DNA of 38,048 nt, taken from Actinomycetota bacterium. Lineage in GTDB: Bacteria; Actinomycetota; Actinomycetes; S36-B12; UBA5976. The DNA is taken from NCBI GenBank assembly GCA_947452755.1, contig CANGDT010000016.1, positions 1 through 38,048 on the forward strand, read 5' to 3'. Under the pieces are notes generated by a model. It was not told where the DNA came from and made no database searches. It saw nothing but the letters and a program-made list of their open reading frames with translations. Shown one piece after another: positions 1 through 38,048 of the stretch; within the stretch, counting starts at the first letter, position 1; each line of letters begins with the position of its first letter. A program made the translations under genes and the position numbers.

Positions 1-100
1 ATATGGTTCGAGTATTTATGGTTCGCGTTACCAGGGACAACGTGGTCCAACGCCAAGTCGGTCACATGCGAATTTCCATCGCACAGATGTGACAAAGTAA
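1..100 (+). CDS. C-terminal fragment of an unidentified protein (partial at window edge)
   Basis: The frame beginning at base 2 is open from the window edge to a TAA at 98-100 and encodes about 32 residues ending in THE-like polar text (Gly/Ser/Tyr/Arg rich, last residues HRTDVTK). It is followed at once by a strong bidirectional hairpin, as expected for the end of a real gene convergent with the reductase that follows. The other forward frame also stays open for most of this stretch, so the call rests mainly on the stop just before the terminator. No family is recognisable from this little sequence. Confidence 0.4.
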
Positions 101-109
101 AAAACTTTT

Positions 110-146
110 ATAGGTCCCTATCCCACAGTGCGGGGTAGGGACCTAT
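110..146. terminator. Bidirectional rho-independent terminator
   Basis: A 15-bp stem (110-124 with 132-146, one T-G wobble, 7-base loop) is flanked by A-runs on the left and T-runs on the right, so it can terminate in both directions. Its right arm contains the stop codon (143-145) of the leftward reductase gene, showing how tightly the two convergent genes are packed. Confidence 0.85.
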
Positions 147-2338
147 TTTTGTACGCGATCAAGCAGAAGTGTGGCGATGTCTACAACACTTGCTTCTTGG
201 GCGTTGCCGCCTTCAGCACCGCGCACAGTGACCGCATCGTTGAGCATCACTGAACAGAATGGGCAAGCAACTGCAATTTTGGTTGCACCTGTTGCTAATG
301 CTTCATCGCCACGGTTCTGATTAATTCGGGTACCGATTGTCTCTTCCATCCACATACGGCCACCACCAGCACCACAACAGAACGATGTTTCCTTGTTGCG
401 ATCCATTTCGACGAGGTTGACACCAGGCATGTTTACGAGCAATTCGCGTGGTGGCATGTAGATCTTGTTGTGTCGACCTAGGTAGCACGGGTCGTGGTAA
501 GTGACTGACTCATCTTCTGGTGCAAGTAGCGTTAAACGATTTTCGCTCACAAGTTGGTTGAGTAAGACGGTGTGGTGAACGACTTCGTAGTTGCCACCAA
601 GTTGTGGGTATTCACGCGCAATTGTGTTCATGCAATGTGGGCAGGTCACAACAATGCGCTTTGCGCCAATTTCGTTCAGTACCTCAACGTTTTGTTGGGC
701 CTGCATTTGGTAGAGGAATTCGTTTCCTGCACGTCTTGCAGGATCGCCCGTGCATGTTTCGCCTTCGCCAAGAACCATGAATTCAATTCCAGCTGTGTGC
801 AGAAGTTCGGCAACTGCCTTTGTGGTTTTCTTGGCACGGTCGTCATATGCGCCGGCGCATCCAACCCAGAACAGGTATTCAACATCTGCTGGAATTGTCT
901 CTTCGCCGTCCATGCCGAAGACACGTACTGGGAATTCGCATTCCTCAATCCATGTGGTGCGTCCGCTGGCATTCATGCCCCAGGGATTTCCCTTGGTTTC
1001 GAGGTTTTTGAACAATCCACCCAGTTCAGATGGGAATTCGGATTCAATCATTACTTGATTGCGGCGCAAGTCCATGAAGTGGTCAATGTGCTCAATGTCA
1101 ACGGGACATTGTTGTACGCAGGCTCCGCATGACGTGCAGGCCCACAGTGCGTCGTAGTCGATGACGGCACCTTCGTTAGAACGATGACCTGATGCGTCGT
1201 AGCCGTCTGTTAAAGCGTGAGGATCGTCAGCGCGTGACCCAACCATTGGTCGTGCAATTTCTGCTTGGACTGATGCTGTGAAGTCGCTGATGTTCGACTC
1301 TTCGCTGCCCGCAAGAATGTACGGTGCTTTTGCAAAGAGGTGATCACGCATATCCATAATCATCAATTTCGGACTAAGCGGCTTACCGGTGTTCCAAGCC
1401 GGACATTGGCTTTGGCAACGACCGCACTCGGTGCAACTCAACATGTCGAGGTTGCCCTTCCAGGTGAAATCTTCGATCTTGCCGCGACCAAAGATGGCGT
1501 CGTCAGCTGGATCTTCAAAGTCAAGAAGTTCCGTTCCGGTGTAGATAGGAAGCAACGGTCCGAGTGCATCGGGGCGGCGGCTGAACAAAATGTTTAGCGG
1601 TGCTGCGCCGATATGCAGATGTTTGCTGTGAAGCACCAAGAGTAGGAAACCAAAAATTACACCGATGTTGAGCCACAGGCCAAGCATTTCGAGCCATTGA
1701 TTGGCTGTTGTTCCAAGCGGGTGAATCCAACTCGCAATTGTTTCACTCGCGAATGCACCGCCATTCATGAATGGAAAGTTTTGTGTTCCTTTGTCGATGC
1801 TGACGTTGTACTGCGCGGCACGGTAAAGGAACAAAGTCCAAATCACGTTAAAGATCATGAAGAGAACTAGCCAGGCGGCTGAAGTATGTGATCCAAAAAA
1901 GCGTGACTCGCGACCAAGTTTGGCTGGGTTACGTTTGATGCGAATGGCGGCGAACATGGCGATGCCAACAACAACGAGTACAGCAAATAGATCTTCGAGA
2001 AAACCGATTATTGGTGCATGTCCAATGATGGGGAATGCAAACTCAGAAGTGAATAACGCGCCGAATGCTTCCACGATTGTTAAGGACAAAACAAGGAAAC
2101 CCCAGAAGGCAAATACGTGAGCAATTCCTGGGATTGTCCATTTGAGCAACTTGCGCTGCCCGAGAACCTCAGTAACTTGGGTTGCTGCCCGTTCGCGACG
2201 GTTTGCGGTGCGATCGACCGCCGGCTGGCCGCTTCGCACGAGTGAGTAAAGGAACCACAAACGCCGGGCAGCCAAAACAATAAGTACCGCGCTGATCGCC
2301 AATCCAACGGTGAGGCGAAGCGTCATTGATTCACTCAC
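143..2338 (-). CDS. EtfD-like membrane Fe-S oxidoreductase (HdrD/GlpC-type, heterodisulfide reductase-related)
   Basis: This 731-residue membrane protein probably passes electrons from an electron-transfer flavoprotein to menaquinone. The first ~250 residues form five or six transmembrane helices like the NarI/cytochrome-b-type gamma subunit. Two 4Fe-4S ferredoxin clusters follow, C302-x2-C305-x2-C308-x3-C312 and C401-x2-C404-x2-C407-x3-C411. Two CCG (cysteine-rich) domains follow; visible landmarks are FCCGAGGG and the CPHC and CPFC motifs. The same architecture occurs in the mycobacterial iron-sulfur reductase EtfD (Rv0338c), used in fatty-acid beta-oxidation; the assignment to that role here is inference, since no etfAB lies in the window. 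The start is GTG at 2338, with ATG four codons downstream (2326) as an alternative. It could instead be a lactate or glycolate-type reductase of the same superfamily. Confidence 0.85.
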   Translation of the reverse strand: MSESMTLRLTVGLAISAVLIVLAARRLWFLYSLVRSGQPAVDRTANRRERAATQVTEVLGQRKLLKWTIPGIAHVFAFWGFLVLSLTIVEAFGALFTSEFAFPIIGHAPIIGFLEDLFAVLVVVGIAMFAAIRIKRNPAKLGRESRFFGSHTSAAWLVLFMIFNVIWTLFLYRAAQYNVSIDKGTQNFPFMNGGAFASETIASWIHPLGTTANQWLEMLGLWLNIGVIFGFLLLVLHSKHLHIGAAPLNILFSRRPDALGPLLPIYTGTELLDFEDPADDAIFGRGKIEDFTWKGNLDMLSCTECGRCQSQCPAWNTGKPLSPKLMIMDMRDHLFAKAPYILAGSEESNISDFTASVQAEIARPMVGSRADDPHALTDGYDASGHRSNEGAVIDYDALWACTSCGACVQQCPVDIEHIDHFMDLRRNQVMIESEFPSELGGLFKNLETKGNPWGMNASGRTTWIEECEFPVRVFGMDGEETIPADVEYLFWVGCAGAYDDRAKKTTKAVAELLHTAGIEFMVLGEGETCTGDPARRAGNEFLYQMQAQQNVEVLNEIGAKRIVVTCPHCMNTIAREYPQLGGNYEVVHHTVLLNQLVSENRLTLLAPEDESVTYHDPCYLGRHNKIYMPPRELLVNMPGVNLVEMDRNKETSFCCGAGGGRMWMEETIGTRINQNRGDEALATGATKIAVACPFCSVMLNDAVTVRGAEGGNAQEASVVDIATLLLDRVQK

Positions 2339-2487
2339 GGAAAATTCACTCTCGATTCACAAACTAAGTCTTTCCACAACCCTTACTTGCACATTACCGT
2401 AAAGGCATTCTTGGCTGAATCTTTGATTTTCGTTGGTTTAATGCGTCACAGCAGTGGAATAGATTTAGTACCAATAGAGGAGTATCT

Positions 2488-4920
2488 GTGAAAGTTCCTG
2501 CCCGCCGGTTATCGCCTTGGGCTCTTGGCATCTCCGGACTCCTTGTACTTGGCGTTATGCAGGGTGCAACTGCAACCACCCACAGCACAAATGGCATCAG
2601 TAGCGTTTCCACCAGTGGGTTGAGAGCAACGTCGATGTCTTACGCCACAACGACAGCAGAGTCGACACATGTGGCCGGAGTCCTCGCAGCAGCTCGAGAT
2701 TTTATTGAGCGACATGCTCAACAATGGCAAATCACCCCAAGCCAACTGCGCTTTGATCGAATCGTTCCAACTGGTGACGGACAACATGTTGTTCGCTTCA
2801 AACAGTACGTAGGGGACGTAGAAATCTTCGCCTCACTCGTTGCGGTCACTCTCGATAAAGACAATGCACTACTGGCCGTGACAGTCGAGGTTGCGCCGGT
2901 GTCCGCGCTAGCTGCTCCAACTTTCACCGCATCCCAAGCTGAGCGGGCGATTCATGTTGCTACTCAAAGCACCGCGCCGACACCGACCAGTGAAGTTCGT
3001 ATCACCAATGTTGAGCCCCTGCTTGTTGATTCACACTTGTCGCCCGAAATGCCCAACGGACAATATTTTGTTTGGCGTGCCAACACGTATGTACACAATT
3101 CACAATTGGCTGGGATGAAGACGTATATCGCCGACGGCTCTGGCGCATTGCTCTGGCAAGTCCCGCTGGCCGATTCTGTTGCCAATAACAACAATGTGTC
3201 ACCAGATCCGCTCGTGTGCGATATGCAACAGGCAGTAATCACCGACTACCTTGGTCAATCGGGTAATGGCGGCATCTTGGGAACGACCCGCACCTTTTCG
3301 ACGTTCTCATCTGCGTATGTTGACTCGACACACATAGATGTCACACTCGGCATTGGTTCGGCGCACAATATTGCTGATGGCTCGGCGGTTAGCGTTTCCG
3401 GAATTGGTTATCCATACGACGGTGTGTTCACGGCGTCGGTTCCAAATAACTCTTCCCGCGCATTGACGTACCGAATAACTGTGCCGGATGCGACACCTGG
3501 CAGTGACAACATTCCTTCGTACGTTTATCCAGGAACAATTCTTGTCTCGCAGTTTGGCGGCTCCACTCGGTACATGAATACGGATTCCTCCGCATACCCG
3601 CTGTGCGGAAAAAACTTTGTTGGCGAAGGCGTGGCCAGTACGTTGGTCGCCAAACAAAACATCATCAACACGTCACAGTTCTTTAACACCATTTTGGCCA
3701 CCAACATAAATTGCGTTGAATACCTCGGAAACATTTCGGCACTGATAAATCAGACGTCGGATAATTCGCCTGGCGCTAAATGTGGATACGGAAACACACT
3801 GACAGGTGCTGTGATTAGTGCCTATGTAAATGTGTGCACGGGCGCAACAAACAGCACCTGCCCCTTGCAAAATGCTTTCTGGGTCCCTTGGTCGTCCGCC
3901 GCCTGTGGACCTTCCGATAACGGTTCATGTAGTGGAATCTTCATGGGTCAAGGATTCGATGGTGCTCAGGATGTGATTGCGCATGAATTAGCTCATGGCG
4001 TGTCCTTTGCCGTTGCATTCAATACAAGCGGCTCGGCAAATAGTGAAACAAGTGGTATCAGCGAAGGACTCTCCGACGTATTCGGTGAAGCGGTCGATCA
4101 GTTGTACGTCACAAGTGGCGAGGCCGCCGATTACAACTGGAACATTGGTGAAGGTGTATCCAGTGATTATGTGCGTGGATTTCGAAACATGCGCGAAGTG
4201 CTTGACTCAACTCAAGGCGGCGCAATCGGAAGCGACTGTGCCGAAAGTGATTGGGTCCCCATTCCAAAAATTAATGCCAATTGGGATCCCACATGCGACA
4301 GTCATGCGATGAATGGACCCCTTGATCGCTTCGCCTGGATACTTGCTAACGGTGACACTGCGTCAGGCGTGACAGCCATGGGTACGCATCCAAGTTTGTG
4401 TACTAGCGGTGCGGCAAGTTGCACTGGCATTGTTCGAATGTCAAAACTTGTCTACAAAGCAATGGCATCAGGTATGACGGCATCTTCAACCTATTGGGAC
4501 TTTGCTCGCGCAGTGTCCACAGCTTGCAATTCACTCGTGACTTCAAAAGTGCAAGGCTTCACTGCCGCTACGTGTCTTAATGTTGGTAAGGCTTTGCGAG
4601 TGACGGGAATAAGTGGAATTACGCTTTCTGGAGCGACAGTGGTTCGTTCCGCTTCCCACAGCGTTGGGAAGAATTTTTCGGCGACATTGACGACATTGAC
4701 TAGTCGACCAGCAAAGTCGATACCTGCAACGTTGCAGTATTACAACTCAGCAACTCGCAAATGGGTTGTGGCTAAAAGTACAACATCAACTTCATCAGGT
4801 CTCGTGCAATTCAGCAGCATCAAATTGCCAAAGGTTGCTACTAAGTACCGCATTGCTGTTAATGCTCTGAATGGTGGCGCTGTTGCCGCAAGCGGCACGT
4901 ACTCAATAACTGTTCGGTAA
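2488..4920 (+). CDS. Secreted M4 (thermolysin-like) zinc metalloprotease
   Basis: This 810-residue preproenzyme is exported and degrades extracellular protein. Residues 1 to about 30 are a signal peptide (basic start, hydrophobic core). An FTP/PepSY-type propeptide follows, then the catalytic domain. Zinc ligands H499 and H503 lie in HELAHG with catalytic E500; E526 in SEGLSD is the third ligand. H606 in SHAMNG matches the second thermolysin active-site histidine. About 100 residues after the catalytic domain look like a beta-sandwich (Ig-like), possibly for attachment. The start is GTG at 2488 preceded by GAGGAG. It stands alone, divergent from the reductase and convergent with the RNA methyltransferase (18-base gap). 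Several Cys in the catalytic part suggest disulfides. All zinc and catalytic residues are present, so it should be active. Confidence 0.9.
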   Translation: MKVPARRLSPWALGISGLLVLGVMQGATATTHSTNGISSVSTSGLRATSMSYATTTAESTHVAGVLAAARDFIERHAQQWQITPSQLRFDRIVPTGDGQHVVRFKQYVGDVEIFASLVAVTLDKDNALLAVTVEVAPVSALAAPTFTASQAERAIHVATQSTAPTPTSEVRITNVEPLLVDSHLSPEMPNGQYFVWRANTYVHNSQLAGMKTYIADGSGALLWQVPLADSVANNNNVSPDPLVCDMQQAVITDYLGQSGNGGILGTTRTFSTFSSAYVDSTHIDVTLGIGSAHNIADGSAVSVSGIGYPYDGVFTASVPNNSSRALTYRITVPDATPGSDNIPSYVYPGTILVSQFGGSTRYMNTDSSAYPLCGKNFVGEGVASTLVAKQNIINTSQFFNTILATNINCVEYLGNISALINQTSDNSPGAKCGYGNTLTGAVISAYVNVCTGATNSTCPLQNAFWVPWSSAACGPSDNGSCSGIFMGQGFDGAQDVIAHELAHGVSFAVAFNTSGSANSETSGISEGLSDVFGEAVDQLYVTSGEAADYNWNIGEGVSSDYVRGFRNMREVLDSTQGGAIGSDCAESDWVPIPKINANWDPTCDSHAMNGPLDRFAWILANGDTASGVTAMGTHPSLCTSGAASCTGIVRMSKLVYKAMASGMTASSTYWDFARAVSTACNSLVTSKVQGFTAATCLNVGKALRVTGISGITLSGATVVRSASHSVGKNFSATLTTLTSRPAKSIPATLQYYNSATRKWVVAKSTTSTSSGLVQFSSIKLPKVATKYRIAVNALNGGAVAASGTYSITVR

Positions 4921-4938
4921 AGACTCGCTTATCAATAC

Positions 4939-5595
4939 TTAGCGGTTATGAACGTGTTGCATTGCCCATGCATACATCGCAATGGCACCCGCAGCGGAAG
5001 CATTCATCGAACGTGTTGACCCGCTCTGGGTAATACCCAAAATCAAAGTGCAGGCAGCAAGACCCTCTTCACTCATGCCAGGGCCTTCTTGACCAAAATA
5101 AAGGACACATGATTCAGGTAAAGGTGTCGATTCAATGTTGCCGCAACCCGGAACATTATCGATGCCAACAATGGGAACATCATTTGCCAGCGACCACTCT
5201 TTAAAATCTGCAACTGTCGGGTGGTGGAAAAGATGCAAGTAGCGATCCGTGACCATTGCGCCGCGACGATTCCATCCCTTCTTCCCAACAATGTGTACGC
5301 CCGTTACGTTGAATGCATTGGCGGTTCGCACGACAGAGCCAATGTTGAGGTCGTGTTGCCAATTTTCAATTGCGATGTGCAATTTGGCGCGCTGGGTATC
5401 AAGGTCTGCAACGATTGCTTCCACCGACCAGTAACGATATTTATCGACAACATTTCGCCGATCACCGAGCTCAAGGAGTTCAGGATCAAAATGCGGATCC
5501 GTTGGCCACGGTTGTGGATGCGGCCCAACGCCTACGACTGGATAAAACTCGCCAGGTCCGAGCATGCTGCGGTCAGGTAGCTCTTCATCTGTCAT
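4939..5595 (-). CDS. SpoU/TrmH-family (SPOUT) RNA 2'-O-methyltransferase
   Basis: A 218-residue SPOUT methyltransferase expected to transfer a methyl group from S-adenosylmethionine to a ribose 2'-OH in rRNA or tRNA. The three family motifs are visible: NIGSVVR (84-90, with Asn and Arg), LYFGQEGPG (165-173) and STRSMNASAAGAI (193-205), which together form the knotted SAM site. The start is ATG at 5595, which overlaps the stop of the upstream homocysteine methyltransferase as ATGA; a longer reading to 5649 would run inside that gene and is unlikely. It is the last gene of a three-gene leftward operon. The target RNA cannot be told from sequence. Confidence 0.85.
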   Translation of the reverse strand: MTDEELPDRSMLGPGEFYPVVGVGPHPQPWPTDPHFDPELLELGDRRNVVDKYRYWSVEAIVADLDTQRAKLHIAIENWQHDLNIGSVVRTANAFNVTGVHIVGKKGWNRRGAMVTDRYLHLFHHPTVADFKEWSLANDVPIVGIDNVPGCGNIESTPLPESCVLYFGQEGPGMSEEGLAACTLILGITQSGSTRSMNASAAGAIAMYAWAMQHVHNR

Positions 5596-6473
5596 GCGCC
5601 AAGTACCGCGCTGATGGCAGCAGTGTGAGTTGGATCTGAACCACAGCATGAGCCAATCGCTTTGATGCCAAGAGCCGCCATGTCCTTAACAAAGTCACCC
5701 ATTTCGTCAGGCGTACCGGTGTAGATGAACTCTCCACCAACCAATTGGGGTAACCCAGCGTTGCTTTGAATAAGAATATGTGTGCCTTCAGGTTTTGCAT
5801 CTACAAGTTCCTGGGCAATCAAACGCATCTCGTCAGTTCCGCGGCCGCAATTGGCACCCACTAAACGAACACCCATTTCAGAAATCGCGGTAATCGCTGT
5901 CATTGGCTTCACACCCATCATGGTGCGCAAGTTTGTATCAAAGCTCAAAGTTGCTGCGACAGGGAGCCCCGGTGCAACTTCATGCGCAGCAGCAACTGCG
6001 GCACGCACTTCTTCAAGGTCGCTCATTGTTTCGATGAGAACAGCATCTACGCCACCGTCTACGAGCCCTTTAATCTGTTCTGCAAATAATTCCTTGGCAC
6101 CGTCAAAAGTTAAGGTGCCCATAGGCTCCATGAGTTCACCGGATGGGCCAATGTCACCGACGATAAAAATGTCGCGACCGCCCGCAGCGGTACGTGCAAC
6201 TTCAGCCGCAGCCTTGTTGAGTTCGTGAACACGATCCTCGAGACCATGCATAGCAAGACGTGGACGTGATCCACCGAAAGTATTTGTTGTGAGGAAAGTG
6301 GCGCCAGCATCCGCGTAGGCGCCCAAGATTGCAATCACACGATCAGGGTGTTCAACGTTCCACAGCTCTGGTGCACCACCGTCGTCGAGACCCGCTTTTT
6401 GCAATTCGGTACCCATCGCACCGTCGCCCACGAGTGTGTGACCTTCATCGAGCCAGGTATACAAATCAGTCAT
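5592..6473 (-). CDS. Homocysteine S-methyltransferase (BHMT / MetH N-terminal type)
   Basis: A 293-residue TIM-barrel methyltransferase of the pfam S-methyl_trans family, which moves a methyl group onto homocysteine to form methionine. GDGAMGTELQ near residue 17 opens the barrel. The zinc ligands are visible: C209 in GANCG and the pair C276-C277 in GSCCG. NTFGGS and GDIGPSG are further family landmarks. There is no cobalamin or folate domain, so this is not full MetH; the methyl donor is unknown (betaine, S-methylmethionine and a partner-protein route are all possible). The start is ATG at 6473 after AAGGAGA. It lies 10 bases downstream of a small PF13769-like gene and overlaps the RNA methyltransferase start by ATGA. 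Confidence 0.85.
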   Translation of the reverse strand: MTDLYTWLDEGHTLVGDGAMGTELQKAGLDDGGAPELWNVEHPDRVIAILGAYADAGATFLTTNTFGGSRPRLAMHGLEDRVHELNKAAAEVARTAAGGRDIFIVGDIGPSGELMEPMGTLTFDGAKELFAEQIKGLVDGGVDAVLIETMSDLEEVRAAVAAAHEVAPGLPVAATLSFDTNLRTMMGVKPMTAITAISEMGVRLVGANCGRGTDEMRLIAQELVDAKPEGTHILIQSNAGLPQLVGGEFIYTGTPDEMGDFVKDMAALGIKAIGSCCGSDPTHTAAISAVLGA

Positions 6474-6483
6474 GAGTTTCTCC

Positions 6484-6774
6484 TTAGGACAGGTTGTCCA
6501 GCATCGCTGCTAGTGCATCGGTGGTGAGTTCATTTTCAAGTCGTGCGCTTACTTGTTCAGCAACTTCGGCTGGTGTTCCCTCAGTGGTTTCCCAGTCACT
6601 ACGACGCCAACCATCGAGGTAGGCGTCTGCGTCTGCAGCTCCAACGCGCATGGCAGCCTCATCAATTGCCTCTTGAAACCGGGCGGCAAGTTGGACCTTG
6701 ACTGTTTCGTCGCCTTCACGGGCAACCACCATGGATGGGAAATCGCGCCAGTAAGTAATTTGGAACTCGCTCAT
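6484..6774 (-). CDS. Small PF13769-like ('virulence factor' family) protein next to homocysteine methyltransferase
   Basis: A 96-residue acidic soluble protein beginning MSEFQITYWRDFPSMV. The WRDFPSMV region and overall length resemble the small proteins labelled 'Virulence_fact' (PF13769), which in other bacteria are often encoded beside homocysteine methyltransferase and methylenetetrahydrofolate reductase genes. That pairing is repeated here: it is the first gene of the operon and the methyltransferase follows 10 bases later. The 'virulence' label is historical; a one-carbon or methionine role is more plausible but is inferred from context. The start is ATG at 6774 preceded by AAGG. The family assignment is from memory of the motif, so it is moderately sure. 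Confidence 0.65.
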   Translation of the reverse strand: MSEFQITYWRDFPSMVVAREGDETVKVQLAARFQEAIDEAAMRVGAADADAYLDGWRRSDWETTEGTPAEVAEQVSARLENELTTDALAAMLDNLS

Positions 6775-6838
6775 TTCTTAACCTTACTTCAGCGACACGA
6801 ATCATGGCTGACAAAACCATGCATTGCGACTGCCCGAC

Positions 6839-6844
6839 TAGATT
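6839..6844 (+). promoter_or_regulatory. Probable -10 box (TAGATT) for the 6862 gene
   Basis: TAGATT lies 17 bases before the ATG at 6862, which would give a short leader carrying the GAGAAGGAG ribosome site. No convincing -35 box is seen. Confidence 0.35.
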
Positions 6845-6861
6845 GGGAGAAGGAGTCTGTC

Positions 6862-7542
6862 ATGAGTGAAGTAAGCAATCAACGAAGTGCCCCGTTTTGG
6901 CATCACGAACATCGTGGTGAACCTCGATGGCCAGTTGCCCTCGTTGTTCTGTTTGTAAACCTGCTGCAATTTGCACTACCGAATAATCTGAACATCGCTT
7001 TTCCAAAACTTGTGTTCGGCGTTGAAGCGACACTGTTGGTTGCCTTAATGGTGGTCAATCCTCGACACATCGCTTCGGAAGACAAACTCCCTCGGCAAAT
7101 CAGTTTGGCCCTCGTTGGTGTTATGTCGATTGCAAACCTATCGTCAGTCGCCAAATTGATTAGCGCCCTTCTTGACGGCGGCGTGACTGATGCAAAGCAT
7201 CTTCTAACCGTTGGTGGTTCGATTTGGATCACAAACGTAGTGGTATTTGCGCTGTGGTACTGGGAATTTGATCGTGGCGGTCCCGCAGCTCGAGCAAACG
7301 CTAAGAAACACATTCCAGATTTTATGTTTCCGCAAATGTCAGATCCCGATTTGTCGGCGCCACATTGGGCAGCCAATTTCTTTGACTACCTCTACATCTC
7401 GTTTACAAATTCCAGTGCGTTCAGTCCAACGGATGTGTTGCCGCTGACTCGTTGGGCCAAGGCATTGATGTTGGTACAGTCACTTACATCCTTGGTAGTG
7501 GTTGCACTTGTGATTGCTCGCGCAGTCAACATTTTGCATTAA
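6862..7542 (+). CDS. Four-helix integral membrane protein of unknown function (DUF1345-like)
   Basis: A 226-residue membrane protein. A short polar N-terminus is followed by about five hydrophobic segments: roughly residues 24-60 (two close helices), 74-95, 110-130, and a last one at 200-224. Between the last two helices is a soluble stretch ending in YISFTNSSAFSPTD. That layout, an aromatic re-entrant-like segment followed by a final helix, recalls DUF1345 and small ion-channel-like membrane proteins, but no selectivity filter is present. The start is ATG at 6862 after GAGAAGGAG; a longer in-frame reading upstream has no ribosome site and overlaps the divergent gene. A hydrolase gene follows after 27 bases in the same direction. 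Function unknown. Confidence 0.75.
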   Translation: MSEVSNQRSAPFWHHEHRGEPRWPVALVVLFVNLLQFALPNNLNIAFPKLVFGVEATLLVALMVVNPRHIASEDKLPRQISLALVGVMSIANLSSVAKLISALLDGGVTDAKHLLTVGGSIWITNVVVFALWYWEFDRGGPAARANAKKHIPDFMFPQMSDPDLSAPHWAANFFDYLYISFTNSSAFSPTDVLPLTRWAKALMLVQSLTSLVVVALVIARAVNILH

Positions 7543-7569
7543 TTCGAAATCAAACGTGAGGTTGTCTTT

Positions 7570-8160
7570 ATGAAGCGTGTGCTTGTCATCCACGGATGGG
7601 GAAATGTTCGGCCAGTGGGGCATTGGCATCGCAACTTAGTGACCGCGCTTCGCCAACAAGGACACGCTGTGGCATATCCGCAGCTTCCGAATACAGAATT
7701 TCCAAATTTGGCTGACTGGTCAGATGTCGCGCTCAACGAACTCGCGATGCTGAAAGAAGTAAGCGATGACGAACTCATTGTTATCGGGCATTCACTGGGA
7801 ACTCTGACGTGGTTGCACTTAGCCCTTTCGGGGAAACTGCCCGAGCGCCCAAGTCGAGTTTTGCTCGTTGCGCCCGCAGATCCAGATTTATGTGGCGAAG
7901 TGCCTTCATTCCAGTTAGACATGACTGACTCTTCAGTGCGGGCCGCTGCGCATGCATCTGCTGATGCAACTCTTTTTGTGGGAAGCGACGCTGACCCTTG
8001 GACACCACGTGGTGTTGCCGCAACATTCGCTGAGCCGCTAGAACTTCCACTTGTTACCGTGATTGGCGCTGGACACTTTGCTGGCGAAGAAGGTTGGGGT
8101 CCGTGGCAAGGCATACTGGACTGGGTTTTGGACCCGACGGCTGATCTCACAAAGCGATGA
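7570..8160 (+). CDS. RBBP9/YdeN-family serine hydrolase (alpha/beta hydrolase)
   Basis: A 196-residue small alpha/beta hydrolase. The oxyanion segment IHGWG (7-11), nucleophile elbow GHSLG with Ser75, acid in GSDADPW (about D142) and His169 in GAGHF give the full catalytic set of the RBBP9/YdeN family. The natural substrate of this family is generally unknown; small esters or peptides are likely. The start is ATG at 7570 with a GAGG ribosome site. It is 27 bases after a membrane protein and 7 bases before the MFS gene, so the three are probably co-transcribed. Confidence 0.85.
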   Translation: MKRVLVIHGWGNVRPVGHWHRNLVTALRQQGHAVAYPQLPNTEFPNLADWSDVALNELAMLKEVSDDELIVIGHSLGTLTWLHLALSGKLPERPSRVLLVAPADPDLCGEVPSFQLDMTDSSVRAAAHASADATLFVGSDADPWTPRGVAATFAEPLELPLVTVIGAGHFAGEEGWGPWQGILDWVLDPTADLTKR

Positions 8161-8167
8161 ATTTCTC

Positions 8168-9406
8168 ATGATGAGTACTTTGAAGACTCTGGTCAAGATT
8201 CCAGCCTTTCGACTCTTGCTCACGGCGCGACTCATTTCAAATTTCGGAAATGGTTTAGGACCTATTGCGCTGGCATTCGGCGTATTGACTTTGGATGGTG
8301 CAACTGCGTCCTCGTTGAGTATCGTGATGGCTGCGCAAATGCTTCCGCTGGCATTCCTTATGCCACTAGGCGGTGTACTCGGTGATCGCTTTCCTCGCGC
8401 GCTACTTGTGGGCAGTTCGGATATTCTGCTGAGCGCCTTAGTGATTGGAAATGGCATCTCGCTGATTTCTGGTCACGCATCTGTAATGAGTATGGCTGTA
8501 ATCGCATTCCTGTCCGGTGTCTTGAATGCAATTTGGTGGCCGGCATTTTCCGGCATGGTTCCTGAAATTGTTCCTGAAGAGCATCTGCAATCGGCAAATT
8601 CAAGCGTGGCATTTGTTTCTAATGTGACGATGATTATTGGCACGGTTACGGGTGGCATTATCGTTGCTGCCTTTGGGCCAGGTTGGGCAATCATTATTGA
8701 TGGTCTGACATTCACAACTGCTGGAATTTTAGTTTTTGGTTTGCGTCACTTTGGAACTACTCGAGTTAATGATGAACATTCGCCTGGAGTGTTTGACGAT
8801 TTAATCCACGGTTGGAAGGAATTCATTACTCGTCCGTGGGTGGTCGCAGTTGTTGCGGGATACACAATCATCGCGATGGTGATGGAAAGTGTCTTTAGTG
8901 TTGTCGGGCCGTTTCATGCAAAGACTGTTCTAGGCGGACCTAAACCTTGGTCGCTGATTCTTGCGGCAATGTCCGCTGGCATGTTGATGGGCGTTGTAGT
9001 CACAATGAAAAAGACTTTTCGTTACCCACTTCGCGTTGGAGTTTCGAGCCAGTTCGCTTTCACTTTGTGGTGTTTAGTGATGGGTGTGACAACTTCCGTT
9101 CCACTCATCATGCTCGCGGCATTCTTCGCTGGAATGTCTTTGGACTTTTTTATGATTCTGTGGCAAACAACGATGCAGTCGCAGATTCCTCGAGAATCAC
9201 TTTCGCGGGTAACGTCTTACGATGCATTCGGTTCGCTAGCTTTGGCGCCGCTGGGACTTCTGTTCGCTGGCCCTTTAACTGCACGCCTGGGATCGACAAC
9301 AACGTTGTTGGTATTGGCCGGGGTGGCATCCGTAGCCCTAGCTGCCGTGCTATCCGTGTCGAGTGTGCGCAACTTAGAAACCCTGCGCGAGGGTGCGGAG
9401 TCCTAA
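8168..9406 (+). CDS. MFS efflux transporter (MFS_3 / EntS-like)
   Basis: A 412-residue, twelve-helix major facilitator. The sequence GVLGDRFPRALLVGSS between helices 2 and 3 is the MFS motif A, and the general pattern (FRLLLTARLISNFGNGL at the N-terminus) fits the MFS_3 / enterobactin-exporter-like branch that exports small molecules or drugs. Two ATG codons at 8168 and 8171 begin the conserved N-terminus; neither has a strong ribosome site, and translation may couple to the hydrolase that ends 7 bases earlier. Substrate unknown. A 7-bp hairpin follows the stop. Confidence 0.85.
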   Translation: MMSTLKTLVKIPAFRLLLTARLISNFGNGLGPIALAFGVLTLDGATASSLSIVMAAQMLPLAFLMPLGGVLGDRFPRALLVGSSDILLSALVIGNGISLISGHASVMSMAVIAFLSGVLNAIWWPAFSGMVPEIVPEEHLQSANSSVAFVSNVTMIIGTVTGGIIVAAFGPGWAIIIDGLTFTTAGILVFGLRHFGTTRVNDEHSPGVFDDLIHGWKEFITRPWVVAVVAGYTIIAMVMESVFSVVGPFHAKTVLGGPKPWSLILAAMSAGMLMGVVVTMKKTFRYPLRVGVSSQFAFTLWCLVMGVTTSVPLIMLAAFFAGMSLDFFMILWQTTMQSQIPRESLSRVTSYDAFGSLALAPLGLLFAGPLTARLGSTTTLLVLAGVASVALAAVLSVSSVRNLETLREGAES

Positions 9407-9407
9407 T

Positions 9408-9427
9408 TTGGGGAATTTCCTCCCCAA
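9408..9427 (+). terminator. Small hairpin after the MFS gene
   Basis: TTGGGGA and TCCCCAA form a 7-bp stem with a 6-base loop directly after the stop codon. There is no T-run, so it may be a weak terminator or a 3'-end stabilising structure. Confidence 0.4.
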
Positions 9428-9465
9428 TAAGGCGTAAATCCATGCGAAAGTTGGTAAATGTGGCG

Positions 9466-9513
9466 AACCTACGCCCCCGTAGGTTACGCTAGCGTAGGTT
9501 ACGGCAACGTAAC
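9466..9513. promoter_or_regulatory. Stacked inverted-repeat operator upstream of the NPD-like gene
   Basis: AACCTACG-CCCC-CGTAGGTT (9466-9485) is a perfect 8+4+8 inverted repeat. GTTACG-GCAA-CGTAAC (9498-9513) is a second perfect repeat with the same 4-base spacer. The 11-mer CGTAGGTTACG occurs at 9478-9488 and again at 9493-9503, and ACGCTAGCGT between them is itself a palindrome. The array covers the expected -35 region of a promoter whose -10 could be TAATAC (9515-9520), so a repressor of TetR type is the simplest reading. No regulator gene is adjacent. Confidence 0.65.
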
Positions 9514-9543
9514 TTAATACGTCCATCCTGCACAGGAGATTTG

Positions 9544-10971
9544 ATGAACTCACTTGGTCTACCACCAATCATTCAAGGTGGCATGGGTGCTGCCGTTTCA
9601 TCGTGGTATCTCGCACAGACCGTTGCCAAGCAGGGACAACTTGGAGTTGTGTCGGGTACCGCACTCGAGACGGTAGTTGCACGGCGTTTACAAGACGGCG
9701 ACCGCGGCGGACACATGCGTCAAGCACTCGCAGCATTCCCATACCAAGATGTTGCTGAACATATTCTCGAAAAGTTTTATCGACCAGATGGTCGTAACGG
9801 TGAACCGTATCGCCCGATGCGACGTCTCAGCATTCAGGCGCATAAAGAACACGATCAACTATCGGTTGCCGCCAACTTCGTGGAAGTGTGGTTAGCAAAG
9901 CAGGCCGGTAACGGCAAAGTCGGAATCAACTTCCTAGAGAAATTGCAAACTGCAACACCGGCTGCACTTTACGGAGCAATGCTCGCTGGCGTTGATGCAG
10001 TACTTATGGGTGCAGGAATTCCGCGCGAAATCCCACAGCTCATGACTGATTTTTCGCAAGGCAAGCCAGGCGCACTTTCGATTGACTCGGAACGCCCAGC
10101 AGGTGTTGCTGCTCCAGTGCTTGAATTCAATCCGCTCGAATCATTCGGTGTTGCGCCAGAAATTCCACGACCTGCATTCCTGGCAATCGTTACCGCCGAA
10201 GTTCTCGCTGCATACCTCGCACGCAATGAAGTAACACGTCCCGACGGATTTGTTGTTGAACATCACGAAGCTGGTGGACACAATGCTCCACCGCGACGTA
10301 TGCAAGACACACCAACTGGTTACGGTCCACTCGACGAACCAAATATGGCAAAGATCAAAGATGTTGGACTTCCGTTCTGGATGGCCGGCGGACGTGCAAC
10401 ACCGGAAGCTGTCGCTGAAGCATTAGCGTTCGGTGCCGAAGGTGTTCAAGTCGGTTCACTGTTTGCATTGAGCAAAGAGTCAGGTTTGTTGCCGCAGTAC
10501 CGCGAACAAATGTTGCAAGCGGCAATTAAGCATCAGCTCAAAGTCCGCACGGACCATCGCGCTTCACCAACAGGTTTCCCATTCAAAGTTGTTGAGCTCG
10601 AAGGCACCGTCGGCGAAGCCTCCACCTACAAAGCACGCCCGCGCTTGTGTGACCTTGGCTATCTACGATCCAGCCACATTGATGAAGCGGGCAAAGTTTC
10701 TTACCGCTGTGCTGCTGAACCAGATGCGCCATACCTGAAAAAGGGCGGCGAAGCTGAAGACCTTGAAGGACGTATCTGTTTGTGCAACGGACTCGTTGCA
10801 GCAATCGGGCTTGGACAAGAACGACCAGATGGTTACAAAGAAGCACCGCTACTGACGCTCGGTTCAACAACCAGCGACGTTGAAGGAATGCTTGCCGAAC
10901 ATCCAGATGGTTGGAGTGCAGTCGACGTCATCAACCGTTTGCTCAAAGGCTTCGAACTAGCCGCAGTTTAA
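9544..10971 (+). CDS. Nitronate monooxygenase-like (NPD/2-nitropropane dioxygenase family) flavoprotein
   Basis: A 475-residue FMN-dependent TIM-barrel protein of the NPD family, which includes nitronate monooxygenases, FabK-type enoyl reductases and PfaD-like proteins. PIIQGGMG (near residue 8) is the family N-terminal FMN loop; HHEAGGHN (about 240) contains the usual active-site His; MAGGRATPEAVAEALAFGA and GVQVGSLFA bind the FMN phosphate. It is about 120-150 residues longer than a typical nitronate monooxygenase, with a C-terminal extension carrying RICLCNG; PfaD-like enzymes are similarly long. The start is ATG at 9544 after CAGGAG. The operator array just upstream suggests repressor control. 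It is monocistronic and ends at a strong terminator. The true reaction is uncertain. Confidence 0.75.
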   Translation: MNSLGLPPIIQGGMGAAVSSWYLAQTVAKQGQLGVVSGTALETVVARRLQDGDRGGHMRQALAAFPYQDVAEHILEKFYRPDGRNGEPYRPMRRLSIQAHKEHDQLSVAANFVEVWLAKQAGNGKVGINFLEKLQTATPAALYGAMLAGVDAVLMGAGIPREIPQLMTDFSQGKPGALSIDSERPAGVAAPVLEFNPLESFGVAPEIPRPAFLAIVTAEVLAAYLARNEVTRPDGFVVEHHEAGGHNAPPRRMQDTPTGYGPLDEPNMAKIKDVGLPFWMAGGRATPEAVAEALAFGAEGVQVGSLFALSKESGLLPQYREQMLQAAIKHQLKVRTDHRASPTGFPFKVVELEGTVGEASTYKARPRLCDLGYLRSSHIDEAGKVSYRCAAEPDAPYLKKGGEAEDLEGRICLCNGLVAAIGLGQERPDGYKEAPLLTLGSTTSDVEGMLAEHPDGWSAVDVINRLLKGFELAAV

Positions 10972-10980
10972 AGAACACAA

Positions 10981-11018
10981 AACAATGGCCCGCTTTCCAA
11001 CGAAAGCGGGCCATTGTT
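10981..11018. terminator. Bidirectional terminator between the NPD-like gene and ppa
   Basis: A perfect 17-bp stem (10981-10997 with 11002-11018, loop CAAC) sits between two convergent genes, with A-rich and T-rich edges that suit both directions. Confidence 0.9.
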
Positions 11019-11025
11019 TGTACAA

Positions 11026-11520
11026 CTAGTGATCTGAATTCTTAAACCGTTCAATCGAATCACGAATCTCAAGTTCAGCGGCATCACGATCAGCCCAGGT
11101 TGCGCCCTCAACGGACTTACCTGGTTCGAGATCCTTATATGTTTCAAAGAAGTGCTGAATTTCAAGACGCTCAAATTCAGGCATGTCTTCCAAATCCTGC
11201 AAACTCAACTTGCGCGGATCATTTGCAGGAACGCACATGATCTTGTCGTCGCCACCGGCTTCATCACGCATTCGGAACATCGCAATTGCGCGGCAGCGAA
11301 TCAGCACACCTGGAAAAGTAGGTTCTTCAATAAGAACGAGAGCATCAAGTGGGTCGCCATCCTGACCAAGGGTGTTTTCGATGTAGCCATAATCACGCGG
11401 GTAACGCGTAGCTGTGAACAGCATGCGATCAAGACGAAGGCGACCAGTCTCATGGTCGACCTCATACTTATTACGGCTACCACCAGGAATCTCTACGAGA
11501 ACGTCAAATTCCATTGCCAT
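11026..11520 (-). CDS. ppa: Inorganic pyrophosphatase (family I)
   Basis: A 164-residue soluble family I pyrophosphatase that hydrolyses PPi to phosphate and pulls biosynthetic reactions forward. The metal-binding signature DGDPLDALV is present (D54, D56, D59), as are YPRDYGY and the Arg/Lys-rich N-terminal phosphate site. The start chosen is ATG at 11520, preceded by AAAGGTGG at good spacing; ATG at 11514 is also possible, and longer readings to 11655 would give an atypical N-terminus. Its promoter probably has -10 TAGACT (complement of 11571-11576). It diverges from tilS, a common actinobacterial neighbourhood. Confidence 0.95.
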
Positions 11521-11570
11521 GGCCGACCACCTTTGCTTTGTTGCGATTTTCTTGAAAAGTCTGTGTTCCC

Positions 11571-11576
11571 AGTCTA
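11571..11576 (-). promoter_or_regulatory. Probable ppa -10 box (TAGACT)
   Basis: On the minus strand TAGACT sits about 50 bases before the ppa start, leaving a leader that carries the AAAGGTGG ribosome site. Confidence 0.45.
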
Positions 11577-11628
11577 AGTCCCATGGGTGAGTGCTCTTGT
11601 TGATGAGCGATGTGGGACGTGGCACATC

Positions 11629-11634
11629 TATAGT
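11629..11634 (+). promoter_or_regulatory. -10 box (TATAGT) for the tilS transcript
   Basis: TATAGT is followed by exactly six bases and then GTG at 11641, the same geometry as at the leaderless genes dnaX, ask, 23053 and lysS. The transcript would therefore begin at or next to the GTG of the 12-codon leader ORF. Confidence 0.5.
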
Positions 11635-11640
11635 CGTAGC

Positions 11641-11679
11641 GTGCGCATGGATCACCCCGAAATCGAAAGTTCATCATGA
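11641..11679 (+). CDS. Candidate leaderless 12-codon ORF overlapping the tilS start
   Basis: GTG at 11641 opens a 12-codon frame ([12 protein letters not shown]) whose TGA (11677-11679) overlaps the tilS ATG (11676-11678) as ATGA. The expected transcription start is at the GTG itself. tilS has no clear ribosome site of its own, so terminating ribosomes could supply it. The peptide resembles nothing known and shows no attenuator-like run of rare residues. Without conservation data it could be chance. Confidence 0.4.
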
Positions 11680-12626
11680 TTGACCCACGGCTGCGCACTG
11701 CACTGTTAGCAAACCTCAAGGACCTTCCGCAAGGTGACTCCATTGTTGTCGGCTTGAGCGGAGGTGCCGACAGCGTTGCGCTGGTTCGCGCTGCCGTGCA
11801 TGTGGGACGCGAGCTGTCCATCAACGTCGGCGCGCTCATCATCGATCATCAGCTGCAGGCATACTCCGCAGAAACATCGCAAGCCGCCCTCACTCAGGCA
11901 CAAGCACTTGGTGCGAACCCCGTCGTAGTCATTCCAGTAGTTGTTTCTCGAGATACAACTGCGGGTGGACTCGAAAACGCTGCCCGTGATGCTCGCCGTG
12001 CTGCGTTCGCAACGTACTGTGCTGAAACTGGAACCAAAGCAGTTCTGCTAGGACATACCCGCGATGATCAAGCAGAAACAGTTTTACTTGGACTTGCCCG
12101 AGGCTCAGGTGCACGCTCTCTTTCAGGTATGCGACCAATCGACGGGATTTATCGTCGCCCAATGTTGGCGCTGTCACGGGAACATATTCGTTCGACGGTC
12201 ACGGATCTAGAGACATTCGAAGATCCACACAACAGCAACCCCGACTTCCTTCGTGTACGAACCCGCATCAACGTACTTCCCGTGATGGAAGCCGAGCTTG
12301 GTCCTGGAATTAGCGCAGCACTTGCCCGGACATCAGACATGTTGCGTGACGACGCAGATGCCCTCGACACACTTGCTGCACAAATTTCACATGAAGAAGC
12401 CGCCGATGTAGACACTTTGACTCAACTTCTTCCAGCCGTAAGAACGCGAGTGTTGCGCCGACTCTGCATCGCCGAAGGGTGTAATCAAAACGATCTGACC
12501 CGAGAACACATCACCGCCGTCGACTCACTCATTACTAACTGGCATGGCCAAGGACCGCTAAACCTGCCAGGGGCTGTCAACGTTCAAAGAGCACATGGCA
12601 GACTGACGTTTACAACAACCAAGTGA
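11676..12626 (+). CDS. tilS: tRNA(Ile)-lysidine synthase
   Basis: A 316-residue PP-loop ATPase that attaches lysine to C34 of the CAU-anticodon tRNA-Ile so that it reads AUA. The PP-loop SGGADS is at residues 28-33, and LGHTRDDQAET carries the conserved HxxDDxxET segment; DPHNSNPDFLRVRTR is the usual following motif. The length suits the short actinobacterial form with little C-terminal domain. The only plausible start is ATG at 11676, because an in-frame stop lies upstream with no other start codon between. hpt follows after 14 bases; this tilS-hpt pair is conserved in actinobacteria, often with ftsH next, which is absent here. Confidence 0.93.
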   Translation: MIDPRLRTALLANLKDLPQGDSIVVGLSGGADSVALVRAAVHVGRELSINVGALIIDHQLQAYSAETSQAALTQAQALGANPVVVIPVVVSRDTTAGGLENAARDARRAAFATYCAETGTKAVLLGHTRDDQAETVLLGLARGSGARSLSGMRPIDGIYRRPMLALSREHIRSTVTDLETFEDPHNSNPDFLRVRTRINVLPVMEAELGPGISAALARTSDMLRDDADALDTLAAQISHEEAADVDTLTQLLPAVRTRVLRRLCIAEGCNQNDLTREHITAVDSLITNWHGQGPLNLPGAVNVQRAHGRLTFTTTK

Positions 12627-12640
12627 CATAGGAGTTGCGC

Positions 12641-13198
12641 GTGGACGCTGCCAATATCGAAAATCAACTCACCAAGGTAATCCTCACCAACGATGAGCTG
12701 CAGAATCGGTTAGCGCAGATTGCTGCCGAAATCGATCGCGATTACGCAGACGCAGAACACCCGCTCCTGCTCGTTGGGGTACTCAAAGGTGCCGTCATGG
12801 TGATGGCAGACCTAGCCCGCGCAATATCAATTCCAGTCCACATCGACTTCATGGCCGTTAGCTCATACGGATCGGGCACAAAATCCAGCGGTGTTGTGCG
12901 CATCCTCAAAGACCTCGACATCGATCTCAAAGATCGCGATGTACTCATCGTTGAAGACATCCTCGACTCGGGACTCACACTGTCGTGGCTCATCCGAAAC
13001 CTAAAATCGCGAGGACCAAAGTCCATCGAAGTGATGACAATGATGCGCAAACCAGACGCAGTCAAAGTTGAAGTGCCAACAAAATACATTGGCTTCGACA
13101 TTCCAAACGAATTCGTAGTCGGCTTCGGCTTGGACTACGCCGAGCAATACCGCAACCTACGCGAAGTAGCAGTGCTGTCACCAACTGTTTACAGCTAG
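12641..13198 (+). CDS. hpt: Hypoxanthine(-guanine) phosphoribosyltransferase
   Basis: A 185-residue purine salvage enzyme that joins hypoxanthine or guanine to PRPP. The PRPP-binding loop VLIVEDILDSGLT spans residues 101-113, and the N-terminal PP-loop LLVGVLKGA and flexible-loop SYGSGT are also present. The start chosen is GTG at 12641, six bases after GGAG; a TTG two codons earlier is inside that ribosome site and unlikely. It is paired with tilS. The usual downstream ftsH is missing; an RNA-gene island follows instead. Confidence 0.93.
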   Translation: MDAANIENQLTKVILTNDELQNRLAQIAAEIDRDYADAEHPLLLVGVLKGAVMVMADLARAISIPVHIDFMAVSSYGSGTKSSGVVRILKDLDIDLKDRDVLIVEDILDSGLTLSWLIRNLKSRGPKSIEVMTMMRKPDAVKVEVPTKYIGFDIPNEFVVGFGLDYAEQYRNLREVAVLSPTVYS

Positions 13199-13351
13199 CT
13201 CATTCTCATCTCGAGCCGCCACGAATAGCGATAACGTTCTCAAGCAAAAACTGTGGAGTGGTCGTCGGTCGTTAACGATTGCCTGAGCCTTGTGCTCGTT
13301 GGCAATCGCGAGGGTCTCCTCCCGAATCCAAACACCTCCGCTAAATGCATC

Positions 13352-13380
13352 AAGGGGTACTCACGTTGTGAGCACCCCTT
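13352..13380. terminator. Hairpin in the hpt-tRNA interval
   Basis: A 13-position stem with one A-C mismatch (AAGGGGT-A-CTCAC with GTGAG-C-ACCCCTT, 3-base loop). It could end the hpt transcript on + or a leftward RNA transcript; the T-run is short. Confidence 0.6.
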
Positions 13381-13387
13381 GTATTGC

Positions 13388-13465
13388 TGGCGGAGGGTAG
13401 GGGAACCGTCGAATATTGGCGCTGCTGCGCAGCGCGATGCTCTCCTCCCGAATCATTCGCCCTCC
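13388..13465 (-). pseudogene. tRNA-like remnant with encoded CCA
   Basis: Read leftward, 78 bases begin GGAGGG and end CCCTCCGCCA, so both ends look like a tRNA acceptor stem with discriminator G and CCA. The last 13 bases before CCA match the 3' end of the adjacent tRNA-Ser. The middle lacks a T-loop and anticodon loop but contains a 7-bp hairpin (GCGCTGC-GCA-GCAGCGC). It is best read as a decayed or chimeric tRNA copy; a tRNA-like regulatory RNA is possible. Confidence 0.4.
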
Positions 13466-13474
13466 ACACAAATA

Positions 13475-13500
13475 CAAAACGCCCCTTACGGGGCGTTTTG
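13475..13500 (-). terminator. Terminator of tRNA-Ser
   Basis: A perfect 11-bp stem (CAAAACGCCCC / GGGGCGTTTTG, loop TTAC) lies eight bases beyond the tRNA 3' end and is followed leftward by a T-rich stretch. Confidence 0.85.
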
Positions 13501-13508
13501 ATCGTGCG

Positions 13509-13593
13509 CGGAGGGTAGGGGATTCGAACCCCTGAGGGCTTGCACCCAACCCGCTTTCCAAGCGAGCGCCATAGGCCACTAGGCGAATCCTCC
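13509..13593 (-). tRNA. tRNA-Ser(GGA)
   Basis: An 85-base type II tRNA. The anticodon loop is TTGGAAA, giving anticodon GGA, closed by CTCGC/GCGGG with one G-U pair. A long variable arm and the T-arm AGGGG-TTCGAAT-CCCCT are visible. The 3' CCA is not encoded. The acceptor stem GGAGGAT/ACCCTCC has an A6-C67 mismatch where an A-U pair would be expected. It reads UCC and UCU codons. Confidence 0.93.
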
Positions 13594-13600
13594 GTGGACG

Positions 13601-13606
13601 AGACTA
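13601..13606 (-). promoter_or_regulatory. Probable tRNA-Ser -10 box (TAGTCT)
   Basis: On the minus strand TAGTCT lies seven bases before the tRNA 5' end, suitable for a -10 with a very short leader. No clear -35 is visible. Confidence 0.4.
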
Positions 13607-13676
13607 CCCATTAACAGCACCACTTGGCGAACTCGAACTCGAAAAGACCAACCCAAAAATGCACATAGAATTGCAC

Positions 13677-13768
13677 CCAGCCCCTCGTGTGGCGTCAACC
13701 TGTGAACCTCCCCAGGGCCGGAAGGCAGCAAGGATAAGCGGGCTCTGGCGGGTGCGCGAGGGGTCCTT
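13677..13768 (+). ncRNA. ffs: Signal recognition particle RNA (4.5S, small bacterial type)
   Basis: CCCCTCG (13681-13687) pairs with CGAGGGG (13757-13763) to close a long hairpin about 90 bases long. The apical part GGGCCGGAAGGCAGCAAGG contains the universal GGAA tetraloop and the asymmetric-loop consensus that binds Ffh. A -10-like TAGAAT is at 13666-13671. It is adjacent to dnaX, as in many actinobacteria. The exact ends are approximate. Confidence 0.93.
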
Positions 13769-13834
13769 TAGTTTCCAACGGCAAGCAAGTGAAGATAGGT
13801 CACCTCAAGCCACAACCCCGTCAGGTAGTGCGAC

Positions 13835-13840
13835 TACTCT
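13835..13840 (+). promoter_or_regulatory. -10 box (TACTCT) for leaderless dnaX
   Basis: TACTCT, six bases, then ATG at 13847; there is no ribosome site, so a leaderless transcript is expected. Confidence 0.55.
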
Positions 13841-13846
13841 CTAGTT

Positions 13847-15655
13847 ATGTCTTTGGCCCTATATCGCAAATACCGTCCTGGTGTATTTGCTGACGTCATC
13901 GGGCAAGAACATGTCACCGGTCCGTTGAGTCGCGCATTGGATTCTGATCGAATTCATCACGCCTACTTATTCACTGGTCCACGCGGATGTGGCAAAACTT
14001 CCTCGGCGCGCATCATGGCCCGGGCGATGAATTGTGAGCAGGGACCAACGTCGAGGCCGTGTGGAACATGCCAGTCATGTGTTGAGCTTGCCCCAAACGG
14101 TACGGGTTCAATTGACGTTATTGAGATTGATGCGGCGACGTATCGCGGAATTGATGATGCGAAGGAACTTCGCGAACGTGCCGTGTACGCCCCCGTTGCT
14201 AGTCGCTACAAAATTTACATCATTGACGAAGCGCACCAGTTAACACGCGATGCGTTCAATGTGTTATTGAAATTGGTTGAAGAGCCACCCCCTCATTTAC
14301 GTTTTATTTTCGCGACGACGGAACCTGACAAGATCATTCCGACTTTGCGTTCACGCACACATCACTATCCCTTCCGACTTGTTTCAGCGAAGGTCCTCGG
14401 CGATCATTTGGCAAAGTTGTGTGACGCTGAAGGCATCAAGTACGAGCCCGCTGCGTTGACGCTTATTGCTAGAGCAGGTCAAGGTTCTGTTCGCGATTCA
14501 CAATCTGTGCTTGGCCAAGTAATTGCTGGTACGGGTGAGGCAGGTATCACTTACGCCGATACGGTTGCGCAACTTGGTTTCACAGATGAAACGCTGCTTT
14601 CAAATGTTGTGAACGCGATTGCTTCAGCTGATGGTGCTGCGTTGTTCACATTGATTGATCAGGTTGTAAACACGGGTCATGAACCGAGGCGGTTCGCGGC
14701 TGATTTGCTTGAACGGTTACGTGACCTTGTAATTGTTAGTCAGGTCCCGGCTGCGAGCGATTCCGGAGTTTTCGATATTCCTGGTGAACAGATTGACGAT
14801 CTTGTTGCGCAAGCGAAGCTCTTTTCCCAGTCGCAACTTGTTCGTGTTGCTGACTTGGTGAGTGCTGGGCTTTCTGAACTTCGCGGTGCCGCTTCGCCAA
14901 GGTTGCAACTTGAACTACTTGCAGCACGACTTGTGACACCTCAGGTTCATGATGATTTAGATGCGCGAGTGGCAAAGCTTGAAGCCGGCGGGGTTACGCC
15001 TTCGGTTCGTCCGAGTTTGGTACGTGAAGCAGCGCCTTCCGCACCGGCAGCACAAAATTCGTCACAAAATTCAGCACAGCCACCCGCACCTCGTACGCCT
15101 CCAACTCCACCACAGCGCACCAGTTCAACTCCACCGCCGATGAAGCCGTCACAGGTAACGACTGCAACTACTGAGGCTGCCGCGCCAGTACAAACTGAGA
15201 CCACGCCAACTCCTGTAAGTGCAGCGAGTGCGTCGATTGAATCGATTCGCGAAAATTGGCCGGCAGTAATCGAAGACGTTCAACGTCAAAGTAAAGTTGG
15301 CGGTCTCATTGTTCGTGAAAGCGTGCCGTTGTCACTGGGCAAAGATGGGTTGCTTGCGGTTGCTTTCCCTAATGAGGGCATGATGAAGAATTTAACGGCC
15401 AGCGGCCACGATGATCGCCTTCGTTTGGCAATCAAGAATGTAATGAACGTAGATGTTCGCATTGATCCGATTGTTGATTCGAGTAAGACTGCTGCTCCCA
15501 AGGCAAAGTCGAAAGCGGCTGCAAAACCTGTTGAAGAATTTGATCGAGGTAACGCAAGTCCTGATGACGAAGATGTGGCATCACGTTCCGCAATTGATTT
15601 GATTGCGAACGCACTCGGTGGTCAAGTGATCAGTGAGAGTACGCACGAATTATGA
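13847..15655 (+). CDS. dnaX: DNA polymerase III subunit gamma/tau
   Basis: A 602-residue clamp-loader ATPase that loads the beta sliding clamp at the replication fork. Walker A GPRGCGKT is at residues 44-51, zinc-finger cysteines are C63, C72, C75 and C78, Walker B with DEAH is at 127-130, and the SRT sensor/arginine finger is near 169. Residues ~385-450 form a Pro/Ala/Thr-rich linker followed by a tau-like C-terminal domain. ATG at 13847 gives the standard LYRKYRP N-terminus. The promoter has TANNNT six bases before the ATG, so translation is probably leaderless. It overlaps recR by ATGA. No slippery A-run was seen that would produce a separate gamma. Confidence 0.95.
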
Positions 15656-16257
15656 GCAGTCTGTACGAAGGAATTGTGCAGGATCTGATTGACGAGTTTG
15701 CCAAACTGCCGGGCGTTGGTCCTAAGGGCGCATCACGCATCGCTTTCCATCTGCTGAAGGCGCAAGAGGATGTTGAACGTCTTGCTGAGGTATTGAATGA
15801 AGTAAAAGACAACGTGCAGTTTTGCACGATTTGTTTCAATGTTGCCCAGGGTGAGTTGTGTCGAATTTGTGCGGACACGCGACGCGATGCAAGTTTGATC
15901 TGTGTTGTAGAAGAGCCTAAGGACGTTCTCGCGGTTGAACGCACTCGTGAGTTTCGAGGTCGCTATCACGTGCTTGGCGGCGCAATCAGTCCCATTGATG
16001 GCATTGGTCCGGATGATTTGCGTATCAAAGAGTTGGTGGCTCGCTTAGCTGACAATGAAATTGTTGAAATCATTTTGGCAACGAATCCAAACTTGGAAGG
16101 CGAAGCAACGGCTACGTATCTCACGCGCCTGACTTCACCACTGGGTGTGGCCATTACGCGACTAGCCAGTGGTCTTCCAGTTGGCGGCGACATTGAATAC
16201 GCCGATGAAATCACGTTGGGTCGCGCTTTCGCAGGGCGCCGCCGAGTTAATCCTTAG
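15652..16257 (+). CDS. recR: Recombination mediator protein RecR
   Basis: A 201-residue DNA repair protein that works with RecO to load RecA at gaps. A helix-hairpin-helix ([13 protein letters not shown], ~19-31) is followed by a four-cysteine zinc finger (C58, C61, C70, C73) and a Toprim domain starting near CVVEEPKDV (84-92). The length is standard. ATG at 15652 overlaps the dnaX stop as ATGA, so the two genes are translationally coupled, a pairing found across bacteria. Confidence 0.95.
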
Positions 16258-16275
16258 CCCAGCGTTCCATTATTT

Positions 16276-16303
16276 GGACGGTACGTCCTAGGCGTGAGAC
16301 GCC
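16276..16303. promoter_or_regulatory. Two consecutive inverted repeats upstream of ask
   Basis: GGACG-GTA-CGTCC (16276-16288) and GGCGT-GAG-ACGCC (16291-16303) stand side by side just before the ask -10 box. The second, followed by CTTTA, could be a weak recR terminator; both could equally be operator sites overlapping the -35 region. Confidence 0.4.
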
Positions 16304-16306
16304 CTT

Positions 16307-16312
16307 TAGACT
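16307..16312 (+). promoter_or_regulatory. -10 box (TAGACT) for leaderless ask
   Basis: TAGACT, six bases, then ATG at 16319, with no ribosome site; this matches the leaderless geometry of dnaX and lysS. Confidence 0.55.
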
Positions 16313-16318
16313 TATCGC

Positions 16319-17617
16319 ATGGGCTTAGTTGTCGCAAAATTCGGTGGATCGTCGGTGGCAGATGCCGCCAGCATTCGCCGTGTCGCTAAGCGCGTCGTGG
16401 ACACTAAAAAGGCAGGAAATGACGTAGTTGTAGTCGTTTCTGCAATGGGCGATACCACGGATGAACTTTTAGATCTGGCTCATCAAGTCTCTGCGAACCC
16501 ACCCGGTCGCGAAATGGACATGCTGCTGACCTCAGGTGAACGCATCTCGATGGCACTGTTGGCAATGGCTATTAATGATCTTGGCATGGAGGCTCGGTCC
16601 TACACCGGTTCGCAAGCGGGTTTGATTACCGACTCTTCACACGGCAAAGCGCGCATCGTGGATGTGACCCCAGATCGAATTCAGCAAGCAATCAGCGAAA
16701 ATGCAATTCCAATCATTGCTGGCTTCCAAGGTGTAGCGCGCGAAACAAAAGACATCACAACACTGGGTCGCGGCGGTTCAGATCTGACAGCAGTGGCAAT
16801 CGCGTGTGCGTTGCAAGCAGATGTGTGCGAAATCTACACAGATGTGGATGGAATTTTTTCTGCTGATCCGCGCATTGCACCCAAGGCACGTCAAGTGCCT
16901 CGCATTACATACGACGAAATGATGGAGCTCGCTGCGGCTGGCGCGAAAGTTCTGCACCTTCGTTGCGTTGAATACGCGAAGCGTTTCAATCTTCCAATTC
17001 ATGTCCGTTCGTCCTTCTCAGAAAAAGAAGGAACATTTGTTATTGCTGATCTCGCTGATCAGTCGCAACTCGTGAAGTTGTCCAAGCAAGGAGCTGTTAT
17101 GGAGCAACCAATCATCGCTGGTGTCGCACACGATCTCGGTGACGCAAAGATCACTGTTGTTGGCGTGCCTGACCGTCCTGGTATGGCCGCAGCGATTTTC
17201 CAAGCCATCGCTGACTCTGGCGTAAACATGGACATGATTGTTCAGAACGTCAGCGCAAGCGGCGCAACGGCTACTGATCTTTCATTTACTGTTCCTCGTG
17301 CAGATGCCGCTAAAGCCGAATTGCAACTTCGCAAAATTCAGGCGGACCTCCAATTTAAGGATGTCGAGACTGACGAAAACATTGCCAAGGTTTCACTTGT
17401 CGGTGCGGGTATGCGCTCACACCCAGGTGTTTCAGCGACGTTCTTCAAAGCAATTGCTGCTGCAGGCGTGAACGTGGAAATGATTTCTACTTCCGAGATT
17501 CGCATCTCGGTTGTTATTCGTGCCGAAGATGCCAAGACATGCGTGGAGGCAGTACATAGTGCATTCGGATTAGATGCAGACGGCGAAGCAGTCGTCTATG
17601 GCGGAACAGGTCGATAG
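16319..17617 (+). CDS. lysC: Aspartate kinase (alpha subunit, LysC type)
   Basis: A 432-residue aspartokinase, the first step of lysine, threonine, methionine and diaminopimelate synthesis. KFGGSSVAD (7-15) is the nucleotide/aspartate-binding signature, and [11 protein letters not shown] and [13 protein letters not shown] complete the kinase domain. Two ACT domains follow from about residue 265 ([11 protein letters not shown] and [11 protein letters not shown]), the site of lysine/threonine feedback. It is probably transcribed leaderless from TAGACT. An internal ATG at 17099 with AAGGAG should give the separate beta subunit. asd follows after two bases, as in Corynebacterium and Mycobacterium. 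Confidence 0.95.
17099..17617 (+). other. lysC: Internal in-frame start: aspartate kinase beta subunit
   Basis: AAGGAG at 17088-17093, five bases, then an in-frame ATG at 17099 (codon 261). The resulting protein is 172 residues and consists of the two ACT domains. Corynebacterium glutamicum makes a beta subunit of the same size from the same place in lysC, so an alpha2beta2 enzyme is expected. Confidence 0.7.
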
Positions 17618-17619
17618 AG

Positions 17620-18672
17620 ATGTCAAAGAAACCAACACTTGCAGTTGTCGGCGCTACCGGTGCCGTTGGTACTGTCATGCTGGAAATCCTTTCCGAGCGC
17701 CCTAATGTGTGGGGCGAAATCCGTCTTCTTGCTTCAGCCCGTTCAGCCGGCAAGGTTTTGCGTGTGCGCGGTGAAGATGTTGTTGTTCAAGAATTAACTG
17801 AAGAAGCTTTTGATGGCGTCGATGTTGCAATGTTTGATGTGCCGGATGAAATCTCTGAGATCTGGGCACCTATCGCTGCCGCTAAGGGCGTTGTTGCTGT
17901 TGATAACAGTGGTGCGTTCCGGATGGATCCCGACGTTCCACTTGTTGTCCCTGAAGTAAATGCTGCACAGACACGTAACCGTCCGCGCGGCATCATCAGT
18001 AACCCAAATTGCACAACACTGTCCATGATTGTTGTGGTCGGTGCGCTAGAAGAAGCCTTCGGAGTCAGCGAATTAGTCGTTGCGTCATACCAGGCTGCTT
18101 CGGGTGCTGGTCAAGCCGGCATCGATGCACTTCACGAACAAATCGATGCGGTCGCCGGCAAGAACCTTGGCATGGGAACTAAAGATGTTCGCAATGTCAT
18201 TACTGACACGTCGGTTTTCCCTGCGCCCCTTGCACTGAATGTCGTGCCATGGGCAGGGTCACTCAAGGAAAACGGTTACACCAGCGAAGAGCTTAAGGTT
18301 CGCAACGAGTCGCGCAAGATTTTAGGTAAGCCTGAACTCAAAGTCCATGCAACGTGTGTACGTGTTCCAGTTGTGACCACTCACTCGTTGGCAGTCCATG
18401 CCGTATTGAATCGTCCTGTAACCGGCGAAGAAATTCGTGCGCTTTTGGAAAATGCGATTGGTGTTCTTGTAGTTGATGATCCTGAGAACCACATTTTCCC
18501 AACACCAATTGACGTAGTCGGTACAGACCCAACAGTTGTTGGCCGTATTCGTGTTTCACCTGAGTACCCAAATGAAGTGGACTTCTTTGTGTGCGGTGAC
18601 AACCTGCGCAAGGGAGCTGCCCTGAATACTGCGCAGATTGCCGAAGTTGTGGCTAAGGAATTTACTGCTTAA
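17620..18672 (+). CDS. asd: Aspartate-semialdehyde dehydrogenase
   Basis: A 350-residue NADPH-dependent enzyme that reduces aspartyl phosphate to aspartate semialdehyde, the step after aspartokinase. GATGAVG (11-17) is the nucleotide loop, SNPNCTT holds the catalytic Cys131, and SYQAASGAG is the following family motif. The segment [15 protein letters not shown] (72-86) differs from the LFSAG version of the better-known enzymes, suggesting a distinct actinobacterial subfamily; that is from memory of family alignments. ATG at 17620 lies two bases after the ask stop, so the pair is co-translated. Confidence 0.93.
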
Positions 18673-19562
18673 TTGTTTTTTGAATGCAGTGTTAACAACG
18701 TTGCTTCAGGGCGGCAAGCAATTCTGATTTGGGTGTAAGGCGACGTACCAACACCCGCAGATACATGAAGCGGCATGCTGCGTTGACTTGTCGTAAACGT
18801 GGAAAGCCCTTTTGCTTGCTTTGTTGGCAGATCGCAGTTAGTGACCAGTGCCCCGTAAAACGGAATACATACTTGGCCGCCATGTGTGTGGCCGGCTAAT
18901 ACTAAGTCGGCATCATCGCGTGAAAAAGATTCCAACACCCGTGAGTACGGTGCGTGCGTCACACCAAGCGCGAAGGCACCATCAGCAAATTTTCCCGCAA
19001 CTTTGGCGTAGTCATCCTTTTTAATGTGCGGATCATTGGTGCCGCGCGCATGAATTTGCAAAGCTCCGATACTTAGGGACGTTTGTGCATTATTCAAGTC
19101 TGACCATCCAGCGCGGGTCAGTTCATCGACGAGGTCTTGAGTGGGCAATGAACGGCCATGGCCCTTGATGGTGCGCGACTTACTGAAGTACATAAAAGGA
19201 TTCTTCAATTCCGGAGCAAAGTAATCGTTGCTTCCGAGAACAAACAGCCCAGGACGCTCAGTCAGAGCACCTAATGCCTCAATGACCGCAGGAACGGCTA
19301 ACTGATGTGCCAAAAAATCGCCGGTCACGACAACAAGGTCAGGCTGGAGGGCGTTTAGAGAATTTACCCAACGAATTTTGCGAGTTTGCGCGGGCGTGAT
19401 GTGCAGGTCACTGAGGTGCAGAACGCGGATAGGTTCGCTGCCTTGCGGTAGCACATTCGCATCAAGATGACGAGTGGTGAACGCCATCGATTCGGCATAA
19501 CCGTACCCGACAGCGCCGGCACCAGCCGTCGCCCCGAGTGCAATGACATCTAGCAGGCTCAC
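18669..19562 (-). CDS. Membrane-anchored metallophosphoesterase
   Basis: A ~297-residue calcineurin-like phosphoesterase (YkuE/YaeI type). One N-terminal hydrophobic helix (about residues 2-22) anchors it, and the active site carries the usual metal-binding blocks: LSDLH (50-54), GDF (81-83), GSND, GVTHAP and AGHTHGGQ. Family members act on cell-envelope lipids such as UDP-diacylglucosamine, but the substrate here is unknown. The start is uncertain: GTG at 19562 fits the helix best, and GTG at 19601 would add 13 residues; longer readings overlap the divergent gene. Its stop overlaps the asd stop region by four bases, in convergent orientation. Confidence 0.82.
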
Positions 19563-19611
19563 CGTCCAAGCATGCCACCCCTGCAGTGCACATTGGCGCA
19601 CTGATTCCGCG

Positions 19612-19618
19612 TAGGCTA
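19612..19618. promoter_or_regulatory. Overlapping divergent -10 boxes
   Basis: TAGGCTA reads as TAGGCT on the + strand (19612-19617) and TAGCCT on the - strand (19618-19613). The two hexamers share five bases and face opposite ways, toward the coiled-coil gene and the phosphoesterase gene. Confidence 0.4.
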
Positions 19619-19649
19619 GCAATACTTCAATTGGGGAAAGGAGTTCGTC

Positions 19650-21890
19650 ATGCCCGACAATGACGACACCTTCGACTCTGGAGCATTCGACCCACTGACC
19701 GCACCACGCTGGCCGATTACGGGCGAAGAAGCCCTGCTCGCACCCCCCATTGAAGAGTTCGTTGTGAGCGAAGATCCCTTGATTGCCACGGCCGCACCGA
19801 CACCACCTGATGTTGATGAAATCTTGCGTGGTGAATACACCGGTTGGATTCCCCTGATTAAGCCCGGTGAGTCCTTGGAAGAAGCCAAGGCACGCGCACA
19901 AGGTTTAACGGAACGTGCCCGCGAACGTGAACGCATTGAACAAGAATTGCGTGCTGCTGAGGCTGAACGCGCTGCTGAAAAATTGCGTCATGCTGAAGAA
20001 ACTCGGGCTGCCAGCGAACAACGCATGGAACAAGAGCGAAAGGTTGCCGAACAACGGCGACTCGAAGCCGAACGCAATGCGCAAGAAGCACTTGCCCAAG
20101 AAGATGCACGCCGTGAAAAAGAGCGTGCCGCTGAACAAGAACGCGCACTTGAAGAACAACGTATTGAAATGGAACGGGTCGCAGAAGAAGAGCGCCTACG
20201 CGAAGAAAGAATTGCTGAAGAAGCCCGAATTCGCGAGGAAGAGTTCGTTGCTGAAGAGTTGCGAATTGAAACAGAGCGTCGTGCTGAAGAAGAGCGTCTG
20301 GCTGAGATTGCTCGACTGGATGCAGAGCGTCGTGCTGAAGAAGAACGCCTTGCAGAACTTCGTGTCCAAGAGGAAGCTCGACGTGCCGAACAGGAACGCC
20401 TCGCGATTGAACAACGTGAAGCGGAACGTGCACGTCTTGCTGAGGAACGCCGACTGTTTGAAGAATTCAAATTAGAACAAGAGCGCGTTGCTGAAGAGAT
20501 TCGCTTAGCCGAAGAACTACGCCGTCAAGAAGAACAAGACCGCCTTGAACGTGCGCGCCTAGAGGCTGAACGTCGAGCGCACGCAGAACAAGAAGCTCTT
20601 GAAGTTGCACAGCAAGCTGAACGTGCTGCTGAAGTGGAACGTCTTGCTGAGCTGGCGCGACTCGAAGAAGAACAACTTATTGAAGAGATTCGCTTAGCCG
20701 AAGAGGCAAGAATTGCTGAATTGCAACGACTTGCAGAAGAAGTGGCTTTGGATGAGGAACGACGAATTCGCGCTTTAGAAATTGAAGAAGAGTTACGTAT
20801 CGAACGTGAACGTGTTGCCGAACTTGTTCGCCTTGCTGAAGTCGAACGACTGGCTGCCATCGAACGTGCCGCTGCGGAACAGCGGCGTATCGAGCACGAG
20901 CGACGACTCGAAGAAGAACGCATTTGGGCTGAGGAAAAACGTCTTGAGGAAGAGCGAATTCACCAAGAAGAACTTCGTGCCCAAGAAGTTCTTGCAGCTC
21001 AGGAAGCTCAGCGTGAAGCCGAGCATCTGGCCGAACTTGAACGTATCGCTGAAGAAGAGCAACTCGCTGAGGCAATCCGTATCGCACACGAGTCGTATCT
21101 TGCCGAAGAAGCACGATTGGTGGAAGAGGCCCGACGAGTCGCAGCGGAACGTGAATCCCGAATTGCACAACATGCTGAATCACTCATCGATTCGATTGTC
21201 GAAGCTGAATTTGATGATGACGAAGTACAAGCCGTAGCTGACTTTATGAATGCCCGTGGTCAGGAAGTAGTTTCACCGGATTTTGTAGGCACATCTACGA
21301 CTCAAGTGACAGAAATAATTACCTTGCCGCAAGCCGATTCACCGCGCGAAACACTTGACGAGTACGGAACTCCGGGAGTCCACCTCGCAGTCCCAGCCGA
21401 GCCTGCCCGGGAGGACTTAGTTGAGGATCCTGACACAGCTGCTTCGCCAGCTCAGGCGCTTGAGGCTGCGCGCCAACGCATCGCAGACCTGCGTAAGAAC
21501 CTTGAACATCAGCGGCTTCTTGCGGATGTGAGTGCGATGAGTCAACCATTCGTTCCCCTCACAGTTAATGCAGAGCCACCAGCCGCACCAGAAGTTATCG
21601 ACGAGCCCATCCAGGATACGAGCGATGGGGAGGACGAGTTATTTGTCGATGTAGCGGAGCACGTGCCCGCGACGCATTTAGATACGTACGTGTTTAGTTC
21701 GGCTACAGATGTTTACGAGCATTCATCTTTTGCGCGAAATGATTCGCAACCGGCGTCTGTTGAACTAATGATTATGCGCGATGAGATTCGCGACCTACGT
21801 GATCGCCTTGATTCTTCTCAGCAACTCATTCACGACATGATGATTCGTTTAGCGGACCTTGCTGAGCTTGCAATCCGCAATAAGAACTAG
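19650..21890 (+). CDS. Long charged coiled-coil / single-alpha-helix protein of unknown function
   Basis: A 746-residue protein. Residues 1-~95 are acidic and Pro-rich with a WIPLIKPGE segment; ~96-515 are an almost uninterrupted Glu/Arg/Ala repeat (AEEERLAE-like) with no proline, as in single-alpha-helix or extended coiled-coil proteins. A less ordered region follows, and residues ~702-740 form a short conventional coiled coil (RDEIRDLRDRLDSSQQL). There is no signal peptide, membrane helix or enzyme motif. It may be a cytoskeletal or scaffolding protein in the style of actinobacterial FilP/Scy, but no homology to those is evident. ATG at 19650 follows AAAGGAG. The stop shares a CTAG with the convergent NuoD-like gene. 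Confidence 0.85.
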   Translation: MPDNDDTFDSGAFDPLTAPRWPITGEEALLAPPIEEFVVSEDPLIATAAPTPPDVDEILRGEYTGWIPLIKPGESLEEAKARAQGLTERARERERIEQELRAAEAERAAEKLRHAEETRAASEQRMEQERKVAEQRRLEAERNAQEALAQEDARREKERAAEQERALEEQRIEMERVAEEERLREERIAEEARIREEEFVAEELRIETERRAEEERLAEIARLDAERRAEEERLAELRVQEEARRAEQERLAIEQREAERARLAEERRLFEEFKLEQERVAEEIRLAEELRRQEEQDRLERARLEAERRAHAEQEALEVAQQAERAAEVERLAELARLEEEQLIEEIRLAEEARIAELQRLAEEVALDEERRIRALEIEEELRIERERVAELVRLAEVERLAAIERAAAEQRRIEHERRLEEERIWAEEKRLEEERIHQEELRAQEVLAAQEAQREAEHLAELERIAEEEQLAEAIRIAHESYLAEEARLVEEARRVAAERESRIAQHAESLIDSIVEAEFDDDEVQAVADFMNARGQEVVSPDFVGTSTTQVTEIITLPQADSPRETLDEYGTPGVHLAVPAEPAREDLVEDPDTAASPAQALEAARQRIADLRKNLEHQRLLADVSAMSQPFVPLTVNAEPPAAPEVIDEPIQDTSDGEDELFVDVAEHVPATHLDTYVFSSATDVYEHSSFARNDSQPASVELMIMRDEIRDLRDRLDSSQQLIHDMMIRLADLAELAIRNKN

Positions 21891-23002
21891 CGGTCTACAT
21901 CGCCTGCGACAAAGGGCATACTTGCAACGATCTGTGCAACATGCTCAACGGATTGATTTACCAGTACAGCCGGCAGAGCCAAAACTGTGTTGAGGCTCGC
22001 AGGTCGCAACTTTAATCGGTAAGGCATCTTGTCGCCCTTGCTTACCAAGAACCAAGATGCGATTCCCAGCGGAGTCTCAATGCTGTGTTGGTACGAGCCT
22101 TCGGGAACACGTAACACCTTGGGCAGTAGCACATTTACTTCATGGTTAAGGACTTGATGAATTTCGTTCGCAAAAGTGTGGATACTGTTTGCTGAAACAA
22201 TCACTTCATTATGCAAAATTTCAAGTCGTGCGGTCACATCACCAGCAGTTGCATGTGTCATTGTCCATGCAGAATTTGAAACTAACAATGCGTCTTGGGT
22301 GCGCAAATCAATAGGGTAACCACTTGCCCGAGCAACGGGTCCACTCACGGCCAAATCGTGCGCAGCATCAAGTGTGAGTGTTCCGAGTCCAACGTATTCG
22401 CTGCGCGCATTTTCGGGAATCGATGTTAATGTCGTCGTCGTTGATTCGAGGATCTCAATAAGTGCATCAACCCACTGCTTTGTTGGAGCGTGTGTCAGTC
22501 CGCCGATGCGAGTCAGCATGTGATGCATGCGGCTTCCTGTGTATTGCTGCATGTGGGCAACCAAATTTTCGCGTTGCGCACGGTAGCTCTGGCCCGTGTG
22601 GTTATCGCTCCACGGAAATGCGGCTAGAAATGCAAGGTGCGAAGTCACGCGACTTACTTCCAGCATGACGGTACGAAGCAACTTCGCTGCCGGTGGAACT
22701 TCGATACCAAGTGTTTGTTCGACAAGTTGGGCTACACCAACTTCGCCGCTGTAAGCCGAAAGCCATTCATGACGATTCGCTAGACCCAACACCTGACGGT
22801 AGTCACGAGATTCAAAAAGTTTTTCCGCCCCGCGATGCATCGATCCCAGCAGCGGTTGGGCGGCTGTAATGATGCCATCGTCGACTTCAACGCTGATGCG
22901 GAACATGCCGTGTGTCGCTGGATTGTGGTGCACAAGCGGCATGACTTGAGAGACCCTGGGCGCATCACTGCCCGAAAGTCCAATAATCATGCGTTCGGTC
23001 AC
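21887..23002 (-). CDS. Orphan NADH dehydrogenase subunit D-like protein (NuoD paralogue)
   Basis: A 371-residue protein of the NuoD / 49-kDa / hydrogenase-large-subunit family. HHNPATHGMFR near residue 26 keeps the quinone-site histidines, and SMHRGAEKLFESRDYRQ is the next family block. Where NuoD has RLDY (the quinone-binding Tyr) this has RHEW, so the Tyr appears to be Trp. It stands alone without other nuo genes. Similar orphan nuoD2-type genes sit near pan genes in Streptomyces; role unknown. The start is GTG at 23002; ATG at 22990 is an alternative. It diverges from the 23053 gene and converges on the coiled-coil gene with a shared CTAG stop. Confidence 0.82.
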   Translation of the reverse strand: MTERMIIGLSGSDAPRVSQVMPLVHHNPATHGMFRISVEVDDGIITAAQPLLGSMHRGAEKLFESRDYRQVLGLANRHEWLSAYSGEVGVAQLVEQTLGIEVPPAAKLLRTVMLEVSRVTSHLAFLAAFPWSDNHTGQSYRAQRENLVAHMQQYTGSRMHHMLTRIGGLTHAPTKQWVDALIEILESTTTTLTSIPENARSEYVGLGTLTLDAAHDLAVSGPVARASGYPIDLRTQDALLVSNSAWTMTHATAGDVTARLEILHNEVIVSANSIHTFANEIHQVLNHEVNVLLPKVLRVPEGSYQHSIETPLGIASWFLVSKGDKMPYRLKLRPASLNTVLALPAVLVNQSVEHVAQIVASMPFVAGDVDR

Positions 23003-23040
23003 GGGCTTTATCGTGCCACAAGTGCGCAGATTTTCTGCAC

Positions 23041-23046
23041 TAGGCT
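23041..23046 (+). promoter_or_regulatory. -10 box (TAGGCT) for the leaderless 23053 gene
   Basis: TAGGCT, six bases, then GTG at 23053. An imperfect inverted repeat GTGCGCAGA-TTT-TCTGCAC lies immediately upstream in the divergent promoter region. Confidence 0.5.
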
Positions 23047-23052
23047 TGATTT

Positions 23053-23967
23053 GTGGTCAACACTATGGCCGAGAGCTCTGAGCCTTGGACCGAACAACCC
23101 CCACGCCTTGATGTAGGCGTTATCGGGACCGGACGTGCCGGTTCCGTGCTTGGTGCTGCGCTGATGCGCGCCGGACACAATGTGGTGGCATGCACTGCCG
23201 TTTCTGATCTCAGTCGATTGCGGGCCGAGTCGTTGCTTCCTGGTGTGCCAATCATGACGGTCAATGAAGCGGTCGCTAATCGTGATTTAGTTTTACTGAC
23301 TGTTCCTGATGATGTGCTTCCTGGATTGGTGGATGGATTAGCCTCAACAAAGGCGATCAGCCCTGGAACATTCGTGATGCATGCATCCGGTCGCTTTGGT
23401 GTGAACGTGTTGTCACCTTTGACCGCCCAAGGTTGTCTACCGTTGGCGTTACATCCAGTGATGACACTGACTGGTACAAGTATTGATTTGAATCGATTGT
23501 CAGGTTGCCCATTTGGTGTCACTGCGCCACACACACTCCGCCCAGTGGCAGAAGCACTTGTTGTCGAAATTGGTGGCGAACCGGTTTGGGTTCCAGAAGA
23601 AAGCCGCGGCCTGTATCACGCGGCGCTTGCTTTTGGCGCCAACTATTTGATGACGTTGGTCAACCAAACGGTTGATCTATTGACTGCATCTGGAATCGAC
23701 GATGCGTTGGATTTGGTGACGCCGCTGCTTTCCGCTTCATTAGACAATGCGATACGTCAAGGTGACCAGGCAATGACCGGACCGATTGTTCGCGCTGATG
23801 TTGCCACGATTGAGGAACACATCCGACAACTTGCGTTGGTTAATCCGGCTGTGGTGAATGCTTATAAGTCGCTTGGGCGATTGACAGCGGAGCGTGCCAT
23901 TGATGCCGGAACATTGCGCGCGGAACAAGCTGAATCGTTATTAAACGCTCTAGGTGATGAGTCATGA
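23053..23967 (+). CDS. Rossmann-fold DUF2520 dehydrogenase-like protein
   Basis: A 304-residue protein with an N-terminal NAD(P)-binding Rossmann fold (GVIGTGRAG, 22-30, with VLLTVPDD after the fourth strand) and a C-terminal DUF2520 helical domain (LHPVMTLTG). It resembles ketopantoate reductase or pyrroline-carboxylate reductase. It overlaps panC by ATGA, which is the usual place of this family in actinobacteria and suggests a role in pantothenate synthesis, possibly as the ketopantoate reductase; this is inference. The start chosen is GTG at 23053, supported by a leaderless -10; ATG at 23065 is an alternative. Confidence 0.85.
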   Translation: MVNTMAESSEPWTEQPPRLDVGVIGTGRAGSVLGAALMRAGHNVVACTAVSDLSRLRAESLLPGVPIMTVNEAVANRDLVLLTVPDDVLPGLVDGLASTKAISPGTFVMHASGRFGVNVLSPLTAQGCLPLALHPVMTLTGTSIDLNRLSGCPFGVTAPHTLRPVAEALVVEIGGEPVWVPEESRGLYHAALAFGANYLMTLVNQTVDLLTASGIDDALDLVTPLLSASLDNAIRQGDQAMTGPIVRADVATIEEHIRQLALVNPAVVNAYKSLGRLTAERAIDAGTLRAEQAESLLNALGDES

Positions 23968-24827
23968 CTCAACCGCTAATTCTTGATTCCGTTGCGAGTG
24001 CGATTGCCTGGCGCCGCGCTCAAACTGAACCCGTGGTTGCGGTGTTCACAATGGGTGCACTTCATTCAGGACACTCTGAATTGATGCGAAGCGCGCGCGC
24101 GTACCTTGATAGAAATTATGATGGCCGGGGTTCGTTGGTGGTTTCAATTTTTGTTAACCCCACCCAATTTGAAAATGTTCATGACCTTGAGGCTTATCCG
24201 CGCACTGACGTATTGGATTACGCAGTTTGTGAAGCAGCCCGAGTTGACGCAATTTTTCAACCTTCGGCCGCCGACATGTACCCAACGGGCTTAGACAATG
24301 TAGTCACAGTCCATCCTCACGATGTAGCGACAATTCTTGAAGGCGAAAGTCGTCCCGGACATTTTGTGGGCATGCTGACGGTCGTGAATAAACTCCTGAA
24401 CGTTACTCAACCTTGGGCAACCTTTTTCGGTGAAAAGGATTACCAACAATTGACGTTAGTGCGCACAATGGTTCGTGATCTGAATATGAATGTTGACGTT
24501 GTTGGCGTACCGACTGTTCGAGATTTAGATGGTGTCGCCCTTTCAAGCAGGAATCAACGACTTGATGCGCACGGTCGCGAACTTGCGGCGCAACTGCCTG
24601 CGGCAATTGCAGTTTCACGCCACGCGCTTTCCGAAGGACATACAGTGATCGATTCGGAAAAAATGGGCTACGACTACTTGAACTCGCAAAATGGAATCAA
24701 AGTCGATTACTTTACGATTTTGAGTAACGATCTGAGCGATGCGCCTGCTCAGGGAAGCGCGCGCCTACTTGTAGCTGCAACTATCGACGGTGTGCGCCTC
24801 ATTGATAATGCCGAAGTGGAAATCTAG
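23964..24827 (+). CDS. panC: Pantothenate synthetase (pantoate--beta-alanine ligase)
   Basis: A 287-residue enzyme that joins pantoate and beta-alanine with ATP to make pantothenate. FTMGALHSGH (28-37) is the HIGH-type signature, FVNPTQF binds pantoate, and GEKDYQQL and ALSSRN (the KMSKS-like loop) complete the active site. ATG at 23964 overlaps the DUF2520 gene stop. No panD lies between panC and coaX, although it often does elsewhere, so beta-alanine must come from a gene outside the window or from uptake. Its stop codon is part of the coaX ribosome site. Confidence 0.95.
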   Translation: MTQPLILDSVASAIAWRRAQTEPVVAVFTMGALHSGHSELMRSARAYLDRNYDGRGSLVVSIFVNPTQFENVHDLEAYPRTDVLDYAVCEAARVDAIFQPSAADMYPTGLDNVVTVHPHDVATILEGESRPGHFVGMLTVVNKLLNVTQPWATFFGEKDYQQLTLVRTMVRDLNMNVDVVGVPTVRDLDGVALSSRNQRLDAHGRELAAQLPAAIAVSRHALSEGHTVIDSEKMGYDYLNSQNGIKVDYFTILSNDLSDAPAQGSARLLVAATIDGVRLIDNAEVEI

Positions 24828-24836
24828 GAGAGTGAC

Positions 24837-25595
24837 ATGCTGTTAGCAATCGATGTAGGCAACACAAACACAGTGATTGGTCTATTTGACGGTGACCAAT
24901 TAGGACAGTCGTGGCGCATTAAGACTGATGCCCGCGAGACTGCTGACGAAATCGAATTGACGTTCAGCGGCTTATTGCGTGATGCACCAGAAGTAACTGG
25001 TATTGCGTTGTGTTCAACAGTGCCATCGGTCCTCAGAGAAATGCGAACAATGCTGTCTCGGTACTACGCAGATGTACCGACGTTGATAGTTGAACCAGGG
25101 ATTAAGACTGGTGTGCCAATTCTGACTGACAATCCCAAAGAAGTGGGTGCCGACCGCATCGTGAATTCTCTGGCTGCATTCACTTTGTACGGTGGACCGG
25201 CAATCGTTGTGGACTTTGGTACGTCCACGAACCTCGATGTTGTTTCTGCAAAGGGTGAATTTCTTGGTGGTGCGCTTGCACCAGGTATTGAAATTTCTAT
25301 CGATGCTCTTGCTGCACGTGCTGCTCAGTTGCGCAAGGTCGAATTGGTTGCTCCTCGCAACGTCATTGGCAAGAACACTGTCGAAGCGCTGCAGTCGGGT
25401 GCTGTCTATGGATTTGCAGGCCAGGTGGATGGTTTGGTTGATCGCATCATTGATGAACTCGGTGGAGAGATCAAGGCCGTTATCGCTACCGGCGGTCTGG
25501 CCAGCATTGTTGTGCCTGAATCAGACACAATCACCCATCACGAACCAGACTTGACGCTCATTGGGCTTCGCCTGATGTTCGAACGTAACTTGTAA
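24837..25595 (+). CDS. coaX: Type III pantothenate kinase
   Basis: A 252-residue ASKHA-fold kinase that phosphorylates pantothenate, the first step of CoA synthesis. AIDVGNTNT near residue 4 is the phosphate-1 motif, GADRIVN the pantothenate-site motif, and DFGTSTNLD matches the phosphate-2 motif (usually DFGTATTxD, so Thr is Asn here). ATG at 24837 follows TAGGAGA, in which TAG is the panC stop. It directly links to panC upstream and lysS downstream. Confidence 0.95.
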   Translation: MLLAIDVGNTNTVIGLFDGDQLGQSWRIKTDARETADEIELTFSGLLRDAPEVTGIALCSTVPSVLREMRTMLSRYYADVPTLIVEPGIKTGVPILTDNPKEVGADRIVNSLAAFTLYGGPAIVVDFGTSTNLDVVSAKGEFLGGALAPGIEISIDALAARAAQLRKVELVAPRNVIGKNTVEALQSGAVYGFAGQVDGLVDRIIDELGGEIKAVIATGGLASIVVPESDTITHHEPDLTLIGLRLMFERNL

Positions 25596-25599
25596 ACGG

Positions 25600-25605
25600 T
25601 AATCT
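25600..25605 (+). promoter_or_regulatory. -10 box (TAATCT) for leaderless lysS
   Basis: TAATCT, six bases, then ATG at 25612. The box lies in the 16-base gap after coaX, so lysS has its own leaderless promoter. Confidence 0.55.
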
Positions 25606-25611
25606 TAGGGA

Positions 25612-27120
25612 ATGAGTACCGAGCAGAATCCGCCTGTCGAAGAGGTTGATGACCTTCCAGAACAGATGCAGGTTCGACGCGATAAGCGCACCGTTTTGCT
25701 GGAAAGTGGCGTGGATGCGTACCCGGTTGCGGTTCCGCTCACAACAACTATTGCTGCGGTTCGCGCAAAATACCCAGACCTAGTTGCTGAAGTTGAAACT
25801 GGCGAAGTTGTCAGTATCGCCGGACGCGTCATGTTCATGCGCAATACGGGCAAATTGTGCTTTGCCCAATTGCAGGCTGGCGCAGGCGAAACGATTCAGG
25901 CGATGCTCTCGCTTGACCGTGTCGGTGAAGAGAACCTTGATACGTGGAAGTCTCTCGTTGACATTGGCGATCACGTATCTATTACTGGCGAAGTAATCAG
26001 CAGTAAGCGTGGGGAACTTTCAGTCATGGCAAGTGAGTGGACGATGGCTGCGAAGGCCCTGCGTCCACTTCCAAACTTGCATAAGCCGTTGAATGAAGAA
26101 ACACGTGTCCGTCAGCGGTACGCAGATCTGATTGTTCGCGATACTGCGCGTCACATTGCGCGACTGCGCCCAGCAGTCATGACAAGTTTGCGTAGTAGCT
26201 TTGCGAAACGTGATTACATCGAAGTTGAAACACCAATGCTTCAGACCATGCATGGTGGGGCAACAGCACGTCCCTTTGTGACGCAGTCGAATGCCTTCGA
26301 CATGGAAATGTTTTTACGTATCGCTCCTGAACTTTTCTTGAAGCGTTGTGTTGTTGGTGGTATCGAACGCGTTTTTGAAATCAATCGAAACTTCCGCAAC
26401 GAAGGCGCAGATTCAACGCACTCACCAGAATTTGCAATGCTCGAGTTTTATCAGGCGTACGCGGACTACAACTCGATGGCTGACCTTACCCAGGCGCTGA
26501 TTCAAGAAGCAGCACTTGCTGTTCACGGTTCACTGACATTTGAGCTCGTTGAAGGCGGTACCCGTGATCTTTCTGGTGACTGGGCACGCATCAGTGTTTA
26601 CCCAGAAGTCAGCAAAGCAGTTGGTGAAGAAATTACCCCCGAAACTCCGATTGAGCGGTTGCGTGAATTGTGCAAAGCCGCAGAGATTTCTTTTGACCCC
26701 AAGGCGATTGCGGGCAAATTGGTTGAAGAACTTCTTGAGCATTACGTAGTTGAGCATCTCACCCGACCAACATTTGTGATTGATTACCCAGTAGACACAT
26801 CTCCGCTCGTGCGTGACCATCGCACGATCAAGGGCGTTGTTGAAAAGTGGGACCTTTACATTGACGGCTACGAAGCTGGAACCGGTTATTCAGAATTAGT
26901 TGATCCAATCATTCAACGCGAACGTCTCGTGGCCCAAGCGTCATTAAAAGATGGTGGCGACGCCGAAGCAATGCAACTTGATGAAGACTTCTTACGCGCG
27001 CTTGAGTATGGAATGCCACCAAGTGGCGGTGTTGGGCTTGGCGTTGATCGCTTGCTCATGACACTTACTGGTTTGAACATTCGTGAAACTATTTTGTTCC
27101 CATTAGTAAAGCCTGAGTAG
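25612..27120 (+). CDS. lysS: Lysyl-tRNA synthetase (class II)
   Basis: A 502-residue class II synthetase that charges tRNA-Lys. An N-terminal OB-fold anticodon-binding domain (AGRVMFMRNTGKLCFAQLQ region, ~70-90) is followed by class II motifs: YIEVETPML (motif 1), FRNEGAD...EFAMLEFY (motif 2) and GLGVDRLLM (motif 3). ATG at 25612 has no ribosome site but a -10 exactly six bases upstream. argA follows after two bases. Confidence 0.95.
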   Translation: MSTEQNPPVEEVDDLPEQMQVRRDKRTVLLESGVDAYPVAVPLTTTIAAVRAKYPDLVAEVETGEVVSIAGRVMFMRNTGKLCFAQLQAGAGETIQAMLSLDRVGEENLDTWKSLVDIGDHVSITGEVISSKRGELSVMASEWTMAAKALRPLPNLHKPLNEETRVRQRYADLIVRDTARHIARLRPAVMTSLRSSFAKRDYIEVETPMLQTMHGGATARPFVTQSNAFDMEMFLRIAPELFLKRCVVGGIERVFEINRNFRNEGADSTHSPEFAMLEFYQAYADYNSMADLTQALIQEAALAVHGSLTFELVEGGTRDLSGDWARISVYPEVSKAVGEEITPETPIERLRELCKAAEISFDPKAIAGKLVEELLEHYVVEHLTRPTFVIDYPVDTSPLVRDHRTIKGVVEKWDLYIDGYEAGTGYSELVDPIIQRERLVAQASLKDGGDAEAMQLDEDFLRALEYGMPPSGGVGLGVDRLLMTLTGLNIRETILFPLVKPE

Positions 27121-27122
27121 TA

Positions 27123-27620
27123 ATGATTCTGAATATTCGACAGGCTCGCACTACAGACGTTCGCGCGGTACGCGACCTTGTCGATATTTATTCACCTGAT
27201 GGCCGGTTACTTTCGAAAAACACCGTGACATTGTATGAAGATGTCCAAGAATTCATCGTGGCCGAGATTGACAACCAGATTGTTGGCTGTGGTGCACTTC
27301 ACGTGATGTGGGAAGACCTCGCTGAAGTTCGTACCGTTGCGGTTGCACCAGAACATAAAGGTCAAGGGATTGGTAGCAAGATCCTCGATGCCCTTTCTAT
27401 GCGGGCACATGAGCTAGGGATTCACCGCCTGTTTTGTCTCACATTTGAAATTGATTTCTTCGCCCGCCACGGTTTTGTTCAGATTGAAGACACTCCCGTC
27501 GATGCCTCAACTTTCGCTCAACTCTTGATGTCTGGCGACGAAGGTGTGGCTGAATTCCTCGACCTCGAGCGAGTAAAGCCAAACACTTTGGGTAACACTC
27601 GGATGCTTAAAATTTTTTAG
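27123..27620 (+). CDS. argA: Amino-acid N-acetyltransferase (short GNAT-type ArgA)
   Basis: A 165-residue GNAT enzyme that acetylates glutamate (or glutamine) at the start of arginine synthesis. VAVAPEHKGQGIGSKIL is the acetyl-CoA site (GQGIG), and the pattern CGALHV, FFARHGF, GVAEFLDL and KPNTLGN closely matches the mycobacterial short ArgA (Rv2747), which lacks the kinase-like domain of the E. coli enzyme. ATG at 27123 lies two bases after the lysS stop, so the genes are coupled. No other arg genes are in the window. Confidence 0.85.
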   Translation: MILNIRQARTTDVRAVRDLVDIYSPDGRLLSKNTVTLYEDVQEFIVAEIDNQIVGCGALHVMWEDLAEVRTVAVAPEHKGQGIGSKILDALSMRAHELGIHRLFCLTFEIDFFARHGFVQIEDTPVDASTFAQLLMSGDEGVAEFLDLERVKPNTLGNTRMLKIF

Positions 27621-27675
27621 TCGCAGCTTCCTGCATGATTGTGCACCTGCAAAGGGTTTGCCACAGTTCGTAACT

Positions 27676-27689
27676 GTTCGCCAGTGGCG
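27676..27689. promoter_or_regulatory. ClgR-type operator upstream of clpC
   Basis: GTTCGC-CAGTG-GCG fits the GTTCGC-5N-GCG site reported for ClgR, the actinobacterial activator of clp and lon genes. It lies about 135 bases before the clpC start. Confidence 0.7.
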
Positions 27690-27785
27690 TACGGAATTGG
27701 TGAGAAAGTGCCATATATGGGGAACACTGCATCCAATACAGTCAGTGAATAGATAAGTATGGAGTTCGGTTTCAGTACCTACCTC

Positions 27786-27791
27786 TAGGCT
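27786..27791 (+). promoter_or_regulatory. Possible clpC -10 box (TAGGCT)
   Basis: TAGGCT ends 32 bases before the clpC ATG and would leave a short leader with the CTAGGAG ribosome site. It sits far from the ClgR site, so a second upstream promoter is also likely. Confidence 0.35.
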
Positions 27792-27823
27792 TGTCTCACG
27801 GCCACAAAACGCTAGGAGTGCAC

Positions 27824-30343
27824 ATGTTTGAGAGGTTTACCGACCGAGCTCGACGAGTTGTCGTGCTTGCCCAAGAAGAGGCACGCATGCTCAATCACAA
27901 CTACATCGGTACCGAGCACATCCTGCTTGGATTGATTCACGAAGGTGAAGGCGTTGCTGCCAAGGCTCTTGAGAGCATGGACATCTCACTGGAAGCAGTG
28001 CGTGCGCAGGTCGAAGAAATTATCGGCCAGGGTCAGCAGGCACCATCAGGTCACATTCCGTTTACCCCGCGCGCCAAGAAGGTTCTCGAACTTTCGCTTC
28101 GCGAAGCGCTTCAACTTGGTCATAACTACATTGGCACCGAGCACATTCTGTTGGGTCTCATTCGCGAGGGCGAGGGCGTGGCCGCCCAGGTTCTTGTAAA
28201 GCTAGGCGCAGATCTCAATCGAGTTCGCCAACAAGTGATTCAACTTCTGTCCGGATACCAAGGCAAAGAGCCACAGCAGACTGGTCAGGGTCCTGCCGAA
28301 GGTACACCGTCAACATCGTTGGTCCTTGATCAGTTTGGACGTAACCTCACACAGGCCGCTCGTGATGGACAGCTTGATCCAGTTATTGGTCGCGCACAAG
28401 AAATTGAACGCGTCATGCAGGTTCTTTCACGCCGTACCAAGAACAACCCAGTTCTGATTGGAGAACCTGGTGTAGGTAAGACCGCTGTTGTTGAGGGTCT
28501 TGCTCAAAATATTGTTAAGGGCGAAGTTCCTGAAACTCTTAAGGACAAGCAGTTATATTCCCTTGACCTTGGTGCATTGGTTGCTGGCTCACGCTACCGC
28601 GGTGATTTCGAAGAGCGTCTGAAAAAAGTTCTGAAAGAAATTCGCACGCGTGGTGACATCATCATCTTTATTGATGAAATGCACACACTGGTTGGTGCAG
28701 GTGCAGCCGAAGGTGCAATTGATGCTGCCAGTATTTTGAAGCCGATGCTGGCGCGCGGTGAACTTCAGACCATTGGCGCAACAACCTTGGATGAATACCG
28801 TAAGTACATCGAAAAGGATGCTGCACTGGAGCGTCGATTCCAGCCGATTCAGGTTCCAGAGCCAACAATCGCCCAGACGATTGAAATTCTTAAGGGACTA
28901 CGTGATCGTTACGAAAACCACCACCGCGTTACGATCACCGATGCAGCGCTTGTGAATGCCGCTACTTTGGCTGACCGTTACATCAGCGATCGTTTCTTGC
29001 CGGATAAGGCCATCGATTTAATTGATGAAGCTGGTGCGCGTTTGCGTATTCGTCGCATGACCGCCCCACCTGACTTGCGTGAATTCGACGAGAAGATTGC
29101 TCAAGTTCGTTTGTCGAAGGAATCTGCTATTGATGCTCAGGACTTTGAGCGCGCAGCATCACTTCGCGATGATGAAAAAAACCTCATCAGCGATCGTGCT
29201 GTTCGTGAAAAGGAATGGAAGGACGGCGACCTTGATGTCGTTGCCGAAGTTGATGAAGATTTGATTGCTGAGGTTTTGGCTGCATCAACTGGTATCCCAG
29301 TATTCAAGCTGACCGAAGAAGAGTCACAGCGTTTGCTCAAGATGGAAAACGAGTTGCACAAGCGTGTCATCGGCCAAGAGCAGGCAATCAAGGCTCTGTC
29401 TCAAGCTATTCGTCGTACCCGCGCAGGGCTTAAGGATCCGAAACGTCCAGGTGGATCGTTCATCTTCGCTGGTCCTTCAGGCGTCGGTAAGACTGAGTTG
29501 TCCAAGACACTTGCTGAATTCTTGTTCGGCGATGAAGATTCGCTAATCCAGTTGGATATGTCTGAATACTCAGAAAAGCACACTGTGTCTCGCTTGTTCG
29601 GTTCGCCTCCAGGATTTGTTGGTTACGAAGAAGGTGGCCAGCTAACTGAAAAGGTTCGCCGTAAGCCGTTCAGCGTCGTGCTCTTTGACGAAGTTGAAAA
29701 AGCCCATCCGGATATCTTCAACTCACTGTTGCAGATCCTTGAAGATGGTCGTCTGACAGATGCTCAAGGTCGCGTTGTTGACTTCAAGAACACGGTCATC
29801 ATCATGACTACCAACCTTGGTACCCGTGACATTGCAAAGGGTGTCAACCTTGGCTTCGCTGATGCGTCCGATACAACCACATCGTACGAGCGCATGAAGG
29901 CAAAGGTAAACGATGAACTTAAGACACACTTCCGTCCAGAGTTCTTAAACCGCATTGATGACATTGTTGTCTTCCATCAGTTGTCACAGGATGAAATTAT
30001 CGAGATCGTGGATCTGATGATTGCCAAACTTGATAACCGCTTGAAGGACAAGGACATGGCTATCGAATTGACGACAAAGGCTAAGTTGCTTTTGGCTAAG
30101 CGTGGTTACGATCCATTGCTGGGTGCTCGTCCATTGCGTCGAACAATTCAGCGTGAAATCGAAGATCCGATGAGCGAGCAGATGCTGTTCGGTGACTTGA
30201 AGCCAGGTGAAATTGTCATCGTTGATGTAGAGGGCGAAGGCGACACTGCCACATTCGTGATGCGGGGCGAGTTTAAAGGCGAACTTTCCGACATCGCAAT
30301 TGAAAACATTGAGCCCATCGAACCTGCGGAGACAACCGAATAA
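27824..30343 (+). CDS. clpC: ATP-dependent Clp protease ATPase subunit ClpC
   Basis: An 839-residue HSP100 unfoldase that feeds proteins into ClpP. Two Clp-N repeats (each with [14 protein letters not shown]) are followed by AAA domain 1 (Walker A GEPGVGKT, ~213-220), a UVR/coiled middle region ([13 protein letters not shown]), and AAA domain 2 (Walker A GPSGVGKT, ~548-555; [12 protein letters not shown] pore loop). The UVR motif and length mark it as ClpC rather than ClpA or ClpB. ATG at 27824 after CTAGGAG gives the standard [12 protein letters not shown]-terminus; a longer reading to 27791 is unlikely. A ClgR-type site upstream suggests stress control. It ends at a bidirectional terminator. 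Confidence 0.97.
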
Positions 30344-30347
30344 TTAG

Positions 30348-30390
30348 AAAGTAAAGAGCCCCAGTCAATGCGACTGGGGCTCTTTACTTT
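30348..30390. terminator. Bidirectional terminator between clpC and pstS
   Basis: A perfect 19-bp stem (30348-30366 with 30372-30390, loop AATGC) lies between two convergent genes, with A/T-rich ends on both sides. Confidence 0.92.
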
Positions 30391-30397
30391 GTCTCAA

Positions 30398-32011
30398 TTA
30401 GCTCTTGCGGTGACTTCCGGCTGATTCCTGATTCTCGGCATCGCCGTCCGTGTCTAGTTCGTCTGCCTTGAACAGCACACCCTTGACGCGACCGGCAGGT
30501 CCCGCCAAACGAGGGGATGCGGCGCGACTTGCGAGCATCAACAGCGGTATACCAATGAGGGCTGCTAGGAGGATCAGTGCTGGAACTGCAATAGAGGCAC
30601 CCTTGGATTCGAGTGTGACCTTTACCGGCGTCAGTGCCTGCGTAGTTCCATCGCCAGAAGTGGTTGTACCACCTGTCGTGGTGCCATCAGTTGTTCCACC
30701 AGTTGTGGTTCCGTCTGTGGTCGTACCACCTGTCGTGGTGCCATCAGTTGTTCCACCAGTTGTAGTTCCGCCACTACCCGTACCACCTGTTGTATTACCA
30801 GTCGTGCCGCCACCTGAGGAATTGCCAGCGCTATTTGCGCCGCTACCCAGTGATCCGCTGAATGTCGGGTTGTTGCAGTTCGCCTTGGTTGCCTTCGCCG
30901 GAATTGTGACGTGACCTGGAATGTTGCGGATCGCATCGAAAACAACTTGAACCAAGTTCGGTGACAGTGGAGCGTAACCCAACACGCTGGCCTTTTGCTG
31001 TCCGTCGCACGCGAAGTACAGCATGAACTTCGACAACGTCAAACCTTTTTCAGGGTTGAATCCTGATGTTGGTGTGATCATGTACGAGTAGCTTGAGATT
31101 GGGTAAGCAGTTGCATCGCCATTGTTGTACACACCAGTGAGTACCTGCGTCTTGTCTGCATTCAATGTTGCGGCCTTCAAGGCAGTTGAAACATTTGCTG
31201 GTGTTGGCAGCGTGTATTTGCCACTTGCATTCTTTACTGCAGCAACCGGGAATCCGCGCTGGAGTGCGTAACCCGTTTCGACATAACCGATTGAGCCAAC
31301 ACCAGTTGAACGGTTGGCTACGTAGTTAGCGACACCGTCCGAACCGGATTGTGCAACTGCATTACTAAAGATTGGGTAGTCAGACGTTCCCGTGTTTGTC
31401 GAACGACCGTTAGCTGAAGCGAATGGTCCCCAAATTGATGGAACCTTTGCAGCAAGGAAAGCGGTGAACTGTGCCGACGTACCTGAGCCATCTGAACGGA
31501 CTACAGGAACAAGTGACTTACTTGGCAATGCCTTACCGCCATTGTCCGCGGTGATTTTCGGATCTGACCAGTTTGTGATTGAGCCGGTGAAAATTCCCGC
31601 AATAGTATTTGGCGACAACTGAAGGTTGGTGACCTGTCGACCAGCGACGTCCTTAACGTTGTACATCAACGCAGTTCCACCAGCAACAATCGGTAGGTAC
31701 TGGAATGATTTTTGACCCGCACGGAGAATGGCTACTTCGTCGGCCAAGAAAGGAATTTCTGAAACCGCAAAGTCAATCTTTCCTTGGTAGTAAAGCGAGC
31801 GACCGGCACTCGATCCGGTACCAGTGAAGTTCACTTTAAGATTCTGACGAGTCTTAACGTCTGCACGCCATTGGTCGACGGCAATCTGACTCCAGGTAGA
31901 ACCAGCACCTTCAACGGGGGTGTTAGACGCAGCTTGCGCAGATGTGCCTGCGATAGCGAGTGGAGCTAGTCCAATGCTGAGTGCGGTGAGTGCAACGGCT
32001 ATGCGACGCAT
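30398..32011 (-). CDS. pstS: Phosphate-binding protein PstS, C-terminally membrane-anchored
   Basis: A 537-residue extracytoplasmic phosphate receptor for the PstCAB transporter. A signal peptide with an AQA-A cleavage site (about residue 27) has no lipobox. The PBP domain includes EGAGSTWS and the phosphate loop RSDGSGTSAQF. Residues ~390-460 are a Gly/Thr repeat stalk; a hydrophobic helix (~482-502) and a basic/acidic tail end the protein, so it is probably held by that helix. ATG at 32011 is three bases after the pstB stop. Its position last in the operon is unusual. A 57-base tandem repeat codes for the stalk. Confidence 0.93.
   Translation of the reverse strand: MRRIAVALTALSIGLAPLAIAGTSAQAASNTPVEGAGSTWSQIAVDQWRADVKTRQNLKVNFTGTGSSAGRSLYYQGKIDFAVSEIPFLADEVAILRAGQKSFQYLPIVAGGTALMYNVKDVAGRQVTNLQLSPNTIAGIFTGSITNWSDPKITADNGGKALPSKSLVPVVRSDGSGTSAQFTAFLAAKVPSIWGPFASANGRSTNTGTSDYPIFSNAVAQSGSDGVANYVANRSTGVGSIGYVETGYALQRGFPVAAVKNASGKYTLPTPANVSTALKAATLNADKTQVLTGVYNNGDATAYPISSYSYMITPTSGFNPEKGLTLSKFMLYFACDGQQKASVLGYAPLSPNLVQVVFDAIRNIPGHVTIPAKATKANCNNPTFSGSLGSGANSAGNSSGGGTTGNTTGGTGSGGTTTGGTTDGTTTGGTTTDGTTTGGTTDGTTTGGTTTSGDGTTQALTPVKVTLESKGASIAVPALILLAALIGIPLLMLASRAASPRLAGPAGRVKGVLFKADELDTDGDAENQESAGSHRKS
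30666..30770. repeat. 57-base in-frame tandem repeat in pstS
   Basis: A 48-base block at 30666-30713 recurs at 30723-30770 with one difference, a period of 57 bases (19 codons), encoding Thr/Gly repeats in the stalk. Shorter degenerate copies extend on either side. Confidence 0.8.
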
Positions 32012-32014
32012 GGT

Positions 32015-32851
32015 TTATCCGAACCTTCCAGTTACGTAGTCTTCGGTGCGTGAGTCTGATGGTGTATTGAAGATCTTGTCGGTCGGTCCCGATTCAACAA
32101 TGTGGCCGGGCTGATTTTCTGCAGCGAGGAAGAATGCGCACTGATCTGATACGCGCTGGGCTTGCTGCATGTTGTGGGTAACGATGACGATGGTGACGCG
32201 TTCCTTGATTTCAAGAATGGTCTCTTCAATACGTCGTGTTGACGTTGGGTCAAGCGCTGAACACGGCTCATCCATCAGCAGTACTTCTGGTTCAACTGCC
32301 AACGAGCGCGCAATACATAGGCGCTGTTGCTGTCCACCCGAAAGACCGCCACCTGGTTCCTTCAATCGATTTGCAACTTCGTTCCACAAGCCTGCACGAC
32401 GAAGTGACGTCTCGATGATTTCATCTTTGTTTGAAACTTTCATTCCCGACAATTTCAAACCGGAGAGCACATTGTCTGCGATGCTCATAGCTGGGAACGG
32501 ATTCGGCTTTTGGAAAACCATTCCGATACGACGACGCGTATCAGTTGCTCGGAGAACCGGGTCATAGATGTCGTGGCCATCAAGCATGACTCGTCCGGCA
32601 AGTGAGGCACCTGGAATCAATTCATGCATACGGTTCAACGTGCGAAGGAATGTCGACTTGCCACAACCTGAAGGGCCGATGAGCGCAGTGACTTCCTTTG
32701 GTCGCATATCCAGTGATACGCGATCAAGCACCTTGCGAGCGCCGAACCAGCAGCTCACATCTTCAGCAACTAGACCGCCGCGGTCGCGCTCATCAAAGCC
32801 AAGACGAGGATCGTCCTGTCCCAGGATTGCTGTTTCATAAGGAGTGGACAT
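32015..32851 (-). CDS. pstB: Phosphate ABC transporter ATP-binding protein PstB
   Basis: A 278-residue ABC ATPase that powers phosphate import. Walker [11 protein letters not shown]-loop [10 protein letters not shown], signature LSGGQQQR, Walker [13 protein letters not shown] and the switch His in VTHNMQQA are all present. ATG at 32851 follows GGAGGAAG and overlaps the pstA stop by one base (TAATG); longer readings run into pstA. The N-terminal ~30 residues ([13 protein letters not shown]) are an extra segment relative to E. coli PstB. Confidence 0.95.
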
Positions 32852-33927
32852 TACTTCCTCCGGCTTCCGGGTTGGCGTGCACCGATGATGCGCGCCAATG
32901 TGAATAGAACGAGAACGAGAACGATGAGTACTAGCGCACCAGACCAAGCACGTGCTTGCTGTTCAGGGAATGGGTTGCGGATCAGGGTGTAAACAAAAAG
33001 TGGCAACGATGACTGCGAACCGTGGAGTGGATTTGCGTTCATCGCACTGCTACCGAAGCTGGTCATGATTAGTGGTGCTGTTTCACCAACTGCTCGGGCA
33101 ACACCGAGAACGACCGAGGTAATGAGACCGGCGCGGGCTGTTGGTAGAACCACTGACCATGTGGCGCGCCACTCGGGTGACCCAAGTGCGAGCGAGGCTT
33201 CACGTAATCCGCCCGGTACCAACCGCAACACTTCTTCGGAAGTACGCGTGATGCTTGGCAGCATCAACACGGAGAGCGCGAGTGCAGCGGCGAAACCGGA
33301 GAACTCTTTATGGAACTGCACAATCCACACAGCGAAGATGAAAAGACCAGCCACGATTGACGGAACACCTGACATCGCATCAACGAACATGCGCACTGGA
33401 CGACGTAGCGGCCCACGTACTTCGTTGAGGAACACTGCGGTCATTACGCCGAGGGGAACCGAGATCAATGCCGCGATTGCGATCTGTTCGAGTGTTCCCA
33501 CGATTGCATGTGCGGCGCCACCACCAAGATCAAGTGTTCCGGTGACGGATAGGTCCTCGGTGAAGAAAGCTTTATTCAGGCTGCCAACACCCTTGACCAA
33601 GATGTAGCTCACGATGAATGCAAGTGGTGCAAAGACGACTGCCGTTCCGGTTAACACAATGACGGTTGCGGTGCGATCGCGGGCGGCTAGTTTTCCTGAG
33701 TGCTGGCTCACAACCATGCGGTAAATAAGAACAAAGAGTAAGTACCAGATCACAAAAATTGCAGGCTTATTACGAATAGGGGAGAGCTGGATTATTGCAA
33801 GCCAGGTGCACGCCCATGAAGAAATGGCGCTACCGATCAGCATCATGATTTCGTCAGGATGCATGCCCTTTCCAGTGCGCTTTACTTCAATGAGCTCTTC
33901 AGTCATTTCTAAGTTTTCAGTTGTCAT
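32851..33927 (-). CDS. pstA: Phosphate ABC transporter permease PstA
   Basis: A 358-residue inner-membrane permease with eight or so hydrophobic segments: two in an N-terminal extension (~30-70) and six in the binding-protein-dependent transport domain. [20 protein letters not shown] is the EAA loop that docks on PstB, and [11 protein letters not shown] is typical of PstA. ATG at 33927 overlaps the pstC stop by one base. It pairs with PstC to form the channel. Confidence 0.93.
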
Positions 33928-34967
33928 TAGATGTCCACTCCTGCACCTGAACGCGAGCGTGCAACGACGAATGAGGCAAGGAAGTTCACAATCAACGTCA
34001 AGATAAACAGGGCAAGACCAGCGGCCATCAATGCCGATAGTGACAAGCCGCTGGCTTCACCAAACTTGAGAGCAATCAATGCAGCAACAGAGTTCGCGCC
34101 GGTTTGAAGAATGTGCGGGCTGACGGTGAATACGGGGCTAATGATCAATGCGACTGCGATAGTTTCACCAAGTGCGCGACCGAGTCCCAGCATCGAGCCA
34201 CCGATGATTCCACCACGTCCGAATGGAAAAACTACGGTACGGATCATGTCCCAACGGGTTGAGCCAAGTGCAAGTGCAGCTTCACGCTCACCCATAGGTG
34301 CTTGGCTGAATACTTCGCGGACGATTGACGCGGTAATCGGCAACACCATCAGCGACACAATGGTTCCGGCAACAAATGCCGACCCTGTGAAGTTTGGTTC
34401 TGTCACGCGGAAAAATGGAAGGCGCGACAAGTTCGTGTTGAGAAATTCTGCGAAAGGTACCAGCAGGGGTTGGAGTACGAACAAACCCCACAAACCGTAA
34501 ATCAAACTTGGAATAGCTGCGAGCAAATCAACGAGCGCGGTGAGTGGTTTGCGAAGTTTTCGTGGCGCAAAGTCTGTTAAGAATAACGCGATACCGATAG
34601 CAAGTGGAATGGCGATAGCCAACGCGATGATCGCGATTATGACGGTCCAGTACAGCACAGCCAAGATTCCAAACTTGGCTGGCGTTGCTTGCGGTTGCCA
34701 TTGCGTTCCGGTAAAGAATGAAAGGCCTGTGTAACGGAGCGCTTCGCCTGCACGTATTAACAAGAAGCCGCCGATGACGACAAGAAGTGCGAGTGTGATT
34801 ACCCCAGCGCCAGTTGCTAGCCCGCGGTAAACACGGTCTGCCTTTGTGCGTGAGCGTGCAACGCTTCGAGGTGCGTCCTGGGCTTTACCGAAATTCGGAT
34901 CTTCGGTAATTCGAGTTTGTTGGTCGATTACCTTGTCGAGAAACGATGGTTCGTTCGAGTCAGACAA
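33927..34967 (-). CDS. pstC: Phosphate ABC transporter permease PstC
   Basis: A ~346-residue permease and first gene of pstCABS. After a ~60-residue charged N-terminus come six transmembrane helices; LAAIPSLIYGLWG and the EAA loop AALALGSTRWDMIRTVVFP mark PstC. The start chosen is TTG at 34967, with GGAGAG five bases upstream; ATG at 35003 would add 12 residues but has no ribosome site. It diverges from a second PstS-like gene, with a PHO-box-like pair between them. phoU and phoP/R are not in the window. Confidence 0.9.
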   Translation of the reverse strand: MSDSNEPSFLDKVIDQQTRITEDPNFGKAQDAPRSVARSRTKADRVYRGLATGAGVITLALLVVIGGFLLIRAGEALRYTGLSFFTGTQWQPQATPAKFGILAVLYWTVIIAIIALAIAIPLAIGIALFLTDFAPRKLRKPLTALVDLLAAIPSLIYGLWGLFVLQPLLVPFAEFLNTNLSRLPFFRVTEPNFTGSAFVAGTIVSLMVLPITASIVREVFSQAPMGEREAALALGSTRWDMIRTVVFPFGRGGIIGGSMLGLGRALGETIAVALIISPVFTVSPHILQTGANSVAALIALKFGEASGLSLSALMAAGLALFILTLIVNFLASFVVARSRSGAGVDI

Positions 34968-35078
34968 CTTTTCTCTCCATTGATTTCTCTCAACATTTTT
35001 CATGGGGCGAAAATTGCGAATATCGCCTGAGTAAACAGTCGCCTAGCCAAGCAAAGTGGAACAAACGAGGACCTATCT

Positions 35079-35100
35079 AATGTGTGACATTTAGGTGAAC
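35079..35100 (-). promoter_or_regulatory. PHO box (PhoP-type direct repeats) between pstC and the second pstS-like gene
   Basis: Leftward, two adjacent 11-base units GTTCACCTAAA and TGTCACACATT share the TCAC core of actinobacterial PhoP sites. A candidate pstC promoter, TTGTTC-17-TAGATA, overlaps the box, with -10 at 35074-35079. The site may serve both divergent transcripts. Confidence 0.6.
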
Positions 35101-35120
35101 AATAGGCAAAATCGCCTATT
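35101..35120. promoter_or_regulatory. Inverted repeat AATAGGC-N6-GCCTATT
   Basis: A perfect 7+6+7 inverted repeat directly adjoins the PHO box and ends five bases before a -35-like TTGACC (35126-35131) for the rightward gene. A second palindrome, CCCTGGGCCAGGG, is at 35130-35142. Confidence 0.5.
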
Positions 35121-35125
35121 CTGAG

Positions 35126-35153
35126 TTGACCCTGGGCCAGGGCCAACTACACA
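35126..35153 (+). promoter_or_regulatory. Candidate promoter of the second PstS-like gene
   Basis: TTGACC (35126-35131), 16 bases, TACACA (35148-35153). This would leave a leader of about 40 bases with a TGGAG ribosome site before the TTG start. Confidence 0.4.
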
Positions 35154-35199
35154 GTTAAACCATAGAGAAAATTGTCCTCTCTCATTCTGGAGTCACACC

Positions 35200-37080
35200 T
35201 TGAAGATCACCCCAGCGCGTGGGCCAGCTCGTCGCGGCTTTACTGCGATTTTTGCGGGAATTTTGTCCGTTTTCGTGGCTTTGGCGGTTTTTCCATCCAT
35301 TGGTCGTGCCAGCGGTTCACCGACAGTGACTTTCAGCCAGGCAACTGGCCTTCGGGATACGCAGGTCATCACTGTGCGTTGGTCCGGCTTTGCGCCAGAG
35401 GAGAATATTTACCTACGCCAGTGTGCCCATGTGAATGCAACTGCAGAACAGCCTGATTTGGCGAATTCAGAGCCAGAAACAAATCTGGATTGTGGAACGG
35501 GATTGTCCGCAATCTCCAGCGACTCCAACGGCAGTGGTCTGGCATATTTTCCAGTCGTGGTAACAATTGGCACCGGAAATACTGTGCCTGGTGACAACAA
35601 CATGATCTGTGGGGCGACAAAGGATTGTTTTCTTGCCGCAATGACTCGCGATCAGCTTCGTACTCCTGGTGTTGCCCATGGTTTGCAGCGACTCGTTTTC
35701 GCCGCCGATGCAACATCATGCCCACAAACTGGTCAAACAGTTCTGAGTGGCGGCGGCACAGGGGCCGTGAATATCGGAATAGCTGATTGGCAAGTTGGCA
35801 TTTGTCCTGCTCCAACGAATACGACTCTGGACTATGTTGCCACTAAGGGTGATGCAGGCGGCCGACAGGATTTCCTTTGCGGTTTGCGATCCTTTGCCTT
35901 AACGGAAACCCCGGGTGCCGCGAATGAAGCGTGCTTCCTCAATGGAGCAATGCGCCCACACACGTTTGTTCCGGTAGCGAATAATTCGCTGGTCTTTGCC
36001 TACAACATGCGCGACAAAGTTACTCACCAACGCATTGAAGATTTGAAACTCACCCCGTCGATGCTCGCGTGGGCCTTTACCGGTCAGACACTTGCGTGGA
36101 GCAGCTTTGAAAACACGGATCTCCATGCTCAGCAAATTGCTGATTTGAATAGCGGACATGTGTTGCCAAACAACATTCAAGTTATTGGTCGTGCGGATCA
36201 ATCTTCGTTGAATTATTTGTTGACGCGATTCTTTATCACGCGCGCCAAGGAAGCATTGTGGGCTGGTGGAATTAATTTCCATTTTGACGAACCCACAGAG
36301 TTTTATCCCGCTGCTCAAGGCCTAGATCTCAAGACCACTCCAGTCGCAGTCTCTAACGCGCTGTCACAAAGCGATGACCTCGATGGTGTCATGGGTTGGA
36401 TTGGTGTCATGGATGCCGCAACGGCCGCCTATTACGGATTGCCTACCGTCGCAATTGGAACAACAAGCGATCCGGCCACCGCATCGTTTGTCACAAGCAC
36501 TCCTGAGTCTGTTGCCAAAGGAATCGCATTGATGACAGATTCTGGTCAGGGCACACTTGAAGCTAATGTGTGGCCGGCTGACCCAACGGCTTACCCGCTG
36601 CCATTTACGGTTTACGCGGAATTGCCGACGGATTCATCATTGACTCAGGATCAGGTTGATAGCACGACAGCGTGGCTCAATTTTGTAAAGAATCAAGAAG
36701 TTCTGGCTCCTGGCTATGTCGCACTTTCCACTCCACAAAAGTCTGCAATTGAAGGTTCGCTAACAAAGTTCACCATTCAGCCAAAGCCCAAGCCGACACC
36801 TAAACCGACCACGTCGCCAACGCAGAGCACCGACCCAGGTACAACAGATGGCTCCGGAACTGGTGGTTTTCCAACGGATACCGGAACAGTCGACAGTGGC
36901 TCTGGCGACACAGGTGGCACTGGTTCCACAACGCCAGTGGTTGCACCAGTTTCAATCTTCGCCCAGAACGTATCTGTCAAGGCCTCGTTCTCAACAGCCC
37001 TGCTGCTGTTGCTACTTATCGCAGGTATCGGTGCTACCGGGTTTGGCGCGTGGCAACTAAGTTGGGGTAAGAAGCAGTGA
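35200..37080 (+). CDS. Second PstS-like substrate-binding surface protein with C-terminal anchor
   Basis: A 626-residue exported protein. A signal peptide (about 1-37) leads to an N-terminal beta domain resembling the neocarzinostatin/Ig-like type (VTVRWSGFAPEENIYLRQC), then a PstS-like periplasmic-binding domain (~150-520). A Pro/Lys/Thr then Gly/Thr-rich stalk follows (~527-585), then a transmembrane helix (~598-618) and a short basic tail. It probably binds phosphate or a phosphate-containing ligand at the surface. The TTG start at 35200 has TGGAG eight bases upstream. It diverges from pstCABS across a PHO box and overlaps the sortase-like gene by GTGA. No LPXTG motif is present. Confidence 0.78.
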   Translation: MKITPARGPARRGFTAIFAGILSVFVALAVFPSIGRASGSPTVTFSQATGLRDTQVITVRWSGFAPEENIYLRQCAHVNATAEQPDLANSEPETNLDCGTGLSAISSDSNGSGLAYFPVVVTIGTGNTVPGDNNMICGATKDCFLAAMTRDQLRTPGVAHGLQRLVFAADATSCPQTGQTVLSGGGTGAVNIGIADWQVGICPAPTNTTLDYVATKGDAGGRQDFLCGLRSFALTETPGAANEACFLNGAMRPHTFVPVANNSLVFAYNMRDKVTHQRIEDLKLTPSMLAWAFTGQTLAWSSFENTDLHAQQIADLNSGHVLPNNIQVIGRADQSSLNYLLTRFFITRAKEALWAGGINFHFDEPTEFYPAAQGLDLKTTPVAVSNALSQSDDLDGVMGWIGVMDAATAAYYGLPTVAIGTTSDPATASFVTSTPESVAKGIALMTDSGQGTLEANVWPADPTAYPLPFTVYAELPTDSSLTQDQVDSTTAWLNFVKNQEVLAPGYVALSTPQKSAIEGSLTKFTIQPKPKPTPKPTTSPTQSTDPGTTDGSGTGGFPTDTGTVDSGSGDTGGTGSTTPVVAPVSIFAQNVSVKASFSTALLLLLLIAGIGATGFGAWQLSWGKKQ

Positions 37081-37976
37081 CGTTGACCGCTAATCAGACA
37101 TGGGACGGAGTACACCGAGTGTCTACTCCGTCGGTACAAGAGGCAGCGCCATCGGTTGATGTTGCACACCGAATTCAATCCCTTCCGCGCAACCAGATTG
37201 CGGTGCTACTTGCCGGCTTGCTTTTGTTGGCAATCTTGGTTGTTGAATTTTTAGGTGGGTTCTTTATTGAACAGCGCGCACAAGGACAGTTGCGTAATGA
37301 ATTCGCGGGAACACTTGCAACGGCCGCTTCGGCATTCGGCCAACCAGGCCTAAGCCCGCTGCCGGACACAGCGCCACAACTCGGCTCAGCAGTAGCCCAG
37401 GTGCGAATTCCTAAAATTGGATTGACCCAGATTGCAGTTGAGGGATCATCGTCAGAATTTACCCGTAAGGGACTTGCGCACGTTCCAGGAACAGTGTTAC
37501 CTGGTCAAGCTGGACACTCAATAATCATCGGTCGCCGAACGAGTTTTGGTGCCCCACTTGCGAATCTGGGCAATCTTGTCGTTGGCTCTGACATTGTCGT
37601 AACGACAGTTGAAGGCAATGCAACGTACAAGGTGATTGCTAATACGACCCCGGCAGACAAGTTGCCGGCAAACTTGCTTACGGTTGTTACGTCCAACCCA
37701 CCTGTACTTTCGATTGCGCAATTATCAATTCAAGCTGAACTTGTTGGAAAACCTTTTCCGGCAACACCGCGCAATAATCCTGTGACAAACCGCGGCGACC
37801 ATCTCGCGGAACTTATTGTGTTGATACAACTTTTGCTTTTGTCGATTATCGCGATTCCATACGCACGCCGTCGTTTCAGCGCGATGGTCACCTGGCTTGT
37901 TTTGGCGCCTGTCATTGGCGCACTTGTCGTAGGTGTAGCTCTCGTCGTAGACACGTATCTACCCGCCACGCTCTAA
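37077..37976 (+). CDS. Sortase-fold protein lacking catalytic residues (pseudosortase)
   Basis: A 299-residue membrane protein: one helix at ~41-61, a class E/F-like sortase domain (~105-225), then two C-terminal helices (~243-263 and 270-293). The fold landmarks IPKIGL, GTVLPGQAGHS, FGAPLANLGNL and YKVIA are clear. But the catalytic His of the usual IAGHR is Arg (R153 in IIGRR), the catalytic Cys of TLVTC is Ser (S206 in VVTSNPP), and no Arg occurs in the following strand (207-222). The whole protein contains no cysteine. Transpeptidation is therefore very unlikely. GTG at 37077 overlaps the PstS-like stop, implying coupled synthesis. Confidence 0.82.
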   Translation: MTLTANQTWDGVHRVSTPSVQEAAPSVDVAHRIQSLPRNQIAVLLAGLLLLAILVVEFLGGFFIEQRAQGQLRNEFAGTLATAASAFGQPGLSPLPDTAPQLGSAVAQVRIPKIGLTQIAVEGSSSEFTRKGLAHVPGTVLPGQAGHSIIIGRRTSFGAPLANLGNLVVGSDIVVTTVEGNATYKVIANTTPADKLPANLLTVVTSNPPVLSIAQLSIQAELVGKPFPATPRNNPVTNRGDHLAELIVLIQLLLLSIIAIPYARRRFSAMVTWLVLAPVIGALVVGVALVVDTYLPATL

Positions 37977-37993
37977 CAACTTCTTAATCTAAA

Positions 37994-38015
37994 GTTCACC
38001 CAACCTTTATCTGTT
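37994..38015 (+). promoter_or_regulatory. Second PHO-box-like element at the right edge
   Basis: GTTCACCCAAC followed by CTTTATCTGTT forms two adjacent 11-base units like the one before pstC. It lies after the sortase-like gene and probably precedes a rightward gene beyond the window. CTGTTATCTATTACAG next to it is a loose inverted repeat. Confidence 0.45.
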
Positions 38016-38048
38016 ATCTATTACAGCCACACCTGCTAGTTGCATTCA

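Follow-up and report, generated by a model that had tools for sequence, protein, structure and literature searches.

A triad-less branch of the sortase family linked to pst genes in Actinomycetota, a putative accessory of a Pst variant

We found that a sortase-like protein encoded beside the phosphate-uptake (pst) genes of an actinobacterial genome belongs to a conserved branch of the sortase family that has lost its catalytic triad. Our main reading, to which we assign a probability of roughly 0.6, is that this pseudosortase is a non-catalytic, membrane-anchored accessory subunit of a distinct actinobacterial variant of the Pst system; its partner, ligand, role and inactivity are all inferred. 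Sortases are known as transpeptidases that glue proteins to the cell wall. The whole stretch of DNA that we analyzed (38,048 nucleotides, called the window below) is a single contig in a draft assembly of 1.73 Mb, and the features on which the argument rests are the following.

30398-32011, minus strand: pstS, with intact motifs GAGST and RSDGSGTS, a Gly/Thr-rich linker and a C-terminal transmembrane (TM) helix
32015-32947, minus strand: pstB, by NCBIfam profile; this is the listed open reading frame, and the true start is probably further in
32851-33927, minus strand: pstA, by NCBIfam profile
33927-35003, minus strand: pstC, by NCBIfam profile, divergent from PstS2 and belonging to the module-bearing Pst subtype (the module being PstS2 and the pseudosortase)
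35200-37080, plus strand: PstS2, a secreted protein that combines neocarzinostatin-like and PstS-fold domains with a disordered linker and a TM helix at its C-terminus
37077-37976, plus strand: the pseudosortase gene, 299 aa with a GTG start, supported by Pfam and NCBIfam profiles, alignment, an AlphaFold2 model and Foldseek
37383-37748, plus strand: sortase-like beta barrel, residues 103-224 (Pfam, AlphaFold2, Foldseek; pLDDT mostly 75-90)
37533-37535, plus strand: codon of Arg153, at the catalytic His position (60 of the 64 relatives have Arg and 4 have Lys)
37692-37694, plus strand: codon of Ser206, at the catalytic Cys position (among the 64 relatives, Ala in 30, Ser in 27, Gly in 5, Thr in 1 and one unread)
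37800-37958, plus strand: C-terminal TM hairpin, helices 242-266 and 269-294 (AlphaFold2 model)
37959-37973, plus strand: C-terminal tail LPATL, which is LPNLL in most members of the class, with Pro296 kept in 61/61

The pseudosortase consists of a cytoplasmic N-terminus, a TM helix, a sortase barrel without the Cys/His/Arg triad, a two-TM hairpin and the LPATL tail, and its reading frame is uninterrupted over all 299 residues. The start of the gene overlaps the stop of the upstream PstS2 gene (GTGA at 37077-37080), the translation contains no Cys, and the landmarks IPKIGL, GQAGH and FGAPLANL are all found in it. The Pfam family Sortase (PF04203, peptidase C60) matches at 5.7e-11, with 42.7 bits against a cut-off of 26.6, and the top NCBIfam model is that of the class E sortases (NF033747), at 56 bits, which is far under its 160-bit cut-off; four relatives also fall short of that cut-off, with 41-121 bits. 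When the protein is aligned by profile to the SrtE of Streptomyces avermitilis (5go5/5go6), Arg153 pairs with the catalytic His in the AGHR motif and Ser206 with the Cys in LTxxTC, the position of the catalytic Arg is not Arg, and the next strand is without Arg. The same three assignments come out when the alignment is made with catalytic sortases of related genomes. An earlier note, made from the sequence alone, had claimed the absence of Cys, the replacements at residues 153 and 206 and the missing Arg, all of which held by translation and profile alignment, as did its claims of sortase landmarks, of an intact, membrane-framed reading frame and of coupling through GTGA.

The pseudosortase is predicted to have the sortase beta-barrel fold, on the basis of a model and not of a solved structure. 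The AlphaFold2 model was built from an input of nine sequences and has a mean pLDDT of 69, with the barrel mostly at 75-90 and the tail at low confidence. It shows the strand order of sortases, with R153 closing one strand and S206 closing another, a single TM helix ahead of the barrel and a two-helix hairpin behind it. The best 50 Foldseek matches of the model against the PDB are all sortases, with 5uus at the top (1.4e-10). Four residues of the hairpin and tail region (W273, P278, L295 and P296) are near-invariant among the relatives. The beta6/beta7 region, which PMC5148588 describes as a distinctive loop of the SrtE1 active site, is shorter in the alignment than in catalytic relatives. As a side observation, the same genome encodes another, smaller sortase that keeps His and Cys, on contig C17 (3265-3849, locus L003).

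We searched for relatives stepwise, among close relatives and then in the family, order, class and phylum (Actinomycetota). In the class sample there is a clear score gap that parts full-length relatives of the pseudosortase from ordinary sortases: by our count from the listing, 52 of 395 genomes match at 1e-48 or better, and the next group begins near 1e-37. Across the phylum we read 64 distinct relatives, and none of them keeps the catalytic His, which is Arg or Lys in every one. The Cys position holds only Ala, Ser, Gly or Thr where it could be read, none of the 64 barrels contains a Cys, and the catalytic Arg is missing in nearly all of this dead-sortase family. Among related sortases of the His type, His is kept in 55/55 and Cys is present wherever the Cys region aligned. 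We found no close homologue with an intact triad among the relatives that we searched. In a tree of 120 barrels, all 64 R/K-type sequences lie on one side of a branch with a support of 81, and the same split is recovered when the catalytic columns are masked (SH-aLRT 95); these trees rest on few columns, and many of their inner forks are unresolved.

The pseudosortase is under purifying selection, and the loss of the triad is not decay. The Nei-Gojobori dN/dS between the window's gene and that of a 77% identical relative is 0.078, with dS near saturation, and two other pairs give 0.063 and 0.039. Constraint in the first pair is as strong on the barrel and C-terminal hairpin as on the first TM helix, and it is weakest on the cytoplasmic N-terminus (pN 0.33, as against 0.12 in the barrel). 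Presence of the gene is patchy inside the window's genus. The genomes are mostly drafts, and because reading frames in the GC-rich ones were delimited by stop codons on both sides, the precise gene starts are uncertain.

The branch is tied by position to the phosphate-uptake genes. Counting each locus once, with the type assigned by alignment, we found pst genes within 9 kb in 52/53 R/K-type loci (the exception, L040, is truncated by the end of its contig) and in 0/18 His-type loci; the Fisher value of 6e-16 for this difference is uncorrected for common descent and overstates the independence of the loci. Many class members have the order pstC-pstA-pstS-PstS2-pseudosortase-pstB, and in the window's family the PstS2-pseudosortase pair is divergent from pstCABS. 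In nearly all loci with enough sequence the pseudosortase lies directly after or near PstS2 inside the pst cluster, with 1-3 additional secreted genes separating the two in some GC-rich lineages, and linkage to pst is seen in other classes too.

Within two families of the order, the window's own (f1) and f3, PstS2 and the pseudosortase share exactly the same 12 genomes. In the window's family, the pstC of genomes with the module is 63-100% identical to that of the window, whereas that of the others is 39-51% identical or less, and 12 canonical pst loci that served as controls contain neither PstS2 nor the pseudosortase. Genomes with the module have their own pstC lineage and the canonical loci contain neither module gene, from which we infer a separate Pst subtype that the module identifies. 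Pst does not in general depend on the module, as many relatives, in the window's genus and in other families, have a Pst system that lacks it.

The earlier note had proposed a repurposed, non-catalytic role tied to the phosphate system, and this is supported by the loss of the triad in 64/64 relatives, the purifying selection, the linkage to pst, the barrel model and the absence of an intact-triad close homologue. The checks it had suggested gave a sortase barrel with substituted triad positions (alignment with a class E sortase and a Foldseek comparison of the model with known structures) and, for homologues near PstS-like genes, a triad lost in all 64 and a fold under purifying selection. 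Neither of the outcomes that would have refuted it, which were close homologues with an intact triad together with recent decay here, or a structure that is not a sortase, occurred.

The partner gene, PstS2, encodes a protein with the fold of PstS (E. coli 1a54, M. tuberculosis PstS3 4lvq). Its structure model is weak (pLDDT 54.7), but the sequence profile is consistent with what Foldseek matched, namely PstS and relatives of neocarzinostatin; several PstS2 proteins, from several lineages, match no Pfam family. Unlike PstS, it is without GxGST and RSDGSGT and it adds the neocarzinostatin-like domain, the linker and the C-terminal TM helix. By motif search, the phosphate-site motifs GxGS(T/S) and (R/H)x(D/E)GSG(T/S) are absent in 42/43 PstS2 proteins, the window's included, and both are kept in nearly all PstS proteins of the same loci; the count of 42/43 relies on manual sorting of the motif-search list into PstS and PstS2. 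From the lost motifs, with no affinity data, we infer that PstS2 is impaired in binding as a PstS. The earlier note had described a surface protein without LPXTG upstream of the pseudosortase, which held, and had called it the phosphate receptor, which held only in part: because this protein is degenerate at the phosphate site, the separate PstS (30398-32011) is the more likely receptor. No sorting signal of the LPXTG type is present in PstS2 (35200-37080), and we rejected it as a sortase substrate on that ground.

Some further observations concern the surroundings of the module. The window's PstS ends in a TM helix, and we saw no C-terminal TM in canonical PstS of the same family. A two-TM extension at the N-terminus of PstA, present in loci with the module, was considered as a docking site specific to the module and was rejected, since canonical PstA proteins of the family also have hydrophobic N-terminal extensions. 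In PstS2, a motif S(I/V)F(A/S) lies ahead of the TM helix (36952-36963, residues 585-588) in 7/7 aligned sequences, and this segment is a possible candidate for docking. The divergent promoter between pstC and PstS2 contains a PHO-box-like site, GTTCACCTAAATGTCACAC (35081-35100, minus strand), which is nearly unchanged in the 77% relative (GTTCACCTATATGTCACAC), and another, GTTCACCCAACC, follows the pseudosortase (37994-38015, plus strand); neither was tested against chance. Beyond the end of the window, a gene on contig C28 that overlaps it from 37900 (L045:3537-6068, minus strand) encodes an 843-aa secreted protein with a binding-protein-like N-terminus (GSGSDTT...GSGT). A relative of this protein is encoded directly downstream of the pseudosortase in the relatives from f1 and f3 and at other places of the cluster in many further lineages, and the protein is likely to be a third binding protein of the module.

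In the accessory-subunit reading, the pseudosortase would no longer transpeptidate, as inferred from its residues, and would bind PstS2, most likely through the linker or the TM-proximal segment of the latter. It would thereby hold the degenerate PstS2 domain at the PstCA transporter, where PstS2 may assist delivery from the true phosphate-binding proteins or gate their access. With Arg or Lys fixed at the His position and a small residue at the Cys position, the old active site would be a basic pocket, which may bind an anionic group that is part of the partner, of a wall polymer or of phosphate. All of these steps are inferred. Genomic linkage to pst is not proof of contact, and neither an interaction nor a ligand nor a phosphate phenotype has direct evidence behind it; among the chaperone, scaffold and ligand sensor that the earlier note had offered, the data support no choice. 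A bolder version, which we regard as no more than possible, is that the sortase active site was turned once, early in Actinomycetota, into a receptor for an anion, either phosphate or a phosphorylated ligand, forming with a degenerate PstS a surface complex that senses or hands over phosphate.

Other explanations have to be weighed against this one. The pseudosortase and PstS2 could be a sensor of extracellular phosphate or of the state of the wall that signals through the TM hairpin to Pst, PhoU or a two-component system and does not aid uptake. A degenerate binding protein with a degenerate enzyme is a usual origin of sensors, the hairpin and the C-terminal tail are strongly conserved, and a cytoplasmic N-terminal part exists; however, that part is the least constrained of the protein, and as far as we examined we saw no signaling gene as part of the conserved cluster, so we think a sensor unlikely. 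We are somewhat more doubtful of a decoy or negative regulator that binds sorting signals or lipid II without cleavage and so controls anchoring by real sortases. The retained fold and the His/Cys sortase of the host genome speak for it, and so does locus L154, where a surface protein with a LASTG signal, a TM helix and a basic tail (9743-11194, minus strand) lies directly before the pseudosortase. This is the sole case in 48 loci of a sorting-signal protein (LPXTG/LAXTG, TM and basic tail) in the cluster, and only the clusters were searched. Recognition of sorting signals is unlikely because in the other 47 of 48 loci the cluster encodes no such substrate and because the beta6/beta7 region is shortened; moreover, the linkage is to pst and not to sortases or pili.

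Still less probable is an enzyme with a new mechanism, in which Ser206 would be the nucleophile and Arg153 a base or oxyanion partner. The window's protein shares Ser at the Cys position with 26 other relatives, and Arg or Lys is fixed at the His position, but catalysis by Ser206 is unlikely because Ala or Gly occupies that position in 35/64, and the catalytic Arg is gone in nearly all. The remaining possibility, a decaying sortase or a functionless passenger gene, could appeal to the lost triad and to the patchy presence within the genus, but it is practically ruled out by intact frames, dN/dS values of 0.04-0.08, substitutions that 64 relatives share throughout Actinomycetota and persistent synteny.

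A pseudoenzyme branch of the sortase family that is a probable Pst accessory, its role being inferred, has likely not been described, at least in the open-access literature that we searched. No account of a pst operon with a sortase-like gene turned up there, which is weak evidence given the restriction to open access; sortase, pst operon and PstS occurred together only in a paper on serrapeptase and S. aureus, and no paper treated an inactive sortase or sortase pseudoenzyme, or neocarzinostatin, phosphate binding and sortase together. If the accessory-subunit reading is true, a triad-less branch spread through a phylum within a phosphate-uptake operon would be a case of the sortase fold working without chemistry, and two unstudied conserved components, the pseudosortase and PstS2, would be added to one of the best-studied bacterial transporters. 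As the Pfam match would tend to name the pseudosortase a sortase, counts of actinobacterial sortases may be inflated.

The closest known systems are the class E sortases (SrtE1 of Streptomyces coelicolor, SrtE of S. avermitilis and NF033747), which give the best sequence match and share with the pseudosortase the barrel order, the N-terminal TM helix and the GxGHxxxT..PGxxG landmarks. Unlike them, the pseudosortase group has no triad, a shorter beta6/beta7 region and no evident sorting substrate, adds the two-TM C-terminal hairpin and the LP(N/A)xL tail, and scores below the NF033747 cut-off. His/Cys sortases of other actinobacterial classes (L195, L196, L198-L203, L205) resemble the pseudosortase as far as the C-terminus, where their last residues are LLP(A/S/P) or LPS, but have both His and Cys and no pst genes nearby; since they align through the C-terminus and have a similar tail, the hairpin would in this reading pre-date the loss of the triad. 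We found no support for the idea that the LPATL/LPNLL tail acts as a tethered pseudosubstrate and appeared when the triad was lost, as these His/Cys relatives end in LLP(A/S/P) too and the tail is of low confidence in the model.

Two loci bear on how the triad may have been lost. L094 (Acidimicrobiales) resembles the pseudosortase in its full-length architecture, its tail (LLPGTL) and a Ser in place of Cys, but differs in that it retains His and Arg and has no pst neighbors. L189 looks like an intermediate: it has a sortase with R/S at the His and Cys positions and the Arg kept, and its PstS2 has intact phosphate motifs. In the barrel tree L094, then L189, lie nearest to the base of the dead group. 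From these states and tree positions we suggest that Cys may have been lost first and His changed to Arg next, followed by the loss of Arg and the degeneration of PstS2, although this order is only a possibility, as it depends on single sequences on long branches. The sortase-like protein of L094 (5094-7874) also has a long charged N-terminal repeat region and adjoins a Thr/Ser-rich TM surface protein, and it represents a second, pst-free case of nucleophile loss.
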